A stretch of DNA of 64,000 nt from Gemmobacter caeni (GTDB lineage Bacteria; Pseudomonadota; Alphaproteobacteria; Rhodobacterales; Rhodobacteraceae). Shown here piece after piece: positions 1 to 64,000 of this stretch. Below the pieces are notes generated by a model. It was not told the origin of the DNA, did no database searches, and saw nothing but the letters and a program-made list of their open reading frames with translations. Both the position numbers and the translations under genes were made by a program. Each line of letters starts with the position of its first letter. Within the stretch, counting starts at the first letter, position 1. The stretch lies in contig NZ_QBKP01000006.1 of the NCBI RefSeq assembly GCF_003054195.1, positions 1 to 64,000 on the forward strand. The letters run 5' to 3'.

Positions 1-350
1 TCGACAATATTCTCGGTATCCAGCAGGTCGCGCAGGCTTTCAAGCCCAAAGGCGGCCAGGAATGTCTCGGTGGTGACGAAGGTATAGGGCGCGCCACGGC
101 GGGGCTCGCGCGGGCCGGTGGCGATCAGGTCGCGCTCGGCCAGCCGGCCGATCAGGTCGCGGCTGATCTCTTTCCCGAAGATCTCTTTCAGGCCGTCGCG
201 GCTGATCGGCTGATGAAACGCGATCGCCGCCAGCACGGCGAGGTCGAATTCATAGGCGCGCACCGCATCAGGGATCAGGCAGGACAAAGCCATGGCGCCC
301 TGCGGCAGGATCATCAGACCCAGAACGGCCGCCAGCCTCGCAATACGCAT
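1..350 (-). CDS. scpB: ScpB-like segregation/condensation protein, C-terminal part only, runs off the window edge
   Basis: The reading frame enters from the left edge and reads back to an ATG at 350 with a good GGAG ribosome site 6 bases before it. Residues from about 34 on match the second winged-helix domain of the Rhodobacterales ScpB paralogue (FDLAVLAAIAFHQPISRDGL, then GKEISRDLIGRL, FVTTETFLAAFGLESLRDL). ScpB bridges ScpA and the SMC heads in the condensin complex. What is odd is the start: the first 30 residues look like a secretion signal followed by ALSCLIPDAVRAY, and the roughly 90-residue first winged helix normal for ScpB is absent. Only 54 bases separate the start from the upstream gene, so it is not hidden nearby. 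The end lies outside the window. Confidence 0.7.
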   Translation of the reverse strand, partial: MRIARLAAVLGLMILPQGAMALSCLIPDAVRAYEFDLAVLAAIAFHQPISRDGLKEIFGKEISRDLIGRLAERDLIATGPREPRRGAPYTFVTTETFLAAFGLESLRDLLDTENIV

Positions 351-404
351 CTTTTGCTCCTTCCATTTCCCCACAGGACGCAGATCATTGAGCGTTCCTT
401 GGCC

Positions 405-1067
405 TCAGCCCGCCGTTTCCAGCACCTCGGCCAGTGACAGGCCCAGATCGGCGAAGCGCTCCATCTCCCCCACGGACCACAGATCGGAGCGCAACCGCAG
501 GCGCAGGCCGCCGGGGCCAAGGATCACGATGGGGAATCGCCGCTCTGCCGGGTGATCGCGCCGCCAGGCCGCCAGCAGCGGGTGCAGCCGGGTCGCATCC
601 GGCAGGGGCACGCTTTCACTGGAACTGAACACCGTGCCCCCGAAGCCGGTTGCCTCCGGGCGTGGCACCAATGGCCCCATTTCACCTGCGGTCAACAGGG
701 ACATGGCGACGGTCCCGCCCGTCAGCCGCGCGGCCAGCGCCGCCTCTGCGCCGTCCAGCGTCGGGCCGATGACCACATGCCCCGGCCATGGCACACCCGG
801 CGCCTCGAACTCGGTCGCAAAGACCGATGTGCCGGTTTCACCCTGAACATAGCGCCGGGTCTCTGCCCGCCAGCCGGGACCGGACAGCCGCAGCTTACGT
901 GCCTTTCCGCCGGTTTCCTCGACCAGCGCCGCCTGCCAGCCACGCCGCGCGGCCAGCGCCGCCGCCCCCTTGCGCAGCCTCGCACTTCCCCGCCCAGCCG
1001 TCAGCAGCAGGATCGTACCAAAGGCGACAATGATCAGCGCCAGCGCCACCAGCCCGAGGGCATTCAT
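405..1067 (-). CDS. Hypothetical protein with one N-terminal membrane segment
   Basis: I do not recognise a named family. The protein is 220 residues with a hydrophobic segment at about residues 3-24 (LGLVALALIIVAFGTILLLT), then a soluble Arg/Gly/Ala-rich domain with strand-like stretches such as FPIVILGPGGLRLRLR near the end. It is therefore probably an inner-membrane-anchored cytoplasmic protein. A second in-frame ATG at 1085 adds MEAEPG and has a G-rich stretch in front, so the start is uncertain by six codons. It lies just upstream of the shortened scpB in the same direction and is divergent from ddaH. No catalytic motif was seen. Confidence 0.6.
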   Translation of the reverse strand: MNALGLVALALIIVAFGTILLLTAGRGSARLRKGAAALAARRGWQAALVEETGGKARKLRLSGPGWRAETRRYVQGETGTSVFATEFEAPGVPWPGHVVIGPTLDGAEAALAARLTGGTVAMSLLTAGEMGPLVPRPEATGFGGTVFSSSESVPLPDATRLHPLLAAWRRDHPAERRFPIVILGPGGLRLRLRSDLWSVGEMERFADLGLSLAEVLETAG

Positions 1068-1232
1068 GCCCGGTTCCGCTTCCATGATGCCCCCCGGCGC
1101 CGGGACAGGCGCCTGATCCCCATTCAGTAACCGGATCAGCGTAGGCCGCCCCTTGCCTGGGGTGCAAGCGCGACGCGCTGGCCCGGGCGCGGCGGTCGTG
1201 CTAACCACAGGCAAAGCGCGAAGGAACAGCCC

Positions 1233-2030
1233 ATGTCCGACAGGTCTTACCGTTTCACCCATGCGATCACCCGCAAGCCTGCCGCCTCGATCATCGCGGG
1301 TCTGCGCGCGGTGGATACCGGCACGCCCGACCTTGCCACGATGCAGGCTCATCACGCCGATTACATCGCGACCCTGCGCGAAACCGGCGCCACGGTGATC
1401 GAACTGGAGGCGCTGGATGCCTATCCCGACAGCGTGTTCGTGGAAGATACCGCGCTTTGCCTGCCTTCCGGCGCCGTCGTGATGCGCCCCGGCGCCCCCT
1501 CGCGCCTGGGCGAAGCCGCCGAGATGGCGCCGCATCTGGCCGCCCTTTACGGCGACATCCGCCGCATCGAGGGCGCGGACAGCTTCATCGAAGGCGGCGA
1601 CATCCTGATGACCGAGACGGAAATCCTCGTCGGGCGGTCGGCCCGCACCAATGCGGCAGGCATCGCCGAACTGGCCCGCCTGACCGCCGATTGGGGCGAG
1701 GTGGTGCGCGAGGTCCATACGCCTCCCGGCGTACTGCATTTCAAGACCGACTGTTCGCTGCTGGATGCTGAAACCATCCTGTCGACCACGCGCCTTTCGG
1801 CCTCCGGCTGCTTCCAGGGCTATCGTCTGATCGACGTGGCCGAGGGCGAGGAAGCGGCCGCCAACACCATCCGCTTCAACGATCTGGTGCTGATGCCCGC
1901 AGGCTTCCCCCGCACCCGCGACCGGCTGGTGCAGGCGGGTTACGATGTGCGCGAGATCGGCAACAGCGAATGCGCCAAACTCGACGGCGGCATGTCCTGC
2001 CTCAGCCTGCGTTTCACGCCGAAGCCCTAA
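1233..2030 (+). CDS. ddaH: Dimethylargininase (N(G),N(G)-dimethylarginine dimethylaminohydrolase)
   Basis: Hydrolyses methylated arginines (or free arginine in some relatives) to citrulline plus an amine, in the cytoplasm. At 265 residues it has normal family length. The pentein-fold landmarks are present: FVED at about 69-72, EGGD at 120-123, the catalytic His in VLHFKTDCS at about 169, and the nucleophile Cys256 in LDGGMSCLS. Family members use a Cys-His-Glu triad of this layout. Start ATG is preceded by GAAGGA. It is transcribed alone; its stop overlaps the stop of the convergent gene at 2027. Nothing in the sequence distinguishes dimethylarginine from arginine as substrate. Confidence 0.88.
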   Translation: MSDRSYRFTHAITRKPAASIIAGLRAVDTGTPDLATMQAHHADYIATLRETGATVIELEALDAYPDSVFVEDTALCLPSGAVVMRPGAPSRLGEAAEMAPHLAALYGDIRRIEGADSFIEGGDILMTETEILVGRSARTNAAGIAELARLTADWGEVVREVHTPPGVLHFKTDCSLLDAETILSTTRLSASGCFQGYRLIDVAEGEEAAANTIRFNDLVLMPAGFPRTRDRLVQAGYDVREIGNSECAKLDGGMSCLSLRFTPKP

Positions 2031-2431
2031 GGCATCAGCACCGCCGCACGTTCATAAGTGGCACTGTCGGCGGTGCCGTCGTCATAAACGACCATCACAT
2101 CCACCCGCTGCACCGATCCTGCCGGCAGCACCGCATAGGGCAGCCGGTCGGCCCCGATGGCATTGGGCTGCGCCGTGCCCTCGCGGCAGGGCTCCATCGC
2201 CCAGTCGGTCAGCGGGCCGCCGTTGATGGCATAAACCACCCGGTCCAGCCCGCAGCGCCAGCTTTCCAGATGGGTGAAATACAGAAGATCCTGCCCATCG
2301 TAATCACGCAGGGCAATCCAGTTGCCCCTGGTGGCCTGTAGGATCGGCCGTACCTCGGCCGCCGTGGTCATCTGCTGGGCGAACACCGGGGTGGCCGCCA
2401 GAAAAACAAACGGAAGAACGATCCGCAACAT
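2027..2431 (-). CDS. Small secreted protein of unknown function
   Basis: A 134-residue protein with a clear signal peptide (MLRIVLPFVFLAATPVFA, cleavage likely after VFA-QQ). The mature part holds two Cys (SWRCGLD and MEPCREG) that could form a disulphide, plus LLYFTHLESWRCGL and a C-terminal VVYDDGTADSATYER stretch. I do not recognise a named domain; related secreted proteins of unknown function are common in Rhodobacterales. An ATG at 2431 with AAAGG upstream is the natural start because the signal peptide begins there. Its last bases overlap the end of ddaH on the opposite strand. Confidence 0.65.
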   Translation of the reverse strand: MLRIVLPFVFLAATPVFAQQMTTAAEVRPILQATRGNWIALRDYDGQDLLYFTHLESWRCGLDRVVYAINGGPLTDWAMEPCREGTAQPNAIGADRLPYAVLPAGSVQRVDVMVVYDDGTADSATYERAAVLMP

Positions 2432-2518
2432 GATGAAAACCCTTTCAAAACGAAGATTTTGACGCCCGCGCGCCTGTTCTGTAGGGTGGCCGGGCAAAAC
2501 CAGACGAGTATCCGCATC

Positions 2519-3520
2519 ATGGCAAAGGTTCCCGGCGCGGGGCAATCCTTCAATATTCTCGCCATCATGCAGGCGGGACGCCTGCAACATGAGGCCGTGT
2601 TGCTTGCGGCCTCCTTGCGCCATTGCAACCCCGGCTTCCGGGGCCAGCTGTTTCTGGCAGAGCCGCAGCCCGGCCCGCGCTGGCAGGAGGATCCGCGCGT
2701 GACCAACAGCGCCGTGCGCGAGCTTCTGGCCGAACTGGGCGCAGTGTTCCTGCCCTTTGAAAACAAGGTGTTCGGCCAGTCCTACCCCTATGGCAACAAG
2801 ATCGAGGCGCTGACCGCGCTGCCGGACGAACCATTCCTGTTTCTGGATACCGACACGCTGATCACCGGCAGCTTCGACACCGTTGGGTTCGATTTCACCC
2901 GCCCTTCGGCCTCGATGCGTCGGGAGGGCACATGGCCCGAGCTGGAGCTTTACGGTCCCGGTTATGCCGCCACCTGGAAATCGTTGTATGACCGTTTCGG
3001 GCTGGAGTTCGACAGCACGCTGGACCTGAGCCAGCCTGACGAATACTGGCAGCGCTACCTCTATTTCAACGCGGGCTGGTTCTTCCATCAAAGCCCGCAG
3101 GCTTTCGGGCAGCGTTTTCTGGATTACGCACGCGAAATCCGCGACAACCGTCCCGATGCGCTGGTCTGTCAGACGCTGGACCCTTGGCTGGACCAGATCG
3201 CGCTGCCGCTGGTCATCCATTCCTTCGGGGGGGGCCGTCCGGGGCCGGAGCTGGCGGGGCTGGATGGCGATGTGACCTGCCACTATCGCACCCTGCCCCT
3301 GCTCTATGCCCGCGAAAGTGACCACGCCGTCGCGGTGCTGGAGGAGGTGTGCAACCAGAAGCCGGTGAAAAAGGTCTTGCGGGAATATGAAGCCTTCCGG
3401 CGCATGGTGTTCCAGCCCAAAGGCCGCAAGGCACGCGCGCTGTTTGACCGCAGCGACCTGCCTCACCGCGAGCATGTGATCCGCAACACCCTGAAGCGGA
3501 ACGGCTTCTGGTATCGCTGA
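2519..3520 (+). CDS. Glycosyltransferase-like protein with DxD motif
   Basis: A 333-residue protein. The core LDTDTLITGSF at about residues 113-123 looks like the DxD metal/nucleotide-sugar site of GT-A fold glycosyltransferases, preceded by a Rossmann-like start (SFNILAIMQAGRLQHEAVLL) and followed by YLYFNAGWFFHQSPQAFG, typical of GT8-like enzymes. The substrate cannot be told. ATG at 2519 is preferred; an in-frame TTG at 2459 would add 20 residues without a family reason. It ends 8 bases before the next gene, which probably acts on the same glycan. Confidence 0.6.
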   Translation: MAKVPGAGQSFNILAIMQAGRLQHEAVLLAASLRHCNPGFRGQLFLAEPQPGPRWQEDPRVTNSAVRELLAELGAVFLPFENKVFGQSYPYGNKIEALTALPDEPFLFLDTDTLITGSFDTVGFDFTRPSASMRREGTWPELELYGPGYAATWKSLYDRFGLEFDSTLDLSQPDEYWQRYLYFNAGWFFHQSPQAFGQRFLDYAREIRDNRPDALVCQTLDPWLDQIALPLVIHSFGGGRPGPELAGLDGDVTCHYRTLPLLYARESDHAVAVLEEVCNQKPVKKVLREYEAFRRMVFQPKGRKARALFDRSDLPHREHVIRNTLKRNGFWYR

Positions 3521-3528
3521 CACAGCAG

Positions 3529-5190
3529 ATGGCACCGCCTCTCACCCCTGCCCTGCTGTCGCCGCTTGCGGCCTTTGCAACCGCGCATCTTGCGGGGGAA
3601 CCTGCGCCGCTGCCCGATCTGCCGGCAGAGATCCGGGATCAGCGGCTGGTCCATCTGACCCTGCGCCGCAAGGGCAGCTTGCAAATGGCCTTCTGGGCGC
3701 AGGGCGCCGGGCTGGCTGACGCCCTTGCGCATAGTCTTGCGCAGGCCCGTGCCGCGCTGGCGGCGGGGCGCCGCTCGCCCCCCGACATGCTGCTGCTGGA
3801 TATCACCGGGGCACCCGAGCCCCTGGACCCCGATGACCTGCGCCGGGGGCGTTGCAATGCGTTTCGCGGGATCTTTGGGATGGAATTGCGCGCGGCGGGG
3901 CGGCTGGCGCGGATCGCACCATCCCTGATGATCGCGCGCAATCTGACACCTGCGCGCGCGCTGGAACTTTTACAAGCGGACCTGTCCCAACCGCCTGAGG
4001 CGCCGGTTGAGGCGCTGCGCCTTCCCGCCGTCCAGATTCTGCTGGAACTGCCGCAGGGCCGGGCGCGGCCACTGATGCGCGGGCAGCCGGTGGTGCCACA
4101 AACGGCGATCACCCGTACCAGGGTGGCGGAAATGGCCGCCTTGATGACCGGCTGGATGCAGCGCGGCGTCTCACCTTCGGGCCGGGCGACCTACAAATAC
4201 TGGCCCTCCTCGGGGCAGTATGCGCTGTCCAACAACATGATCCGACAGTTCATGGGCAGCGCCTGCCTTGCCCGCGCCGCCGCACGCCCCGAGGCACCTC
4301 AGGGGCTGGCCGAGGCGCGCGACCGCAACTTTGCCCATAACTTCCATCATTGGTATCGCGACGAGGGCGCCTTTGGCGTGATTGTCGAGGGTCCGAAGGT
4401 CAAGCTGGGGGCCGCTGCCGTCGCGCTGGGGGCCATCCTCGATCTGCCCGCCCCTGCGGCCTATGCCACCGAGCTGCGGGGGCTCGCCGCCTTTCTGAAG
4501 GCGATGCAGCACCCGGAGGGCCGGTTCACCTGCTTTCTGCGCCCGCCGGGGCGTGAGGATGATTGTCAGAATTTCTACCCCGGCGAGGCGTTGCTGGCGC
4601 TGATGCGGCTATACCGTCATACCGGCGATCCTGCCCTGCTGGATCAGGTTGCGCGTGGCTTCGCCCATTATCGCGACTGGCATCGCGCGCAGCCGAACCC
4701 GGCTTTCGTGCCCTGGCACAGCATGGCGCTGGCGCTTTATCACGCCGAAACCGGCGACGCCGCCGCCGCTGCTTTCGTGTTCGAGATGAACGACTGGCTT
4801 CTGGGCATGCAGCAGGGCGATGAGGCCCCCACCGATGTGCAGGGCGAGTTCTTCGACCCTGCCCGGCCGGAGTTCGGCCCCCCCCATGCCTCTGCCACAG
4901 GCGTGTATCTGGAAGGGCTGGTCGAGGCCTTCGCGCTGGCACGCGCCCTGGGTGACCGCGACCGGGAAAGCCGCTATCGCCGCGCCATCCTGCGCGGGTT
5001 GCGATCACTGCGCCAGCTACAGTTCCGCCATGCCAGCGACATGGGCTATATCACCCGCCGCAGCGCAGTTCTGGGCGGACTGCGGTCCTCGGCCTTCGAC
5101 AATACGCTGCGCATCGACAATGTGCAGCATGGGTTGATGGCGATTTTCCGCATTCTCGACCTGTTTTCGGATGCGGATTATCGAATGTGA
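3529..5190 (+). CDS. Six-hairpin glycosidase-like (alpha/alpha toroid) protein
   Basis: A 553-residue protein, probably translationally coupled to the preceding glycosyltransferase-like gene because it starts 8 bases after its stop and lacks a strong ribosome site of its own. Residues about 220-530 are helical pairs with repeated aromatic motifs: ATYKYWPSSGQYALSNNMI near 220, DDCQNFYPGEALLALMRLYR near 344, WHSMALALYHAETGD near 395 and DNTLRIDNVQHGLMAIFR near the end. This pattern resembles epimerase/lyase/glycosidase toroids. The first 200 residues form a separate alpha/beta domain I do not recognise. No signal peptide, so a cytoplasmic role. Function is inferred only from fold-like patterns. 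Confidence 0.55.
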   Translation: MAPPLTPALLSPLAAFATAHLAGEPAPLPDLPAEIRDQRLVHLTLRRKGSLQMAFWAQGAGLADALAHSLAQARAALAAGRRSPPDMLLLDITGAPEPLDPDDLRRGRCNAFRGIFGMELRAAGRLARIAPSLMIARNLTPARALELLQADLSQPPEAPVEALRLPAVQILLELPQGRARPLMRGQPVVPQTAITRTRVAEMAALMTGWMQRGVSPSGRATYKYWPSSGQYALSNNMIRQFMGSACLARAAARPEAPQGLAEARDRNFAHNFHHWYRDEGAFGVIVEGPKVKLGAAAVALGAILDLPAPAAYATELRGLAAFLKAMQHPEGRFTCFLRPPGREDDCQNFYPGEALLALMRLYRHTGDPALLDQVARGFAHYRDWHRAQPNPAFVPWHSMALALYHAETGDAAAAAFVFEMNDWLLGMQQGDEAPTDVQGEFFDPARPEFGPPHASATGVYLEGLVEAFALARALGDRDRESRYRRAILRGLRSLRQLQFRHASDMGYITRRSAVLGGLRSSAFDNTLRIDNVQHGLMAIFRILDLFSDADYRM

Positions 5191-5271
5191 CCCCGCCGGC
5201 CCGATCCTCCGTTGCCTGCCGCGCGGCTGTCCCCTAACCTCCGCCGCGACTGCATTCCGGGGAGGAGACCC

Positions 5272-6561
<1,290 letters not shown>

Positions 6562-6565
6562 AACA

Positions 6566-6596
6566 AAAAGGGGCGCCACCGGGCGCCCCTTTCAAT
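6566..6596 (+). terminator. Rho-independent terminator after metY
   Basis: An 8-bp perfect GC stem GGGGCGCC/GGCGCCCC (6570-6577 with 6582-6589), loop ACCG, flanked by a run of A on the left and TTT on the right. It lies between two converging genes and can serve both. Confidence 0.85.
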
Positions 6597-6597
6597 T

Positions 6598-7290
6598 TTA
6601 CTGGCCGATTTCCCAGACGATCGTCACCTGCATCGCGGTTTCGACCTCACCTCCCGCCATCGGCACCGGGGCCGCCTCGGCCGCCATGCGGAACATCGGC
6701 GCCGGGTAATTGCCGCCGCCACCGCCTTCGGTGATCGTCACGATGGGACCAAGCGTCACACCCGCAGCCTCGGCCAGAACAGCAGCCCGCGCCTTTGCGT
6801 CGGCGACCGCACGCTTGCGCGCCTCGGCCTCGACCGGGGAGGGATCGGCCAGACCGAAATTCACCCCGTTCAGTGTATTGGCGCCGTCCTTCACGGCCGC
6901 ATCCAGCACATTGCCAAGACCATCCAGCGCGCGCACCCGCACGGTCAGCATGTTGGAGGCGATATAGCCGGAAATCCGCGACCCGCCGGTCGAACTGTCA
7001 TTCTGCCAGTTCGGGTTCAGCGACAGCCCCGAGGTCTGAAGATCGCCGGGGGCGATTCCCGCCTGGGTCAGCCGCGCCATGACCGCCGCCAGCGCGGTCG
7101 AATTTGCCGCCAGCGCCTCGGCTGCGGTCTTGCCTTCGGTGGTTACACCGAGGCTGACGCTGGCCATGTCAGGCGCCTGCGCCACACGCCCTTCGCCGGT
7201 AACGGTCAGCGTCGCCGGGGCAGCCGCGGCAAAGCCGGCAAAACCGGCCACCATGGCAGCCGCCAGAAGGGTCGAACGGAAAGCTTGCAT
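6598..7290 (-). CDS. SIMPL (DUF541) periplasmic protein
   Basis: A 230-residue secreted protein: signal peptide MQAFRSTLLAAAMVAGFAGF ending near AAAAP, then the DUF541 pattern LTVTGEGRVAQAPDMASVSL, SGLSLNPNW and the conserved late block RKRAVADAKARAAVLAEAAG. SIMPL-domain proteins such as E. coli YggE are linked to oxidative-stress tolerance, but the biochemical role is unsettled. The ATG at 7290 is set by the signal peptide and by a clear AAGGAGAT site before it. Transcribed alone, divergent from the large gene at 7463. Confidence 0.85.
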   Translation of the reverse strand: MQAFRSTLLAAAMVAGFAGFAAAAPATLTVTGEGRVAQAPDMASVSLGVTTEGKTAAEALAANSTALAAVMARLTQAGIAPGDLQTSGLSLNPNWQNDSSTGGSRISGYIASNMLTVRVRALDGLGNVLDAAVKDGANTLNGVNFGLADPSPVEAEARKRAVADAKARAAVLAEAAGVTLGPIVTITEGGGGGNYPAPMFRMAAEAAPVPMAGGEVETAMQVTIVWEIGQ

Positions 7291-7462
7291 CGTGATCTCC
7301 TTGTCCTGATGCGACATTCGCCTGTTATGACGTCCGGCAAAAGCCGATCCTTGGCGTTCACGGGGGTGTTTTTCTTTCATTCGGCGGAAAGCTGCTATAG
7401 TGACTTCGGCGGGCGGCGGCTGCGACTCCCCGCATCCTGCCAAGAGTGCTAGACCTCGTGCA

Positions 7463-10400
7463 ATGAAACCAAATTTCGCCCTGAACTTCTCTGACGACGG
7501 CATCAGCCTGCTGCATCGCACCGCGCGCGGCTGGCTGGAAGTGGGCTCCACCGCGCTGGACGCGCCCGATCTCGGCGAAGCACTGAATTACCTGCGCCGT
7601 TCGGCGCTGGGGCTTGCCCCGCATGGCGTGACCTCCAAGCTGGTCATTCCCAATTCGCAGATCCTCTATACCGAGGTGGATGCTCCCGGCCCGGATGATG
7701 CGCACCGGCTGCAACAGATCCGCCGCGCGCTGGAAGGGGTGACGCCCTATGCCGTCGACGATCTGGCCTTTGACTGGTCGGGGGACGGCCCGCGCGTTCA
7801 GGTCGCCGTGATCGCGCGCGAAACGCTGCAAGAGGCGGAAGGCTTCGCCGCTGAATACAGGTTCAACCCGGTGTCCTTTGTCGCCATCCCCGACGAAGGC
7901 CGCTTTACCGGCGAGCCGTGGTTCGGCCCCTCGTCCATCGCCCCCGAGGTCTTGCCACAGGGCGAAAGCGTGGAACGCGACGCCGAGCCGGTGCTGATGA
8001 TCAGCCGGGAAACCCGCACGGCCGAAGCCCGGCATGAGGCTACCAGTCCGCCGGAGCCCACGGTTTCGGCAGCGCCCGAGCCCGCCCCTGTGCCGGAGCC
8101 CGAGGTTGAGCCCGTGCCAGAACCGGCCCCGGTCGAACCAGCTGCGCCTGTGCCCGCACCTGTCGAGGAGCCTGCCCCCGCGCCGGAGCCGGAAATCCCC
8201 GAGCCGGAACCCACTCCTGCGGAGCCGGAGCAGCCGGAACCCGAGGCCCCGCAGCCGGACCTGCCGGAACCCGCCCCGGACCTGCCTCCCGAACTGCCGG
8301 AACCGGAGCCGGAACCCGATCTGCCGTCCGCAGAGCCGGAACTGCCCGAACCTGCCGAGCCGGAAATCCCGCTGCCGGAATGGGAACCGGAGGTCGAACT
8401 GACAGCGGTTCAGGAGGTCGTGGCTGCGGCATACGAGGCCGCGCAGCACGAAGCTGCGCCTCCGCCCGCCGAGGTTGCGCAACAGCCCGAGCTGGATTTT
8501 TCGCCAGTCGCCGCTGCGCCCGCCCCGCCACCGCCGCAGGTGGCGGCGGAAAGCGTGCCCGAAGCGCCCTTCATCAGCATCGACATGGAGGAAGCCGAGG
8601 AACTGCCGGCCCGCCGCCGTGCCGTGCCGCCACTCGCGCGCAGCCCTGAGGTGATTCCGCCGGTTGCGCCGGGCAAGCGGAGCACTGGGCGCCGCGTGGC
8701 CGATCCGGGTCTGCCGGAAGAACCCCCGGCCTTCGCCTCGCGCCGCGCCGCCGGGCAAGAGCCGCCCGTGTCTGCCGAAGCCCCCAAGCTTTCCGTGACC
8801 AACGTCACAGCCCGGCGCAAGGCGCCTGCCGCACCGCTCAGCCCGCCGCCGCTGGCCAGCACGGCCGCCGAGGCCCGGAGCTATGCGCCGCCCGCCGAGG
8901 ACACCGCAACCGAGGATGATGTGCCGCCGCCGCTGGCCCCCGCGCTTCAGGCGCGTCTGGCAGCGCAACGCGCCGCGCCCGTCGCAAGCCGTCCGACCCG
9001 GACTGAGGCCGCCAAGCCTGCCGTCGCCAGGGATGCCGCGGCCAAGGCAGCAAAATCTCTTGGCGGGATGGTGACGGCCCCTGGCATTCCTGGCCTGGCA
9101 GCCGGACGCAAGGCAAAGCCCGCGCGCCAGATGTCGCCGCAGGCTGCGGCAGAAACGCTGGTCGCCCCGCCGCCGGGTGCGGTGGGAGAGCCGCCTTTCG
9201 GCATGGGCCGCCCGGCACGGCGTGGCAAGCCGCGGTTCCTCGGGCTGATCCTGACGGCGGCGCTCCTGCTGCTGTTGGGTCTGATCGCCGCATGGTCCAG
9301 TTTCTATCTGGCGCGTGGCGATGATACGGCCCCCGCCGAGGTTGCCGGCACGGATGGCACTCCGACGCTGGCCGCGCCCGACAGCGGGGCCGATCCGGCT
9401 TTCGCCGATGCCGCGCCGGAAGACACTCCGACGACCGAGGACGAGGCCGCCGCAGATGGTGTGCCCCTGCCCGAGGATGAGGCGGCTGCCGACGGGCAGG
9501 CGCTTGCCCCCGAAGCGGCACCGGTCGCCGAGCCTGCGCCCGAAGCCGCCTCGGGCACCGGCGCCGCCCCGGTGCCCCTGCCGGGCAGCCAGGATGAAAT
9601 CATCCTGTCCACCATGGATAACCCGCCCGAGGCACTGGATGCGCTGGCACTTGAGGCGCCGCAAACCACCGCTGATGCCGGGCCGGTTGCCCCTGCGCCG
9701 CCACCGCCCTTTGGCACGCAATATGAATTTGGAGCCGACGGGCTGATCAAGCCCACGGCGGAAGGCATCGTGACGCCGGATGGCGTGCGGCTTGTCGCCG
9801 GGTCGCCCCCGCGTGTGCCACCAACCCGCCCCGAGAGCATCGCGACGCAGGCCGCTGCGGCTCAGGCAGCGGCCGCACCTGCGGCAGAAGCAACGCCCGC
9901 CGAACCGGCACCCGAAGCCGCAACGGCGACGACAGCCGAACCGCCGCCCGCCGCCGACCCGGCGCTGGAGGGGTTCCGCCCGAAACCGCGCCCGGAAGGG
10001 CTGGCCACTGCCGCGCCTGCGCAGGATGACGCCGCGCTGGATATTCCGGCGGACCAGCGCATGACCAGCCGCCGCCCGCGCGAACGCCCTGCAAGCATTG
10101 CCGCACAGGTGGAACAGCGGCGGCTTGATGAGGAAGCCCGTCGCGTAGCCGAAGCCGCCTCGCTTTCCGCCGCTGCCGCAGCCGAAGCGCTTGCTGCGAC
10201 CGCGACGCAAACCGAGACGCCCGCTGTTGCGGATCGTGGCCCGGTCAGCCCGCTGGCCGTTGCCATCTCGCGCCGTCCCGCTGCCCGCCCGAAAGACCTG
10301 AGCCGCGCCGTCGAGGCCGCAGTGGCCGCAGCCGCCCGCCCGGTCAAGGAAGCCCCGGCCAAGGAAGTGGAGCCCGAGCCGAAACGTGTGGCCCGCAGCG

Positions 10401-10708
10401 CCATTCCGGGTGAGGATGAAGAACCTGACAACGTTCCCGCCGCGCGCGCACCGAAGATCCCGACCAAAGCCTCGGTCGCCAAGAGCGCGACGTTCGTCAA
10501 TGCGATCGACCTGCGCAAAACCAACCTGATCGGCGTCTATGGCACACCCGCCAAACGCTACGCACTGGTGCGCACCGGCTCCGGCAGCTACAAGAAGGTC
10601 CGCGTGGGAGATCGTGTGGACGGCGGCACCGTGGCCGCCATCACCGACAACGAACTGCGCTACAAAAAGGGCAGCCGGATGATCGCCCTGAAAATGCCGA
10701 AGGGCTAA
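7463..10708 (+). CDS. Large single-pass protein: GspL/PilM-like N-terminus, Pro/Ala/Glu-rich linker, PilP/GspC-like C-terminus
   Basis: A 1081-residue protein with four zones. Residues 1-165 form a folded domain (SDDGISLLHRT, YTEVDAPGPDDAHRLQQIRR, VQVAVIARE) reminiscent of the actin-like GspL/PilM family. About 166-590 is low-complexity P/A/E sequence with repeated PEP and EPEP units. A hydrophobic span at about 592-616 (LGLILTAALLLLLGLIAAW) is a membrane helix. After a second low-complexity stretch (about 617-1005) the last 75 residues are well ordered: KTNLIGVYGTPAKRYALVRT, then VRVGDRVDGGTVAAI, much like the PilP/GspC homology region. Topology predicts the tail in the periplasm. No secretion or pilus genes are adjacent. 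The domain parallels are my inference. Confidence 0.7.
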   Translation: MKPNFALNFSDDGISLLHRTARGWLEVGSTALDAPDLGEALNYLRRSALGLAPHGVTSKLVIPNSQILYTEVDAPGPDDAHRLQQIRRALEGVTPYAVDDLAFDWSGDGPRVQVAVIARETLQEAEGFAAEYRFNPVSFVAIPDEGRFTGEPWFGPSSIAPEVLPQGESVERDAEPVLMISRETRTAEARHEATSPPEPTVSAAPEPAPVPEPEVEPVPEPAPVEPAAPVPAPVEEPAPAPEPEIPEPEPTPAEPEQPEPEAPQPDLPEPAPDLPPELPEPEPEPDLPSAEPELPEPAEPEIPLPEWEPEVELTAVQEVVAAAYEAAQHEAAPPPAEVAQQPELDFSPVAAAPAPPPPQVAAESVPEAPFISIDMEEAEELPARRRAVPPLARSPEVIPPVAPGKRSTGRRVADPGLPEEPPAFASRRAAGQEPPVSAEAPKLSVTNVTARRKAPAAPLSPPPLASTAAEARSYAPPAEDTATEDDVPPPLAPALQARLAAQRAAPVASRPTRTEAAKPAVARDAAAKAAKSLGGMVTAPGIPGLAAGRKAKPARQMSPQAAAETLVAPPPGAVGEPPFGMGRPARRGKPRFLGLILTAALLLLLGLIAAWSSFYLARGDDTAPAEVAGTDGTPTLAAPDSGADPAFADAAPEDTPTTEDEAAADGVPLPEDEAAADGQALAPEAAPVAEPAPEAASGTGAAPVPLPGSQDEIILSTMDNPPEALDALALEAPQTTADAGPVAPAPPPPFGTQYEFGADGLIKPTAEGIVTPDGVRLVAGSPPRVPPTRPESIATQAAAAQAAAAPAAEATPAEPAPEAATATTAEPPPAADPALEGFRPKPRPEGLATAAPAQDDAALDIPADQRMTSRRPRERPASIAAQVEQRRLDEEARRVAEAASLSAAAAAEALAATATQTETPAVADRGPVSPLAVAISRRPAARPKDLSRAVEAAVAAAARPVKEAPAKEVEPEPKRVARSAIPGEDEEPDNVPAARAPKIPTKASVAKSATFVNAIDLRKTNLIGVYGTPAKRYALVRTGSGSYKKVRVGDRVDGGTVAAITDNELRYKKGSRMIALKMPKG

Positions 10709-10711
10709 GCT

Positions 10712-11794
10712 CTATTCTGCCGCTAGGACCCCGCGTTCGATCTGGTCCCGTTCGATGCTTTCGAACAGGGCCTTGAAATTGCCCTCGCCAAAACCCTCAT
10801 CCCCCTTGCGCTGGATGAACTCAAAGAAGATCGGCCCGACCACGGTTTTCGAGAAAACCTGAAGCAGTATCTTGGTCCGGCCGCCATCCACCACGCCCTC
10901 GCCGTCAATCAGGATACCGTGACGAGCCATGCGGTCTATCGGTTCGCAATGGCCCGAAACCCGCGCGTGGCTGTCCTCATAATAGGCCATCGGCGGCCTT
11001 GGCATGAAGCGCAGGCCGCGCGCGTGAATCTCGTCCGCCGCGTCATAGATCGCTTCGGTGCCGATGGCGATGTGCTGGATGCCCTCACCGTTGTAGCGGC
11101 GCAGATATTCGACGATCTGCCCGGTCTCGCCCTTGTCCTCGTTGATCGGAATGCGGATGCGGCCGCAGGGCGATTGCATCGCCCGGCTGTAAAAGCCGGT
11201 CAGCTTGCCCTCGATGTCGAAAAAGCTGATCTGCCGGAAATTGAAATGCCGCCGGTAGAACGCGACCCAGGTTTCCGAATTTCCCTTGTGGACGTTGTGG
11301 GTCAGGTGATCGAGATAATAAAAGCCCACGCCTGCCGGACTGGCCTCGGCAATCCAGTCGAAATCCGCATAGGCGCCGCGATCATCGACGAAATAGATCA
11401 GCGAGCCCCCGATCCCCACGATGGCAGGAAGATCCAGAGCACGGTCACCGGCGGTATAGGCGACGGCCCCCTGAGCAACCGCATGGGCCAGCGCCTGTGC
11501 CGCATCCACGACCCGCCACGCCATAGAAGGCGCGCAGGGTCCGTGTTCCCCGACAAAGCGGCGGGCATGGCTGCCTGGTTCGTCATTCAGCACATAGGTC
11601 ACATCACCCTGCTGCCAGAGTTCGATGGCCTTGTGCCGATGACGGGCGACGCAGGCAAAACCCATGCGCGAAAACACCACACGCAACTCATCCGGTGCCG
11701 GATGGGCAAATTCGATGAACTCTATGCCATTGGTTCCGGCGGGGTTTTCGGCAGTGATTTGCCCTGCCGGGGCTGAATGGGGGAACGGACCCAA
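10712..11794 (-). CDS. hppD: 4-Hydroxyphenylpyruvate dioxygenase, second (downstream) copy
   Basis: Fe(II) dioxygenase that converts 4-hydroxyphenylpyruvate to homogentisate in tyrosine breakdown. With a TTG start at 11794 the protein is 360 residues and begins GPFPHSAP, aligning exactly with MGPFPHNAP of the neighbouring copy; no ATG is available there. The vicinal-oxygen-chelate metal ligands are all kept: His163 (LDHLTHN), His241 (GIQHIAI) and Glu325 (FFEFIQRKG). Full-length similarity to the gene at 11948 shows a tandem duplication. It has its own spacing of 153 bases from the upstream copy, containing a hairpin. The weak TTG start suggests lower translation than copy one. Confidence 0.9.
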   Translation of the reverse strand: MGPFPHSAPAGQITAENPAGTNGIEFIEFAHPAPDELRVVFSRMGFACVARHRHKAIELWQQGDVTYVLNDEPGSHARRFVGEHGPCAPSMAWRVVDAAQALAHAVAQGAVAYTAGDRALDLPAIVGIGGSLIYFVDDRGAYADFDWIAEASPAGVGFYYLDHLTHNVHKGNSETWVAFYRRHFNFRQISFFDIEGKLTGFYSRAMQSPCGRIRIPINEDKGETGQIVEYLRRYNGEGIQHIAIGTEAIYDAADEIHARGLRFMPRPPMAYYEDSHARVSGHCEPIDRMARHGILIDGEGVVDGGRTKILLQVFSKTVVGPIFFEFIQRKGDEGFGEGNFKALFESIERDQIERGVLAAE

Positions 11795-11869
11795 GGGGCA
11801 CCTCACACATTGACGCAAGGATGCCAGAATAAGGCCAGAATGTGTCTAAAAGGTGCCTCAAATGAGATC

Positions 11870-11899
11870 GCGGCGAGGAAAGACCGTTTCCCTCGCCGC
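11870..11899. terminator. Stem-loop between the two hppD copies
   Basis: Perfect 9-bp stem GCGGCGAGG/CCTCGCCGC with AAA/TTT extending it inwards. It lies 49 bases past the stop of copy one. There is no U-run on the minus strand, so it is more likely an attenuating or mRNA-stabilising hairpin than a full terminator. Confidence 0.5.
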
Positions 11900-11947
11900 A
11901 ACATTTTCCAACAAGTTCAAAATGTTACCGTTGCAAATGCAACCTGG

Positions 11948-13042
11948 TTATTCCGCCGCCGACAGAACCCCACGCTCGATCTGATCGCGTTCGATGCTTT
12001 CGAACAGCGCCTTGAAATTGCCCTCGCCAAAGCCGTCATCGCCCTTGCGCTGGATGAATTCAAAGAAGATCGGACCGATCACGGTTTTCGAGAAAATCTG
12101 AAGCAGGATGCGGGTTTCGCCGCCATCCACCACGCCTTCACCGTCGATCAGGATGCCGTGCTTCGCCATCTCCTCCAGCGGCTCTTCATGGCCGATCACG
12201 CGGTCGCGCGACATATCGTAATAGGACATCGGGGGCTTCGGCATGAATTTCAGCCCGCGATCCGCGATGGCATCGGTGGCGGCATAGATATCATCGGTAC
12301 CAACGGCGATGTGCTGGATGCCCTCGCCGTTATAGCGCTTCAGATATTCGACGATCTGCCCCTTTTCGCCCCGGTCCTCGTTGATCGGGATACGGATGCG
12401 ACCACAGGCCGAGGTCAGCGCGCGGCTGTAGAGGCCGGTGAACTTGCCTTCGATGTCAAAGAAACGGATCTGCTTGAAGCCAAAGATGCGGCCGTAGAAA
12501 TCGAACCAGACATCCATATTGCCCTTGTGGACGTTGTGGGTCAGGTGATCGAGGTAGTAGAAGCCCACGCCTTTCGCCTGTTCAGGCGTCAGGAAATCGA
12601 ACTCCGCCCAGGCGCTGCCTTTGCGGTGGCCGTCGATAAAGTAGATCAGCGACCCGCCGATGCCGACAATCGCGGGCACATCCAGCGCCTTGTCGTCGGA
12701 GTCATGCGGCCTGGCGCCGCTTTTCACCGCATGGTCATAAGCGTGCTGCGCATCCACCACGCGCCAGCCCATTGAGGGGGCGCAGGGGCCGTGTTCCTCG
12801 ACAAAGCGGCGGGCGTGACTTCCGGGTTCGTCATTCAGGATATAGGTGATATCGCCCTGCTGCCACAGCTCGATCGCCTTCTGGCGATGGCGGGCGGTCA
12901 GAGTATAGCCCATGCGGCTGAACAGCGCGCGCAATTCCTCGGGTTGTGGATGGGCAAACTCGACGAAGGCAAAGCCCTCGGTTCCGGCCGGGTTTTCAGC
13001 CGAAATCACCGCCGGCGGGGCATTGTGCGGAAACGGACCCAT
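11948..13042 (-). CDS. hppD: 4-Hydroxyphenylpyruvate dioxygenase, promoter-proximal copy
   Basis: A 364-residue enzyme of tyrosine catabolism making homogentisate. Metal ligands are in place: His166 in YLDHLTHNV, His244 in GIQHIAV and Glu328 in FFEFIQRKGDDG. ATG at 13042 has a strong AGGAGGAT site. It is the first gene after a TATAAT promoter and two palindromes that face the divergent Lrp/AsnC gene, so it is probably substrate-induced. The downstream copy differs most around residues 110-155, a loop region away from the metal site. Confidence 0.93.
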   Translation of the reverse strand: MGPFPHNAPPAVISAENPAGTEGFAFVEFAHPQPEELRALFSRMGYTLTARHRQKAIELWQQGDITYILNDEPGSHARRFVEEHGPCAPSMGWRVVDAQHAYDHAVKSGARPHDSDDKALDVPAIVGIGGSLIYFIDGHRKGSAWAEFDFLTPEQAKGVGFYYLDHLTHNVHKGNMDVWFDFYGRIFGFKQIRFFDIEGKFTGLYSRALTSACGRIRIPINEDRGEKGQIVEYLKRYNGEGIQHIAVGTDDIYAATDAIADRGLKFMPKPPMSYYDMSRDRVIGHEEPLEEMAKHGILIDGEGVVDGGETRILLQIFSKTVIGPIFFEFIQRKGDDGFGEGNFKALFESIERDQIERGVLSAAE

Positions 13043-13071
13043 CTTATCCTCCTGTTCGTTCGCGTTCCCGC

Positions 13072-13077
13072 ATTATA
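13072..13077 (-). promoter_or_regulatory. -10 box of the hppD promoter
   Basis: An exact TATAAT on the minus strand, 30 bases before the hppD ATG. The hexamer 17 bases upstream (about CAAATT) is a poor -35 box, which fits a promoter that needs an activator bound just upstream. Confidence 0.6.
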
Positions 13078-13115
13078 GCGCGGAGGCTCCGCCGAATTTG
13101 CGCGAACTGGAGCGC

Positions 13116-13145
13116 ATGTCTGGACATAAATGCGTAATTCACGCA
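13116..13145. promoter_or_regulatory. Two adjacent palindromes, probable Lrp/AsnC operator
   Basis: ATGTC-TG-GACAT at 13116-13127 and TGCGT-AATTC-ACGCA at 13131-13145 are two perfect inverted repeats 3 bases apart. They lie in the 134-base gap between hppD and the divergent Lrp/AsnC gene, about 50-80 bases upstream of the predicted hppD transcription start, the usual place for an Lrp-type activator. Confidence 0.6.
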
Positions 13146-13176
13146 CGTTTAAAGAAAAACATACGGAAAACCCGCC

Positions 13177-13638
13177 ATGCTGGATGAAACCGATTCCCGC
13201 CTTCTGGCCGCGCTGCAACGCGACGCCCATCTGACGGCCGAGGCATTGGGCCAGATGCTCAACCTCTCTCCCAGTCAGGCCGGGCGAAGACGGCAGCGGC
13301 TGGAGGCCGAGGGCTATATCACCGGCTATACCGCGCGGCTGGACCCGGCCCGCGTCGGCCTGGCGGTGCAGGCTTTCGTACAGGTGCAGATGGCTGCGCA
13401 TTCACCCGAGGCCGCGCGCGGCTTCGCAACGCTGATCGCCACCCTGCCCGAGGTGATCTCTGCCTGGACCCTGACCGGAGAGGCGGATTACCTGCTGCGG
13501 ATCTGGTGCGCCGATCTGCCCGCGCTCAATGACCTGATCCACCATCGTCTGCTGCCGCATCCCGCCGTGGCGCGCGTGCAAAGCCAGATCGTCATGGATC
13601 AGTTCAAGGCCGATGCACCGTTGCCCGTGCGCACCTGA
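13177..13638 (+). CDS. Lrp/AsnC family transcriptional regulator
   Basis: A 153-residue protein of standard Lrp length. N-terminal helix-turn-helix (LDETDSRLLAALQRDAHLTA, then LNLSPSQAGRRRQRLEAEGY with recognition helix) is followed by the RAM effector domain (AFVQVQMAAHS, WTLTGEADYLLRIWCADLP). Such proteins bind amino acids or related metabolites. Divergent placement next to two hppD genes and the palindromes between them suggest that it controls tyrosine catabolism and itself; this is inference from context. Confidence 0.88.
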   Translation: MLDETDSRLLAALQRDAHLTAEALGQMLNLSPSQAGRRRQRLEAEGYITGYTARLDPARVGLAVQAFVQVQMAAHSPEAARGFATLIATLPEVISAWTLTGEADYLLRIWCADLPALNDLIHHRLLPHPAVARVQSQIVMDQFKADAPLPVRT

Positions 13639-13719
13639 GACACGGCATGTTACAAGTGCCTCGCAAAAGGTGAGCCAGCGCCCGTTGCCTCTGCCCCGCT
13701 GCCACCGGATAGTCGCGCC

Positions 13720-15570
13720 ATGGAAAATCTGCTGCTACAAGCCACCTTCTATCTGGGCGCCGCCGTCCTGATCGTTCCGATTTCGGTACGGCTCGGGCTG
13801 GGGTCGGTTCTGGGCTATCTTGCGGCAGGCCTGCTGCTTGGCCCTGCCCTTGGTCTTGCCGGGTCCGAAACCCATGACCTGCAACATTTCACCGAATTCG
13901 GTGTGGTGCTGATGCTGTTCCTGATCGGGCTGGAACTGGAGCCGCGCACGCTGTGGGACATGCGGCACAAGTTGCTGGGCCTCGGTGGGCTTCAGGTCAC
14001 GCTGACCTCGGCTCTGGTCGCGGCCCTGCTGCTGGCGATGGGAGAGCCATGGCAGATCGCGGCAACGCTGGGCATGTTGTTTTCTTTGTCCTCGACGGCC
14101 ATCGTGCTGCAATCCATGACCGAAAAGAACCTGCTGCGTACGGCGGGCGGACGCTCCACCTTCGCAGTGCTGCTGTCACAGGACATCGCGGTGGTGCCGA
14201 TGCTGGCGCTGATCCCGCTGATGGCCCTGCGCAGCCCCGCGCACACGCCCGAGGAGGGCGCCGCGCAGCCCATCATGTCGCTGGTCGAGGCGCTGCCCGG
14301 CTGGGCGGTCACCGGGCTGACGCTGGGCATCGTTGCGACCATCGTTCTCGTCGGGCATTTCCTGTCGCGCCCGGTTTTCCGCTTCATCCATGCCTCGCAC
14401 CTGCCCGAGATGGGCACCTTCATCTCGTTGCTCATGGTCATCGGAATTGCCTTCCTGATGATGCTGGTCGGTCTGTCGCCTGCTTTGGGAAGCTTCATCG
14501 CCGGTGTCGTGCTGGCCAACTCGGAATTCCGGCACCAGATCGAGGCCGATATCAAACCCTTCAAGGGTATCCTGATGGGCCTGTTCTTCACCACTGTGGG
14601 CGTGAACATCGACACCGGCCTCCTGGCGGATCAGCCCTTGCGCATTCTGGCGCTGACCCTGCTTCTGATGCTGGCCAAGACGGCCGTGCTGTTCCTGCTG
14701 GCCACATTGTTCCGTCTGCGCGGCCGCGACCGCGTGCTGTTCACGCTGGCGCTGGCGCAAGCGGGCGAGTTCGGCTTTCTGATCGTCAGCTTCGCCTCGA
14801 CCCAGGCGATCCTGCCGGAAATGGTGGCACAGCGCGCCCTGCTGGTCATCAGCCTGTCGATGTTGCTGACCCCGCTGCTGTTCATCCTGCATGACCGGCT
14901 GGCGCGCCGCCCCCAGCGCGGTGGCGACCAGCCCGCCGACGAGATCGAGGAGAAAGGCACGATCATCATCGCCGGGATCGGGCGCTTCGGGCAGGTGGTC
15001 AACCGCATGGCCCGCTCCGCAGGGCTGAGCACGGTGGTGCTGGATTCCGATGCAGCGGCCATCGAGCGGCTGCGCCGTTTCGGCATCAAGGGCTATTTCG
15101 GTGATCCTTCGCGCCCGGACCTGCTGCAAGCCGCCGGTCTGGCAGAGGCCGAGGTTCTGGTGGTCGCAGTCGACAGCCCGGAAAACGCCACAAGGATCGT
15201 GGAGTTCGCTCGTCGGCAAAGGCCCGACCTGCATATCGTTGCCCGCGCCTATGACCGGGTGCATGTCTACGAGCTGTTCCGTGCCGGGGCGAATGACATC
15301 CTGCGCGAAACCTTTGACAGTTCGGTCCGCGCAGGGCGCTATGTGCTGGAAAACATGGGCTTCACCGAATACGAGGCCGCGAAGCTGAGCCAGACCTATT
15401 ACAAGGTTGACCGCGCGGCCCTGCGCGATCTGGCCGAGCTCTGGGTGCCGGGCCAGCCCATCCACCAGAACGAGGCCTATGTCGCCCGCGCCCGGCGGCT
15501 GGACGAGGATCTGCGCACGGCGCTGCTGGACGATCAGGACGACATCGCCGCCGACCGCGCCGCGCAATAG
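13720..15570 (+). CDS. kefB: CPA2-type monovalent cation:proton antiporter with RCK (TrkA-N) domain, KefB-like
   Basis: A 616-residue membrane protein. Residues about 1-390 contain a dozen hydrophobic helices with the CPA2 landmarks FLIGLELEPRTLW, QDIAVVPMLAL and LSPALGSFIAGVVLANSEFR. From about 410 comes a Rossmann RCK domain starting GTIIIAGIGRFGQVVNRMA and continuing VVLDSDAAAIERLRRFGIK. KefB/KefC proteins export K+ in exchange for H+ under electrophile or pH stress; whether K+ or Na+ moves here cannot be read. No KefF/KefG ancillary gene is adjacent. It stands alone, ending at a hairpin shared with cobT. Confidence 0.88.
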   Translation: MENLLLQATFYLGAAVLIVPISVRLGLGSVLGYLAAGLLLGPALGLAGSETHDLQHFTEFGVVLMLFLIGLELEPRTLWDMRHKLLGLGGLQVTLTSALVAALLLAMGEPWQIAATLGMLFSLSSTAIVLQSMTEKNLLRTAGGRSTFAVLLSQDIAVVPMLALIPLMALRSPAHTPEEGAAQPIMSLVEALPGWAVTGLTLGIVATIVLVGHFLSRPVFRFIHASHLPEMGTFISLLMVIGIAFLMMLVGLSPALGSFIAGVVLANSEFRHQIEADIKPFKGILMGLFFTTVGVNIDTGLLADQPLRILALTLLLMLAKTAVLFLLATLFRLRGRDRVLFTLALAQAGEFGFLIVSFASTQAILPEMVAQRALLVISLSMLLTPLLFILHDRLARRPQRGGDQPADEIEEKGTIIIAGIGRFGQVVNRMARSAGLSTVVLDSDAAAIERLRRFGIKGYFGDPSRPDLLQAAGLAEAEVLVVAVDSPENATRIVEFARRQRPDLHIVARAYDRVHVYELFRAGANDILRETFDSSVRAGRYVLENMGFTEYEAAKLSQTYYKVDRAALRDLAELWVPGQPIHQNEAYVARARRLDEDLRTALLDDQDDIAADRAAQ

Positions 15571-15573
15571 GGC

Positions 15574-15599
15574 GTTCGGGGCAAAGCGACGCCCCGAAC
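15574..15599. terminator. Stem-loop between converging kefB and cobT
   Basis: Perfect 9-bp stem GTTCGGGGC/GCCCCGAAC with an 8-base loop in the 39-base gap between two converging stops. No U-run, so termination strength is uncertain. Confidence 0.55.
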
Positions 15600-15609
15600 C
15601 ACCGCAGGC

Positions 15610-16620
15610 TCAGGCGTCGGACACACCGGCTTCGGCGAAGGTCGCCATGCCGGAATGGCAGGCAACTGCACCTTTCAGCACGCCGATGGCCAGCGCCGCC
15701 CCAGAACCTTCGCCCAGACGCAGGCCCAGTTCCAGCAGCGGCTGCTTGCCCAGCTTCGACAGCAAGGCGCGATGCGCCGCCTCGGCACTCGCATGGCCCG
15801 CGATGCAGTGATCCAGCGCGCCTTCCGCCGCCAGCGCCAGCACGGCGGCAGCAGCGGTACAGATGAAGCCGTCAAGGATGACCGGAATACGCGCGTGATG
15901 CGCGCGCGCGATGGCCCCCGCCATGGCGGCAATCTCGCGCCCGCCAAGGCAGCGCAGCACCTCCAGCGGCTCGCGGTCCGGATTCGTCACCAAGCCCTCG
16001 GCCACGACCTGCGTCTTGACCGACAGCCCCTTGTCATCGACGCCGGTGCCCCGCCCGGTCCATTCGCCGGGCGTTCCCCCGAACAGCGCGCAGGCAATGG
16101 CGGCGGCCGGGGTTGTATTGCCGATTCCCATCTCGCCCACCACCAGCAGATCGGCAGCCGCATCCACCGCCAGCCAGCCCGCCGCAAGGGCAGAGATCAC
16201 CTCGGCTTCGGTCATCGCGGCGGTTTGCGTGAAATCGGCGGTCGGGCGATCCAGTTCCAGCGCCAGAACATCCATTGTGGCGCCGAAAGCCTTGGCAAGC
16301 TGGTTAATCGCCGCCCCGCCCGCCCGGAAATTCGCCACCATCTGCACCGTCACCTCGGCCGGAAAGGCCGAAACTCCGCGGGCAGCCACGCCATGATTAC
16401 CTGCAAAGACAATGACCTGCGGGTGTTCCAGCCGGGGCCGGGCATCGCCGCGCCAGCCCGCATACCAGATCGCCAGTTCCTCCAGCCGCCCCAGGGCGCC
16501 GGGCGGTTTGGTCAATTGCCCGTTGCGGGCCTGCGCTGCCGCGACCGCCGCCGCATCGGTGGCCGGAAGCGCCTGCAACAGGGCGCGAAACTCGGACAGG
16601 CTGGAAAACGGCGCAGTCAT
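15610..16620 (-). CDS. cobT: Nicotinate-nucleotide--dimethylbenzimidazole phosphoribosyltransferase
   Basis: Makes alpha-ribazole phosphate from dimethylbenzimidazole and nicotinate mononucleotide in the lower-ligand branch of B12 synthesis. The 336 residues match the family. Visible signatures: [47 protein letters not shown], and the catalytic-Glu region [12 protein letters not shown] near the C-terminus. ATG at 16620 follows a GAGGAG site. It is divergent from cobS, the next enzyme, across 81 bases, too short for a cobalamin riboswitch. BluB, the maker of its substrate, is at 41080. Confidence 0.94.
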
Positions 16621-16701
16621 GGCGCACTCCTCGATTGAACCTCGGCTGCGCCTTGGCTAGCGAGGATCACGGGTGAAAACCATCCCGGAAAGGGCATTGC
16701 A

Positions 16702-17466
16702 ATGTATCAGAGCGACCCCGAGACCCTTGCGGCGCGCCTGTGGACCGAGGCGCGCGCCGGGCTGAGCCTGCTCAGCCGCCTGCCCCTGCCCGCCCCCACC
16801 CGTTTTCCCAACCCGCCTGCCGTCTGGGCCTGGCCTGTGGCCGGGCTGGTGCTGGGCGGTCTGGCAAGCCTTGGCGCGGCGCTGGGTGGCTGGTTCGGTC
16901 TGCCCGCCAGCCTTGCAGCAGCGCTTTTCCTCGGGCTGGGCACGCTGATGACGGGCGCGCTGCACGAGGACGGGCTGGCCGACAGTTGTGACGGGCTCTG
17001 GGGCGGCTGGACGCGCGAACGGCGGCTGGAAATCATGAAGGACAGCCATATCGGCAGTTATGGCGTCATGGGGCTGGTACTGGTGACGCTGGCCCGGTGG
17101 AGCGCAGTCACCGCGCTGATCAGCACCGGGGCCTGGGGCGCGATGATCGCCGCCGCCATCCTGTCACGGGCGCCGATGGTGGCCCTGATCAGCTTTTTGC
17201 CCAATGCGCGTGGCAGCGGGTTGAGCCAGTCCGTCGGTCGCCCCGATGCCACGGCGGCCCTGCTGGCCATGCTCGTCGCATTCGTTCTGGCGCTGGGGGT
17301 GGCCGGGGGCCAGGCCCTGATCATGGCACTTTGGGTCGCGGCCATGACACTCGCGCTGGCCGTTCTGGCCCGGCGCAAGATCGGCGGGCAAACCGGCGAT
17401 ATTCTGGGGGCCAGTCAGCAACTGGGGGAGCTGGCCGCGCTGGCCGCCGCCTGCACACTGCAGTAA
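16702..17466 (+). CDS. cobS: Adenosylcobinamide-GDP ribazoletransferase
   Basis: Inner-membrane enzyme joining adenosylcobinamide-GDP with alpha-ribazole (phosphate) in the last steps of B12 synthesis; called CobV in the aerobic-pathway naming. The protein is 254 residues with several hydrophobic spans and the family signature ALHEDGLADSCDGLWGG near residue 87, plus KIGGQTGDILGASQQL near the end. ATG at 16702; the pair with divergent cobT is a common alphaproteobacterial arrangement. A strong terminator follows directly. Confidence 0.92.
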   Translation: MYQSDPETLAARLWTEARAGLSLLSRLPLPAPTRFPNPPAVWAWPVAGLVLGGLASLGAALGGWFGLPASLAAALFLGLGTLMTGALHEDGLADSCDGLWGGWTRERRLEIMKDSHIGSYGVMGLVLVTLARWSAVTALISTGAWGAMIAAAILSRAPMVALISFLPNARGSGLSQSVGRPDATAALLAMLVAFVLALGVAGGQALIMALWVAAMTLALAVLARRKIGGQTGDILGASQQLGELAALAAACTLQ

Positions 17467-17470
17467 CGCA

Positions 17471-17496
17471 AAAGGCCGCGCATCAGCGCGGCCTTT
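17471..17496. terminator. Bidirectional terminator between cobS and carD
   Basis: 8-bp GC stem GGCCGCGC/GCGCGGCC with loop ATCA, AAA on the left and TTT on the right, between two converging genes. Confidence 0.85.
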
Positions 17497-17514
17497 CAAC
17501 GGATTTCAGGCAGG

Positions 17515-18024
17515 TCAGGCCGCGCGCGAAGTCAGCACCTGATCAACGGTCTTTTGCGCCTGCGCTTCGTCAACACCGGAAACGGCGGCGACTTCGCGGG
17601 TCAGACGCTCCAGCGCGGCTTCATAAAGCTGACGCTCGGAATAGCTTTGTTCGCGCTGGTCATCATTGCGGTGCAGGTCGCGCACCACTTCAGCAATCGA
17701 CAGCAGATCGCCCGAGTTGATCTTCTGGTCATATTCCTGCGCCCGGCGCGACCACATGGCGCGCTTCACCCGCGCCTTGCCCTTCAGCGTGTCCAGCGCC
17801 TTGTTCACCACATCCGGCGTCGAAAGCTGACGCATCCCGATTTCGGTCGCTTTGTGCGTCGGCACACGCAGCGTCATCTTGTCCTTCTCGAACGAGATCA
17901 CGAAGAGTTCGAGATGGATACCGGCGATTTCCTGCTCTTCGATCGAGATGATCTTGCCGACACCATGGGCCGGGTACACAACAAACTCGTTCGGGCGGAA
18001 CTCAGGCTTCTTGGTCTTGGTCAT
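17515..18024 (-). CDS. carD: CarD family RNA-polymerase-binding transcription factor
   Basis: CarD binds the RNA polymerase beta subunit and stabilises the open complex at many promoters, including rRNA promoters, in Rhodobacter. The 169 residues show the N-terminal Tudor-like interaction domain (RPNEFVVYPAHGVGKIISIE) and the helical C-terminal DNA-contact domain (KRAMWSRRAQEYDQKINSGD, then LYEAALERLTREVA). ATG at 18024 is chosen because MTKTKKPEFRPNEFVVYPAHG is the usual family start; a longer frame upstream to 18114 has no homology. A sigma-70-like promoter lies about 160 bases upstream. Confidence 0.93.
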   Translation of the reverse strand: MTKTKKPEFRPNEFVVYPAHGVGKIISIEEQEIAGIHLELFVISFEKDKMTLRVPTHKATEIGMRQLSTPDVVNKALDTLKGKARVKRAMWSRRAQEYDQKINSGDLLSIAEVVRDLHRNDDQREQSYSERQLYEAALERLTREVAAVSGVDEAQAQKTVDQVLTSRAA

Positions 18025-18182
18025 TCCAGCGGCTTCCTCATGCGCAGGGCCAACCCGGGCGCAACAAATTCCCCCGCCGGATGCCAGAGCATCGGCAAAA
18101 TGGGGGAATGTCACATGGATAACCGTCTCAGGCGAGCAGTCCCGAGGCGGAAAGCGGGCAACCGTGCTTTGTTTGTTTCAGA

Positions 18183-18211
18183 GATATAACACAAAAACGA
18201 CCTGATTCCAA
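18183..18211 (-). promoter_or_regulatory. Probable sigma-70 promoter of carD
   Basis: On the minus strand: -35 TTGGAA (18206-18211), 17-base spacer, -10 TATATC (18183-18188). The region is unusually AT-rich for this genome. It would give a leader of about 150 bases before carD. Confidence 0.5.
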
Positions 18212-18318
18212 CTGCGACCATACACGCAGCAGGTTCGCCGACGCGCCCAAACGCACAAAAAGGCGCGACCTTACGCCGCGTCACCCCTTCCGTTCGCGAA
18301 TCGGGGGCCGTCGCCGGA

Positions 18319-18657
18319 TCAGGAGCCTTCGCCCGGATTCGGCGAGAAGTATTTCTCCAGCTTGCCGCTTTCGCCGTCGCGCGCCTCGGCCTCGGGCAGC
18401 GGATCGCGCTTCTGGGTGATCACCGGCCAGAGTTCGGCATATTTGCGGTTGAACTCGACCCATTTGTCCATATCCGGCTCGGTATCCGGGCGGATGGCAT
18501 CCGCCGGGCACTCCGGTTCGCAGACACCGCAGTCGATGCACTCATCGGGGTGGATCACCAGCGTGTTCTCACCCTCGTAGAAGCAATCTACCGGGCAGAC
18601 CTCGACACAGTCGGTGTATTTGCAGGCGATGCAGTTGTCAGTCACCACATAGGTCAT
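18319..18657 (-). CDS. fdxA: Seven-iron ferredoxin FdxA
   Basis: Small cytoplasmic electron carrier with one [3Fe-4S] and one [4Fe-4S] cluster. Its 112 residues hold the expected Cys set: C9, C17 and C50 for the 3Fe cluster, C21, C40, C43 and C46 for the 4Fe cluster, with extra C12 and C25. The acidic C-terminal extension ([20 protein letters not shown]) is typical of alphaproteobacterial FdxA. It follows hslR by 55 bases and precedes carD in the conserved helicase-hslR-fdxA-carD order. Confidence 0.94.
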
Positions 18658-18712
18658 GACTCAAACCCCGGTCAGTCGTTTCTGGGCTGTTGCTCTAGTC
18701 CAACGCGCCCGC

Positions 18713-19078
18713 TCATTCAAGCGACGAAGTGTCATCCCCGGCAGAAGCGTCCTCCGCTCCGGCGGGCTGCGGGTCAAGATCGAGGTAAAGCGTCTGCGCC
18801 TCGGTCGCAGGTCCGCGCCGCTGGCCGGAGGCAAGTACCCGGATCAGACGGATGCGGCGGCCCTGCGGGAAGGTGAGCGTGTCGCCCTCCCCCACCTGCT
18901 GCCCGGGTTTGAGACAGCGATTGCCATTCAGCCGCAGGTGCCCTTCGGCGATCACGGCACAGGCAAGCGGGCGCGATTTGAAGAATCGCGCCTGCCAGAG
19001 CCACTTGTCCAGCCGGATGGTCACACGCGGCGGTGCCGCATCGGCCTTCCGGGCCGCTTCGGAACGGTGCTTGGCCAA
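18713..19078 (-). CDS. hslR: S4-domain RNA-binding protein, HslR-like
   Basis: A 121-residue protein with an S4 RNA-binding domain (IRLDKWLWQARFFKSRPLA, then VIAEGHLRLNGNR), the pattern of heat-shock protein 15, which binds stalled 50S subunits carrying peptidyl-tRNA. The start is a TTG at 19078 placed directly after the TGA of the helicase gene, so translation is probably coupled; no ATG is available before the domain. The C-terminal tail is acidic (AGAEDASAGDDTSSLE). Confidence 0.85.
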   Translation of the reverse strand: MAKHRSEAARKADAAPPRVTIRLDKWLWQARFFKSRPLACAVIAEGHLRLNGNRCLKPGQQVGEGDTLTFPQGRRIRLIRVLASGQRRGPATEAQTLYLDLDPQPAGAEDASAGDDTSSLE

Positions 19079-21961
19079 TCAGACCTTGCCCTTCAGCGCC
19101 AGCAATGCCGCAAACGGATTGTCGGGGTCGATGGGCTTTTCAGCCCGGGGCGGACGCGCCTCGTAGGATTTGGGCTTGTGGCCCTGGTCCTTGCCGGGTT
19201 TGCCGCCCTTGCGATGCTCGTCACGGCGGCCTTCGGGCTTACCGCCCGGCTTGCCTTCGCGACGCGGCGCATCACCACGCGGACGATCCTCGCGCTTGCC
19301 GCCCTCGCGGGCTTCCCGCGGCGCACGTTCAGGACGGTTGCCCTGCGTCTCGCCCGCCTCGCGGCGCGGACCGCGATTGCCCTGCCCCTCGCGGCGCGGA
19401 CCACGGTTTTCATTCCGCTGACGCGGTGCCCAGGTGAACGTGTAAAACACTTCCATCTCGGGAGCAGCTTCGCCTTCCGCCGCCTCGGGGGCTGCGGTGT
19501 CCTCGGCAGGGGCCAGAACCGAAACTTCTTCGGGAATCGGCGCCACGCTGCCTTCGGTCACCTGAGCCGGAGCTTCGGCGCGGCGCTGCTTGGCGCGTTC
19601 GCCCTTTTCGCCCTTGTAGCCCAGACCGCCCATCAGATCCGCGAACTGTTCCAGCGTCATGCCGGTGATCGACAGCATGTCGGGCGTGGCCTCAAACCCC
19701 GCACGGCTGTCCTTGGCGCGCAGCAGATCTGCCAGACGCTCCAGCATGTCGATGCGAATGGCACGGGTGCCCGCCGGACGATAGCCGGCCAGCGTATAAT
19801 GCTCTTTCGGCACATCCGGGATGTTCGGAATGGTCACAAGGCCCGGCGGCGGGCTTTCAGGAAACTCCTGAAGCCCCTTGGCCAGCGACCACAGAACCAG
19901 ACGCAGCCGGGTCGGCGCGGGTTTCAGCAGCAGCGGCAGGAAGATCGTATATTGCCCGAAGCGCACGCCATGCTTGCGCAGCGACGACCGCGCCTCCTGG
20001 TCCAGCGCCTTCACATCATCGGCCACGCTTTCGCGGCTGACGATGCCCAGCCCTTCGACCAGACGGAAGGCAAAGCCGCGCGCCAGCCCTTGCAGGCTTT
20101 CGTCGCGGTTGAGGTTCGTGAGCGGTTCGAACAGCGCAGCAACCTTGCGGTCGATGAAATGCTGAAGACGACGCTTGACCTTCTCGGTCACCTCCGGCCC
20201 GGCCTCTTCGTCAACGAAGGCCTCGACCTGCGGTTTCATCGCATCCGAACCCGCCACCAGCTTGCCGACGGCAGCGCTGCCCCACATGAGGCCACCCTGT
20301 TCGGTGAAATCCATCTCGGTATCGGGGGAGTTGTAGAAGCGATCCGCCCGCAGATGGAACTCGGGGCGCAGCGCCTCGTAGGCGGCCTGCCGCATCACCC
20401 GCGCCTCTTCACCCGAAGCCGAGGCATCCTGACCGAAGCGGAAACCCTCCAGACGGCCGACGAATTCGCCCTCCACCGTCACTTCACCCTTGTCATTCAC
20501 CTCAGCCACAAGGCTCTCCTTCTGTTTCAACCGCCGCATCAGGACCGATGTGCGGCGGTCGACAAATCTCTGCGTCAGCCGCGCGTGCAGCGCATCCGAC
20601 AGGCGGTCTTCTACAGCGCGCGTTTCGTCGCGCCAATGGGATTCATCCTCGACCCACCCTTTGCGCTGCGCAACGTAAGTCCAGGTGCGGATATAGGCCA
20701 GACGTTTTGACAGCGCGTCAATATCGCCGTCGCTGCGATCAATGCGCGCAACAGCTTTTTTCAGCCAGTCAGCCGGGATACGCCCATCCTGAAGGAAGCC
20801 GAACAGCCGGTGCAGCAGCCCCACATGATCGGAGCCGGTGGTCGAGCGGAAATCGGGGATGCGGCAGACATCCCACAACAATTTCACCGCACGCGGCCCG
20901 GCGCGCAGCCGGTCGGCCATGTCGGGCATCTGCGTCAACGCCTTCAGCGCCATCAGATCGTCGGCCTCGCGCGTGCGCATCAGCCATTCATTGCCGGTCG
21001 GCGCCTCCAGCGAGGCGATCAGCCGCTCGGCCGAGCCGAAGTCCAGCGCGTCGTTTCGCCACATCAGCTTGCGGACAGGCGCGAAGCGGTGCTCCTCGAT
21101 GGCGGCGACCAGATCCTCGTCCAGCGGGCTGGCCTCGCCCGTCACGCCGAAGGTGCCTGCCTCCATATGCCGCCCGGCACGACCGGCGATCTGCCCCATC
21201 TCGTGCGGGAACAGATGCCGCATCCGGCGGCCATCGAACTTGTGGGTGGCCGAAAAGGCGACATGCTTGATGTCGAGGTTCAGCCCCATGCCGATGGCAT
21301 CGGTGGCGACCAGGTAATCGACCTCGCCATTCTGATAAAGCGCGACCTGCGCGTTCCGGGTGCGCGGCGAAAGCGCGCCCATCACCACTGCACAGCCCCC
21401 CTTCTGGCGGCGGATCAGCTCGGCGATGGCATAGACATCATCAACAGAAAACCCGACGATGGCCGAGCGTGGCGGCATCCGGCTTATCTTTTTCGAACCT
21501 GTATAGCTGAGCGTCGACAAACGGTCACGCCGCACGAACTGTGTCTGCGGGATCAGCGCGGCAATCGCCGGGCGCATCGAATCGGACCCGAGGAACATCG
21601 TCTCCACCAGCCCGCGCGCATTCATCAGCCGGTCTGTGAAGACATGGCCGCGCTCGGGGTCGCCGCAAAGCTGGATCTCGTCGATGGCCAGGAAATCAGC
21701 GCCGATGTCCGTCGGCATCGCCTCGACCGTGCAGACCCAGTATTGGGTCCGTTCCGGCACGATGCGTTCCTCGCCGGTGACCAGCGCCACCACCGAAGGC
21801 CCGCGCGCCTTGACGATACGGTCATAGACCTCGCGCGCCAGCAGGCGCAGCGGGAAGCCGATGACCCCCGTCCGATGCCCCAGCATCCTTTCAATGGCGT
21901 AATGCGTCTTGCCGGTGTTCGTCGGTCCCAGGACCGCCGTGACCCGTCGCTGAAGGACCAT
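19079..21961 (-). CDS. SUV3-like DExH RNA helicase with basic Gly/Arg-rich tail
   Basis: A 960-residue helicase. Walker A is GPTNTGKTH at about residues 12-20, motif II DEIQ at 94-97, and motif VI QIAGRAGRH near 265, giving a Ski2/Suv3-type superfamily 2 core. A long middle domain follows, then from about residue 840 a disordered tail with repeated GPRREGQGNR-like and EGRRDEHRKGGKPG-like units that would bind RNA non-specifically. Mitochondrial SUV3 works with an exonuclease in RNA decay; the bacterial role is less clear. It is immediately followed by hslR, another RNA-binding protein. Confidence 0.88.
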   Translation of the reverse strand: MVLQRRVTAVLGPTNTGKTHYAIERMLGHRTGVIGFPLRLLAREVYDRIVKARGPSVVALVTGEERIVPERTQYWVCTVEAMPTDIGADFLAIDEIQLCGDPERGHVFTDRLMNARGLVETMFLGSDSMRPAIAALIPQTQFVRRDRLSTLSYTGSKKISRMPPRSAIVGFSVDDVYAIAELIRRQKGGCAVVMGALSPRTRNAQVALYQNGEVDYLVATDAIGMGLNLDIKHVAFSATHKFDGRRMRHLFPHEMGQIAGRAGRHMEAGTFGVTGEASPLDEDLVAAIEEHRFAPVRKLMWRNDALDFGSAERLIASLEAPTGNEWLMRTREADDLMALKALTQMPDMADRLRAGPRAVKLLWDVCRIPDFRSTTGSDHVGLLHRLFGFLQDGRIPADWLKKAVARIDRSDGDIDALSKRLAYIRTWTYVAQRKGWVEDESHWRDETRAVEDRLSDALHARLTQRFVDRRTSVLMRRLKQKESLVAEVNDKGEVTVEGEFVGRLEGFRFGQDASASGEEARVMRQAAYEALRPEFHLRADRFYNSPDTEMDFTEQGGLMWGSAAVGKLVAGSDAMKPQVEAFVDEEAGPEVTEKVKRRLQHFIDRKVAALFEPLTNLNRDESLQGLARGFAFRLVEGLGIVSRESVADDVKALDQEARSSLRKHGVRFGQYTIFLPLLLKPAPTRLRLVLWSLAKGLQEFPESPPPGLVTIPNIPDVPKEHYTLAGYRPAGTRAIRIDMLERLADLLRAKDSRAGFEATPDMLSITGMTLEQFADLMGGLGYKGEKGERAKQRRAEAPAQVTEGSVAPIPEEVSVLAPAEDTAAPEAAEGEAAPEMEVFYTFTWAPRQRNENRGPRREGQGNRGPRREAGETQGNRPERAPREAREGGKREDRPRGDAPRREGKPGGKPEGRRDEHRKGGKPGKDQGHKPKSYEARPPRAEKPIDPDNPFAALLALKGKV

Positions 21962-21973
21962 AGGTTCGTTGTC

Positions 21974-22546
21974 TCAGATGCTTTGCCCGGAGGTTTCAGT
22001 TTCCAGGCGTTTCACTGCTTCCAATACCGCCTGCATATGCGGATGTATAGCAAGAGCCGCCCGATAGACTTCCAGCGCCTGAGGTTTTCGGTCAAGCTGC
22101 TCAAGAATCATCCCAAACCCGGCCAGCGCGCCGAAATGGCGCGGGTTCAGCGCCAGGACATGCCGGATGTCACTGACCGACTGCCCGTAGCGACCGGCCA
22201 GAAAATAGGCCGTGGCCCGTGCGTTCCAGCCTTCGGCGAAATCGGGCGCATGATCGGTCAGCGCGGTCAGATGGTCGATGGCAGTTTCCGCATCGCCCTG
22301 GTCGATGGCCTTGCGCCCGCGTTCCAGCAGCAGATCCATCGAAGCCGAACCGGAACGCGACCAGATCCGCTGGATATCGCTTTCGATGGCACGCGCCCCG
22401 GCATCATCCGTCGTCTTCAGATCGGCAAACAGCCGGTCCAGCGTCGCTGCATCCTCGGCAGGGCCCGCCTGCGCCGCAGCGTCACCAAGCGCCAGCGCGA
22501 AAACTGCCGCCACGGCAAGATTGAGAAGCGTCAACAGGACTTTCAT
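21974..22546 (-). CDS. Periplasmic tetratricopeptide-repeat protein
   Basis: A 190-residue protein with a signal peptide (MKVLLTLLNLAVAAVFALAL, cleavage near AAAQA) and at least two to three TPR units from about residue 75: AIDQGDAETAIDHLTALTDH, AEGWNARATAYFLAGRYGQS and FGALAGFGMILEQLDRKPQA. TPRs mediate protein contacts; the partner is unknown. It is 12 bases upstream of the helicase gene in the same direction. Confidence 0.82.
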   Translation of the reverse strand: MKVLLTLLNLAVAAVFALALGDAAAQAGPAEDAATLDRLFADLKTTDDAGARAIESDIQRIWSRSGSASMDLLLERGRKAIDQGDAETAIDHLTALTDHAPDFAEGWNARATAYFLAGRYGQSVSDIRHVLALNPRHFGALAGFGMILEQLDRKPQALEVYRAALAIHPHMQAVLEAVKRLETETSGQSI

Positions 22547-22628
22547 ATCTACACTCTATCCAAGGCACGGGGAAATGCCATAACCCTCGGGTCACATTCC
22601 GGGGATGGCACAGCGAGGAGGCAAGAAT

Positions 22629-22913
22629 ATGAGCGACGTGATCAATGCAGCGGTCGAGGCCCTGTCAGCCAAAGTATCGGGCTTCGACGGTGTGGCGAAG
22701 TTCGTCATTCCGGGGGAAGGCGCCATCATGATCGACGCGACGGGCGTCCACGCGGGCGATGAAGAGGCCGATGTTACCCTGACCGCGAATACCGAGGTAT
22801 TTCGCGCCATTCTGGACGGCGAGATGAACCCGACCACCGCCTTCATGACCGGCAAGCTGAAGGTCGACGGCAGCATGGGAATGGCCATGAAACTCGGCTC
22901 CGTGCTGAGCTGA
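22629..22913 (+). CDS. SCP2 sterol-carrier-like protein
   Basis: A 94-residue single-domain protein with the SCP2 pattern: KVSGFDGVAKFVIPGEGAIM, then ADVTLTANTEVFRAILDGEM and FMTGKLKVDGSMGMAMKLG. In bacteria such proteins bind fatty acyl or other lipid ligands. ATG at 22629 has GGAGG nine bases upstream; an earlier in-frame ATG at 22605 lacks one. The next gene, a lysophospholipase-like hydrolase, starts two bases after its stop, so both probably act on lipids. Confidence 0.85.
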   Translation: MSDVINAAVEALSAKVSGFDGVAKFVIPGEGAIMIDATGVHAGDEEADVTLTANTEVFRAILDGEMNPTTAFMTGKLKVDGSMGMAMKLGSVLS

Positions 22914-22915
22914 CC

Positions 22916-23854
22916 ATGACCGCCGCGCCGTTTTACGCCGATATCGCGCAGGGCCCTGAAAGCGGCCGTGCGGTCTGGCTCGCGGCGGGCGATGGCACAA
23001 AACTGCGCGTCGCCCATTGGGCACCCTTCGGGGCGGCGCGCGGCACGGTCCTGCTGTTTCAGGGCCGGTCGGAATATGCCGAGAAATATGGGCCTGCTGC
23101 CGTCGCACTGACGGGTGCGGGCTGGCATGTGCTGGCGCCCGACTGGCGCGGCCAGGGCCTGTCGCAGCGCCGCCACCCCGATCCGATGCTGGGCCATGTC
23201 GAGGATTTCGACGAATACCAGCAGGATGTCACGGCGGTGCTGGATTTTGCTCGGGCCGAAGGACTGCCTGAACCCTGGCATCTCCTCAGTCATTCCATGG
23301 GTGGCTGCATCGCGTTGCGGGCGCTGTTACGCGGTTTGCCGGTGAAAAGCGCCGTGTTTTCCGCCCCGATGTGGGGCATCCGGCTGTTTCCGACGGTGGA
23401 ACCCGTTGCCGTCACCCTGTCGCGTGTGCTGCATGAACGCGGGCATGGCCATCTGTTGACCCCCACGACCACGCGGCAGACCTATGTTTTGCACGCGAAA
23501 TTCCGCGGCAACATGCTGACCCGCGATCCCGCGATCTGGAGCTGGATGCGCCAGCAGGCCACGGCCCATCCCGATCTGGCACTTGGCGGCCCGTCGCTGA
23601 CCTGGCTGCATGCCGCCTTCCGCGAGATGCAGGCGCTGCAAGCCCTGCCCGCCCCCGCCACACCCGCGCTCACCGCGCTTGGCACCTCGGAACGCATCAT
23701 CAGCCCCCGCGCCGTACGCCGTCGCATGGCCGCCTGGCCGCAGGGCCGGCTGGAGCTTTTCGCGAAGGCGGAACATGAGGTTATGATGGAGCTTCCAGCC
23801 CATCGCGGCCGCTTCCTGGCCGAGACCAGCGCCTTCTTCGCCGCGCAATCCTAG
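22916..23854 (+). CDS. Alpha/beta hydrolase, lysophospholipase-like
   Basis: A 312-residue serine hydrolase of the monoacylglycerol lipase/PldB type. The oxyanion region is LLFQGRSEYAEKY near 47-59, the nucleophile is Ser127 in LLSHSMGGC, and the late His is in KAEHEVMME. No signal peptide, so it acts in the cytoplasm. It is coupled to the SCP2 gene upstream (two-base gap). Its stop overlaps that of convergent panE by 4 bases. Confidence 0.86.
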   Translation: MTAAPFYADIAQGPESGRAVWLAAGDGTKLRVAHWAPFGAARGTVLLFQGRSEYAEKYGPAAVALTGAGWHVLAPDWRGQGLSQRRHPDPMLGHVEDFDEYQQDVTAVLDFARAEGLPEPWHLLSHSMGGCIALRALLRGLPVKSAVFSAPMWGIRLFPTVEPVAVTLSRVLHERGHGHLLTPTTTRQTYVLHAKFRGNMLTRDPAIWSWMRQQATAHPDLALGGPSLTWLHAAFREMQALQALPAPATPALTALGTSERIISPRAVRRRMAAWPQGRLELFAKAEHEVMMELPAHRGRFLAETSAFFAAQS

Positions 23855-24747
23855 ACGGCCGGCGCCTCGGCCAGTTGCACCAGCACCGTCATGGCCGCAT
23901 TCAGCGGAACCGGAATGCCCAGAAGCCCGGCGCGCCGGACGATCTCGCCATTCAGAAACCCGATCTCCGTCGCACGCCCGCGCGCCATATCCTGCGCGGT
24001 CGAGGACATTTGCCCCGCCATCGTCTCGGCAATGCGACGCACATCGTCCTCCAGCCCTTCGGGCAGGGTGATCCCGCTGGCGGCCGCCACCGCCCGGCAT
24101 TCTGCAACGAGGCCAGAAACCACCCCCTCGGCCCCCGGTGCGGCGAGGATGCGGCCATAGGGCTGCCGGGTCAGCGCAGAAATGGCGTTCCAGGCACAGT
24201 TGATGGTCAGCTTGACCCAAAGCGCGGTTTCGGCACCTGCGGAGACTTCGGTCGGAATGCCCGCCGCCGCGAACCGCGTGGCCAGTGCCGCACTTTGCGG
24301 CGCATCGCCCAGCACCAGATCACCACGTCCGTGGTGGCGCAGATGCCCCGCCGCCGTCATCCCGACCGCGACATAGACCACCGCCGGAATCACAGGCCGC
24401 CCCAGAATCGCCGCCAGCCTCTCTGCATTTCCCACGCCGTTCTGAAGGCTCAGCACCACCGCATCGGGCGCCAGATGCGGCGCGATCTGCCGTCCCGCCG
24501 CCTCGGTATCCTGAGATTTCACGCAAAAGAGCACAAGCTCAGCCCCGGCTATCGCCCCCGGATCGGTCGCCACCGGCAGGTGCACCACCTCGCGGCCCGT
24601 CGCCCGGTCGATGATCAGCCCCTGACCTGCAACAGCGCTGGCCAGCGCGGGACGGCCGATCAGCACAACCTCCTCGCCCGCCTGCGCCAGCATTGCGCCA
24701 TAATAGCAGCCGACAGCCCCCGCCCCCATCACCGCGATCCGGCCCAT
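23851..24747 (-). CDS. panE: 2-Dehydropantoate 2-reductase
   Basis: NADPH-dependent reduction of ketopantoate to pantoate in pantothenate/CoA synthesis. The 298 residues begin with a Rossmann loop GAGAVGCYYGAMLA, followed by VLFCVKSQDTE, the NGVGN motif (LQNGVGNAERLA) and the catalytic Lys region ALWVKLTINCAWNAISALT. All family landmarks are present. It is transcribed alone, downstream of trcR but separated from it by a terminator. Confidence 0.88.
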   Translation of the reverse strand: MGRIAVMGAGAVGCYYGAMLAQAGEEVVLIGRPALASAVAGQGLIIDRATGREVVHLPVATDPGAIAGAELVLFCVKSQDTEAAGRQIAPHLAPDAVVLSLQNGVGNAERLAAILGRPVIPAVVYVAVGMTAAGHLRHHGRGDLVLGDAPQSAALATRFAAAGIPTEVSAGAETALWVKLTINCAWNAISALTRQPYGRILAAPGAEGVVSGLVAECRAVAAASGITLPEGLEDDVRRIAETMAGQMSSTAQDMARGRATEIGFLNGEIVRRAGLLGIPVPLNAAMTVLVQLAEAPAV

Positions 24748-24776
24748 TCCTGCCTCCCTGTCCGCAGAAACGAAAA

Positions 24777-24796
24777 CCCCGGCACCTTGGCCGGGG
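24777..24796 (-). terminator. Rho-independent terminator of trcR
   Basis: On the minus strand a 7-bp stem CCCCGGC/GCCGGGG with a 6-base loop is followed by TTTT. It begins 9 bases after the trcR stop. Confidence 0.85.
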
Positions 24797-24804
24797 TCTC
24801 ACGA

Positions 24805-25548
24805 TCAGTTGTCGTCTTCTTCTTCGTCGTCATCGCCATGTGGCAGATTGAAGAAACTGTCCGCATCCGAGTAATCGGCGGGGTTTTCCTCTTTCTCCAC
24901 CTGCGTGAAGGCCTCCAGACCGGCCAGCGACCCCGGCATCTTCGGCTCGGGCGCCATGCCCAGCGACTGTTCGGTCGACACGAGCTTGCGACGCTCGTCG
25001 TCGCTCATCACGCCACCCTCGGCCGCTTTCTTGCGCACGGCGGCCTGCACGGCGGCATCCAGTTCAGACTGACGGCAAAGCCCCAGCGCGACCGGGTCGA
25101 TCGCCTGCATATTCTGGATGTTCCAGTGCGTCCGCTCGCGGATCGACTGGATGGTAGGCTTGGTCGTACCGACCAGCTTGCCGATGGCGCCATCCGAAAG
25201 CTCGGGATGGAACTTCACCAGCCACAGGATCGCATTCGGACGGTCCTGGCGCTTCGACAGCGGGGTGTAGCGCGGCCCGCGACGCTTGTCCTCGCCCACG
25301 GCAGCAGCGTTGAACTTCAGCTTCAGCTTGTAGAAGGGATCTTTCTGCCCCTTCTCGATCTCGATCGGGTCCAGCTGGTTGTTCGCCACCGGATCGAACC
25401 CCTTCACGCCGGTCGCCACATCGCCATCGGCAATGCCCTGCACTTCCAGCTCGTGCATGCCGCAGAAATCGGCGACCTGCCTGAAGGTCAGCGTCGTATT
25501 GTCGACCAGCCAGACCGCGGTCGCCTTGGCCATAAGGGGTTTCGACAT
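24805..25548 (-). CDS. trcR: DUF1013 cell-cycle transcriptional regulator TrcR
   Basis: In Caulobacter the DUF1013 protein TrcR binds RNA polymerase and influences ctrA-related promoters. This 247-residue protein starts MSKPLMAKATAVWLVDNTTL and continues with FRQVADFCGMHELEVQGIAD, LDPIEIEKGQKDP and RPNAILWLVKFHPELSDGAI, all conserved in the family, including helix-turn-helix-like parts. The tail is strongly acidic (HGDDDEEEDDN). ATG at 25548 is set by that conserved N-terminus and by a GGAG five bases upstream; longer starts are unsupported. Confidence 0.9.
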   Translation of the reverse strand: MSKPLMAKATAVWLVDNTTLTFRQVADFCGMHELEVQGIADGDVATGVKGFDPVANNQLDPIEIEKGQKDPFYKLKLKFNAAAVGEDKRRGPRYTPLSKRQDRPNAILWLVKFHPELSDGAIGKLVGTTKPTIQSIRERTHWNIQNMQAIDPVALGLCRQSELDAAVQAAVRKKAAEGGVMSDDERRKLVSTEQSLGMAPEPKMPGSLAGLEAFTQVEKEENPADYSDADSFFNLPHGDDDEEEDDN

Positions 25549-25640
25549 GAGGATCACTCCTTTACAAATCTTTCCCGCGCCGGGAAAACGGCTGCGGGCG
25601 AGGCCCGCGATTTCCACGTTTTCGGGGAAGTCTGGCGCGC

Positions 25641-25669
25641 CTTATAGTGCGATTTTACTGCGGGGGAAA
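25641..25669 (-). promoter_or_regulatory. Possible promoter of trcR
   Basis: TATAAG at 25641-25646 on the minus strand with a weak TTTCCC 17 bases upstream. It would place the start about 85 bases before the trcR ATG. It overlaps the leader of the divergent RNase T2 gene. Confidence 0.35.
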
Positions 25670-25675
25670 GAGAAA

Positions 25676-26314
25676 ATGCGCATCTTGCTCCGGGCCACTC
25701 TCGCTTCCCTGATCTCCACCGCCGCGTTTGCCGGGGGCGAGAAAGCCGGCGACTTCGACTACTACGTCATGTCTCTCAGCTGGTCGCCCAACTGGTGCGC
25801 GCTGGAGGGGGACGCCCGTGGCGCCCCGGAATGCCACAAGGGCGCGGGACGCGCCTTCACCCTGCACGGGCTCTGGCCGCAATATGAGGAAGGCTGGCCC
25901 AGCTACTGCCGCACCACCGAACGCGATCCTTCCCGCGCGGAAAGCGAGACGATGGCCGACATCATGGGCGCCTCGGGACTTGCATGGTATCAGTGGAAGA
26001 AACATGGCCGCTGTTCCGGCCTGTCTGCGCGCAGCTATTACGACAGCCTGCGCCGCGCTTTCGCCACGGTGAAGATTCCAAAGGTCTTCCCGATGATCGA
26101 CAAACGCCTGAAAGTCCCCGCCGATGTGGTGGAAGGCGCATTTCTGGAGGCCAACCCCGGCCTTTCCCCTGACCAGATCACCGTCACCTGCGACAGCGGC
26201 ATGATTCAGGAAATCCGCATCTGCCTGACCAAGGATCTGCGCCCCCGTCGCTGCGGCGCTGACGCGATCCGTGACTGCCGACTGAAGGATGCGGTGCTGG
26301 AACCCATCCGCTGA
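25676..26314 (+). CDS. Secreted ribonuclease T2 family protein
   Basis: A 212-residue protein with a signal peptide (RILLRATLASLISTAAFAGG). CAS-1 is intact as FTLHGLWPQ with His64. CAS-2 reads WYQWKKHGRCSG, so His110 is present but the usual HEW is YQW, replacing the conserved acidic residue by Gln. Several Cys (41, 53, 78, 113 and later pairs) fit the disulphide-rich fold. The family cleaves RNA through 2',3'-cyclic phosphates in the periplasm. The substitution may be a lineage variant or may lower activity. Confidence 0.85.
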   Translation: MRILLRATLASLISTAAFAGGEKAGDFDYYVMSLSWSPNWCALEGDARGAPECHKGAGRAFTLHGLWPQYEEGWPSYCRTTERDPSRAESETMADIMGASGLAWYQWKKHGRCSGLSARSYYDSLRRAFATVKIPKVFPMIDKRLKVPADVVEGAFLEANPGLSPDQITVTCDSGMIQEIRICLTKDLRPRRCGADAIRDCRLKDAVLEPIR

Positions 26315-26348
26315 CCACCCCACCTGCGCAGCTTCGACCGGGCAAAAC

Positions 26349-26545
26349 GAGTATTTCTGCAAGAAGCAAGGCAGGGCGGACAAGGGGATGCCAAAACGGC
26401 TCTCTGCGGCCTGTATTGCTTCTTGATCAAATACTCAAACTCCTCCCGCGCCGTCGCTGAAACGCTGTATCGAAAGCACCAGCGGCACCACCGCCCATGG
26501 CAATGCCGCATGACGATGGCCCCGCCGGGGCCTGAGGAGGGCGGC
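26349..26545. repeat. Two-part intergenic repeat, copy A
   Basis: Part one is a long stem: GAGTATTT and CAAGAAGCAA (26349-26369) pair with TTGCTTCTTG and AAATACTC (26416-26436), 18 bp with a symmetric 3x3 internal loop. Part two, 26494-26545, is a 52-base box that matches 48 of 52 bases at 34103-34154, including a hairpin GGCCCC-GCC-GGGGCC. Both copies lie directly downstream of minus-strand genes. It fills the gap between the RNase T2 gene and the kinase gene. Confidence 0.85.
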
Positions 26546-26553
26546 ACTTGTGT

Positions 26554-27546
26554 TCAGATCAGCCCGTGGCTGCGGAACATTTCCTTCAGGTCAGCCTCGG
26601 GACGTGCGCCGATGTGGCTGATGACCTCGGAGGCGGCAAGGCAACCCATGCGGCCCGCCATTTCATAGCCATGGCCGTTGGTCAGCCCCCAGAGGAAGGC
26701 CCCGGCAAACAGGTCGCCCGCGCCGGTCGCGTCGACAATCCGCGTCGGGTAAGCTGGCGCGTGCCAGCGCTGGCCCTCGGCGAGGATATGGGCGCCCTTC
26801 TCGCTTTCCGTACAGGCCACGATGGCGACATCGGCAGCAGCGGCTTGCAGGGCAGTCTCGAAATCGTCGGTTTGATACATCGACATGATCTCGGCCCGGT
26901 TGGCAAACAGCAGGTCAACGTCATCGTGGATCATCTTGCGGAAGGCATCGCGATGGCGTTCGACGCAGAACGGGTCCGACAGCGTGACCGAGACGCGGCC
27001 CCCTGCCCCCTTGCAGGCGCGGATCGCCTTGGCGAAGGCCGCGTGGCTTTCCGGGCCATCGAAGCGATAGCCTTCCAGATAGATCCAGTCCGCCTCGGCC
27101 ATCTGGGCCTCGTCGATGTCGGCGGGGGTCAGGAACTCGGACCAGCCAAGATAGGTATTCATCGAGCGTTCCCCGTCCGGCGTCACCAGAACGATGCAGC
27201 GGCCGGTTTCCTGTTCGCTGTCCGCCGGGGCCAGCGCGGTTTCATAGACCGCGCCCTGCGCCCGCAGGTCGTGGGCGAAGATGCGGCCAAGCTGGTCGTC
27301 CTTCACCTTGCCGACATAGGCCGTCCGCCCGCCCAGTGCGGCGATGCCCGCAATGGTATTGGCCGCCGATCCGCCCGAAATTTCCTTGGCCGGGCCGATC
27401 CGGTCGTAAAGCGTCACGGCACGCTCCATGTCTATAAGCTGCATAATGCCCTTGCCGATACCGTTCGTTTCAAGAAACGCCTCTTCGGCATGGGACAGCA
27501 CATCGACCATGGCATTGCCGATGCCGACGACCTGAAACTTCTTCAT
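26554..27546 (-). CDS. PfkB-family sugar/nucleoside kinase, adenosine kinase-like
   Basis: A 330-residue ribokinase-fold enzyme. N-terminal VVGIGNAMVDVLSHAEE and the GG motif EISGGSAANTIAGIAALGG bind the sugar; the catalytic loop is VDATGAGDLFAGAFLWG near residue 275, with the base Asp in GAGD. Alphaproteobacterial relatives are usually called adenosine kinase and would salvage adenosine to AMP; other PfkB substrates are possible. Its ATG overlaps the TGA of nth, so the two are translationally coupled. Confidence 0.85.
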   Translation of the reverse strand: MKKFQVVGIGNAMVDVLSHAEEAFLETNGIGKGIMQLIDMERAVTLYDRIGPAKEISGGSAANTIAGIAALGGRTAYVGKVKDDQLGRIFAHDLRAQGAVYETALAPADSEQETGRCIVLVTPDGERSMNTYLGWSEFLTPADIDEAQMAEADWIYLEGYRFDGPESHAAFAKAIRACKGAGGRVSVTLSDPFCVERHRDAFRKMIHDDVDLLFANRAEIMSMYQTDDFETALQAAAADVAIVACTESEKGAHILAEGQRWHAPAYPTRIVDATGAGDLFAGAFLWGLTNGHGYEMAGRMGCLAASEVISHIGARPEADLKEMFRSHGLI

Positions 27547-28187
27547 GCAGTTTTTTCCTCGTAGGGGCACAGATCGCGGATCAGGCAATCGGCGCAGCGC
27601 GGTTTGCGTGCGGTGCAGATGTAGCGGCCGTGCAGGATCAGCCAGTGATGGGCGTGTTGCTGGAACTCAGCCGGAATATTATCTTCGATGGCACGTTCGA
27701 CCTGATCGACATCCTTGCCGGGACAGATCCCGGTGCGATTGCCGACGCGGAAGATATGGGTATCGACCGCCTGAGCGGGCACATGCCACCACATGTTCAA
27801 GACGACATTGGCGGTCTTGCGCCCCACGCCCGGCAGCGATTGCAGCGCTGCGCGGGACGAGGGCACTTCGCCACCGTAATCATTCACCAAAATCTCCGAC
27901 AGGCGGATCACGTTCTTCGCCTTCTGGCGAAAGAGGCCGATGGTCTTGATCGCCTCGGTCAGCCCCTCAAGCCCCAGATCCAGCATCTTCTGCGGCGTAT
28001 CCACGGTGGCGAACAGGGGCCGTGTGGCCTTGTTCACCCCGGCATCAGTGGCCTGGGCGGAAAGCGCGACCGCCACCAGCAGGGTATAGGCATTGACGTG
28101 ATGCAGCTCGCCCTGCGGTTCGGCCTCGGCGGCCTGAAACCGGGTAAAGATCGTGCGGATCGTATGGTAATCAAGTTGCTTCGCCAT
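27543..28187 (-). CDS. nth: Endonuclease III
   Basis: DNA glycosylase/AP lyase for oxidised pyrimidines. The 214 residues show the helix-hairpin-helix LPGVGRKTANVVLNMWW with the catalytic Lys near 120, the catalytic Asp in VDTHIFRVGNRTG and the C-terminal 4Fe-4S ligands in CTARKPRCADCLIRDLC (C-X6-C-X2-C-X5-C). A normal, complete enzyme. First gene of a two-gene unit with the kinase. Confidence 0.95.
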   Translation of the reverse strand: MAKQLDYHTIRTIFTRFQAAEAEPQGELHHVNAYTLLVAVALSAQATDAGVNKATRPLFATVDTPQKMLDLGLEGLTEAIKTIGLFRQKAKNVIRLSEILVNDYGGEVPSSRAALQSLPGVGRKTANVVLNMWWHVPAQAVDTHIFRVGNRTGICPGKDVDQVERAIEDNIPAEFQQHAHHWLILHGRYICTARKPRCADCLIRDLCPYEEKTA

Positions 28188-28297
28188 GCCGACCTCCTAG
28201 CGCGCCCTTGGTCTGCTGCCAAGCGAAGCCGCATATTCCGGGTCGAAGGGTGTTGCATTGCCGCCTAAAGTGGCAATGTGACCTGCCGGAGTTTACC

Positions 28298-29173
28298 ATG
28301 AACGACCAAAGCCAGAGCTATCATTACCGTGTCATCGCGCGCGCCCTGGCCGAGATCGACGCGATGCAGGCGGGTGGGCAGGCACCGACGCTGGACGGGC
28401 TGGCGGCGCGGATGGGGATGAGCCCGGCGCATTTCCAGCGCACCTTTTCGCAATGGGTGGGCGTCAGCCCGAAACGCTATCAACAATATCTGACGCTGGA
28501 TCATGCGCGGCACCTGCTTGCAGAACGACATTCCGTGCTGGAGGCGTCACTGGCCAGCGGGCTGTCCGGCACCGGGCGGCTGCATGACCTGTTCATCAAA
28601 TGGGAGGCGATGACGCCGGGTGAATTCGCCCGTGGTGGCGAGGGGTTGACCATCTACTGGGGCTGGTTCGAAAGCCCGTTTGGCCCCGCGCTTGTCATGG
28701 GGACGGATCGGGGCATCTGCGGCATGGGCTTCGCCGCCGAACAGGACGAGGCCGAGGTGATGGCCGATCTGATCCGCCGCTGGCCTAGGGCCGATTTCGT
28801 GGAAGACCCGATAATGTTGCGCCCCTGGGTGCTGGATGCCTTCAGCGCTACCGGCACCGCGCCACTGTATCTGATCGGGGCGCCATTCCAGATCAAGGTA
28901 TGGGAGGCTCTGCTCGCGGTGCCCTCGGGCCATGTCACAACTTATTCCGACATCGCCCGCGTCATCGGCCATCCGGCGGCGGTGCGGGCCGTAGGCACGG
29001 CGGTCGGGCGCAACCCGGTCAGCTTCCTCATCCCCTGCCACCGCGCGCTCCGCAAATCAGGGGCGCTTGGCGGCTATCACTGGGGCCTGCGCGTGAAGCG
29101 GGCCATGCTCGCATGGGAGGCCGCCCGCGCGGATGCAGGCGGTGCCGCGCCGGTTCCGGTGCCGCAAACGTGA
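28298..29173 (+). CDS. Ada-like fusion: AraC-type HTH plus O6-alkylguanine-DNA methyltransferase
   Basis: A 291-residue protein. Residues about 10-105 are an AraC-type DNA-binding domain (GLAARMGMSPAHFQRTFSQW, then YQQYLTLDHARHLLAER). Residues about 200-280 are the suicide methyltransferase with the acceptor Cys in FLIPCHRALRKSG and FQIKVWEALLAVPSGHVTTY. The N-terminal Cys4 zinc domain of E. coli Ada, which senses methylphosphotriesters, is absent, as in many alphaproteobacterial versions. ATG 28298 has CCGGAG upstream. It is divergent from nth, placing two DNA-repair genes side by side. Confidence 0.92.
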   Translation: MNDQSQSYHYRVIARALAEIDAMQAGGQAPTLDGLAARMGMSPAHFQRTFSQWVGVSPKRYQQYLTLDHARHLLAERHSVLEASLASGLSGTGRLHDLFIKWEAMTPGEFARGGEGLTIYWGWFESPFGPALVMGTDRGICGMGFAAEQDEAEVMADLIRRWPRADFVEDPIMLRPWVLDAFSATGTAPLYLIGAPFQIKVWEALLAVPSGHVTTYSDIARVIGHPAAVRAVGTAVGRNPVSFLIPCHRALRKSGALGGYHWGLRVKRAMLAWEAARADAGGAAPVPVPQT

Positions 29174-29279
29174 TGCGCGGAATACTGCGCATGCGCACGC
29201 AACCAATTCCGGCCTCATGCGTTGCTGCGATATGGTGGAGCGAGGCTGGCCCGGTGCCGGCAAAGAGAGAGGCGAGAAA

Positions 29280-29930
29280 ATGACCTTCAGAACCCCGGTT
29301 ATCCTTGGCATCGCGGGTATTGCCCTGCTGGCAGGCTGTGTGCAGGACCCCTATCGCTATGAAGACCCGAATGCCCGCACCAAGGGCGGCGCGGTTACCG
29401 GCGCGGCTATCGGTGCGCTGATCGGCGCCAAGTCGGGTGGCGATGACAAGCTGGCGAAAGCCGTGGTCGGCGCGGCTGTCGGCGGCGCCCTCGGCGGGGC
29501 CATCGGCAATGCGATGGACCGTCAGGCCGCCGAACTGCGCGCGCAGATGAGCCCCAACACCACCATCACCAACACCGGCAACGCGCTGGTTGTGACCATG
29601 CCGCAGGACATCCTGTTCGCGACCGACAGCGCGAACTTGCGTCCCGATCTGCAAGGCGACATCCGCGCCGTGGCCGCCAACCTCGTGCGCTATCCCAACA
29701 GCCGCGTCGAAGTCGTTGGCCATACCGACAACACCGGCTCGGCAGCCTACAACCAGGACCTGTCAGAGCGCCGCGCGCGTTCGGTCGCGGGTGTCCTGAT
29801 GTCCGGCGGTGTGCCCGGCTCGCGGATTTCGGCCTATGGCCGGGGCGAGGATCAGCCCATCGCCTCGAACCTCACCGAGGCGGGCAAGGCGCAGAACCGC
29901 CGGGTCGAGATCATCATTCGCCCGAACTGA
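29280..29930 (+). CDS. OmpA-family lipoprotein, YiaD-like
   Basis: A 216-residue outer-membrane lipoprotein. The lipobox LLAGC gives acylated Cys20. A glycine-zipper region follows (GGAVTGAAIGALIGAKSGG and VVGAAVGGALGGAIGNAM), then a complete OmpA C-terminal peptidoglycan-binding domain (LFATDSANLRPDLQGDIRA, then VVGHTDNTGSAAYNQDLSER and the RRVEIII end). It probably links the outer membrane to peptidoglycan. ATG 29280 follows AGAGAGGCG. Closed by a strong terminator. Confidence 0.92.
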   Translation: MTFRTPVILGIAGIALLAGCVQDPYRYEDPNARTKGGAVTGAAIGALIGAKSGGDDKLAKAVVGAAVGGALGGAIGNAMDRQAAELRAQMSPNTTITNTGNALVVTMPQDILFATDSANLRPDLQGDIRAVAANLVRYPNSRVEVVGHTDNTGSAAYNQDLSERRARSVAGVLMSGGVPGSRISAYGRGEDQPIASNLTEAGKAQNRRVEIIIRPN

Positions 29931-29946
29931 GCGGCACTTATGTCGG

Positions 29947-29974
29947 AAAGGGCGGCCTGCTGGCCGCCCTTTTT
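29947..29974 (+). terminator. Rho-independent terminator after the OmpA lipoprotein gene
   Basis: Stem AAAGGGCGGCC/GGCCGCCCTTT, loop TGCT, followed by TT. Eleven perfect pairs. Confidence 0.9.
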
Positions 29975-29976
29975 CA

Positions 29977-30012
29977 TTGCTGAAACCGACAGTTGGTCAT
30001 ATTTTCTGACCA
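29977..30012 (+). promoter_or_regulatory. Promoter and operator of the GntR/FadR gene
   Basis: TTGCTG (29977-29982), 17 bases, TATTTT (30000-30005) make a plausible promoter. The inverted repeat TGGTCA-N7-TGACCA (29994-29999 with 30007-30012) covers the -10 box. FadR-type GntR regulators bind TGGT...ACCA-type sites, so autorepression is likely. Confidence 0.6.
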
Positions 30013-30025
30013 GTCGGGGGAAGCC

Positions 30026-30793
30026 ATGCCATTCGAAAAGATCGTGTCCGAGAAACTGTCGCAAAGCGTTGCCCGCCAGATCGAACTCCTGGTCCTGCGG
30101 GGCATCCTGCGGCCGGGCGAGCGTTTGCCTGCCGAACGCGATCTGGCAGAACGCATGGGCGTGTCACGCCCCTCGCTACGCGAAGCGCTGGAGGCGCTGG
30201 AACTGAAGGGGCTGGTAATCAGCCGCCCCGGCTCGGGCGTGTTTGTTGCCGATGTGCTGGGCTCGGCCTTCTCGCCCGCGCTGATCGAGCTGTTTTCCAG
30301 CCATGACGAGGCCGTGTTCGACTACCTCGACTTTCGCCGCGATCTGGAAGGACTGGCCGCCGAACGCGCCGCCCGGCTGGGATCGGATACCGACCTTGCG
30401 GTGATCGCCACGATCTTCGGCAAGATGGAGGCCGCGCATCAGAAGCGCGACCCGACCGACGAGGCGCAGCTGGATGCCGAATTCCACATGGCTATCATCG
30501 AGGCCAGCCACAACGTCGTCATGCTGCACATGATGCGATCCATGTTCGATCTGCTGAAACAGGGCGTGTTCTTCAACCGCATGATGATGTTCCGTGACCG
30601 CATGACCCGTGACCGGCTGCTGGACCAGCACCGCGCCATCAATACGGCGATCCAGTCCCGCAATCCGTCCGCCGCGCGGGCGTCGATCTGTCATCACATG
30701 GATTACGTCGAACAGGCCCTGAAAGAACAGCAGCGCGCCGCCCGGAACGAGGCAGTGGCCCGCCAGCGTATCGAACACGAACGTCAGCGCTGA
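30026..30793 (+). CDS. GntR family regulator, FadR/PdhR subfamily
   Basis: A 255-residue regulator. The winged-helix domain is RPGERLPAERDLAERMGVSR with PSLREALEALELKGLVISRP. The all-helical FCD effector domain follows from about residue 85 with the metal-ligand pattern DAEFHMAIIEASHN and HRAINTAIQSRNPSAARAS. Relatives such as PdhR and LldR sense carboxylic acids; pyruvate or lactate is possible but not shown. ATG 30026 has GGGGGAAG upstream. No target operon is adjacent other than its own operator. Confidence 0.88.
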   Translation: MPFEKIVSEKLSQSVARQIELLVLRGILRPGERLPAERDLAERMGVSRPSLREALEALELKGLVISRPGSGVFVADVLGSAFSPALIELFSSHDEAVFDYLDFRRDLEGLAAERAARLGSDTDLAVIATIFGKMEAAHQKRDPTDEAQLDAEFHMAIIEASHNVVMLHMMRSMFDLLKQGVFFNRMMMFRDRMTRDRLLDQHRAINTAIQSRNPSAARASICHHMDYVEQALKEQQRAARNEAVARQRIEHERQR

Positions 30794-30803
30794 AACGCAA
30801 AAA

Positions 30804-30820
30804 CCCCGGCAGCGCCGGGG
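30804..30820 (-). terminator. Terminator of the F0 ATP-synthase operon
   Basis: CCCCGGC-AGC-GCCGGGG; on the minus strand it is followed by TTTTTG. It lies 27 bases past the atpF stop and may also serve the converging GntR gene. Confidence 0.85.
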
Positions 30821-30846
30821 TTCCGCGTCACCGATCCGGGATCGGA

Positions 30847-31404
30847 TCAGTGAAGTTTGGCTTCGACCTGCGCAATCGCCTCGTCGATGGAGGCTGCGGT
30901 GGTTTCGGCCGACATCTGCTTGGTCAGCACGTCACCGGCCGCCGCAATCGCCACATCCACCGCGCGCTCGCGCACTTCACGCACCGCCGCAGCTTCAGCC
31001 GAGGCAATCCGCTCTTCCGCCGCAGCCAGACGGCGTGCGATGGAGGTCTTGAGATCCGCCTTGGCCTGTTGGGCCGCCGACAGCGCCTCTTCCTTGGCCG
31101 CCGCCACGATCCGCTCCGACTGCTCCATCATCTCCTTCTGCTTGCGCTCGTAGGAGGCGAGGATGGTCTTGGCTTCTTCGCGCAGCAAACGCGCTTCTTC
31201 CAGTTCCGCCTTGATCAGCGCGGCCCGGTTGTCGAGCATCGCCCCAAGCTTGGCCGGAACCTTCAGATACAGAAGGATCAGGACGAAAACGACGAAGGCC
31301 AGCAGGACGATGAAGTTCGAGTTGCGCAGCGAGACGAACGGGCCGTCCGCCGCCAGCGCGGGGCTGGCCGCCAGGGCTGCAACGATCAGGATCAGCTTTT
31401 GCAT
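30847..31404 (-). CDS. atpF: ATP synthase F0 subunit b
   Basis: Peripheral-stalk subunit of F1F0 ATP synthase. The 185 residues start with a cleavable-looking hydrophobic leader (LILIVAALAASPALA), then a membrane span (FIVLLAFVVFVLILLYLKVP) and a long coiled coil rich in A, E, K and R reaching almost to the end (RKQKEMMEQSERIVAAAKEE). It is the last gene of the operon and pairs with b' encoded just upstream. Confidence 0.94.
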   Translation of the reverse strand: MQKLILIVAALAASPALAADGPFVSLRNSNFIVLLAFVVFVLILLYLKVPAKLGAMLDNRAALIKAELEEARLLREEAKTILASYERKQKEMMEQSERIVAAAKEEALSAAQQAKADLKTSIARRLAAAEERIASAEAAAVREVRERAVDVAIAAAGDVLTKQMSAETTAASIDEAIAQVEAKLH

Positions 31405-31408
31405 GATC

Positions 31409-31942
31409 TTATCCTTTCAGCCGGGCGTTGATTGCCGCCGTCACGCTGCGCGCGTCGGCCTTGCCGCCAAGCGCCGCAACCAGTTCCTTCGCCGTATCCT
31501 TGGCCACTTCGGTCACGCTTTCCAGCGCGCCCGCACGGATCTCGCCGATCCGGGCTTCGGATTCCGCCGTCTTGGCCGCGATTTCGGCATCGGCCTTCGC
31601 CGTCGCCTTGTCGAGATCAGCCTGAATTTCGGCCTTCGCCTCGGCCACGATCCGGCCGGCTTCAACCCGTGCCTTCTCGAGCGCCTCGTTGTAAGCCTTT
31701 TCGGCGGCCAGCGCCTTCTGCTTCAGCTCTTCGGCTGCCGCGAGGTCGTTGGTAATGGTGCCGCTGCGTTCGGCCAGAACCGCCCCGATCCGGGGAAGGG
31801 CCACGCGCCACAGCACGAGAAAAATCACGACAAGCGCGACCACGAGCCAGAAGATCTGGTTGCCCCAGGTCGAGACGTCGAGTTGCGGCATACCGGCGGA
31901 ATGACCCGCCGCGCCAGCCGCTTCATGCGCTTCGGTCGCCAT
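31409..31942 (-). CDS. atpX: ATP synthase F0 subunit b'
   Basis: Second b-type stalk subunit found in photosynthetic bacteria and their alphaproteobacterial relatives. The 177 residues have one membrane span near 30-50 ([20 protein letters not shown]), then a coiled coil ([20 protein letters not shown]). It forms a heterodimer with atpF, whose gene starts 4 bases after this stop. A hairpin separates it from atpE. Confidence 0.92.
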
Positions 31943-31969
31943 GTGATGTCCTCACGTCGTCAAAAACCT

Positions 31970-31997
31970 GGCCGGGGGACGAAGCGCCCTCCCGGCC
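31970..31997 (-). terminator. Stem-loop with T-run between atpE and atpX
   Basis: On the minus strand GGCCGGG pairs with CCCGGCC around a GC-rich inner loop containing TTCG, and is followed by AGGTTTTTG. It looks like a partial terminator or 3' stabiliser that would leave atpE mRNA in excess. Confidence 0.6.
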
Positions 31998-32019
31998 GAG
32001 AAGATGCGAAGCGTCAGGA

Positions 32020-32253
32020 TCAGACGGCGAACATCAGCAGCAGGGCGATCAGGAACGAGAAGATGCCCAGAGCTTCGGCAAACGCGATGCCGACGAAGAG
32101 GTTCGCGGTTTGCGAAGCAGCAGCCGAGGGGTTGCGCAGCGCGCCGGCGAGGAAGTTGCCGGCGATGTTGCCCACGCCGATGCCGGCGCCGCCCAGACCG
32201 ATGGCCGCCAGGCCAGCACCGATGTATTTGCCCATGAGCGCGAGTTCGACCAT
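32020..32253 (-). CDS. atpE: ATP synthase F0 subunit c
   Basis: Proteolipid of the rotary c-ring. The 77 residues form two membrane helices: the first glycine-rich ([20 protein letters not shown]), the second with the proton-carrying Glu in [11 protein letters not shown]. The polar loop is RNPSAAAS. Very like the Paracoccus c subunit in the second helix. GAGAAC-type ribosome site precedes the ATG. Confidence 0.96.
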
Positions 32254-32302
32254 TTGAGTTCTCCTTGGTGGAAAGTCAGATTGAAGGGTTGAGGTCCGGA
32301 CC

Positions 32303-33064
32303 TTAGTGGTGGGCGCCGCCCACCGCGTCTTTCAGATAGACGCAGGTCAGAATGGTGAAAACATAGGCCTGCACGACCGCGACGAGCAGTTCCAGACCGT
32401 AGATCGCGGTCACGGCACCCACCGCCACCGGCGAGATGACAGCCATTGAGGCAAAGCCCGCGAACACTTTCATCACAGCGTGGCCCGCCATCAGGTTGCC
32501 CGCAAGACGAATGGAATGGCTGACCGGACGCACGAAGTAGGAAATCACCTCGATCACCGCCAGCACCGGGCGCAGCGCCAGCGGCGCCGACGAGACCCAG
32601 AACATGCCGAGGAAGCCGATGCCGTTCCTCACGAGACCCAGGATGGTCACGAACAGGAACACGAGCAGCGCCAGCGTCACGGTCACCGCGACATGGCTGG
32701 TGGTGGTGAAGCTCATCGGGATCAGACCGAGCAGGTTCGAGAACAGCACGAACAGGAACAGCGTCATCACGAAGGGGAAGTATTTCACCCCGTCATGGCC
32801 CGTCACATCCTCGACCATCTTGTAGATGAAGCCGTAGATCATCTCGCCGACCGACTGGATGCGCGAAGGGATGATCGCCCGACCGCGCGAACCGAACACC
32901 ATCAGCGCGATGATCACCAGAACCGTCGCAGCCATCCAGACCGTGACATTGGTGATTTCGAACGCACCGATGTTCGAGGTGCAGTCCGCATGCGCGGGAT
33001 CACAGAAAAACCGTTTCACGATGAACTGATCCATCGGGTGGATCGCAAATCCGGTCTCGGCCAC
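32303..33064 (-). CDS. atpB: ATP synthase F0 subunit a
   Basis: Stator channel subunit with five to six membrane helices; 253 residues. The essential Arg is in [20 protein letters not shown], followed by the conserved last helix [20 protein letters not shown]. It contacts the c-ring encoded downstream. The start is five bases after the atpI stop. Confidence 0.96.
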
Positions 33065-33069
33065 GTCTG

Positions 33070-33420
33070 TTATCCTTCGGTTCCGGCGGAACGTTCCGCC
33101 TGTGTCTCGGTCGCCTGTGCCCGCAACTGGCGCTCCTGCATGTCACGGGCGGTGCCGATGACGGTGCGGATACCAGCCGCAAAGCCGAGCAGGAGGAAGA
33201 CGATCAGCAGGATGGGCTTGGTGCCGGACAGATAGTCCAGCCCGTAACCGATGCTGCCCCCGATCATGATCCCCGAGGTCAGCTCCAGCACCATCCGCCA
33301 GGCCACTTCCGCCTGCGAAAAATCCTTGCCTGCCGCAGCGGGCTTCGCCTTGCTCCCCTTCGCCTCGGCCAGACGCGCTTCCAGCGCGCGAAGCCGTTCC
33401 GGATCGGGTTCCTGAGCCAT
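33070..33420 (-). CDS. atpI: AtpI/AtpZ-type ATP synthase assembly protein
   Basis: A 116-residue protein, first in the F0 operon. A charged N-terminus ([20 protein letters not shown]) is followed by two membrane helices ([19 protein letters not shown] and [16 protein letters not shown]), the AtpI/AtpZ pattern. AtpI helps c-ring assembly, and AtpZ relatives have been linked to Mg2+/Ca2+ transport. ATG at 33420; a TTGACT promoter lies just upstream. Confidence 0.87.
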
Positions 33421-33448
33421 GCGGTACGCCCCCTGAACAGTCGGCGCG

Positions 33449-33477
33449 AACCTACGCAGAGGCGGGCATTGAGTCAA
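33449..33477 (-). promoter_or_regulatory. Sigma-70 promoter of the F0 ATP-synthase operon
   Basis: On the minus strand TTGACT (33472-33477), exactly 17 bases, TAGGTT (33449-33454), with a leader of about 22 bases before atpI. Confidence 0.65.
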
Positions 33478-33508
33478 GCAACACCGCACCCATCAACTCA
33501 TTGATAAA

Positions 33509-33530
33509 GAATGATTTTGCAAAATCATTC
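33509..33530. promoter_or_regulatory. Perfect 22-base palindrome between atpI and arsR
   Basis: GAATGATTTTG followed directly by its reverse complement. It sits about 31 bases upstream of the atp -35 box and 19 bases before the arsR -35 box, in a locally AT-rich spot. Probably a transcription-factor site; the factor is not known. Confidence 0.6.
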
Positions 33531-33548
33531 AGGCCCCGCCGAGGCCGT

Positions 33549-33578
33549 TTGCGCTCTCACGGCGGCGTGAGACATATT
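33549..33578 (+). promoter_or_regulatory. arsR promoter with an operator filling its spacer
   Basis: TTGCGC (33549-33554), 18 bases, CATATT (33573-33578). The 18-base spacer is itself the perfect inverted repeat TCTCACG-GCGG-CGTGAGA, the layout expected for an autorepressing ArsR-family protein. Confidence 0.6.
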
Positions 33579-33624
33579 CAACCCCGCAGTTGACGATCAC
33601 GCGCCCCTCCGCCAAGGATGCGCC

Positions 33625-33990
33625 ATGACCGACCCTCTGTCGCCCATCTTCTCGGCCCTCGCCGACCCGACGCGCCGCGCCATTCTCGGCATGCTGCTGG
33701 AGGATGACATGGCCGTCACCGACGTGGCGGAACCCTTCGCCATGTCGCTGGCCGCCATCTCGAAACATCTTCAGGTGCTGGCGGATGCCGGGCTGATCAG
33801 CCGCGAGAAACGCGGCCGCGTGATCTGGTGCAAGCTGGAACCCGACGCCATGCGCACTGCCTCGGTCTGGATGCAGGGCTTCGGCCAGTTCGAACCCGTG
33901 GATCTGGATGCGCTGGAACGCTTTCTGGAAACCGAGCTGCGTGATGTGGCCCCTGCCCCGCCGGATCAAGGGACGTCCGAAGTTGATTGA
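33625..33990 (+). CDS. ArsR family winged-helix regulator
   Basis: A 121-residue repressor-type protein: PIFSALADPTRRAILGMLLE, then the recognition helix region SLAAISKHLQVLADAGLISR and the wing REKRGRVIWCKLEPD. The metal-binding ELCVC motif of classic ArsR is absent and only one Cys is present, so it is not an obvious metal sensor; it resembles the SdpR/YgaV-like branch that senses other signals. No effector gene follows; its own promoter spacer carries a matching inverted repeat. Confidence 0.87.
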   Translation: MTDPLSPIFSALADPTRRAILGMLLEDDMAVTDVAEPFAMSLAAISKHLQVLADAGLISREKRGRVIWCKLEPDAMRTASVWMQGFGQFEPVDLDALERFLETELRDVAPAPPDQGTSEVD

Positions 33991-34154
33991 GTATTTTTAC
34001 AAGAAGCAGGACACATCGGTCTGCTCTTGCTTCTTGCCCAAATACTCAAAAGCCTCAAGCGATGCCGCGCGAAGACCGAAGGGTGGCGAAACCTGTCAGC
34101 CTCCCATGGCAATGCCGAATGACGATGGCCCCAAAGGGGCCTGAGGAGGGCGGC
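33989..34154. repeat. Two-part intergenic repeat, copy B
   Basis: GAGTATTT and CAAGAAGCA (33989-34008) pair with TGCTTCTTG and AAATACTC (34028-34047). The 52-base box at 34103-34154 matches copy A in 48 of 52 bases; three of the four changes are in the loop of GGCCCC-AAA-GGGGCC, so the stem is kept. Its first two bases overlap the arsR stop codon. Confidence 0.85.
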
Positions 34155-34167
34155 GCACGTTTGCGGG

Positions 34168-35676
34168 TCAGGCTGTGAACCAGCCGCTATACTGGTCGCG
34201 CAGCAGGTTCTTCTGCACCTTGCCCATGGTGTTGCGCGGCAGGGCCTCGACCACGACAGCGGCTTTCGGCTGCTTGAAGCGCGCCAGACGGTCGCGGATG
34301 GCCGCAAGTGCGGTCTCGACCTCCAGCACCGCCCCCTTCTGCAGCACAAGGACCGCAAAGACCGCCTCGCCGAAATCCGGGTGCGGCAGGCCGATCACCG
34401 CGCTTTCCAGCACACCCGGCACCTCGTCGAGCAGCAACTCCACCTCTTTCGGATAGATGTTGAACCCGCCCGAGATCACCAGATCCTTGGCGCGGCCGAC
34501 GATGGTGACATAGCCGTCCGCGCCCTGCACGCCCAGATCGCCAGTGATGAACCAGCCATCCTCACGCAATTCCTCGCGGGTTTTCTCGGGCATCTGCCAA
34601 TAGCCCTTGAAGACGTTGGGGCCGCGCACCTCAAGCGTGCCGACCTCGCCGCGCGGCACTTCAACTCCGTCCGCCATCACCCGCAGTTCCACCCCCGGCA
34701 GTGGCAGGCCGACGGTGCCGGCGCGGCGCTCGCCCTCATAGGGGTTCGAGGTGTTCATGTTGGTCTCGGTCATGCCATAGCGTTCAAGGATCCGATGGCC
34801 GGTGCGGGCTTCGAAGTCGCGGTGCGTTTCCGCCAGCAGCGGGGCGGAGCCCGAGATGAACAGGCGGAAATGCCCGACGAGATCGCGGGTGAAGCGCGGA
34901 TCATCCAGCAGGCGGGTGTAGAAAGTCGGCACCCCCATCATGGTGGTTGCTTGTGGAAGCAGACGGATCACGGCCTCCTGATCGAAACCGGGCAGGAAGA
35001 TCATCTTGCCGCCAGTCAGCAGGACAAGGTTAGAAGCCACGAACAGCCCGTGCGTGTGGAAGATCGGCAGCGCATGCAGCAGCACATCCTCAGCCGTGAA
35101 ACGCCAGAGGTCGCGCAGCACTTTGGCGTTGGACAGCAGGTTGAGATGCGTCAGCATCGCGCCTTTCGATCGGCCTGTGGTGCCCGAGGTATAAAGGAAG
35201 GCGGCCAGATCCTCGGGACCACGATCCACGGGGGCGATGGTTTGGGGCTGTCCGGCCGCGTGGTCCGTCAGGCTACCGCTGCCATCCGCGTTGAGGGTCA
35301 GCACCGTCGCGCCGTGGCGCGCCGCGACCGGCGCAAGCGCTGCCTCTTTCGTGCCGTCACACAGAAAGACCGCAGGCGTCGCATTGCCAAGGAAATAATC
35401 AACTTCATCAGGGGTATAGGCTGTATTCAGCGGGAGGAACACCGCCCCCAGCGCCACTGCCGCGCCATAGACCGCCAAAGCCTCGGGGCTTTTGGCAATC
35501 TGCACTGCAATCCTGTCACCAGTTCCCAGACCGGCCGCACGCAGGGCATGGGCCTGCTGCGCCACCATTGCCAGAAACGCGTGACCTGTGATCTGGCGCC
35601 CGTCCGGCAAGATCAGAAAAGCGTCGTAACGATCCGCAAGCGGCGCGAAAAGGGCATCGAACAGCGTGTTTGGCAT
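34168..35676 (-). CDS. matB: Malonyl-CoA synthetase (AMP-forming acyl-CoA ligase)
   Basis: Activates malonate to malonyl-CoA with ATP. The 502 residues carry the AMP-binding signature FLYTSGTTGRSKGAMLTHLN near 160, the A5 motif ERYGMTETNMNTSNPYEGER, GYWQMPEKTREE and the C-terminal catalytic Lys region ALPRNTMGKVQKNLLRDQY. The overall start (NTLFDALFAP) and length fit the MatB group; a related short-chain acyl-CoA ligase is possible. ATG 35676 follows GGAGGTG. Repeat copy B lies just past its stop. Confidence 0.85.
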   Translation of the reverse strand: MPNTLFDALFAPLADRYDAFLILPDGRQITGHAFLAMVAQQAHALRAAGLGTGDRIAVQIAKSPEALAVYGAAVALGAVFLPLNTAYTPDEVDYFLGNATPAVFLCDGTKEAALAPVAARHGATVLTLNADGSGSLTDHAAGQPQTIAPVDRGPEDLAAFLYTSGTTGRSKGAMLTHLNLLSNAKVLRDLWRFTAEDVLLHALPIFHTHGLFVASNLVLLTGGKMIFLPGFDQEAVIRLLPQATTMMGVPTFYTRLLDDPRFTRDLVGHFRLFISGSAPLLAETHRDFEARTGHRILERYGMTETNMNTSNPYEGERRAGTVGLPLPGVELRVMADGVEVPRGEVGTLEVRGPNVFKGYWQMPEKTREELREDGWFITGDLGVQGADGYVTIVGRAKDLVISGGFNIYPKEVELLLDEVPGVLESAVIGLPHPDFGEAVFAVLVLQKGAVLEVETALAAIRDRLARFKQPKAAVVVEALPRNTMGKVQKNLLRDQYSGWFTA

Positions 35677-35860
35677 GGGCACCTCCGTCACCTTCCTGCC
35701 ATGCGGCAGGCGCTGCCTCAAGGCTGTGGAGCGGATTGGGTCCGGTTCGGAAACGGTCCGTTTAACCCAATCTTGTGATTTTGCCGGGGCGGAGCGGCTT
35801 GCTGCCGCAATTTTGCCGCGAGTGCCCCTGAGGCTCAGGGCAACCAGAAAGGAGGATCAC

Positions 35861-36028
35861 ATGAGCTTCGTCACCCGCATGATCCAGATGTTCCGCAAGA
35901 CGCCCGCGACGCAAGAGGCCACGATGGATGACCTTTTCGATATCCGCATCCGCAAGATGCAGGGCCGCCAGCGCCTTGCGCCGCGCGCCACCCCGTTCAG
36001 AAATTCACGGCTACATTCGGCAGCCTGA
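35861..36028 (+). CDS. Small basic protein, 55 residues
   Basis: ATG at 35861 has a near-perfect ribosome site, AAAGGAGGATCAC, so translation is likely. The product starts MSFVTRMIQMFRKTPATQEA, continues MDDLFDIRIRKMQGRQRLAP and ends NSRLHSAA; it has about ten Arg/Lys and no membrane span. I do not recognise it. Its last 32 bases overlap the 3' end of mipZ on the other strand. Confidence 0.55.
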   Translation: MSFVTRMIQMFRKTPATQEATMDDLFDIRIRKMQGRQRLAPRATPFRNSRLHSAA

Positions 36029-36806
36029 GTTCGGCCACCAGATCGCGCAATTCCTGCCGGGCCGCGATGTTCGACAGGTTCAACTGCTCGACCCCGGTAT
36101 CCTTGAGGTCCAGCAGGGTCAGCCCGCGCGGAAAAAGTTCGCGGAAGATCACGCGTTCGGTAAAGCCAGGCGCCACGCGAAAGCCGATACGGCGCGAAAG
36201 ATCGGTCAGCGCCGCACCAACCTTCTTCTTGTTGTGCATCTGTTGCGCGCCCAGACGGTTGCGCAGCACGATCCAGTCGATCGGCTTCAACCCGGCCTGC
36301 GCCCGAAGCTGACGTGCGTTCCACACCATCTCGGCATAGATTGACGGCCCCTTCACCTTGTTGGTTTCCGGGTCGATCCGCGCCAGCAGGTCGAAATCCA
36401 CGAAGGAATCGTTCAGCGGCGTGATGAGCGTATCGGCCAGGCTGTGCGCGACCTGGCTCAGCCGGGTATGCGAGCCGGGACAGTCAATGATGATGAAATC
36501 ACTGATCGGTTCCAGCGCCGAAACCGCGACAGACAGCCGGTGGTCATAGGTATTCTCGCCCGGCGCAAGGGTTTCGGCATCGGCCTCGGGCAGTTCGCGG
36601 TAATCCGGTGTGGGCAGGTCCACCCCGTTCGCCGCCATCCAGGCGCGGCGGTTCTCGACATATCGGCCAAAGCTGCGCTGCCGCAGATCAAGATCCAGCG
36701 CGCCGACGCGATGACCCATCCGCGCAAGGGCCGTGGCGATATGCATGCAGGTGGTCGATTTGCCCGAGCCACCCTTTTCATTGCCCACAACGATAATATG
36801 CGCCAT
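35997..36806 (-). CDS. mipZ: MipZ, ParA-like division-site positioning ATPase
   Basis: MipZ forms a gradient from the ParB-bound origin and blocks FtsZ assembly away from midcell. The 269 residues start with the deviant Walker A VVGNEKGGSGKSTTCMHIAT, then the family signature ALDLDLRQRSFGRYVENRRA, the catalytic ND pair TPLNDSFVDFDLL and the late block RVIFRELFPRGLTLLDL, which is nearly the same in Caulobacter MipZ. Transcribed alone, with its own upstream region of about 170 bases after the rpmE terminator. Confidence 0.93.
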   Translation of the reverse strand: MAHIIVVGNEKGGSGKSTTCMHIATALARMGHRVGALDLDLRQRSFGRYVENRRAWMAANGVDLPTPDYRELPEADAETLAPGENTYDHRLSVAVSALEPISDFIIIDCPGSHTRLSQVAHSLADTLITPLNDSFVDFDLLARIDPETNKVKGPSIYAEMVWNARQLRAQAGLKPIDWIVLRNRLGAQQMHNKKKVGAALTDLSRRIGFRVAPGFTERVIFRELFPRGLTLLDLKDTGVEQLNLSNIAARQELRDLVAELRLPNVAVNF

Positions 36807-36979
36807 GGCCCGCTACCCTTCCGCTGGTCTGTGTGGCGGCCTTCATAAGGCCTGTCCCCGCCAGAGGGAAGCGGGAAGCCGCCGATGTGACACGCTGCGC
36901 GCGAATCCTGCAAGACAGACACCATGTCACCGGGCGAGTTGCCCGATGACGGGGCACTCTGATGACCGGCAAAGAAAAA

Positions 36980-37003
36980 GGCGCATCCGAAGATGCGCCT
37001 TTT
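36980..37003 (-). terminator. Terminator of the ribosomal-protein operon after rpmE
   Basis: Stem GGCGCATC/GATGCGCC with tetraloop CGAA; on the minus strand it is followed by TTTTTC. Flanked by A and T runs on both sides. Confidence 0.9.
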
Positions 37004-37025
37004 CCGAAATTCGCAGAGACGTGGA

Positions 37026-37247
37026 TCAGAAACCCAGGCCCGCGTATTTGTTCTTGAACTTCGACACACGGCCGCCGGTGTCCATCAGCTTGGCGGTCTG
37101 GCCGGTCCAGGCCGGGTGCGAAAGCGGGTCGATGTCCAGCGCCATCGTGTCGCCTTCCTTGCCCCAGGTGGTGCGGGTGCGGAAGGTGGTGCCGTCGGTC
37201 ATCTTCACTTCGATGAAGTGATAGTCGGGGTGGATGCCCTGTTTCAT
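37026..37247 (-). CDS. rpmE: 50S ribosomal protein L31
   Basis: A 73-residue L31 starting [20 protein letters not shown] and ending with [11 protein letters not shown]. There are no Cys residues, so this is the zinc-free form. ATG 37247 is set by the family start. It is 11 bases past rplS, the last gene before the terminator at 36980. Confidence 0.95.
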
Positions 37248-37258
37248 GGCGCCAATCC

Positions 37259-37633
37259 TCACTCAGCTTTTTCTTTGTAGTTGGTGACTTCGGCGATACG
37301 GGCCGATTTGCCGCGACGCGAACGCAGGTAGTAGAGCTTCGCACGGCGCACACGGCCACGACGCACCACCTCGATCGAGTCGATGTTCGTCGAATAGAGC
37401 GGGAACACACGTTCCACGCCTTCACCGAACGAGATCTTGCGAACGGTGAACGAGGCCGAGATGGTCATGCCGCCCTTGCGGCCGATGCAGACGCCTTCAT
37501 AGTTCTGCACACGCGACCGGGTGCCTTCGGTCACTTTGTAGCCGACGCGGATGGTGTCGCCGGCTTTGAAATCCGGGATCTTCTTACCGAGGGCAGCAAT
37601 CTGCTCGGCTTCAAGCTGCGCGATCAGGTTCAT
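37259..37633 (-). CDS. rplS: 50S ribosomal protein L19
   Basis: A 124-residue L19, located at the 30S-50S interface. Family blocks are plain: [56 protein letters not shown] and [23 protein letters not shown] 37633 is preceded by AAAGGACT. A gap of 255 bases separates it from trmD, long for this operon. Confidence 0.97.
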
Positions 37634-37888
37634 GCGCAAGTCCTTTCGTTGCTTGCGGTTGTTCCGCAAAGGTGATGCCGTGTCAGAGCTCCTGGCCTTC
37701 GATCGGGTCCCCGCGCATCCGCGCAAGCCCGCCGGAGATGAACCGACGCATTTTGTGCCGCCCCTGTAGCCGAAACCCGGTGAAGAAGCCGGGCCTGTGG
37801 CAAAGGGAATCGGGTCCGGCGGGCATTTCGCCCCCGGACTGCGCGCGTATAGGGGGAAGGCGTGATCCGGTCAAGGGCAGCGGGGGGC

Positions 37889-38707
37889 TCAGCCGCCCTT
37901 CTTCGCCTGATGTGCGGCCCACAGATCGGGGCGGCGCGCGGCGGTCAGTTTCTCGGCCTCGGCCCGGCGCCATTTCGCAATCTCGCCATGATGGCCGGAT
38001 TGCAGCACCGCCGGGATTTCGTGCCCTTCCCAGACCGTCGGGCGCGTGTATTGCGGGTGTTCCAGCAGCCCGTCGGCAAAACTTTCCTCCTCGGTGGAGG
38101 CCATGTTGCCCAGAACACCGGGAATCAGCCGGACGGTGGCGTCGATCATCGCCTGCGCAGCGATCTCGCCCCCGGTCATCACGAAATCGCCAAGGCTGAT
38201 TTCCTCGATGCCATAGGCGTCAATCACGCGCTGGTCCACGCCCTCGAACCGACCACAAAGCAGGGTCAGCCCCTCGGTCGCGGCCCATTCATGCGCCTTG
38301 GCCTGGGTGAACGGTCGCCCGCGCGGGCTCAGGAAGACGATGGGCCAGCGGGCACGGTCGCGCGGTGCGCCCTGCATCGCCTGATCGAGCGCCCGCGCCA
38401 CCACATCGGCGCGCAGCACCATGCCCGCCCCGCCCCCGGCCGGGGTGTCATCGACGTTGCGGTGCCTGCCCTCGCCAAACGGCCGCAGGTCGATTGTTTC
38501 CAGCGACCACAGCCCCATATCCAGCGCCTTGCCTGTCAGCGACAGGCCCAGCGTGCCGGGGAAGGCATCGGGGAACAGCGTCACGATCTTTGCGCACCAT
38601 GCCCCTTTCACCCGCTGCGGCGCCATCAGGTCGCGCGGTTGCAGGCTGGCCGAGATGCTCAGCCGGCCATGGCTTTTCGGCTTCGGGGGGATGGTCGGTT
38701 CGCTCAT
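37889..38707 (-). CDS. trmD: tRNA (guanine37-N1)-methyltransferase
   Basis: SAM-dependent methylation of G37 in tRNA, preventing +1 frameshifts. The protein is 272 residues. The knot-fold signatures are DTPAGGGAGMVLRADVV, LLCGRFEGVDQRVIDAY and ISLGDFVMTGGEIAAQAMID. An N-terminal extension of about 35 residues (MSEPTIPPKPKSHGRLSISA...) precedes the normal start near WCAKIVTLFPDAFPG; I believe such extensions occur in other Rhodobacterales TrmD proteins. Confidence 0.95.
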   Translation of the reverse strand: MSEPTIPPKPKSHGRLSISASLQPRDLMAPQRVKGAWCAKIVTLFPDAFPGTLGLSLTGKALDMGLWSLETIDLRPFGEGRHRNVDDTPAGGGAGMVLRADVVARALDQAMQGAPRDRARWPIVFLSPRGRPFTQAKAHEWAATEGLTLLCGRFEGVDQRVIDAYGIEEISLGDFVMTGGEIAAQAMIDATVRLIPGVLGNMASTEEESFADGLLEHPQYTRPTVWEGHEIPAVLQSGHHGEIAKWRRAEAEKLTAARRPDLWAAHQAKKGG

Positions 38708-38749
38708 GCCCCCGCTTTTAGGGCAAAGCCTGTGCGGCGCAAAGGGGCG

Positions 38750-39589
38750 TTACAGCGGCAGGCCCGCGCGAAACTGCGCCAGAAGCGCATCTTTCGCCGC
38801 CTGCCGGTCCGCCCGCGGCATCGTCTGCCGGTTCAGCGCGACGAAGGCCGCCACCAGTTGGGCCGGGGCGCCGCGATTGGCGGCAGGCACGGGCGCAAGA
38901 TGCGCGCGCAGATCCGCTCCCAGCCCCGCCGCATCATAGATTGCCTCCACCGGGCCAAGGCGCCGCTGTGCCTGCTCTTCCAGCGGGGCTGCATGGACGG
39001 GTGCGCCAGTCGCACGGGCCACGGCCTCCAGCACCGGGCCTGTGCGCACCGCGCCCGCCATGCGATCCGCGAAAGCGGTGGCATCCTCCAGCATCGTGTG
39101 CCGCTTGGCCTGCTGCCAGTGGAGCGAGGCCAGCCAGGCCCCCGGCGCGCGCGTCCCCAGCACGACGCGCAGATCGGCGCCGGGAAAGGCTGCGCGCAGA
39201 CCCCGCGCAAGCTCGGCCAGCAGGCGGGGCGCGGCCCCGTAATCCGTGATACCGAAATCGCCGGGCATATGCCCCGCCAGATCCTCGCTCGACACGATCA
39301 GCCCCTGCCCCGCCGCCAGATCGAGGCCGCCGAGCCATTGCGCCAGCGCCTGACGGTAAAGCCGCATCGCCATCGGGCGCCGCTCCGCCGACCACAGACG
39401 CGCTGCCCGGGTCAGCGTTCGGAAGGCCGGGCCGCGCGGCAGTTGAAGCGCGAAGACGGGGGCCAGCGCCTCCCGATGCGCAGCCAGCGCGGCCTGAACC
39501 GATGTCGTGCCGGTCTTGTGAAATCCGGCATGGATCACCACCACCCGGTTGCCCGCAGGATCAGCCTGCCCGGACGACACCGCGACCAT
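38750..39589 (-). CDS. Sulfotransferase-like P-loop protein
   Basis: A 279-residue protein with an N-terminal VVVIHAGFHKTGTTSVQAAL, the 5'-phosphosulfate-binding loop seen in sulfotransferase-like proteins, and a 3'-phosphate-like block DLRVVLGTRAPGAWLASLHW near residue 140. The substrate cannot be read. It starts inside the last 29 bases of the preceding membrane-protein gene, so the two form a unit inserted between rimM and trmD. Confidence 0.65.
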   Translation of the reverse strand: MVAVSSGQADPAGNRVVVIHAGFHKTGTTSVQAALAAHREALAPVFALQLPRGPAFRTLTRAARLWSAERRPMAMRLYRQALAQWLGGLDLAAGQGLIVSSEDLAGHMPGDFGITDYGAAPRLLAELARGLRAAFPGADLRVVLGTRAPGAWLASLHWQQAKRHTMLEDATAFADRMAGAVRTGPVLEAVARATGAPVHAAPLEEQAQRRLGPVEAIYDAAGLGADLRAHLAPVPAANRGAPAQLVAAFVALNRQTMPRADRQAAKDALLAQFRAGLPL

Positions 39590-40469
39590 CGCCGTTCAGC
39601 GGCGCGAGCCGCAGGTTGAGCGCGGCAAGCGCGCGCAGGGTCCGGGCCGCCTCGGGACCGGACCGCGCCGCGACGGCCTCAAGCGCCGCTGCATTGGGGC
39701 AATCGCCCCAGACATCGACATTCTGCTGCAACAGCGCGGAACAGCGGGTGGCGAACAGTATCAGCAACGCGTCATCGCCTGCCGCGATCTGCAAAGCCCT
39801 GACCGGCGCCGCCTGCCCGGCGCAAAGCTCTGCCCCATGGGCATCGGTGGCCTGAAGGATGAAGGCCTGCCGCAGATGGCGCGGGGCCTCCGGGGCCTGG
39901 CCCCGCTCCCACAGGGCGCGCAGCAGAAGATCCGGCGGCAGATGCGGCGCCAGCGCGGCCAGATGCGCCTCGATCTGGCCAAGGGCGGTTTCCGCCGGAA
40001 GATCGGCCAGGGGTTGCGTCATGCGAAAGGCCAGATCCGGGTCGCACGGCAGGGAGGCACCGCTGTCGCCCGCTGTCGGCCAAGCGTCAGGCGAGGCGCT
40101 GCGCGGCCCGGGCGTCCAGATCAGCCGCGCCAGCGGTATCGCAAGGAAGGACAGACCCACCGGCAACATCACGGGGATCTGCGGGGTGCTGCCCATGACA
40201 CCGCCGATGCCCCGGCCCAGCCCGAACAGCAGGGCAACCAGCAGCACCTGCACCACCAGACGCCCACCCGCGTTCAGCAGGCTGTCCGGCGCCCGCCATT
40301 CCGCGCCACCGCGCGGCCAGTCCGCCGGGTTCATCACAAACAGCCAAAGCGCGAAGATCAGGGTGAATGCGGGCACGACCCGCCAGCCAAACCCGCCCAG
40401 ACCTGCCAGCAGCGGCCCGAAATACATCAGCCCGTTGGCAAACTGCAAAAACCGCAGGCGGTTGGTCAT
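39561..40469 (-). CDS. Membrane protein of unknown function
   Basis: A 302-residue protein with three to four hydrophobic spans in the first 120 residues (GLMYFGPLLAGLGGFGW, VVPAFTLIFALWLFVMN, VVQVLLVALLFGLGRGIGG, IPVMLPVGLSFLAIPLARLI), then a soluble helical domain with ALEAVAARSGPEAARTLRAL. I do not recognise a named family. Its 3' end overlaps the sulfotransferase-like gene by 29 bases. It begins 96 bases after rimM. Confidence 0.6.
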   Translation of the reverse strand: MTNRLRFLQFANGLMYFGPLLAGLGGFGWRVVPAFTLIFALWLFVMNPADWPRGGAEWRAPDSLLNAGGRLVVQVLLVALLFGLGRGIGGVMGSTPQIPVMLPVGLSFLAIPLARLIWTPGPRSASPDAWPTAGDSGASLPCDPDLAFRMTQPLADLPAETALGQIEAHLAALAPHLPPDLLLRALWERGQAPEAPRHLRQAFILQATDAHGAELCAGQAAPVRALQIAAGDDALLILFATRCSALLQQNVDVWGDCPNAAALEAVAARSGPEAARTLRALAALNLRLAPLNGDGRGVVRAG

Positions 40470-40565
40470 TCCGGTGCCCCCTGACGTGGCTTCATGCCCT
40501 TCTTGACGCACAGATTGCGCCGACTTCCCCTGCACGTCCAGCCTGATACGAGGGGCCTCAGCCCC

Positions 40566-41078
40566 TTACGCCTGCTCCTCCGGCGGATCGACCACCAGAA
40601 TCCCGGCGGCAAGATCCACGGTCGGCACATTCGCCTGCGTGAACGGCAGCAAGAGACCCTGTTTCAGACCCGGCCCGGAGATTTCCAGAAAATCGCCCGC
40701 GCCATGGTTATGCACCGCCCGCACCCGGCCCAACACCGCGCCGCCGGTATCCTGCACCGTCAGCCCGACCAGATCGGCATAATAGAACTCGTCATCCGGC
40801 AGCTTCGGAAGGCAGGATTTGTCGGCGTAAAGATGTACACCCTTCAGCGCGTCGGCCTCTTCCTTGGTGGCCACGCCTGACAGCCGCGCGCCCAGCCCGC
40901 CCGCCAGGGGCCGGGTCAGGCGCAGCTTGAAGCTGCGGCTGCCATCCTCGGTATAGAGCGGGCCATAATCGGCGATGGCGGCGGGTGCGGCGCAGAAACT
41001 TTTCAGCCGCACCTCGCCCTGCACCCCGAACGCGCCCGCGATGGCGCCCACACAGATCCGGTCAGCAGCGTCGGACAT
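40566..41078 (-). CDS. rimM: 16S rRNA processing / ribosome maturation protein RimM
   Basis: Binds S19 and helps 30S head maturation. The 170 residues show the N-terminal barrel ([20 protein letters not shown]) and the C-terminal PRC barrel ([20 protein letters not shown], then [12 protein letters not shown]). It begins two bases after the bluB stop, so translation is probably coupled to that unrelated gene. Confidence 0.95.
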
Positions 41079-41079
41079 C

Positions 41080-41712
41080 TCAGCGTCTCTCCATGATCAG
41101 CGCGGGCGCGCGGGCTTCCCAGCCTGCCCGTTCCAGCTCGGGGGTGTCGTCGGTCTTTTCGGGCCAGCCGAGGCAGAGATAGGCGATGAAGCGCCAGCCC
41201 GCCGGCACGGCCAGATCGCGGGTCAGCCGGTCGGGATCGAGAATCGAGACCCAGCCGAGGCCAAGCCCCTCGGCCCGGGCCACCAGCCAGAACAGGCTGA
41301 TCGCCCCCACCACCGACCAGGCACGGGTTTCAGCCATGGTTCCGGCCCCGAGACCCGCGCCCTTGGCGGTTTCCTCGTCGCAGAATACGGCCAGATGCAC
41401 CGGCGCCTCGCGCATGCCCGACAGTTTCAGCCGGGCATAAAGCGCCGCCTTGTCGCCATCGTAGGCTGACAGCGCATCCGCATTGGTGCATTCGAAATTG
41501 TCAATCGCCGCCGCGCGCGCGGCCTCGCTTTCCACCCGGATCAGGCGCCAGGGTTCGGAAAGTCCAACCGAGGGGGCAAGCGCAAAAGCGCGAAGGCAGC
41601 GGTCAAGCACCGCTGCCTCCACAGGATCGGTGCGAAAACGGCGCACATCGCGCCGCCAGCGCATCAGATCCAGAAGCTCTGCCCGGAACTCCGGGCCATA
41701 GCTGCCCTGCAT
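41080..41712 (-). CDS. bluB: 5,6-Dimethylbenzimidazole synthase
   Basis: Flavin-cannibalising nitroreductase-fold enzyme that turns FMNH2 plus oxygen into dimethylbenzimidazole, the lower ligand of B12. The 210 residues include the BluB signature [16 protein letters not shown], the block [18 protein letters not shown] and [20 protein letters not shown]. Its product is the substrate of CobT at 15610. The setting is unusual: it is inserted between rpsP (10-base gap) and rimM (one base). Confidence 0.9.
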
Positions 41713-41722
41713 GGGCGGCCGA

Positions 41723-42076
41723 TCACTCTTCCGCCGGGGCGGCGTTGCGGGCGGCTTTCTTCGCGGCGCGTTCCTGCGCGGCCTTGCCAGGCACGGCTGC
41801 CTTCGGGTTGTTGCGCACGGTTTTCGCCTTCAGGCCAGCGGCTTCGAGGAAACGCGCCACGCGGTCGGTCGGCTGCGCGCCCTGACCCAGCCAGTATTGC
41901 ACGCGCTCGACATCCATCTTCACGCGGTCTTCGCTGTCCTTGGCCAGCAGCGGGTTGTAGGTGCCCAGCTTCTCGATGAAGCGGCCATCGCGCGGCATGC
42001 GCGAGTCCGACGCGACGATGGCGTAGTGCGGACGTTTTTTCGAGCCGCCACGGGCCAGACGGATTTTCATGGACAT
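41723..42076 (-). CDS. rpsP: 30S ribosomal protein S16
   Basis: A 117-residue S16: [39 protein letters not shown], then [20 protein letters not shown], with the Lys/Ala-rich extension common in alphaproteobacteria ([19 protein letters not shown]). The first ATG (MSMKIR) is chosen because GGAGAAAACCT sits at the right distance from it. Confidence 0.97.
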
Positions 42077-42133
42077 AGGTTTTCTCCTTCAAGTCCGGTT
42101 TGACGGGCGCATCAGCCCCCGCCGGGATGGGTG

Positions 42134-42433
42134 TTACTTTTGCAGTTGCTCGTGATGCCTGATGACTTCGGAAATGATGAAGTTCAGGAATTTCCGGGCG
42201 AATTCCGGGTCGAGATCCGCCTCTTGCGACAGCCGTTCCAGCCGCTCGATCTGCCGCGCCTCGCGCGTGGGGTCCGAAGGCGGCAGCGCATGCTCGGCCT
42301 TCAGACGTCCCACCGCCTGAGTATGTTTGAACCGCTCGGCCAGCGTATAGACCAGGATCGCGTCCAGCCGGTCGATCGATTCACGATGTTCCTTCAGCAC
42401 GGCGGCGGCCCGGGTCGCTGCGTCGGTCGTCAT
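42134..42433 (-). CDS. Chorismate mutase, AroQ type
   Basis: A 99-residue monofunctional AroQ protein converting chorismate to prephenate for Phe/Tyr synthesis. Signatures: ESIDRLDAILVYTLAERFKH, the Lys in VGRLKAEHALPPSDPTREAR, and LNFIISEVIRHHEQLQK. Its ATG overlaps the stop of the GNAT gene (ATGA), and it precedes rpsP by 57 bases, so it shares the ffh-rpsP transcript. Confidence 0.9.
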   Translation of the reverse strand: MTTDAATRAAAVLKEHRESIDRLDAILVYTLAERFKHTQAVGRLKAEHALPPSDPTREARQIERLERLSQEADLDPEFARKFLNFIISEVIRHHEQLQK

Positions 42434-42984
42434 GCGTAAGCCTCCATTCCGCCATCGCTCAGCGTATCGGGCGCCGGGTGACGCCAGATGCCGCTTTCGC
42501 CGAATTGTTCATGCACGAATGTGCCGTCGGGCTCGCAGCCCATGCGCCGCGCCAGCGCCTGCGACCGCGTGTTGTTCGCGGCAATCAGGCTGATGACCGT
42601 GGGCCAGCCCAGAACGCCATAGACATATCCACGCGCGGCCAGTGCCGCCTCATATGCCAGGCCCTTGCCCTCTGCCTCCGTCGCCCAGACCGACCAGCCG
42701 ATCTCCGGCTCGGGCCAACCCTCGGGGAACCATGGCCCACACATGCCCAGCGGTGCACCGCTGGCGCGGTCGGTGAAGATGAACATGCCGTAACCGCGAT
42801 GGACCCAATGCCCGGTCATATGACCAAAGGCCCGCCAGGCCAGCGCCCGGCTGATCGGCCCGCCGATATGGACAGAGCGGTCAGAGGCCATGAACTCCGC
42901 AAGAGCCTCGAAATCCGAGGTGACCGGCGCGCGCAGGATCAGCCGTTCGGTTTCCAGCACCGGGGTGGGGCCATAGCTCAGCAC
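42430..42984 (-). CDS. GNAT-family acetyltransferase
   Basis: A 184-residue RimJ/RimL-type acetyltransferase: VLETERLILRAPVTSDFEAL, then the acetyl-CoA region WATEAEGKGLAYEAALAARG and VISLIAANNTRSQALARRMG. The substrate could be a protein N-terminus or a small amine. A GTG at 42984 preceded by AGGGGGCT is taken as the start; a TTG at 43002 is an alternative. The gene sits between ffh and chorismate mutase. Confidence 0.83.
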   Translation of the reverse strand: MLSYGPTPVLETERLILRAPVTSDFEALAEFMASDRSVHIGGPISRALAWRAFGHMTGHWVHRGYGMFIFTDRASGAPLGMCGPWFPEGWPEPEIGWSVWATEAEGKGLAYEAALAARGYVYGVLGWPTVISLIAANNTRSQALARRMGCEPDGTFVHEQFGESGIWRHPAPDTLSDGGMEAYA

Positions 42985-43036
42985 GGCAGCCCCCTGCCCC
43001 AACGGGTCGCCCTAATGATATGGACGCGACTCCGGC

Positions 43037-44539
43037 TCATTTCTTCTTCATCAGCCCCGACAGGCCCGAAGGCAGGCCCATGCCACGCGGCAAGCCCGGC
43101 ATACCACCCCCAAGGCCCGGCATGCCCGATTTCATCGCCCGCGCCGCTTCCTCAAGCTGCGCCGGGTCCATGTTCTTCAGGTCCGGCATGCCGCCGCCCT
43201 TGCCCATCATGGCCTTGGCGACCTGCTTCATCATGCCGCCCTTACCCATTTTCTTCATCATATCAGCCATCTGCTTGTGCTGCTTCAGCAGACGGTTCAG
43301 CTCAGCCACTTCAAGCCCCGCCCCTTGGGCGATGCGCTTCTTGCGGCTGGCCTGAAGAAGGTCCGGGTTTGCCCGTTCCCTCTTGGTCATCGAATTGATC
43401 AGCGCGATCTGGCGGCGCAGCATGCGGTCGTCGAAGCCCGCATCCTCGGCCATCTTGGCGGCCTTGCCCATGCCGGGCAGCATACCCATGACGCCCTGCA
43501 TCCCGCCCATCTTGAGCATCTGATCCAGCTGCATCTTCAGGTCGTTCATATTGAACAGACCCTTGGCAAAGCGCTTGGCCATGCGTTCGGCCTGCTCGGC
43601 CTCGAAGGTCTCGCGCGCTTTCTCGACCAGCGCCACGATGTCGCCCATGCCGAGAATACGACCAGCCACACGCTCAGGCTCAAAGGCGTCCAGCGCGTCC
43701 ATCTTCTCGCCCAGACCGACAAAGCGGATGGGCTTGCCGGTCACCGCGCGCATCGACAGCGCGGCACCGCCACGGCCATCGCCATCCATCCGGGTCAGCA
43801 CGACACCGGAGATGCCGACCTTGCCGTCAAACTCGGTCGCCACATTCACCGCGTCCTGCCCGGTCAGACCATCGACCACCAACAGGGTTTCGCGGGGTTG
43901 GGCGATGTCGCGCACCGCCTGAACCTCGTCCATCAGCACTTCGTCGATGTGCAGACGGCCCGCGGTATCAAGGAACAGCACATCATAGCCGCCCAGATTG
44001 GCCTGGGTCTTCGCCCGTTTGGCGATCTGCACCGCCGACTCGCCCTTGACGATCGGCAGGCTGTCGACGCCGATCTGCCCGGCGAGGATCTGAAGCTGCT
44101 CCATCGCGGCGGGGCGCTGCGTGTCGAGCGAGGCCAGCAGAACCTTCTTGCCGTTCTTTTCCTTCAGCCGCTTGGCCAGCTTCGCGGTCGTCGTGGTCTT
44201 GCCCGAGCCTTGCAGACCCACCATCAGGATGGTCGCGGGCGGGTTGTCGATCTTCAGCGCATCGGCGGCGCCATCACCCGACAGCACGCGCACCAGCTCG
44301 TCATGGACGATCTTCACCACCTGCTGACCCGGCGTCACCGATTTGGTAACCGACTGCCCGGTGGCCTTGGCCTTGACCGCCTTCACGAAGTCGCGGGCGA
44401 CCGGCAACGAGACGTCGGCCTCCAGCAGCGCCACCCGCACCTCGCGCAGCGCGGTTTCCACATCCGCCTCGGACAGCGCGCCCTGACGGGTCAGCCGCTC
44501 GAACACACCTCCAAGGCGTTCCGACAGGTTCTCGAACAT
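43037..44539 (-). CDS. ffh: Signal recognition particle protein Ffh
   Basis: SRP54 GTPase that binds signal sequences and 4.5S RNA and docks with FtsY. The 500 residues include the N domain, the G domain with GLQGSGKTTTTAKLAKRLKE near 109, DTAGRLHIDEVLM and VLTRMDGDGRGGAALSMRAV, and a long Met- and Gly-rich M domain (KMGGMQGVMGMLPGMGKAAK, MMKKMGKGGMMKQVAKAMMG). First gene of the large operon; a promoter lies about 150 bases upstream. Confidence 0.97.
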   Translation of the reverse strand: MFENLSERLGGVFERLTRQGALSEADVETALREVRVALLEADVSLPVARDFVKAVKAKATGQSVTKSVTPGQQVVKIVHDELVRVLSGDGAADALKIDNPPATILMVGLQGSGKTTTTAKLAKRLKEKNGKKVLLASLDTQRPAAMEQLQILAGQIGVDSLPIVKGESAVQIAKRAKTQANLGGYDVLFLDTAGRLHIDEVLMDEVQAVRDIAQPRETLLVVDGLTGQDAVNVATEFDGKVGISGVVLTRMDGDGRGGAALSMRAVTGKPIRFVGLGEKMDALDAFEPERVAGRILGMGDIVALVEKARETFEAEQAERMAKRFAKGLFNMNDLKMQLDQMLKMGGMQGVMGMLPGMGKAAKMAEDAGFDDRMLRRQIALINSMTKRERANPDLLQASRKKRIAQGAGLEVAELNRLLKQHKQMADMMKKMGKGGMMKQVAKAMMGKGGGMPDLKNMDPAQLEEAARAMKSGMPGLGGGMPGLPRGMGLPSGLSGLMKKK

Positions 44540-44927
44540 CGCGCGCCCTCCTTGGCCGTTGCGGTTCTGCCGGATATGGGTCCGGCGGCGGATGAAGCAA
44601 AGCCCAAGGGCACCCGTGGGCGCAACGCGCTGACGGATGGCGATCCCGGCTCATGCCATGGGACCGGAAGCGACGAGCCTCCGGGGAATTGGACCTGCCT
44701 CTAGGCCAAACCACACCCTGAGTCAACACAGAGCCCCCTTTTACCCTGGTCCCAATATCCCCGCCGGAGGCACGCCGCGCCGGACCGGTGCAGCCGGACG
44801 GCAAGACAAAGCCGTGCGGCCGCCAGGCCGCGCCGCCTGAAAACCGCCCGGAGCCGCTCTCATGCCGGTGCCCCTTGCCGCCGCGGCCCCAGCCGCTAAT
44901 CTCGCACCGAACAGCAGGAGCCCGCGC
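44540..44927. other. Intergenic region of 388 bases between divergent ffh and LysR genes
   Basis: It holds the predicted ffh promoter (44698-44726), a leader of about 150 bases for ffh, and the LysR ribosome site AGGAG near 44916. I looked for the 4.5S RNA signature and did not find it. No convincing small ORF or repeat. Confidence 0.6.
44698..44726 (-). promoter_or_regulatory. Probable sigma-70 promoter of the ffh operon
   Basis: On the minus strand TTGACT (44721-44726), 17 bases, TAGAGG (44698-44703). The -35 matches 5 of 6; the -10 is weak. Confidence 0.45.
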
Positions 44928-45809
44928 ATGGAAAACTGGGATGAGGTCCGCACCGCCTTTCAGGTCGCCCGGCTGGGCACCGTCTCGGGCGCGGCCGAGG
45001 TGCTGGGCGTGCACCATGCGACCGTGATCCGCCATATCGACGCACTGGAAAAGCGGCTGGGAACCCGGCTGTTCCAGCGCCACGCGCGCGGCTACACCCC
45101 GACCGAAGCCGGGCGCGACCTGCTTTCGGTTGCGCAGGCCACTGAGGAACAGTTCAGCCAGCTCGCCTCACGCATCAAGGGTCAGGGCGAAACCGTGACC
45201 GGAGAGCTGGTGGTCACCTCGATCACCGGCCTCGCCTCGCTGCTGACGCCGGTCATGGTGTCGTTCCAGAAGACGCATCCGGGGCTGATCGTGCGCTACC
45301 TCACCGACATGCGGCTGTTCCGGCTGGACTACGGCGAGGCGCATGTTGCGATCCGCGCGGGCGCCATCCCGGAAGAGCCCGACAATGTGGTGCAACCCCT
45401 GCTGCGGATGCGCACCGGGCTTTACGCGGCGCGCAGCTATGTCGAGCAGCATGGCCACCCCCGAAGCCCGGATGAATTTGCCGGACATCTGTTCATCGGG
45501 GCTGACAGCAATCTCAGCCGCGCGCCCTTCCACCGCTGGCTGCACGATACGGTGCAACCCGAACAGATCAGCTATCGTGCAACGGACAGCGCCGCACTGG
45601 AAGCAGCACTGCGCGAGGGCGCGGGCATCGGCTTCCTGTCGCATTACATTGCCGCCCGTGACCCCGGTCTGGTCGAGATCATGGCGCCGCGCGATGAATG
45701 GGCCGCCCCGCTGTGGCTGGTGACCCATGTGGATCTGCATCGCACCGTGAAAGTACAAAGCTTCCTGTCACATCTGAAAGCCGCTGCCGCAAGCTGGGCC
45801 GACGTATGA
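44928..45809 (+). CDS. LysR family transcriptional regulator
   Basis: A 293-residue LysR protein. N-terminal winged helix: FQVARLGTVSGAAEVLGVHH, then VIRHIDALEKRLGTRLFQRH. The effector domain follows with SFQKTHPGLIVRYLTDMRL and ATDSAALEAALREGAGIGFL. ATG 44928 follows AGGAG. Its stop overlaps the ATG of the EamA transporter (ATGA), so the regulator and transporter are co-translated; the transporter is the likely target. Confidence 0.88.
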   Translation: MENWDEVRTAFQVARLGTVSGAAEVLGVHHATVIRHIDALEKRLGTRLFQRHARGYTPTEAGRDLLSVAQATEEQFSQLASRIKGQGETVTGELVVTSITGLASLLTPVMVSFQKTHPGLIVRYLTDMRLFRLDYGEAHVAIRAGAIPEEPDNVVQPLLRMRTGLYAARSYVEQHGHPRSPDEFAGHLFIGADSNLSRAPFHRWLHDTVQPEQISYRATDSAALEAALREGAGIGFLSHYIAARDPGLVEIMAPRDEWAAPLWLVTHVDLHRTVKVQSFLSHLKAAAASWADV

Positions 45810-46714
45810 CATCGGCGGGGTTGAGCGCATTGAGCCCGGGCCAGCGCGGACATCTGGCGATGCTGGGATTTTCAGCGCTGGTTGCCGGGTCGTTTTCGCT
45901 GGGCGCGATGGCAGCCCCCCATATCGCCCCCGCCGCGCTGACCGTGCCGCGGTTCGCGCTGGCTGGCGCGCTGGTGGGGATTGCGGCACATCTGACCACC
46001 GGCATTCCGCGCCGCGCCTTCGTGGCCCCCTGGCGCTACCTGATTCTCGGTGCGCTTCTGGCCGCCTATTTCGTGCTGATGTTCGAAGGGCTGCGCACGG
46101 CCGCCGCCGTTCCGGCCGCTGCCGTCTTTACCCTGACACCGCTGATGGCGGCAGGCTTTGGCTGGATGTTGCTGCGCCAGCGCACGACCCCACGCATGGC
46201 GCTGGCGCTGGCCATCGGGGCCGCCGGGGCTGTCTGGGTGATTTTCCGGGGCGATCCGGCCGCCCTGATGCAGATGCATGTCGGGCGCGGCGAGGCCATC
46301 TATTTCATCGGCTGCATCGCCCATGCGCTTTATGCCCCGATGATCCGCCGCCTGAACCGGGGCGAACCCGCCGTGGTCTTTACCTTCGGCATGATGCTGG
46401 CGGGCTTCGGCTTGCTATGCCTTTACGGCTGGCGTGACGTACTGGACACAGACTGGGCCGCGCTGCCCGCGATAGTGTGGATCTGCCTTGTCTATGTCGC
46501 GGTCGCCGCCAGCGCCGCCACCTTCGTTCTGCTCCAATACGCAACCCTGCGCCTGCCATCCGCCAAGGTCATGGCCTATACCTATCTTGTGCCAAGCTGG
46601 GTGCTGATCTGGGAGATCGCGCTGGGGCACGAGGTGCCGCCCGCCATCGTGCTGGGGGGCGTGGCGCTGACGATCATCGCGCTTCTTCTGCTGCTGAAGG
46701 ACGAGGAAGGCTGA
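45806..46714 (+). CDS. EamA/DMT-family transporter
   Basis: A 302-residue inner-membrane protein with ten hydrophobic helices and two EamA repeats; the first has RFALAGALVGIAAH and TAAAVPAAAVFTLTPLMAAG, the second YATLRLPSAKVMAYTYLVPS. DMT members export amino acids, nucleotides or drugs; the substrate is unknown. ATG 45806 overlaps the LysR stop. Confidence 0.86.
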   Translation: MTSAGLSALSPGQRGHLAMLGFSALVAGSFSLGAMAAPHIAPAALTVPRFALAGALVGIAAHLTTGIPRRAFVAPWRYLILGALLAAYFVLMFEGLRTAAAVPAAAVFTLTPLMAAGFGWMLLRQRTTPRMALALAIGAAGAVWVIFRGDPAALMQMHVGRGEAIYFIGCIAHALYAPMIRRLNRGEPAVVFTFGMMLAGFGLLCLYGWRDVLDTDWAALPAIVWICLVYVAVAASAATFVLLQYATLRLPSAKVMAYTYLVPSWVLIWEIALGHEVPPAIVLGGVALTIIALLLLLKDEEG

Positions 46715-46817
46715 ACCTTCTGTGCAAAGCAAGCGGCTGACTGTGCCCCCATGCAGGGCGACATTGACCGCCCGGCTGCTTACCTTGGCGGCAACGTGAA
46801 GGAACAGGAGGCAGACC

Positions 46818-47843
46818 ATGGAATTCGGTCTCGATACTTTCGGTGACGTGACCCGTCGCCCCGATGGCAGCCTGAAGGCGCAGGACGAGGTGCTGCGCGA
46901 TGTGGTGGCCGAGGCGGTCCTTGCCGATCAGGCGGGCGTTGATGTCATCGCCCTGGGGGAACATCACCGCGACGATTTCGCCATTTCCGCGCCCGAGATC
47001 CTGCTGGCCAATATCGCCGCCCGGACAAGCCGCATCCGGCTGGCAACCGGGGTCACGGTTCTGTCGACCGACGATCCGATCCGGCTTTACCAGCGCTTCT
47101 CGACGCTCAATGCCCTGTCCGGCGGTCGGGGCGAGGTCATCCTCGGCCGGGGATCGTTCACCGAAAGCTATCCGCTGTTCGGCCAGGACCTGCATGATTA
47201 CGAGATGCTGTTCGAGGAAAAGCTGGACCTGTTCGCCGCCGTCAACAAGGGCGGCCCGGTGAACTGGAAAGGTCGTCACCGTGCGCCGGTGAAAGTTGGC
47301 GCGGTCTATCCTCCGGCCGGGCCGCAGGGCATCGCGGCCTGGATCGGCGTGGGCGGCAGCCCGGAATCGGTCGTCCGGGCGGTCCGCTATGACATGCCGA
47401 TGATGCTGGCCATCATTGGGGGTGACGCGCGCCGCTTCCGCCCCTTCGTCGACCTTTACCATGACGCCTATGCGCAGATCGGCGGCACGGCAAAACCTCT
47501 GGGCGTGCATTCGCCCGGCCTGATCGCCGATACCGACGAGGCCGCCCGCGAGATCGCCTATATCGGCTACAAGGCGCTGCATGACCGGCTGGGCCGCGAA
47601 CGTGGCTGGTCGCCGATCACAAAGGCTGCCTTCCTGCACGAGGTCGAACAGGGCAGCCAGTATGTCGGCAGCCCGGAAACCGTGGCGCGCAAGATCGCCG
47701 GGACGGTGAAGGCGCTGGGGCTGAACCGCTTCAGTCTGAAGTATTCGGCAGGCACGACCCCGCACGAAGACCTGATGCGCTCGGTCGAGCTTTACGGCAC
47801 CCGCGTCATCCCTCTGGTGCGCGGGATGCTGGCGGAAGGCTGA
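46818..47843 (+). CDS. LLM-class flavin-dependent oxidoreductase
   Basis: A 341-residue luciferase-like monooxygenase (TIM barrel, uses reduced FMN). Signatures: MEFGLDTFGDVTRRPDG at the start, GVDVIALGEHHRDDFAISAP, RIRLATGVTVLSTDDPIRLY and VILGRGSFTESYPLFGQDL. The substrate is unknown. ATG follows GGAGGCA. Single-gene unit closed by a terminator. Confidence 0.9.
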   Translation: MEFGLDTFGDVTRRPDGSLKAQDEVLRDVVAEAVLADQAGVDVIALGEHHRDDFAISAPEILLANIAARTSRIRLATGVTVLSTDDPIRLYQRFSTLNALSGGRGEVILGRGSFTESYPLFGQDLHDYEMLFEEKLDLFAAVNKGGPVNWKGRHRAPVKVGAVYPPAGPQGIAAWIGVGGSPESVVRAVRYDMPMMLAIIGGDARRFRPFVDLYHDAYAQIGGTAKPLGVHSPGLIADTDEAAREIAYIGYKALHDRLGRERGWSPITKAAFLHEVEQGSQYVGSPETVARKIAGTVKALGLNRFSLKYSAGTTPHEDLMRSVELYGTRVIPLVRGMLAEG

Positions 47844-47854
47844 TCGGGAAAAGC

Positions 47855-47887
47855 GGGAAAGCCGGTGCGATCCCGGCTTTCCTTTTG
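47855..47887 (+). terminator. Rho-independent terminator after the LLM gene
   Basis: 10-bp stem GGAAAGCCGG/CCGGCTTTCC (47856-47865 with 47873-47882) followed by TTTTG. Confidence 0.87.
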
Positions 47888-47895
47888 TCCGGCGT

Positions 47896-48744
47896 TCAGC
47901 CGCAATAGGCCAGCCGCAGTTCCGCCATCAGCGCCTCCACCGCTTCGCCGCGCGCGGTCGGAGCGGCATAGAGGCAGACCGAAAGACTCCCCAGATCCGG
48001 CAACCCCTGCCCCGAAACCTCGACCGTGCCATCCGGCCAGCGGCCGCGAAGCCGGGCACTGACCGCCAGATCGGCAGCAACCAGCGCCTCAGCCGCCTGC
48101 TCGCTGTCGCCCTCGAAGGCAAGCTCCCACGGGATACCTGCCGCATCCAGCGCCGCCTGCGCAGTCGGGCGGAAGATGCAGGTATCCTTGAACCCCAGCC
48201 GCAACGGGCGCTGGCTGGCCGCCGTGCCGCCGTCGGCACCGATCCAGACCAGTTCCTGCCGCGACAGAACCTCGCCCCCCGGCCCGGGCCGATCCTCGGT
48301 CGTCAGCATCACATCCACCTCGCCCTTGTCGAAGGCAGTGCGCAGCAGCGTGGTGAAAGACGAGGAGAGGTTGATCCGCAGCCGGGGATATTGCCCCGAC
48401 AGCCGCTTAAGAATGCCGGGGATCGCGGGATAGACGATGTCATGCGGGACACCCAGCCGGATCTGGCCCTCGAACGCATCCGAGGCCAGGCGTGCCGTCG
48501 CCTCGTCATTCAGATCCAGCATCCGGCGCGCAAAGCCCAGCAGCTGCATCCCTTCGGGCGTAAGGCTCAGCTTGCGGGCGGCACGCTGGAACAGCGATAT
48601 GCCCAGGCTTTCCTCCAGCCGCTTGATCTGCATGGAAACCGCGCTTTGCGTCAGGTTCAGCAGGCCCGCCGCCCGCGTCACACCGCCCGCATCTGAAACA
48701 GCAACGAAAGCACGCAGCGCCGTAAGGTCGAGATTTCGCGGCAT
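47896..48744 (-). CDS. LysR family transcriptional regulator
   Basis: A 282-residue LysR protein: MPRNLDLTALRAFVAVSDAG, then AAGLLNLTQSAVSMQIKRLE, and an effector domain (IRLGVPHDIVYPAIPGILKR). The start at 48744 is preferred because it gives the normal family N-terminus; the frame stays open upstream to 48807. It is divergent from a DUF1127 gene, with an ATC-N9-GAT LysR box lying on its start codon. Confidence 0.88.
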   Translation of the reverse strand: MPRNLDLTALRAFVAVSDAGGVTRAAGLLNLTQSAVSMQIKRLEESLGISLFQRAARKLSLTPEGMQLLGFARRMLDLNDEATARLASDAFEGQIRLGVPHDIVYPAIPGILKRLSGQYPRLRINLSSSFTTLLRTAFDKGEVDVMLTTEDRPGPGGEVLSRQELVWIGADGGTAASQRPLRLGFKDTCIFRPTAQAALDAAGIPWELAFEGDSEQAAEALVAADLAVSARLRGRWPDGTVEVSGQGLPDLGSLSVCLYAAPTARGEAVEALMAELRLAYCG

Positions 48745-48827
48745 ATCACGATCCTTGATATGATTCCCAACGATCATTCGTTTCCATGAAGATGCCAGAT
48801 CCCGCATGATCCATCAAGAGATCTGAT
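48743..48827. promoter_or_regulatory. Two LysR-type boxes between the LysR and DUF1127 genes
   Basis: ATC-N9-GAT occurs at 48745-48759 (within the inverted repeat ATATCA-N7-TGATAT, 48743-48761) and again at 48813-48827. The first overlaps the LysR start codon; the second is 35 bases before the DUF1127 ATG. Confidence 0.55.
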
Positions 48828-48862
48828 TCATCTTGCCACTTGCATCAGGAAGGAAACTGAAA

Positions 48863-49081
48863 ATGGCACAATCACAAAGCCTCCGCCGCGCCCGGCCCGC
48901 CCCGCGCCAACCCTTGCTGCGCCGTCTGTTCGCGCTTGCCCTGCTGTCGCGCCAGCGCCGGGCGCTGGCCCGTCTGGATGCCGCATTGCTGAAGGATATC
49001 GGCCTGACGCAGGACGAGGCGGCGGAAGAGGCCCGGCGGGCCATCTGGGACGTTCCGGCGCACTGGCGGCATCCGCTGTGA
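48863..49081 (+). CDS. DUF1127 small protein
   Basis: A 72-residue Arg-rich protein ending with the DUF1127 (YjiS-like) motif: RLDAALLKDIGLTQDEAAEE and then ARRAIWDVPAHW. In alphaproteobacteria short DUF1127 proteins affect phosphate/carbon metabolism and small-RNA turnover. ATG 48863 follows AGGAAGGAAAC. It is probably controlled by the divergent LysR protein. Confidence 0.85.
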   Translation: MAQSQSLRRARPAPRQPLLRRLFALALLSRQRRALARLDAALLKDIGLTQDEAAEEARRAIWDVPAHWRHPL

Positions 49082-49109
49082 AACCGGCATGGTTTTCACT
49101 GCGAAGCGC

Positions 49110-49138
49110 TTGAAATCATGTGTGACACTTCCGATATT
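49110..49138 (+). promoter_or_regulatory. Sigma-70 promoter of the Bax-inhibitor gene
   Basis: TTGAAA (49110-49115), 17 bases, GATATT (49133-49138); matches 5/6 and 4/6. Confidence 0.6.
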
Positions 49139-49200
49139 TGCGGCATAAGGCGCGGCTGGCAGCAATCGGCCGTGCCCCGATGTAACAACCGGAGGCACTC

Positions 49201-49980
49201 ATGGCTGAATACGATACCATCCGAACCGTCGGCGCAGGCGCAAGCGCCGCGCGGATCGACCAAGGGCTTCGCGCCCATATGAACAAGGTCTATGGCCTGA
49301 TGTCGGTGGCAATGCTGATCACCGGCGCGGCTGCCTGGGCCATTGCGGGTCTTGCTGTCACCACCGATCCCGCTGCGGGTGTCGCGCAGATCGGCGCCGG
49401 CGAGTATCTGACCAATTTCGGCGCTCTGCTTTACACCTCGCCGCTGAAATGGGTGGTGATGTTCCTGCCGCTCGTCATGGTCTTTGCCTTCAGCGCCCTG
49501 ATCAATCGCCTGTCGGCCCCGGCCGCGCAGCTGTTCTTCTACGTCTACGCCGTGGCGATGGGCGTCTCGCTCAGCTCGATCTTCCTCGTGTTCACGGGCA
49601 CGTCGATCGCGACCACCTTCCTGATCACCGCGATCGCTTTCGCGAGCCTCAGCATCTACGGCTATGTGACCAAGCGCGACCTGAGCGGCATGGGCACCTT
49701 CCTGATGATGGGTCTGATCGGGCTGTTTGTCGCGATGATCGTCAACATGTTCGTGGGTTCCGACGCGCTGCAATTCGCCATTTCGGTGATTGGCGTGCTG
49801 ATCTTCGCGGGCCTGACGGCATACGACACGCAGAACATCAAGAACACCTACATCCAGCACGCCCAGTATGGCGATCAGGAATGGCTGGCGAAATCGGCGA
49901 TCATGGGGGCACTGAACCTCTACCTCGACTTCATCAACCTGTTCATGTTCCTGCTGCAATTCCTCGGCAACCGCGAATAA
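49201..49980 (+). CDS. Bax inhibitor-1/YccA family membrane protein
   Basis: A 259-residue inner-membrane protein with seven hydrophobic helices. The family pattern is clear: GLRAHMNKVYGLMSVAMLIT, then LINRLSAPAAQLFFYVYAVA, IYGYVTKRDLSGMGTFLMMG and the final AYDTQNIKNTY with the paired acidic region characteristic of pH-dependent Ca2+ leak members. ATG follows CCGGAGG. A strong terminator follows. Confidence 0.92.
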   Translation: MAEYDTIRTVGAGASAARIDQGLRAHMNKVYGLMSVAMLITGAAAWAIAGLAVTTDPAAGVAQIGAGEYLTNFGALLYTSPLKWVVMFLPLVMVFAFSALINRLSAPAAQLFFYVYAVAMGVSLSSIFLVFTGTSIATTFLITAIAFASLSIYGYVTKRDLSGMGTFLMMGLIGLFVAMIVNMFVGSDALQFAISVIGVLIFAGLTAYDTQNIKNTYIQHAQYGDQEWLAKSAIMGALNLYLDFINLFMFLLQFLGNRE

Positions 49981-50000
49981 GCGGCCCGACGGCACGGCAA

Positions 50001-50543
50001 TCAGGGCCGGGGGAAACCCCGGCCCTTTTCATTGGCGACCTCTTGCAGAAACGCCGTGACGGCCCGGCGGCCTTGCAGATGACGGACTCGTTTGCCCGCC
50101 GGAGCCGAAGCAACCAGCCGCGCCATAGCCGCGCGGGAACTGCGACGGGTGCGCCAGATGAAGCCCAGGAACTCCGGCAGGTTCGCAAGCCGTTCAGGGC
50201 ATCCTTCGGGCAGGTCGGGGCGGTTGCGCCCCAGACCCATCAGCGTGCGGCGCAGGACACGCCAAAGCCGCAGCCACAGCGGCATATCAATCCAGATCAG
50301 CGTATCCGCCCGGTCCAGCCTGTTGGCCCATGTTGCCGAATGCCCGCCTTCGAAGATCCAGCGCGGCTGCGCCTCGACCTCTTGGCACAAGCGGGTCTTT
50401 TCCTCGCGTGTCCGCTCCTGCCAGCCGGAGCACCAGTGAATCAGGTCGATATGCACTACAGGCAACCCGGTCAGCCCACCAAGCTGGCGCGCCAGAACGG
50501 ATTTCCCGGCGCCGGGCTGGCCGACAATCATCACGCGCTGCAT
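50001..50543 (-). CDS. P-loop kinase-like protein (topology-modulation/adenylate-kinase-like)
   Basis: A 180-residue protein starting MQRVMIVGQPGAGKSVLARQ (Walker A at 8-15), followed by LPVVHIDLIHWCSGW and WIFEGGHSATWANRLDRADT, the pattern of the FlaR/topology-modulation group of small P-loop ATPases whose substrate is unknown. ATG 50543 is set by the P-loop. Its stop lies at the foot of the terminator of the converging gene. Confidence 0.8.
   Translation of the reverse strand: MQRVMIVGQPGAGKSVLARQLGGLTGLPVVHIDLIHWCSGWQERTREEKTRLCQEVEAQPRWIFEGGHSATWANRLDRADTLIWIDMPLWLRLWRVLRRTLMGLGRNRPDLPEGCPERLANLPEFLGFIWRTRRSSRAAMARLVASAPAGKRVRHLQGRRAVTAFLQEVANEKGRGFPRP
50003..50029 (+). terminator. Terminator after the Bax-inhibitor gene
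   Basis: 9-bp stem GGGCCGGGG/CCCCGGCCC with tetraloop GAAA, followed by TTTT. Confidence 0.92.
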
Positions 50544-50565
50544 CACACCCACCCCGCAAAAGCAA

Positions 50566-50589
50566 AAACCGCGCCGAAAGGCGCGGTTT
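50566..50589 (-). terminator. Terminator of rpmG
   Basis: AAACCGCGCC/GGCGCGGTTT, loop of four, followed on the minus strand by TT and a further T-run. Confidence 0.88.
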
Positions 50590-50613
50590 CGATCCAGAAA
50601 GGAGCGGCAGATC

Positions 50614-50781
50614 TTACTTGATCTTGCCTTCCTTGTATTCGACGTGCTTGCGCACCACCGGGTCATACTTGTTGACCGTCATCTTCTCGGTCATGGTGCG
50701 GGCATTCTTCTTGGTCACATAGAAGTGCCCGGTGCCCGCCGTCGAGTTCAGACGGATCTTGATCGTCGTCGGCTTCGCCAT
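50614..50781 (-). CDS. rpmG: 50S ribosomal protein L33
   Basis: A 55-residue L33: [20 protein letters not shown], then [20 protein letters not shown] and the basic end [15 protein letters not shown]. It contains no Cys, so it is the zinc-free form. ATG 50781 has AGGAGAG upstream. It is a single-gene unit with its own promoter and terminator. Confidence 0.96.
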
Positions 50782-50839
50782 AGTCGTCTCTCCTGCATCA
50801 GGCGAAACAGCGTCGCCCGCTCAATCCTTTGAAGCCTGC

Positions 50840-50867
50840 CTTTTAAGGATGCGGGCGGCAGAGTCAA
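50840..50867 (-). promoter_or_regulatory. Probable promoter of rpmG
   Basis: On the minus strand TTGACT (50862-50867), 16 bases, TAAAAG (50840-50845), about 50 bases before the start of the leader's ribosome site. Confidence 0.55.
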
Positions 50868-50903
50868 CAGCGAAAAGCCGGATTCCCTGCCGCTTTTGCA
50901 GGG

Positions 50904-51614
50904 TCAGACCAGCGGTTTGCCTGCGCCGGTGTGAATCGCCGTCACGGTTGCCGCATCCAGCCCCAAAGCGGTGGCCAGACCGCGCAGATAGGTGCGTTCG
51001 GCATCCGTATCCACGGTAATCGCCATCAAAGCCGCGGCATAGACCTGGCTGCGCGCAGCCTCGCCCACATCTGCGGCCAGCCCGGCATAATCGACCGGCG
51101 CATCAAGCTGAGCCTGAACGAAGGCAATCTCCTCGTCGCTGGCATCCGACAGATGCGAGAGAATCGCCGCCCGCTCCGCCGGATCAATCTCGCCATCGGA
51201 CTTGGCGGCCTGAATCATCGCGCGGATCATCAGGCGGGCATTTTCCTCGGCCATCGGGCCAGCCGGGGTGGCGCCGGTCAGTGCCCCCATCATTTCGCCC
51301 ATGTTCTTGGCGCCCGCCGTCGCGGCGCCGGTCATGGCGCCCATCAGGCTGCCAAGGCCCGCCTCGGCCTGCTCGGTCGCCTGTGCGGCGCCGGCGCCCC
51401 ATTTGCCCATCATCTCGCGCATGGCAGCGCTGCCGCCGGGGATGCCCAGCTTGTCGGCCATGGCCCCCATCTGGTCAGCCATGCCGCCGGGCTGCCCCGC
51501 ACCGCGCAGCGCGTCCTTCATGCCGGTCAGACCGCCGTTCTGCTGGAACTTCTGCACGCCTTTTGCGGCGGCGAAGCCCACGGCCAGCGTGGCGAGGGTG
51601 CGGATGAAACTCAT
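50904..51614 (-). CDS. DUF533/TerB-like protein
   Basis: A 236-residue protein. The N-terminus is a short hydrophobic stretch (MSFIRTLATLAVGFAAAKGV), the middle is Gly/Ala/Met-rich and probably disordered (about 35-120), and the C-terminal 110 residues are a TerB-like helical domain (LMIRAMIQAAKSDGEIDPAE, then RAAILSHLSDASDEEIAFVQ). The Asp/Glu pattern SDGEID could bind a metal. E. coli YebE is a relative of unknown function. Confidence 0.83.
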   Translation of the reverse strand: MSFIRTLATLAVGFAAAKGVQKFQQNGGLTGMKDALRGAGQPGGMADQMGAMADKLGIPGGSAAMREMMGKWGAGAAQATEQAEAGLGSLMGAMTGAATAGAKNMGEMMGALTGATPAGPMAEENARLMIRAMIQAAKSDGEIDPAERAAILSHLSDASDEEIAFVQAQLDAPVDYAGLAADVGEAARSQVYAAALMAITVDTDAERTYLRGLATALGLDAATVTAIHTGAGKPLV

Positions 51615-51706
51615 GATGCGACTCCCTTCTGTTTCCCGCAGCATAGCGCGATTCGTTGAAAGGGAAGCATCGGATTGCCGCGAGGCGGGTCAAAGGGCAG
51701 AAAATT

Positions 51707-52118
51707 GCGCGGATAGCCTGTAAGCCGGATTCTGTCCAAGGCGTTGCCGCCTCTGGATGACCATTCCTCTGCGCGCCGCGTTGCCACGGCGCTCTAGCTG
51801 CCAACCCGGGCGCTCTTGGGCTGAAGCGTCCCTTGCGGAGGTCTCCGACAGCCTTGCGGCTGAACGTCGGACCTTTCCGCGCGAGGCCCCTATTCGGCAT
51901 TGCTCCGGGTGGGGCTTGCCATGCCGGTCCTGTTGCCAGTCCCGCGGTGGGCTCTTACCCCACCGTTTCACCCTTACCCTGCAAGCAGGGCGGTTTGTTT
52001 TCTGTGGCGCTTTCCCTGGGGTTGCCCCCGCCGGGCGTTACCCGGCACCCTTACTTCATGGAGTCCGGACTTTCCTCGCACGTCTTACGACGCACGCGGT
52101 CATCCAGCCATCCGCGCG
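51707..52118 (-). ncRNA. rnpB: RNase P RNA
   Basis: The catalytic RNA of tRNA 5'-end maturation, type A. On the minus strand it starts with GCGCGGATGGCTGGATGACC and contains the universal GAGGAAAGTCCGGACTCC, the conserved ACAGAAA and GGGTAAGGGTGAAA regions, and ends near AGAATCCGGCTTACAGGC. The outer helix P1 pairs GCGCGGAT at the 5' end with ATCCGCGC at the 3' end. Length of about 412 bases is normal. A TTTT follows the 3' end. Confidence 0.95.
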
Positions 52119-52124
52119 ACAGGC

Positions 52125-52153
52125 GGCTTACGCCTGCGCCACGGGGGCGTCAA
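52125..52153 (-). promoter_or_regulatory. rnpB promoter inside the end of the amidase gene
   Basis: On the minus strand TTGACG (52148-52153), 17 bases, TAAGCC (52125-52130). The predicted start at about 52118 matches the 5' end of the RNase P fold. The TAA of the -10 box is the amidase stop codon. Confidence 0.65.
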
Positions 52154-52817
52154 CGGGAAAACGGGTAGCAAGGTCCATGACCATGGCCAGATCGGTGGCA
52201 TCCACCGGACCGGAGGCATTGGGCCGGAACCGCGCACGGAAGGCTGCCAACAGCACATCCTCGGCCGCATCCGGGTAGCCAAAGCCCCGCGCCGCCGCCA
52301 CGAAGGCGCCCGGTTCGGGGTCCGGTCCCGCCGTGGTTGCGGGCCAGACCGACAGACCGCGCGCAGCAAAGCGCTGCCAGTCGAAGTCCGGACCCGGGTC
52401 GGATTTGCGCGCGGGCGCCATGTCGCTGTGGCCGATGACCCGCTCAGGCGGAATCTGCCAGCGATGCATCAGATCGGCCAGCAACACCTCAAGAGCCGCC
52501 ATCTGCGCCTCGGGGAATGGCCCCGTGCCGGGATGATCCAGCTCGATCCCTATGGACCGCGAGTTCACATCGCTGGCGCCCCCCCAGGCCCCTGCCCCGG
52601 CATGCCAGGCGCGCAGCTCCTCGGGCACCAGCGCGATGACCTTACCCTGTTCCGAGATCAGGTAATGCGCCGAAACCTCGGCACCGGGGTCGCAAAGCCG
52701 GGCCTGCGCCTCGGCGCAACTGGCCATTGCGGTATAGTGCAGCACGATCAGATCGGGCTGTGCCCCGTTGCGGCGCGGGCCGCAATTCGGCGAGGGATGA
52801 TCGCCAAAGGCCAGCAT
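52128..52817 (-). CDS. N-acetylmuramoyl-L-alanine amidase, AmpD/AmiD type
   Basis: Zinc amidase that cleaves the lactyl-peptide bond in peptidoglycan or its recycling fragments. The 229 residues contain the zinc His in LIVLHYTAM, the block SAHYLISEQGKVIALV, GIELDHPG and the second His plus catalytic region VIGHSDMAPARKSDPGPDF. No signal peptide, which suits a cytoplasmic AmpD-type enzyme. The C-terminal 60 residues are a small helical extension. It ends only 10 bases before the rnpB start. Confidence 0.9.
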   Translation of the reverse strand: MLAFGDHPSPNCGPRRNGAQPDLIVLHYTAMASCAEAQARLCDPGAEVSAHYLISEQGKVIALVPEELRAWHAGAGAWGGASDVNSRSIGIELDHPGTGPFPEAQMAALEVLLADLMHRWQIPPERVIGHSDMAPARKSDPGPDFDWQRFAARGLSVWPATTAGPDPEPGAFVAAARGFGYPDAAEDVLLAAFRARFRPNASGPVDATDLAMVMDLATRFPVDAPVAQA

Positions 52818-52821
52818 CAGA

Positions 52822-53481
52822 TCAGTTCACCGCCGCGCGGAACGGCGCAGGGTTCCACGAACAGGCATAGCCATCGCCATCGGGATCAAGCCCCTTGCGG
52901 TCCTTCTCGGGTCCGCCCGCCTGAAGGAAAGCGATCTGCGCCTGATCCGAGGAGGAGAAGGCGGCACAGGCGCGGTCGGCGTTCTTCAGTTGCAGTGAGG
53001 ATCGCGGATACATCGGCGTGCCGACCGCATGCGAGGTGGACAGCGCGAACTGCACGATGTTCGGCCCGCTGGAACTTTTCTGCACCGGCAACGGCATGGT
53101 CACCGCCGGGGTCACGGGTTGCGGTGCGGGCGCCGGGGCAGCCACCGGAGCCGCGCCAATCATCGCGCCCTGCATCGGCTCGCTTCCGCCCGAGGCTCGG
53201 TCGATGGCCGCCCCCACACGCTCGGCCGAGAAGCCGGGCGAGGTTGCGGTGGTGGTGCCTCCCAAAGGCTGCCCCGCCGTCACGCCGCCCGGCATGATCG
53301 GCTGCGCGCCAGTCGCCACCATGGGGGTGCCGTTGTTCAGCGCCGCTTCGCGCCGCGCGGCATAGCTGCCGTAATCCTCAAATCCCACTCCGGCGCCGGA
53401 ATCCGGCACGGAAGGCCCACCGCAGGCCGAAAGAATCAGGACAGGGGCACAGAGGATCAGGGCAGGCAGCGAGCGGCGCAT
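52822..53481 (-). CDS. Lipoprotein with C-terminal excalibur-like calcium motif
   Basis: A 219-residue lipoprotein: signal and lipobox PALILCAPVLILSAC (Cys near 20), a Pro/Ala/Gly-rich middle, then a folded end RACAAFSSSDQAQIAFLQAG followed by GLDPDGDGYACSWNPAPF. The DPDGDGYAC core is the excalibur/EF-hand-like Ca2+ loop found in extracellular proteins. It precedes the amidase by four bases and may act in the same envelope process. Confidence 0.78.
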   Translation of the reverse strand: MRRSLPALILCAPVLILSACGGPSVPDSGAGVGFEDYGSYAARREAALNNGTPMVATGAQPIMPGGVTAGQPLGGTTTATSPGFSAERVGAAIDRASGGSEPMQGAMIGAAPVAAPAPAPQPVTPAVTMPLPVQKSSSGPNIVQFALSTSHAVGTPMYPRSSLQLKNADRACAAFSSSDQAQIAFLQAGGPEKDRKGLDPDGDGYACSWNPAPFRAAVN

Positions 53482-53502
53482 GGCATCCTTCCAGAAAGAC
53501 AG

Positions 53503-53522
53503 GACCGGCCCGAGGGGCCGGT
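53503..53522 (-). terminator. Hairpin after gatA
   Basis: GACCGGCC/GGCCGGTC stem with a 4-base loop, between the gatA stop and the lipoprotein start. No strong T-run on the minus strand (CTGTCTTTC), so it may be weak. Confidence 0.5.
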
Positions 53523-53542
53523 CGCAAAGATTTCGCGGTGGA

Positions 53543-55024
53543 TTACCACCATTTCCGGGGTTTTTCCACAAATCCCGCCGCACGTTCCAGCACATAGGCG
53601 TGATTGAGCAGATCGCCCTCTTCCCAGGGCCGCCCGATCAGTTGCAGACCCAGCGGCAAACCTTCGCGGTCCAGCCCCATCGGGACCGACACGCCCGGAA
53701 GGCCGGCAAGGTTCAGCGTCACGGTAAAGACGTCATTCAGATACATCTCCACCGGATTGGCGCTTTGCATCTCGCCCAGACCGAAGGCCGGGCTGGGCGT
53801 AGTGGGCGCGAGGATCGCATCCACCCCGGCGGCAAACGCCTGTTCGAAGTCGCGCTTGATCAGCGCACGCACCTTGCGGGCACGATTGTAGTAGGCGTCG
53901 TAGAAACCGGCTGACAGCACATAGGTGCCGATCATGATGCGGCGCTGCACCTCGGCGCCGAAGCCTTCGGCGCGGGTCTTTTCATACATCTCGGTGATGC
54001 CGTCGCCCGCCCCCAGCTTGGCACGGTGGCCATAGCGCACCCCGTCATAGCGGGCGAGGTTCGACGATGCCTCGGCCGGGGCGATGACGTAATAGGCGGG
54101 CAGCGCGTATTTTGCATGGGGCAGCGAGATGTCGACCACCTCGGCGCCCGCGTCGCGCAGCATGTCGGCACCCTTCTGCCACAGCGCCTCGATCTCCGGG
54201 CGCAGGCCCGGCAGGCGGTATTCGCGCGGAATGCCGATCTTCTTGCCGCGGATATCGCCGGTCAGCGCCGCCTCGAAATCCGGCACAGCCAGATCGGCAC
54301 TGGTCGAATCCTTCGGGTCGTGCCCCGACATCGCGCCCAGCAGGATCGCGGCGTCACGCACCGATTTGGTCATCGGCCCAGCCTGATCCAGCGACGAGGC
54401 ATAAGCGATGATGCCCCAGCGGCTGACACGGCCATAGGTCGGCTTGATGCCGACGATACCACAGAAAGCGGCGGGCTGACGGATCGAGCCGCCGGTATCC
54501 GTGCCGGTGGCCGCGATGCACAGATCGGCCGCGACGGCGCTGGCCGAACCACCGGACGAGCCGCCCGGCGAAAGCTCGCGGTCATCAACCCGCCATGGGT
54601 TCACCGCAGGCCCATAGCAGGAGGATTCGTTGGACGAGCCCATGGCGAATTCGTCCATGTTCAGCTTGCCCAGCATCACCGCACCCGCATCGAACAGCTT
54701 GGTGGTGACGGTGGATTCGTATTCCGGCCTGAAGCCTTTCAGGATGTTCGACGCAGCCTGTGAAGGCACGCCCTTGGTGCAGAACAGATCCTTGATGCCC
54801 AGCGGGATGCCGCACAGATCGGGCGCCCCGCCCGCCTTCAGCCGCGCGTCCGCAGCACGCGCCTGATCCAGCGCCATTTCCGGCGTCTTGTGGACATAGG
54901 CGCCCAGCGCATCGCCCGCATCCATCGCGGTCAGACAGGCCATCGTCAGGTCGGTCGCAGACAGATCCCCCTTGCGCAGCGCATCGCGCGCATCGGCAAG
55001 CGTCAGTTCGTTGGCGTTCGTCAT
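53543..55024 (-). CDS. gatA: Aspartyl/glutamyl-tRNA amidotransferase subunit A
   Basis: Glutaminase subunit of GatCAB, which corrects Glu-tRNA(Gln) and Asp-tRNA(Asn). The 493 residues contain the amidase catalytic set: Lys78 ([14 protein letters not shown]), cis-Ser156 ([16 protein letters not shown]) and nucleophile Ser180 ([14 protein letters not shown]). The start overlaps the gatC stop by 4 bases. gatB is not in this window. Confidence 0.97.
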
Positions 55025-55308
55025 TCCACCACCTTCGGCACGGCAAAGAAACCCTCACGGGCATCGGGGGCGTTCTTCAGAACCAGCTCCTGGATATTGC
55101 CATCCGTCACCACATCGGCGCGGCGCTTCAGGCGCATCGGCGTGACCGAGGTCATCGGCTCCACCCCAGTCACGTCGACCTCGTTGAGCTGCTCCATGAA
55201 GCCGAGGATATTCGAAAGCTCCCCGGCCAGTGCCGGCAGGTCGCTTTCATCCACCTGGATACGGGCGAGTTTCGCCACCCGCCGCGCGGTTTCAACGTCG
55301 ATCGACAT
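55021..55308 (-). CDS. gatC: Aspartyl/glutamyl-tRNA amidotransferase subunit C
   Basis: A 95-residue GatC, the belt that holds GatA and GatB together: [20 protein letters not shown], then [20 protein letters not shown] and the end [15 protein letters not shown] 55308 follows GGGAGAT. Its stop overlaps the gatA start, giving translational coupling. Confidence 0.96.
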
Positions 55309-55377
55309 TGCCCGATCTCCCTTCGCATCTTTGCCCACCGTTTAACGGGGCCGGGGCAGGCGCGCAAGGCGCAGGGG

Positions 55378-56274
55378 TCAGACCAGGATGGTATCCTCGC
55401 TGGCCAGCAGGTCGGCCAGATCAATCCCCCGCAGAAGGATGCTGGCCTGCCGGATCGTCAACAGCGTGCCATTGTCCACCTGCTCCGGCCGGAGTTGCGC
55501 ATTGCCGATCATGTCGATCACATCGACCCCGATCACGAAATCCATGACGACATCACGACCACCCCCCGCACGCAGCACGAAAGTATCGGCCCCGGCCCCG
55601 CCTTTCAGCACGTCATTGCCGGAGCCCCCTTCCAGCCGGTCGCGCCCGGCGCCGCCCTCCAGCCGGTCCCTGCCACTGCCACCGATCAGCGTATCATGCC
55701 CGCTCCCGCCAAAAACCGTATCCCGGCCCGCGCCAGCCCGTGCCACATCATTGCCGGCGCCCAGGCTGATGCGGTTGTCGCCCGAAAGATCCAGCTGCGC
55801 GAAAGCCGAAAACAGGGAACGGTCGAAACGATCATTGGCCCGCGTCCCGTCGATCCGCAGGTCATCCTGCCCCAGCAGAAGCCGCGCCAGCCCGGCGCCG
55901 TCCTCGCTGTTGACAATGGACAACACCACATCCGCCGGATCAACCGACAGGCCATCAAAGCTGATGATACTCCGCCCGCTGAGCGCCGAAACCAGTTCGA
56001 TGGCCTTGACCGAACCGGGGGCCTGGTTCGACAGGGCCTGCAAACCGCCCTTGTCGGCATCAAACCGGGTTGCCGTGCTGAACCGGCCGGTAATCTTCAG
56101 GTCGAACAGGCCGTCGCGGTCATAGGTCCATTCCCGCAAGCCGCCCTCCAGCACCTGCTCCGACGGCGCGGGCACATTCGGCCGCTCGCCCGTGCGTTCC
56201 AGGATGAATTGCATATCGTCGAAAAGACCCGCGAGCTTGCGGCCAAAAGACGCCGCGAAGGAAAGTCTGGGCAT
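55378..56274 (-). CDS. Short RTX (hemolysin-type calcium-binding) protein
   Basis: A 298-residue protein. Residues about 170-236 hold seven GGxGxDxxx-type nonapeptides (GAGNDVARAG, GSGHDTLIGG, GSGRDRLEGG, GAGRDRLEGG, GSGNDVLKGG, GAGADTFVLR), forming a Ca2+-binding beta roll. The first 165 residues and the last 60 (VIGVDVIDMIGNAQLRPEQV) are less familiar; the end could be a type I secretion signal, as there is no N-terminal signal peptide. No type I secretion genes are adjacent. Confidence 0.85.
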   Translation of the reverse strand: MPRLSFAASFGRKLAGLFDDMQFILERTGERPNVPAPSEQVLEGGLREWTYDRDGLFDLKITGRFSTATRFDADKGGLQALSNQAPGSVKAIELVSALSGRSIISFDGLSVDPADVVLSIVNSEDGAGLARLLLGQDDLRIDGTRANDRFDRSLFSAFAQLDLSGDNRISLGAGNDVARAGAGRDTVFGGSGHDTLIGGSGRDRLEGGAGRDRLEGGSGNDVLKGGAGADTFVLRAGGGRDVVMDFVIGVDVIDMIGNAQLRPEQVDNGTLLTIRQASILLRGIDLADLLASEDTILV

Positions 56275-56405
56275 GAAATCTCTCCATCAGCTTCAAAATT
56301 GCTTGGCCCCGAAAAGTTAAACCCAAACACAGCTTCGGGCAACGAAACTTGCCAGCGCGGCCGCAAACGCCCACATTCGGACAGATAGAAGAAAGGACCA
56401 TCCCC

Positions 56406-57101
56406 ATGAAGATCATCTGGCTCGGCCATTCCGGTTTCCGCATCGAGATCGAGGACGCGGTGCTCCTGATCGACCCCTGGCTGACCGGCAATCCGGTCTT
56501 TCCCGCCGACCGCCGGGCCGAGGCGCTGGCAGGGGCCACCCATATCCTGCTGACCCATGCCCATGGCGACCATGCCGCTGATACCGCTACGCTGGGAGCC
56601 GAGCTTGGCATCCCGGTCGCCTGTATCCACGAAGTTTCCGAATGGCTGAATGCCGATGGCAAGGTGCAGACCATCGGCTTCGGCAAGGGTGGCACCATCC
56701 GCCTCAGCGGCGCAGCGGTGACCATGGTCAACGCCACCCATTCCGCCTCCATCGACTTCAAGACCGGCGGTTTGCAGCCCGCAGGCTCCGCCGCCGGTTT
56801 CATGATCGCGGGCGAGGGCCATACGATCTATGTCTCGGGCGATACCGACATCATGGCCGACATGGACTGGATGGGCGACTACCACAAACCCGACATCGGG
56901 ATCCTGTCCTGCGGCGGCCATTATACGATGGACATGGCCCGCGCGGCCTATGCGGCCCGGCGCTATTTCAACTTCACGACCGTGATCCCCTGCCATTACA
57001 AGACCTTCCCGATCCTTGCGCAGGATGCGGCACCGCTGATCGAAGGGCTGCCCGGCGTGCAGGTGATCGAGCCGCAGGTGATGACGCCCATCATCCTCTG
57101 A
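56406..57101 (+). CDS. UPF0173 metallo-beta-lactamase-fold hydrolase
   Basis: A 231-residue metal-dependent hydrolase. The fold signature is HILLTHAHGDHAAD (HxHxDH) near residue 55, with later ligands in TMVNATHSASIDF, YVSGDTD and VIPCHYKTFPIL. The start MKIIWLGHSGFRIEIEDAVL is the UPF0173 family start; ATG 56406 is chosen for this. The substrate is unknown. Stand-alone gene ending at a hairpin. Confidence 0.92.
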   Translation: MKIIWLGHSGFRIEIEDAVLLIDPWLTGNPVFPADRRAEALAGATHILLTHAHGDHAADTATLGAELGIPVACIHEVSEWLNADGKVQTIGFGKGGTIRLSGAAVTMVNATHSASIDFKTGGLQPAGSAAGFMIAGEGHTIYVSGDTDIMADMDWMGDYHKPDIGILSCGGHYTMDMARAAYAARRYFNFTTVIPCHYKTFPILAQDAAPLIEGLPGVQVIEPQVMTPIIL

Positions 57102-57108
57102 CCCCGGC

Positions 57109-57127
57109 GGCGCCCCGACGGGGCGCC
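57109..57127. terminator. Hairpin between converging UPF0173 and DsrE genes
   Basis: 8-bp stem GGCGCCCC/GGGGCGCC with a 3-base loop; followed by CCGTTTC on the plus strand. Confidence 0.65.
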
Positions 57128-57132
57128 CCGTT

Positions 57133-57591
57133 TCAGGGCTTCAGATAGGCATAGCCCTCGTATTGCAACTCCATCAGCCGCACCGCCCCGGAGGGCACCA
57201 CCTGCGCATCCTCCAGCAGGGGCACGTCCTTGTTGGTCCTCTGCCTGATGGATTCCACCGTGTTCAGACAGGCGGAAAAGGTCAGGTTCTCGTGCTGCAA
57301 GGCCAGATCCCCCACGCGTGAGGCGACCGGCGAAATATCCGACCGCAGCATGGTCAGCCCCGGCCCGTAGGTCACGATCTCGACTACAGCCTCTTTGCCA
57401 AGCGCCTGATAATGCGCGATGATATTGACGGCATTGTTCAGCGCCATGTTCATCACAGCCGGATCGTCCTGATCGACATGGATCGCCACTTTCGGCACTT
57501 CGGGAACCTCCGCCTTCGCGCCGTGCGCCACAGGTGTAAACGCCAGAACCGCCGCCACGGCCAGACCGCGCAGCCCTTGCATGAAACGCAT
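57133..57591 (-). CDS. Periplasmic DsrE-family protein
   Basis: A 152-residue protein with a signal peptide (MQGLRGLAVAAVLAFTPVAH, cleavage near HGA-KA) and a DsrE-like alpha/beta core: VPKVAIHVDQDDPAVMNMAL, NIIAHYQALGKEAVVEIVTY and the Cys-containing ENLTFSACLNTVESIRQR. DsrE relatives handle sulfur or persulfide; the single Cys could be a persulfide carrier. The ATG at 57591 follows GGGAGGAT. A SqrR/BigR-like palindrome sits 22 bases upstream, which supports a sulfide-related role. Confidence 0.82.
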   Translation of the reverse strand: MRFMQGLRGLAVAAVLAFTPVAHGAKAEVPEVPKVAIHVDQDDPAVMNMALNNAVNIIAHYQALGKEAVVEIVTYGPGLTMLRSDISPVASRVGDLALQHENLTFSACLNTVESIRQRTNKDVPLLEDAQVVPSGAVRLMELQYEGYAYLKP

Positions 57592-57613
57592 CCCATCCTC
57601 CCTTATGAGATTT

Positions 57614-57627
57614 TTCATATATATGAA
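57614..57627. promoter_or_regulatory. SqrR/BigR-like palindromic operator before the DsrE gene
   Basis: Perfect palindrome TTCATATATATGAA. Read on the minus strand it is ATTC-N8-GAAA, one base from the ATTC-N8-GAAT pattern reported for the persulfide-sensing repressor SqrR of Rhodobacter. The only AT-rich stretch in this neighbourhood. Confidence 0.55.
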
Positions 57628-57660
57628 TATTGCGTTCATCCAGGCCGCGAGACAAGCCAT

Positions 57661-58122
57661 TTACGCATTGCCTCGCCGCTGCGCGAAGAATGTCCGCAAC
57701 AACCCCTCCGCCTCGGCCCCGGCAATCCCGTCATAAACCTCGGGCACATGGTGGCATTGCGGATGCGCAAAGACCCGCGCACCCACCGCCACGCCCCCGC
57801 TTTTCGGATCAGCGGCGCCATAATACAGCCGCGCGATACGTGCCGCCGAAATCGCAGCAGCACACATCGGACAAGGCTCCAGCGTGACGTAGAGGTCATA
57901 CCCCGTCAGCCGCTCCTGCTCCAGGGCGGCACAGGCAGCGCGGATCGCCAGAATCTCGGCATGGGCGGTCGGGTCACACAGTTCGCGCGTCCGGTTCCCT
58001 GCCCGCGCCACCACCCTCCCCGAAGGCGCAACGACAACGGCCCCCACCGGCACTTCGCCCCGGTCACCCGCCGCGCGCGCCTCTGCCAGCGCCAGATCCA
58101 TATACGACCGGAATCCGCTCAC
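57661..58122 (-). CDS. tadA: tRNA-specific adenosine deaminase
   Basis: Makes inosine at the wobble position of tRNA-Arg(ACG). The 153 residues show the zinc site and proton shuttle: His54 and Glu56 in PTAHAEILAI, Cys84 and Cys87 in LEPCPMCAAA. The N-terminal GEVPVGAVVVAPSGRVVARA and the C-terminal LLRTFFAQRR are typical. Divergent from rluB. Confidence 0.95.
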   Translation of the reverse strand: MSGFRSYMDLALAEARAAGDRGEVPVGAVVVAPSGRVVARAGNRTRELCDPTAHAEILAIRAACAALEQERLTGYDLYVTLEPCPMCAAAISAARIARLYYGAADPKSGGVAVGARVFAHPQCHHVPEVYDGIAGAEAEGLLRTFFAQRRGNA

Positions 58123-58163
58123 CGTTGCCCTTTCCCCTGCAAACCCGTAATTTGCACCTTGCA

Positions 58164-58201
58164 GAAATACTCTCGGGGGTCCGGGGGCAGACAGCCCCCG
58201 G
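58164..58201. repeat. AAATACTC-associated GC-rich hairpin
   Basis: AAATACTC (58165-58172), the same octamer that closes repeat copies A and B, is followed by TCGGGGGT and a hairpin CCGGGGGC-AGACA-GCCCCCGG (58181-58201). Possibly a third, diverged member of the same intergenic element family. Confidence 0.5.
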
Positions 58202-58241
58202 GGCCGCCGCCCCTCGCCTCCTCCTACATGCCGGGAAACCC

Positions 58242-59372
58242 ATGTCAGAACAAGCCAGGCCCAAAGCGCCGAAATCCGCGGCCCAGAAACCGGCGTCCGG
58301 GAAACCGGCCCCCGAAGGCGAGCGTATCGCCAAGGTGCTGTCGCGCGCAGGCGTCGCCTCGCGGCGCGAGGCGGAACGGATGATCGAGGCTGGCGAGGTC
58401 AAGGTGAACGGCAAGGTCATCACCTCGCCCGCCCTGAACGTGACCGCGAAGGACCGCATCACCGTGCGGGGTGAGCCGCTGGCCGAAAAACAACCCGCCC
58501 GGCTCTGGCTTTACTACAAGCCCGAGGGGCTGGTCACCTCGGCCGCGGATGAAAAGGGCCGCGACACGGTGTTCGACCATCTGCCGGAAGAAATGCCGCG
58601 CGTCATGTCTGTCGGGCGGCTCGACCTCAATTCCGAGGGGCTCTTGCTGCTGACCAACGATGGCGGGCTGAAGCGGCAGCTGGAACTGCCTTCAACCGGC
58701 TGGCTGCGCAAATACCGGGTCCGGGTCCATGGCAACCCGACCGACGCGGATTTTGAACCGCTCCGCAAGGGGATCGAGGTCGAGGGTGAACGCTTTCAGC
58801 CCATGCAGGTGACGCTTGACCGCGTTCAGGGGGCGAATGCCTGGGCCACCGTCGGCCTGCGCGAGGGCAAGAACCGCGAGATCCGCCGTGCCATGTCGGC
58901 CATCGGGCTGACGGTGAACCGGCTGATCCGGGTTTCTTATGGCCCGTTCCGCCTGAACGAGCTGCAACCCGGCGAGGTCGCCGAGGTGAAAGGCCGCATC
59001 CTGCGCGATCAGCTGGGCTTTGATCCCGACGGCGGCGAGGATCTCGCGATGCCCGAAAGGCCCCGCGCGAAACCCGCGCCCCGCCGCGAAGGGGCGGCGA
59101 AGGCCCCGGCAAAACCCACGCCACGATCCGCCGCCAAACCCGGCACCGCCGCCGCACGGCTGGCGCGATCCGCCGATCAGTGGCTGGATGGAGCAGAGGT
59201 GCGGGCGATCCGCGCCGGGAAGGCCGCGCCCGGCAAATCAGCAGCAGGCAAACCCCGTGCCACACGCCCCGAAGCCGGTGCCTCTGCCGAAGGTGGCGCC
59301 GCGCGCAAACCCGGCCCCACCCGCAGCGGCCCGCCGTCAGGCAAACCCCGCCCCCCGCGCAGCCGGGGCTGA
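58242..59372 (+). CDS. rluB: 23S rRNA pseudouridine synthase, RluB type
   Basis: A 376-residue enzyme. S4 domain at about 27-75 (ERIAKVLSRAGVASRREAER), then the catalytic domain with Asp128 in SVGRLDLNSEGLLLLTNDGG and GKNREIRRAMSAIGLTVNRL. From about residue 270 a disordered Lys/Arg/Pro/Ala tail (APRREGAAKAPAKPTPRSAA and similar) follows, probably for RNA contact. ATG 58242 is chosen because it begins right before the basic linker; a longer frame from 58125 crosses the hairpin repeat. Confidence 0.93.
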   Translation: MSEQARPKAPKSAAQKPASGKPAPEGERIAKVLSRAGVASRREAERMIEAGEVKVNGKVITSPALNVTAKDRITVRGEPLAEKQPARLWLYYKPEGLVTSAADEKGRDTVFDHLPEEMPRVMSVGRLDLNSEGLLLLTNDGGLKRQLELPSTGWLRKYRVRVHGNPTDADFEPLRKGIEVEGERFQPMQVTLDRVQGANAWATVGLREGKNREIRRAMSAIGLTVNRLIRVSYGPFRLNELQPGEVAEVKGRILRDQLGFDPDGGEDLAMPERPRAKPAPRREGAAKAPAKPTPRSAAKPGTAAARLARSADQWLDGAEVRAIRAGKAAPGKSAAGKPRATRPEAGASAEGGAARKPGPTRSGPPSGKPRPPRSRG

Positions 59373-59436
59373 CCGGCAGGGGATCAAGGGGGAATTTCGT
59401 GCAGCCGCAGCACTGGAATGCAGGCCCAGCCTTCCC

Positions 59437-59466
59437 TATAATCAGTAGCGTGGCGCCCGCCACGCT
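59437..59466 (+). promoter_or_regulatory. -10 box plus inverted repeat at the start of the XpaC-TelA operon
   Basis: Exact TATAAT at 59437-59442, with only a weak -35. Four bases later the perfect inverted repeat AGCGTGGC-GCCC-GCCACGCT (59447-59466) covers the predicted transcription start (about 59449). It could be a repressor operator or a 5' stabilising hairpin. Confidence 0.6.
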
Positions 59467-59492
59467 GGCTTGACCCTGCCCCCGGAGGCCCG

Positions 59493-59576
59493 ATGCCCGC
59501 ATCCGCCATCCAAAGCTTCAGCTTCATCCTGTTGATGGCGCTTGTGCTTTATGTCGCATTTGCCGGAGGCGCCTGA
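59493..59576 (+). CDS. Putative 27-residue membrane microprotein
   Basis: ATG at 59493 with GGAGG six bases upstream. The product begins MPASAIQSF and consists mostly of one hydrophobic span, SFILLMALVLYVAFAGGA. Its TGA at 59574-59576 is one base from the xpaC ATG at 59578, and its last codons contain the xpaC ribosome site GGAGG, so the two would be coupled. I do not know a family. It may instead be a leader peptide. Confidence 0.5.
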   Translation: MPASAIQSFSFILLMALVLYVAFAGGA

Positions 59577-59577
59577 G

Positions 59578-60486
59578 ATGGCGCTGCGTTTCGGTGGCAA
59601 ATATTCCCCGACCGGCGAGGTGCAGCGCGATCACGCCGCCGCCCCGCCGCAACAGCCCGCCAATCCGTTCGACAGCCGCCGCCCGGTGCGGGCCGGCGCG
59701 CGCTCGAACCTTCTGTTCGCGGTGCCGGTGATCTTTGCCTTCCAGGCTTTCCGCGCCGATCCGGCCGGGCTGGTGTTCGGCCTTGCCGCGACCGGGTTCA
59801 GCCTCGGCGCGGCCTGGCTGACGCGGGAAGGCATCCGCGCGCAGGAGGCCTATGACCAGCGCCGCGTCGCCAAACGCCCCGCCTTCCCGCGCAAGATCGC
59901 AGGCGCCGTGCTGACCGGGCTTGGCCTTGCCGCCGCAGGTATGATGACCACCGGCGCACCGCTGCTGGCAGTCGTGTTCGGCGTCATCGGCACTGCGCTG
60001 CATCTGGGCGCCTTCGGGCTTGACCCGCTGCGGGATAAAGGCGCCGAGGGGATCGATGCCTTCCAGACAGAACGCGTCGCCCGCGCCGTGGACGAGGCCG
60101 AGGCCTATCTGGCAGCCATGAAAGACGCGATCCTGCGCGCCCGCGACCGCGCACTGGAAGCGCGGGTGGATCGTTTCACAGCCGCTGCGCGCCAGTTGTT
60201 CCGCATGGTCGAAAACGATCCCGGTGACCTGTCCGCCGCGCGCAAATACATGACCGTCTATCTGATGGGCGCGCGCGATGCGACGGTGCGCTTTGCCGAT
60301 CTTTACGCGCAGAACCGCGACCCGAAGGCGCGCGGCGATTACGAGGCGCTTCTGGCGGATCTTGAAACCAATTTCGCGGGCCGCACCAAGGCTTTGCTGG
60401 CAAATGACGCAAACGCACTGGATGTCGAGATTCAGGTGCTGCGCGAGAGGCTGGAGTACGAGACGCCCAAAGCGGACCGCGCCTGA
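59578..60486 (+). CDS. xpaC: XpaC-family protein (5-bromo-4-chloroindolyl phosphate hydrolysis family)
   Basis: A 302-residue protein. After a polar N-terminus come paired hydrophobic segments at about 44-80 (NLLFAVPVIFAFQAFRADPA, LVFGLAATGFSLGAAW) and 107-145 (GAVLTGLGLAAAGMMTTGAP), then a helical domain (DEAEAYLAAMKDAILRARDR, GARDATVRFADLYAQN). In Bacillus xpaC is co-transcribed with the telA homologue yaaN; the biochemical role is unknown. telA follows here too. Confidence 0.85.
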   Translation: MALRFGGKYSPTGEVQRDHAAAPPQQPANPFDSRRPVRAGARSNLLFAVPVIFAFQAFRADPAGLVFGLAATGFSLGAAWLTREGIRAQEAYDQRRVAKRPAFPRKIAGAVLTGLGLAAAGMMTTGAPLLAVVFGVIGTALHLGAFGLDPLRDKGAEGIDAFQTERVARAVDEAEAYLAAMKDAILRARDRALEARVDRFTAAARQLFRMVENDPGDLSAARKYMTVYLMGARDATVRFADLYAQNRDPKARGDYEALLADLETNFAGRTKALLANDANALDVEIQVLRERLEYETPKADRA

Positions 60487-60570
60487 CGCAAGACCGTTGA
60501 GAAGCCGCGGCACCCTCCGTATAACCGCCACAGTAGCCCGTATCACCGTTTCAAACCCCGTGAGGCCAGA

Positions 60571-61755
60571 ATGACCGAGACCGTTCGCACCGAAGCCGCC
60601 GCCGCCCTGGCGGAAGTGGAGAAAGTCACCGCTGTCGTCCTGCCCGAGCCAGGCACCGAGGTCGTTCCGCTGCAGGCCGCCCCCCCGGCCGAGGCCGCCG
60701 AAATCCGCAGACGGATGGACGAGCTGGACATGACCAATACCCAGTCCATCATCTCGTTCGGCTCGTCCGCGCAGGCCGAGCTTCAGGTCATCAGCCAGCA
60801 GATGCTGGCCGATGTGAAAAACAAGGATGTCGGCCCGGCGGGCGACGGGCTGCGCTCCATGGTTTCGACGTTGCGCGGCTTTTCGGTATCGGAACTGGAC
60901 GTGCGCCGTGAGCGCAGCTGGTGGGAGAAACTGCTGGGCCGCACCGCACCCTTCGCCAAATTCGTGGCGAAATACGAAGAGGTGCAGAGCCAGATTGACC
61001 GTGTGACCACCGACCTGCTGGAGCATGAGCACAAGCTGCTGAAGGACATCAAGTCGCTTGACCTGCTCTATGCCCGCACGCTCGACTTCTACAACGAACT
61101 CGCGCTTTACATCGCGGCGGGCGAGGCCAAGCTGGCCGAACTGGATGCGACTGTGATCCCCGCGAAAGAGGCCGAGGTTGCCGCCGCGCCCGAAAACGAT
61201 CAGGTTCTGAAAGCGCAGGAACTGCGCGACCTGCGCGGCGCCCGTGACGATCTGGAACGCCGCGTGCATGACCTGAAGCTGACCCGTCAGGTGACGATGC
61301 AATCGCTGCCGTCGATCCGACTGGTGCAGGAAAATGACAAGTCGCTGGTCACCAAGATCAACTCGACGCTGGTGAACACCGTGCCGCTGTGGGAAACCCA
61401 GCTGGCGCAGGCAGTCACCATCCAGCGCTCGCGCGAGGCGGCGGGGTCGATCAAGGCGGCAAATGACCTGACGAACGAGCTTCTGACCTCGAACGCCAAG
61501 AACCTGCAGGAAACCAACCGCATCGTCCGCACCGAGATGGAGCGCGGCGTCTTCGACATCGAGGCGGTGAAACAGGCCAATGCCACGCTGATCGCCACGA
61601 TCAACGAAAGCCTCGCCATTGCCGACGAGGGCAAGGCCAAGCGCGCGGCGGCCGAGGCCGATCTGCACAAGATGGAGGCGGAGCTGCGCGACACGCTGGC
61701 TTCGGCCAAGGCCCGGCGCGACGGGCTGGGCACCGCCACCGGCACTTCGGTCTGA
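60571..61755 (+). CDS. telA: TelA/KlaB toxic-anion-resistance family protein
   Basis: A 394-residue, almost entirely helical, soluble protein with coiled-coil stretches: DELDMTNTQSIISFGSSAQA near 50, RSWWEKLLGRTAPFAKFVAK near 115, YIAAGEAKLAELDATVIPAK near 180 and LLTSNAKNLQETNRIVRTEM near 310. TelA proteins were named for plasmid tellurite resistance and also occur in chromosomal membrane-stress clusters. Preceded by xpaC, as in Bacillus. Confidence 0.92.
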   Translation: MTETVRTEAAAALAEVEKVTAVVLPEPGTEVVPLQAAPPAEAAEIRRRMDELDMTNTQSIISFGSSAQAELQVISQQMLADVKNKDVGPAGDGLRSMVSTLRGFSVSELDVRRERSWWEKLLGRTAPFAKFVAKYEEVQSQIDRVTTDLLEHEHKLLKDIKSLDLLYARTLDFYNELALYIAAGEAKLAELDATVIPAKEAEVAAAPENDQVLKAQELRDLRGARDDLERRVHDLKLTRQVTMQSLPSIRLVQENDKSLVTKINSTLVNTVPLWETQLAQAVTIQRSREAAGSIKAANDLTNELLTSNAKNLQETNRIVRTEMERGVFDIEAVKQANATLIATINESLAIADEGKAKRAAAEADLHKMEAELRDTLASAKARRDGLGTATGTSV

Positions 61756-61764
61756 GTTCACATT

Positions 61765-62730
61765 GTGGCAAAGGGGCTGCGCCGTTTTCTTCTGAACCGT
61801 TCCGGCCTCGCCGCGCTGGCGCTGGCGGTCCTGTCGGCTTGCGTGCAGGCTCCTGTCACGCCCGCCCCGCCTGCGACCGGCCCGGCGCCCCGCCCCGCCC
61901 AGCCCCCTGCCCGCCCAGAGGTTTCGGCGGAAAGCCGGGCGCTGGAACATTACTATGCCCAGGTGCAGGCCGATCTTCTGTCGCAGCATCTGCTGCGCAC
62001 CGATGGCGGCGGGGTGGATACGCCCTTCACCGATACGATGCTGACGGAAAACTTCATCCGCATTGCCCTGTTCGATGAATACCGGCGAGGGCCGGGCGGG
62101 TTGGTTGCGCAGGAAACCGCCAGCCGGTTGCGCCGGTGGGATGCGCCGGTACGGATGAAGCTGGTGTTCGGCGCCTCCGTCGCGCCGGACCGCCGTGCCA
62201 CCGACCGGGCGCGCATCGCCTCCTATCTGTCGCGGCTGTCCGCGATCACGGGCCACCCGATCGGGCTGGCAGACAGCAACCCGAATTTCTTCGTCTACAT
62301 GGTGAACGAAGATGAACGCCGCGCACTTGGCCCCGTCATCAGCGCCACCCTGCCGGATCTGTCCGGCCCGGAGGTTGCGGGGCTGACCAATCTGCCGCGT
62401 TCGACCTATTGCATTGTCTATGCGCTGTCAGAGGGGCATTCCTCGACCTACTGGAGGGCTTTTGCGGTCATCCGGGCCGAACATCCCGATCTGCTGCGGC
62501 TGTCCTGCATCCACGAGGAAATCGCGCAGGGGTTGGGGCTTGCCAATGACAGCCCGTTGGCACGCCCGTCGATCTTCAATGACGACGAGGAATTTGCCCT
62601 GCTGACCCGGCAGGACGAGCTGATGCTGAAAATGCTCTACAACCCTGCCCTGCGGCCGGGGATGAGCGCGGCAGAGGCCCGGCCCATCGTGCGCGAGCTG
62701 GCGATGCGGCTGGTCGGCGGCCCAAGCTGA
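61765..62730 (+). CDS. DUF2927 lipoprotein
   Basis: A 321-residue protein with a GTG start at 61765 and a lipobox LALAVLSAC (Cys near 28), then a Pro-rich linker and the DUF2927 domain (FTDTMLTENFIRIALFDEYR, RWDAPVRMKLVFGASVAP, then RLSCIHEEIAQGLGLANDSP with an HEE motif). The HExxQG-like HEEIAQGLGL resembles a metalloprotease helix, which suggests, but does not prove, zinc binding. It starts 9 bases after the telA stop. Confidence 0.82.
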   Translation: MAKGLRRFLLNRSGLAALALAVLSACVQAPVTPAPPATGPAPRPAQPPARPEVSAESRALEHYYAQVQADLLSQHLLRTDGGGVDTPFTDTMLTENFIRIALFDEYRRGPGGLVAQETASRLRRWDAPVRMKLVFGASVAPDRRATDRARIASYLSRLSAITGHPIGLADSNPNFFVYMVNEDERRALGPVISATLPDLSGPEVAGLTNLPRSTYCIVYALSEGHSSTYWRAFAVIRAEHPDLLRLSCIHEEIAQGLGLANDSPLARPSIFNDDEEFALLTRQDELMLKMLYNPALRPGMSAAEARPIVRELAMRLVGGPS

Positions 62731-62874
62731 ACCAGCAGGGCTGCGGGTGCGACGCAATTCCCCCGCAAACCCCCTTCAAACCTCTGTCGCCTCGGCTATG
62801 TTACCCTCATGCAGGACGGGCCCCGTGGCCCGCCCCGGCGCGGCTCTTGCGCCCGGTAACGGAAAGGTTTCGTC

Positions 62875-63984
62875 ATGGTCTTCGATTTTCTGAAGGGCGA
62901 ATTCATCGACGTCATCGCCTGGCTTGATGACAGCCGCGATACGATGGTCTGGCGGTTCGAGCGGCGCGGTCAGGCGATCAAATACGGTGCCAAGCTGACG
63001 GTCCGCGAGGGGCAGGCGGCGGTTTTCGTGCACGAGGGGCAGTTGGCCGACGTGTTTGGTCCCGGCCTTTACATGCTCGAAACCAACAACATGCCGATCA
63101 TGACCACGCTCCAGCACTGGGACCACGGGTTCCAGTCGCCGTTCAAGAGCGAGGTCTATTTCGTCAACACGACCCGTTTCAACGATCTGAAATGGGGCAC
63201 CAAGAACCCGATCATGTGCCGCGATCCCGAATTCGGGCCGGTGCGGCTGCGCGCCTTCGGCACCTATTCGATGCGCGTGTCCGACCCGGCGGTGTTCCTC
63301 AAGGAAATCGTGGGCACCGATGGCGAGTTCACCGCCGACGAGATCAGCTTCCAGATCCGTAACGTCATCGTGCAGGAGATGAGCCGGGTTCTGGCCTCCT
63401 CGGGTATTCCGGTGCTCGACATGGCGGCGAATACCGCCGATCTGGCCAAACTGATCGCCACCGCAATCGCCCCCAAGATCGCCGAATACGGGCTGGTGCT
63501 GCCGGAGTTCTATATCGAGAACGTCAGCCTCCCCGAAGAGGTCGAAAAGGTGCTGGACAAGCGCACCTCGATGGGGATTGCGGGCGATCTGAACAAATAC
63601 ATGCAGTTCAACGCCGCCGAGGCAATGAATGCGCCGGGTGGTGCCATGGGCAGCGCGATGGGCGCCGGGATGGGCGCGGCTCTTGGCATGGGCATGGCGG
63701 GCCAGATGCAACCCGGCCCCTGGGGCGCCGCCCCGCAGGGTGCGGCGGCGGCCCCGCCCCCGCCTCCCCCGCCGCCGACCGCGAAACAGTGGCATGTCGC
63801 CGAGAATGGCGCGACGAAAGGTCCGTTCACCGAAGCAGAGCTGCAAGCCATGGCGCTGTCGGGCGGGCTGTCGCGCGACAGCATGGTCTGGACCGCCGGT
63901 CAGGACGGCTGGAAAACCGCCGCCGACACCGAACTCAGCCGCCTTTTCGCGCAGGTGCCCCCACCCCCGCCGCCCGGAGCCTGA
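62875..63984 (+). CDS. SPFH/Band-7 protein (YdjI-like) with C-terminal GYF-like domain
   Basis: A 369-residue protein. Residues 1-240 are the SPFH domain of the COG4260/YdjI type (VIAWLDDSRDTMVWRFERRG, VREGQAAVFVHEGQLADVFG, GLVLPEFYIENVSLPEEVEK). Residues 250-285 are Gly/Met-rich (SAMGAGMGAALGMGMAGQM), followed by a polyproline run and, at about 303-357, a GYF_2-like domain (KQWHVAENGATKGPFTEAEL, SRDSMVWTAGQDGWKTAA). Such proteins oligomerise on membranes. No transmembrane span. Probably part of the same operon or served by its own promoter in the 144-base gap. Confidence 0.86.
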   Translation: MVFDFLKGEFIDVIAWLDDSRDTMVWRFERRGQAIKYGAKLTVREGQAAVFVHEGQLADVFGPGLYMLETNNMPIMTTLQHWDHGFQSPFKSEVYFVNTTRFNDLKWGTKNPIMCRDPEFGPVRLRAFGTYSMRVSDPAVFLKEIVGTDGEFTADEISFQIRNVIVQEMSRVLASSGIPVLDMAANTADLAKLIATAIAPKIAEYGLVLPEFYIENVSLPEEVEKVLDKRTSMGIAGDLNKYMQFNAAEAMNAPGGAMGSAMGAGMGAALGMGMAGQMQPGPWGAAPQGAAAAPPPPPPPPTAKQWHVAENGATKGPFTEAELQAMALSGGLSRDSMVWTAGQDGWKTAADTELSRLFAQVPPPPPPGA

Positions 63985-63987
63985 GCC

Positions 63988-64000
63988 TTGGACGGAACCG
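63988..64000 (+). CDS. Possible next gene, start only
   Basis: TTG GAC GGA ACC begins 3 bases after the SPFH stop with GGAG upstream. Too short to classify. Confidence 0.25.

Follow-up and report, generated by a model that had tools for sequence, protein, structure and literature searches.

In Bacillus subtilis, the SPFH protein YdjI acts with YdjG and YdjH to bring PspA to the membrane (PMC8581546), and the features of YdjG and YdjI with which we compare the present locus are those given in PMC11237479. A second relevant arrangement is the Bacillus xpaC-yaaN pair, in which yaaN (telA) lies directly after xpaC; in the B. subtilis record, the annotation of the surrounding 6 kb lists neither an SPFH gene nor genes for zinc-ribbon or DUF2927 proteins. 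The Listeria genes lmo1966-lmo1967 likewise encode XpaC and then TelA, and the paper describing them (PMC12791056) reports that disruption of TelA increased susceptibility 4-fold for nisin and 2-fold for tellurite, while treating the mechanism of TelA as unknown. Rhodobacter sphaeroides telA is listed as a chromosomal tellurite determinant in PMC6955997, which cites O'Gara 1997. In Enterococcus gallinarum, an operon carries an SPFH gene, a zinc-ribbon gene and then a TPM gene, with no TelA, XpaC or DUF2927 annotated in 11 kb. TelA and XpaC are both widespread, and their names stem from side observations. Our literature search, which had most subscription journals outside its coverage, found no account of the cluster described here, nothing on DUF2927 and nothing pairing both long product names.

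The window, the whole stretch of 64,000 nucleotides of Gemmobacter caeni DNA that was analysed, carries XpaC, TelA, a DUF2927 lipoprotein and an SPFH protein with a GYF_2 domain together on its + strand. The four genes in one direction given in the preliminary description were thus all confirmed by Pfam profiles. A fifth gene begins 3 bases past the SPFH gene, within the final 13 bases of the window, and continues beyond it; its start codon, TTG, is uncertain. The features are:

59493..59576, + strand: one-helix membrane microprotein of 27 amino acids, first in the cluster (profile match, dN/dS)
59578..60486, + strand: XpaC family protein (PF10112, E 3.9e-23), N-terminal half hydrophobic
60571..61755, + strand: TelA family protein (PF05816, E 4.6e-105), without membrane stretch
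61765..62730, + strand: DUF2927 lipoprotein (PF11150, E 2e-63), predicted metzincin fold
61840..61842, + strand: lipobox Cys26 of the DUF2927 protein, invariant in 64 aligned sequences
62512..62550, + strand: HEEIAQGLGLAND motif of the DUF2927 protein, residues 250-262 (C-x-HEE-xx-Q in 63/64 sequences)
62875..63984, + strand: YdjI-like SPFH protein (Band_7_1, PF13421, E 2e-103)
63790..63927, + strand: GYF_2 domain (PF14237, E 1.5e-17), C-terminal in the SPFH protein
63988..64000 in the window (contig 63988-65088), + strand: fifth gene, YdjG-like protein with zinc ribbons and a transmembrane helix

As in the Bacillus and Listeria pairs, XpaC adjoins TelA; the two profiles score 82.9 and 351.8 bits against curated cut-offs of 29.8 and 30, respectively, and a simple scan places the hydrophobic stretches of XpaC inside residues 115-149. 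The SPFH protein is of the YdjI type, and the gene next to it encodes a protein with two zinc ribbons, a β-rich domain and a C-terminal membrane helix (residues 338-361 in the model of a relative), which we liken to YdjG by the description of the latter. The eight ribbon cysteines are invariant in 59 relatives, and the protein is homologous to the product of the middle gene of the Enterococcus operon (26% identity, E 1e-27). The earlier proposal that the parts resemble known membrane-stress partners is supported. Unlike pspA-ydjGHI, however, the cluster has TelA and XpaC where the Bacillus operon has PspA and YdjH, a TPM protein; it also adds DUF2927 and the microprotein, and its SPFH protein ends with a GYF_2 domain rather than the zinc ribbon of the Bacillus protein. 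No TPM partner was seen among the cluster genes, and the PspA profile (PF04012) had no match in the window genome at E 1e-3. Among the 149 genomes of the order, PspA is matched in 48 and unmatched in 101, so that TelA is not simply a replacement for PspA everywhere. A defence system was also considered as the identity of the locus, and was rejected for lack of any PADLOC match among the five cluster proteins at E 0.01.

The GYF_2 domain scores 63.5 bits (curated cut-off 25.8) and was matched in all 37 relatives scanned at E 0.001. A reading of the DUF2927 lipoprotein by this domain was considered and rejected as unlikely, because the SPFH-GYF protein has neither a signal nor a membrane stretch, while DUF2927 is an exported lipoprotein. 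The sequences offer another partner: PPPP occurs within the final 14 residues of the SPFH protein in 35/37 relatives, and the GYF domain may bind this proline tail of its own protein.

TelA is present in 147 of 149 genomes sampled from the Rhodobacterales, and the order XpaC-TelA-DUF2927-SPFH is intact at 132 of the 147 TelA loci, in 66 of 72 genera; XpaC was detected at 140 of these loci. Both TelA and SPFH (PF13421) have a single match in the window genome. Co-occurrence, which the preliminary description had named as a check, hence extends well past close strains, a restriction to which would have told against its proposal. This distribution also bears on the view that the cluster is mainly a tellurite or oxyanion resistance locus, as the name of TelA implies. 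The Rhodobacter sphaeroides telA determinant speaks for such a role, if, as we infer, it belongs to this locus. However, presence in nearly every genome is more readily expected of a gene with a general function than of one that confers resistance to a rare oxyanion, and the Listeria effect (PMC12791056) is larger for nisin than for tellurite; we regard this view as very unlikely.

The cluster is headed by a short reading frame whose stop ends one base upstream of the XpaC ATG. Its profile matches directly before XpaC at 136 of 147 loci, and at 77 of the 80 named loci, and finds one match across the entire window genome (E 6.8e-10). Read in frame, it has a dN/dS ratio of 0.15-0.24; the other two frames give 1.1-3.3. 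What had been put forward as a possible microprotein is thus a genuine coding gene, more than chance, and its product a membrane peptide conserved throughout the order that may be an overlooked subunit. None of six microprotein sequences reached a Pfam or NCBIfam cut-off. In nine other alphaproteobacteria the profile gave no convincing match, with two weak ones (E 0.06 and 0.15) lying off the TelA contig; since it has 31 positions, absence outside the Rhodobacterales is weak evidence.

The DUF2927 protein carries a lipobox, recognised in 62 of 64 sequences and closed by the invariant Cys26. The residue at position +2 after the lipobox cysteine bears on sorting between the inner and the outer membrane. 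Of the 62 sequences, 16 have D here and 14 have E, and the window protein has V, so that the rule points to no clear membrane. The predicted fold of the domain is that of the metzincin metallopeptidases, such as the matrix metalloproteinases and karilysin. In contrast to these enzymes, none of the 64 sequences contains HExxH, and the zinc signature HExxHxxGxxH/D is not matched. The DUF2927 profile found no peptidase among PDB sequences, returning up to E 10 only nine unrelated sequences, the best at E 0.3. An ordinary zinc protease was rejected on these two grounds. They weigh equally on the idea that DUF2927 is an active envelope metalloprotease with a changed metal site, which would make the cluster a proteolytic signalling or quality-control system; the core persists without DUF2927 in three other families, and we consider this idea highly improbable. 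We picture it instead as a metzincin-fold domain without zinc histidines, more likely to serve binding or sensing than proteolysis. DUF2927 thereby gains a predicted fold and an altered active site, both of which can be tested.

Losses and break-ups of the unit are informative about how its parts belong together. Three of the 149 genomes (G011, G106 and G085) lack an intact TelA, and all three also lack XpaC, an SPFH protein above the cut-off and the zinc-ribbon gene. In G048 the unit has come apart into three pairs on three contigs (microprotein and XpaC, TelA and DUF2927, SPFH and zinc ribbon), with every part retained. Five other genomes, of genus g7, also have no XpaC at the locus. The SPFH and zinc-ribbon pair is inverted in two Gemmobacter species, which together with G048 is why we call the unit modular, and it lies away from TelA in G048, G110 and G275. 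One may read this as two independent neighbouring modules, TelA-XpaC for tolerance and SPFH with the zinc ribbon as a membrane scaffold, that are only co-regulated and form no common complex. The inversion fits such an arrangement, as do G275, where the two pairs are on separate contigs, the B. subtilis xpaC-yaaN pair with no SPFH gene alongside, and the SPFH and zinc-ribbon pairs without adjoining TelA in Vibrio, Comamonas and Enterococcus records. Joint absence from three genomes, retention of all parts in G048 and an order fixed across 66/72 genera argue against it, and on balance we find it rather unlikely. The same features tie TelA and XpaC to the YdjI/YdjG-like pair and provide concrete partners to test.

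DUF2927 stands apart from this core. It is conserved with the cluster in the Rhodobacterales, but three other alphaproteobacterial families keep XpaC, TelA, SPFH and the zinc-ribbon gene without it, which places it outside the core. It also remains in G011 (at a contig end) and G106 despite the loss of the other parts, arguing for a function of its own. Of the original interpretation, the conserved unit, the microprotein and the membrane-stress-like parts hold; it is changed in that DUF2927 lies outside the core and is unlikely to be read by the GYF domain.

Gene order and conservation, microprotein coding, joint absence, modular break-up, domain make-up and predicted folds are directly supported. 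From them we infer, as the likeliest reading and with about even chances, an inner-membrane surveillance and protection complex like Bacillus PspA-YdjGHI, with TelA for PspA and the YdjI/YdjG scaffold joined to TelA-XpaC. The YdjG-like protein, whose C-terminal helix would anchor it while the zinc ribbons face the cytoplasm, would form a membrane receptor together with XpaC and the microprotein. On this receptor an oligomeric SPFH scaffold would build, in which GYF domains may hold the proline tails of adjacent subunits. The scaffold would then draw soluble TelA to disturbed membrane and so protect the cell from membrane-active agents and oxyanions. In the Rhodobacterales, the DUF2927 lipoprotein would be an added part, placed either in the periplasm or on the inner membrane's outer face.

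A bolder and more doubtful version is a PspA-independent membrane-repair machine, core to the Rhodobacterales, in which TelA is a PspA-like effector, XpaC and an obligate one-helix microprotein load TelA onto the SPFH/zinc-ribbon scaffold, and the pseudo-metzincin lipoprotein senses damage from the outer side. If this were true, 'toxic anion resistance' would be the name of a side effect.

A promoter consensus scan, poorly informative for this GC-rich group, returned a single promoter-like site, which lies within TelA; chance alone would yield 0.6. Of the public records consulted for an annotated microprotein, the plasmid with the most similar cluster carries no annotation, and in the annotated Paracoccus record the locus occurs without XpaC.

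Clear family matches were obtained on the + strand at 59437-63984 for all four genes that the preliminary description had placed there in one direction, and the GYF-like tail ascribed to the SPFH protein corresponds to a GYF_2 match (PF14237) at its C terminus. The cluster is larger than first described, with a fifth gene, for a zinc-ribbon protein, that runs past the window end:

Genes of the cluster
within 59437-63984, + strand: XpaC (PF10112 match)
within 59437-63984, + strand: TelA (PF05816 match)
within 59437-63984, + strand: DUF2927 protein (PF11150 match)
within 59437-63984, + strand: SPFH protein of the Band_7_1 kind with C-terminal GYF_2 (PF13421 and PF14237 matches)
63988-65088 of the contig (extending past the window end), + strand: zinc-ribbon gene, starting 3 bases after the SPFH stop

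The product of the fifth gene has 366 residues and weakly matches zinc-ribbon families. Eight of its cysteines are invariant in 59 relatives, and their arrangement in four C-x2-C pairs points to two ribbons; in one relative, a model predicts a hydrophobic C-terminal helix (residues 338-361). The nearest named relatives of the window TelA, among the matches listed, are from Gemmobacter species (84-87% identity), which places the window in the Rhodobacterales. Elsewhere in the window, an open frame on the - strand (55378-56274) contains glycine/aspartate-rich repeats that are RTX-like by eye.

The cluster is real and conserved across the Rhodobacterales. In a sample of 149 genomes of the order, covering 73 genera, TelA was matched in 147 (E 1e-3), one of which (G085) contains fragments only. 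Within the surroundings of these 147 loci (~20 kb each, shorter at contig ends), profiles built from the window proteins located XpaC at 140, DUF2927 at 141, SPFH at 141 and the zinc-ribbon protein at 127. The concern that conservation might be limited to close strains does not apply, as the one-strand order XpaC-TelA-DUF2927-SPFH is present at 132/147 loci and in 66/72 genera; 118 loci from 61 genera add the zinc-ribbon gene. Named loci were represented by the best 80 of 583 confirmed relatives, whose species overlap with the 149-genome sample. All four genes lie on the + strand in 76 of these. In two more the contig stops short of XpaC, and the last two, from Gemmobacter caeruleus and G. serpentinus (loci L182 and L183), retain SPFH and its zinc-ribbon neighbour but have them flipped together, immediately 3' of DUF2927. 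With start codons picked by script, gaps of -30 to 60 nt separate XpaC from TelA in 70/78 named loci, TelA from DUF2927 in 67/80, DUF2927 from SPFH in 47/73, and SPFH from the zinc-ribbon gene in only 25/69. Some of the last gaps (e.g. loci L068, L104, L115) hold same-strand small membrane proteins, cytochrome b561-like by eye.

The microprotein suspected at the head of the cluster is borne out by its recurrence at the same site in 136/147 loci (68/72 genera) and by its low in-frame dN/dS. Small hydrophobic frames ending close to the XpaC start are found at 108/140 loci, and the profile scan of short frames 5' of TelA that gave the larger count returned zero matches on the opposite strand of the 147 loci at E 0.01. 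The microprotein stop overlaps the nearest XpaC start by one base in 63/136 loci, and in a further 70 that start follows 0 to 4 bases later. It is present in 77 of the 80 named loci, the other three (L222, L239, L259) starting too near TelA to include the site. In at most 33/136 loci the segment is the end of a methionine-started frame of 60-80 residues, many of these longer frames having, by eye, a second hydrophobic stretch. The dN/dS set was drawn from 75 sequences, those of named loci and of the window together, with 13 of other lengths excluded, and was evaluated on 14 independent pairs of 27-residue forms and 12 pairs of 29-residue forms. Values were 0.24 in frame versus 1.1-2.7 in other frames for the former, and 0.15 versus 1.6-3.3 for the latter. 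Synonymous changes numbered 138/262 (shuffled mean 78) and 130/204 (shuffled mean 58), respectively, with 0/500 shuffles as high in either case. For six sequences of the microprotein (four long, two short), no match to Pfam or NCBIfam reached cut-off. This order-wide microprotein deserves attention of its own.

Six of the 11 loci that lack the microprotein belong to genus g7, where XpaC is likewise absent from the locus; in one genome of this genus (G048), both lie together (C23:339986-340063 and C23:340476-340922) away from TelA. Of the remaining five, G085 has a decayed cluster and G137 reaches a contig end; in G088, G110 and G141 the microprotein profile finds nothing genome-wide. The G048 cluster is split across three contigs, as microprotein with XpaC, TelA with DUF2927, and SPFH with zinc-ribbon gene. 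G110 retains the order, with ~11 kb between TelA and two DUF2927 genes, SPFH and the zinc-ribbon gene. The three genomes without an intact TelA (G011, G106, G085) lack XpaC, an SPFH match above cut-off and the zinc-ribbon gene altogether. DUF2927 is absent from G085 and kept in G011 and G106; in G011 it sits at the edge of a contig, where an assembly gap may contribute. These patterns of joint absence and break-up argue for a shared function, and do so more strongly than order alone.

A class-wide sample of 144 alphaproteobacterial genomes yielded TelA in 14, three of them Rhodobacterales; nine of the others, with strong matches, were analysed, and the weak-match genomes G199 and G225 were excluded. 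DUF2927 was matched in none of the nine. Six of them (G193, G259, G247, G181, G151, G275) have XpaC no more than 2 kb from TelA, on its downstream side in G151, G275 and G181. Three families (G193, G259, G247) have TelA, SPFH and the zinc-ribbon gene in this order on one strand, and in G275 the latter two adjoin each other away from TelA. Given this succession and the absence of DUF2927, the core of the cluster is XpaC-TelA-SPFH-zinc-ribbon. DUF2927 either entered the cluster in the Rhodobacterales lineage, at a site flanked by TelA and SPFH, or was lost elsewhere; within the order, it is missing at the locus in four genomes (genera g9 and g18). Its product, a lipoprotein with a predicted metzincin fold that lacks the zinc histidines, also merits separate attention. 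A second DUF2927 lipoprotein in the window genome (locus L005, C1:194109-194711) has an extra C-terminal part and retains HEEIAQ; its gene adjoins one for a VWA/CoxE-like product, by eye.

In Bacillus subtilis, the SPFH protein YdjI and the membrane proteins YdjG and YdjH are reported to bring PspA to the membrane, and YdjI deletion to lower membrane fluidity (PMC8581546). YdjG has been described as carrying two zinc ribbons plus a TM segment, and a C-terminal zinc ribbon is given for the band-7 protein, there written YdjL (PMC11237479). The window cluster resembles this system in having YdjI and YdjG counterparts, but differs in that PspA has no match in the window genome, nor in 101/149 genomes of the order; a match is present in the other 48. 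The XpaC and TelA genes of Listeria are reported to be slightly induced by a bacteriocin, and telA disruption to raise nisin and tellurite susceptibility (PMC12791056). For Rhodobacter sphaeroides, telA has been reported as a tellurite locus (PMC6955997), and we infer that it is the telA of this cluster. We therefore favour, above other readings, a candidate envelope-stress complex with TelA-XpaC putatively standing in for PspA; its contacts, trigger and phenotype are likewise putative.

The tail of such SPFH proteins is variable, and can be GYF_2, HTH_17 or a zinc ribbon. GYF_2 is present in 37/37 relatives scanned and likewise in a Vibrio record, a helix-turn-helix (HTH_17) replaces it in the SPFH partner of a zinc-ribbon protein on a Comamonas odontotermitis plasmid (L264), and zinc-ribbon matches occur in the tail of an Enterococcus SPFH protein. 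On the Vibrio sp. plasmid p1ST2 (L266), two divergent genes, one of them for a TIR-domain protein, are located 0.8 kb from an SPFH-GYF_2 and zinc-ribbon pair, so that the whole set is plasmid-borne.
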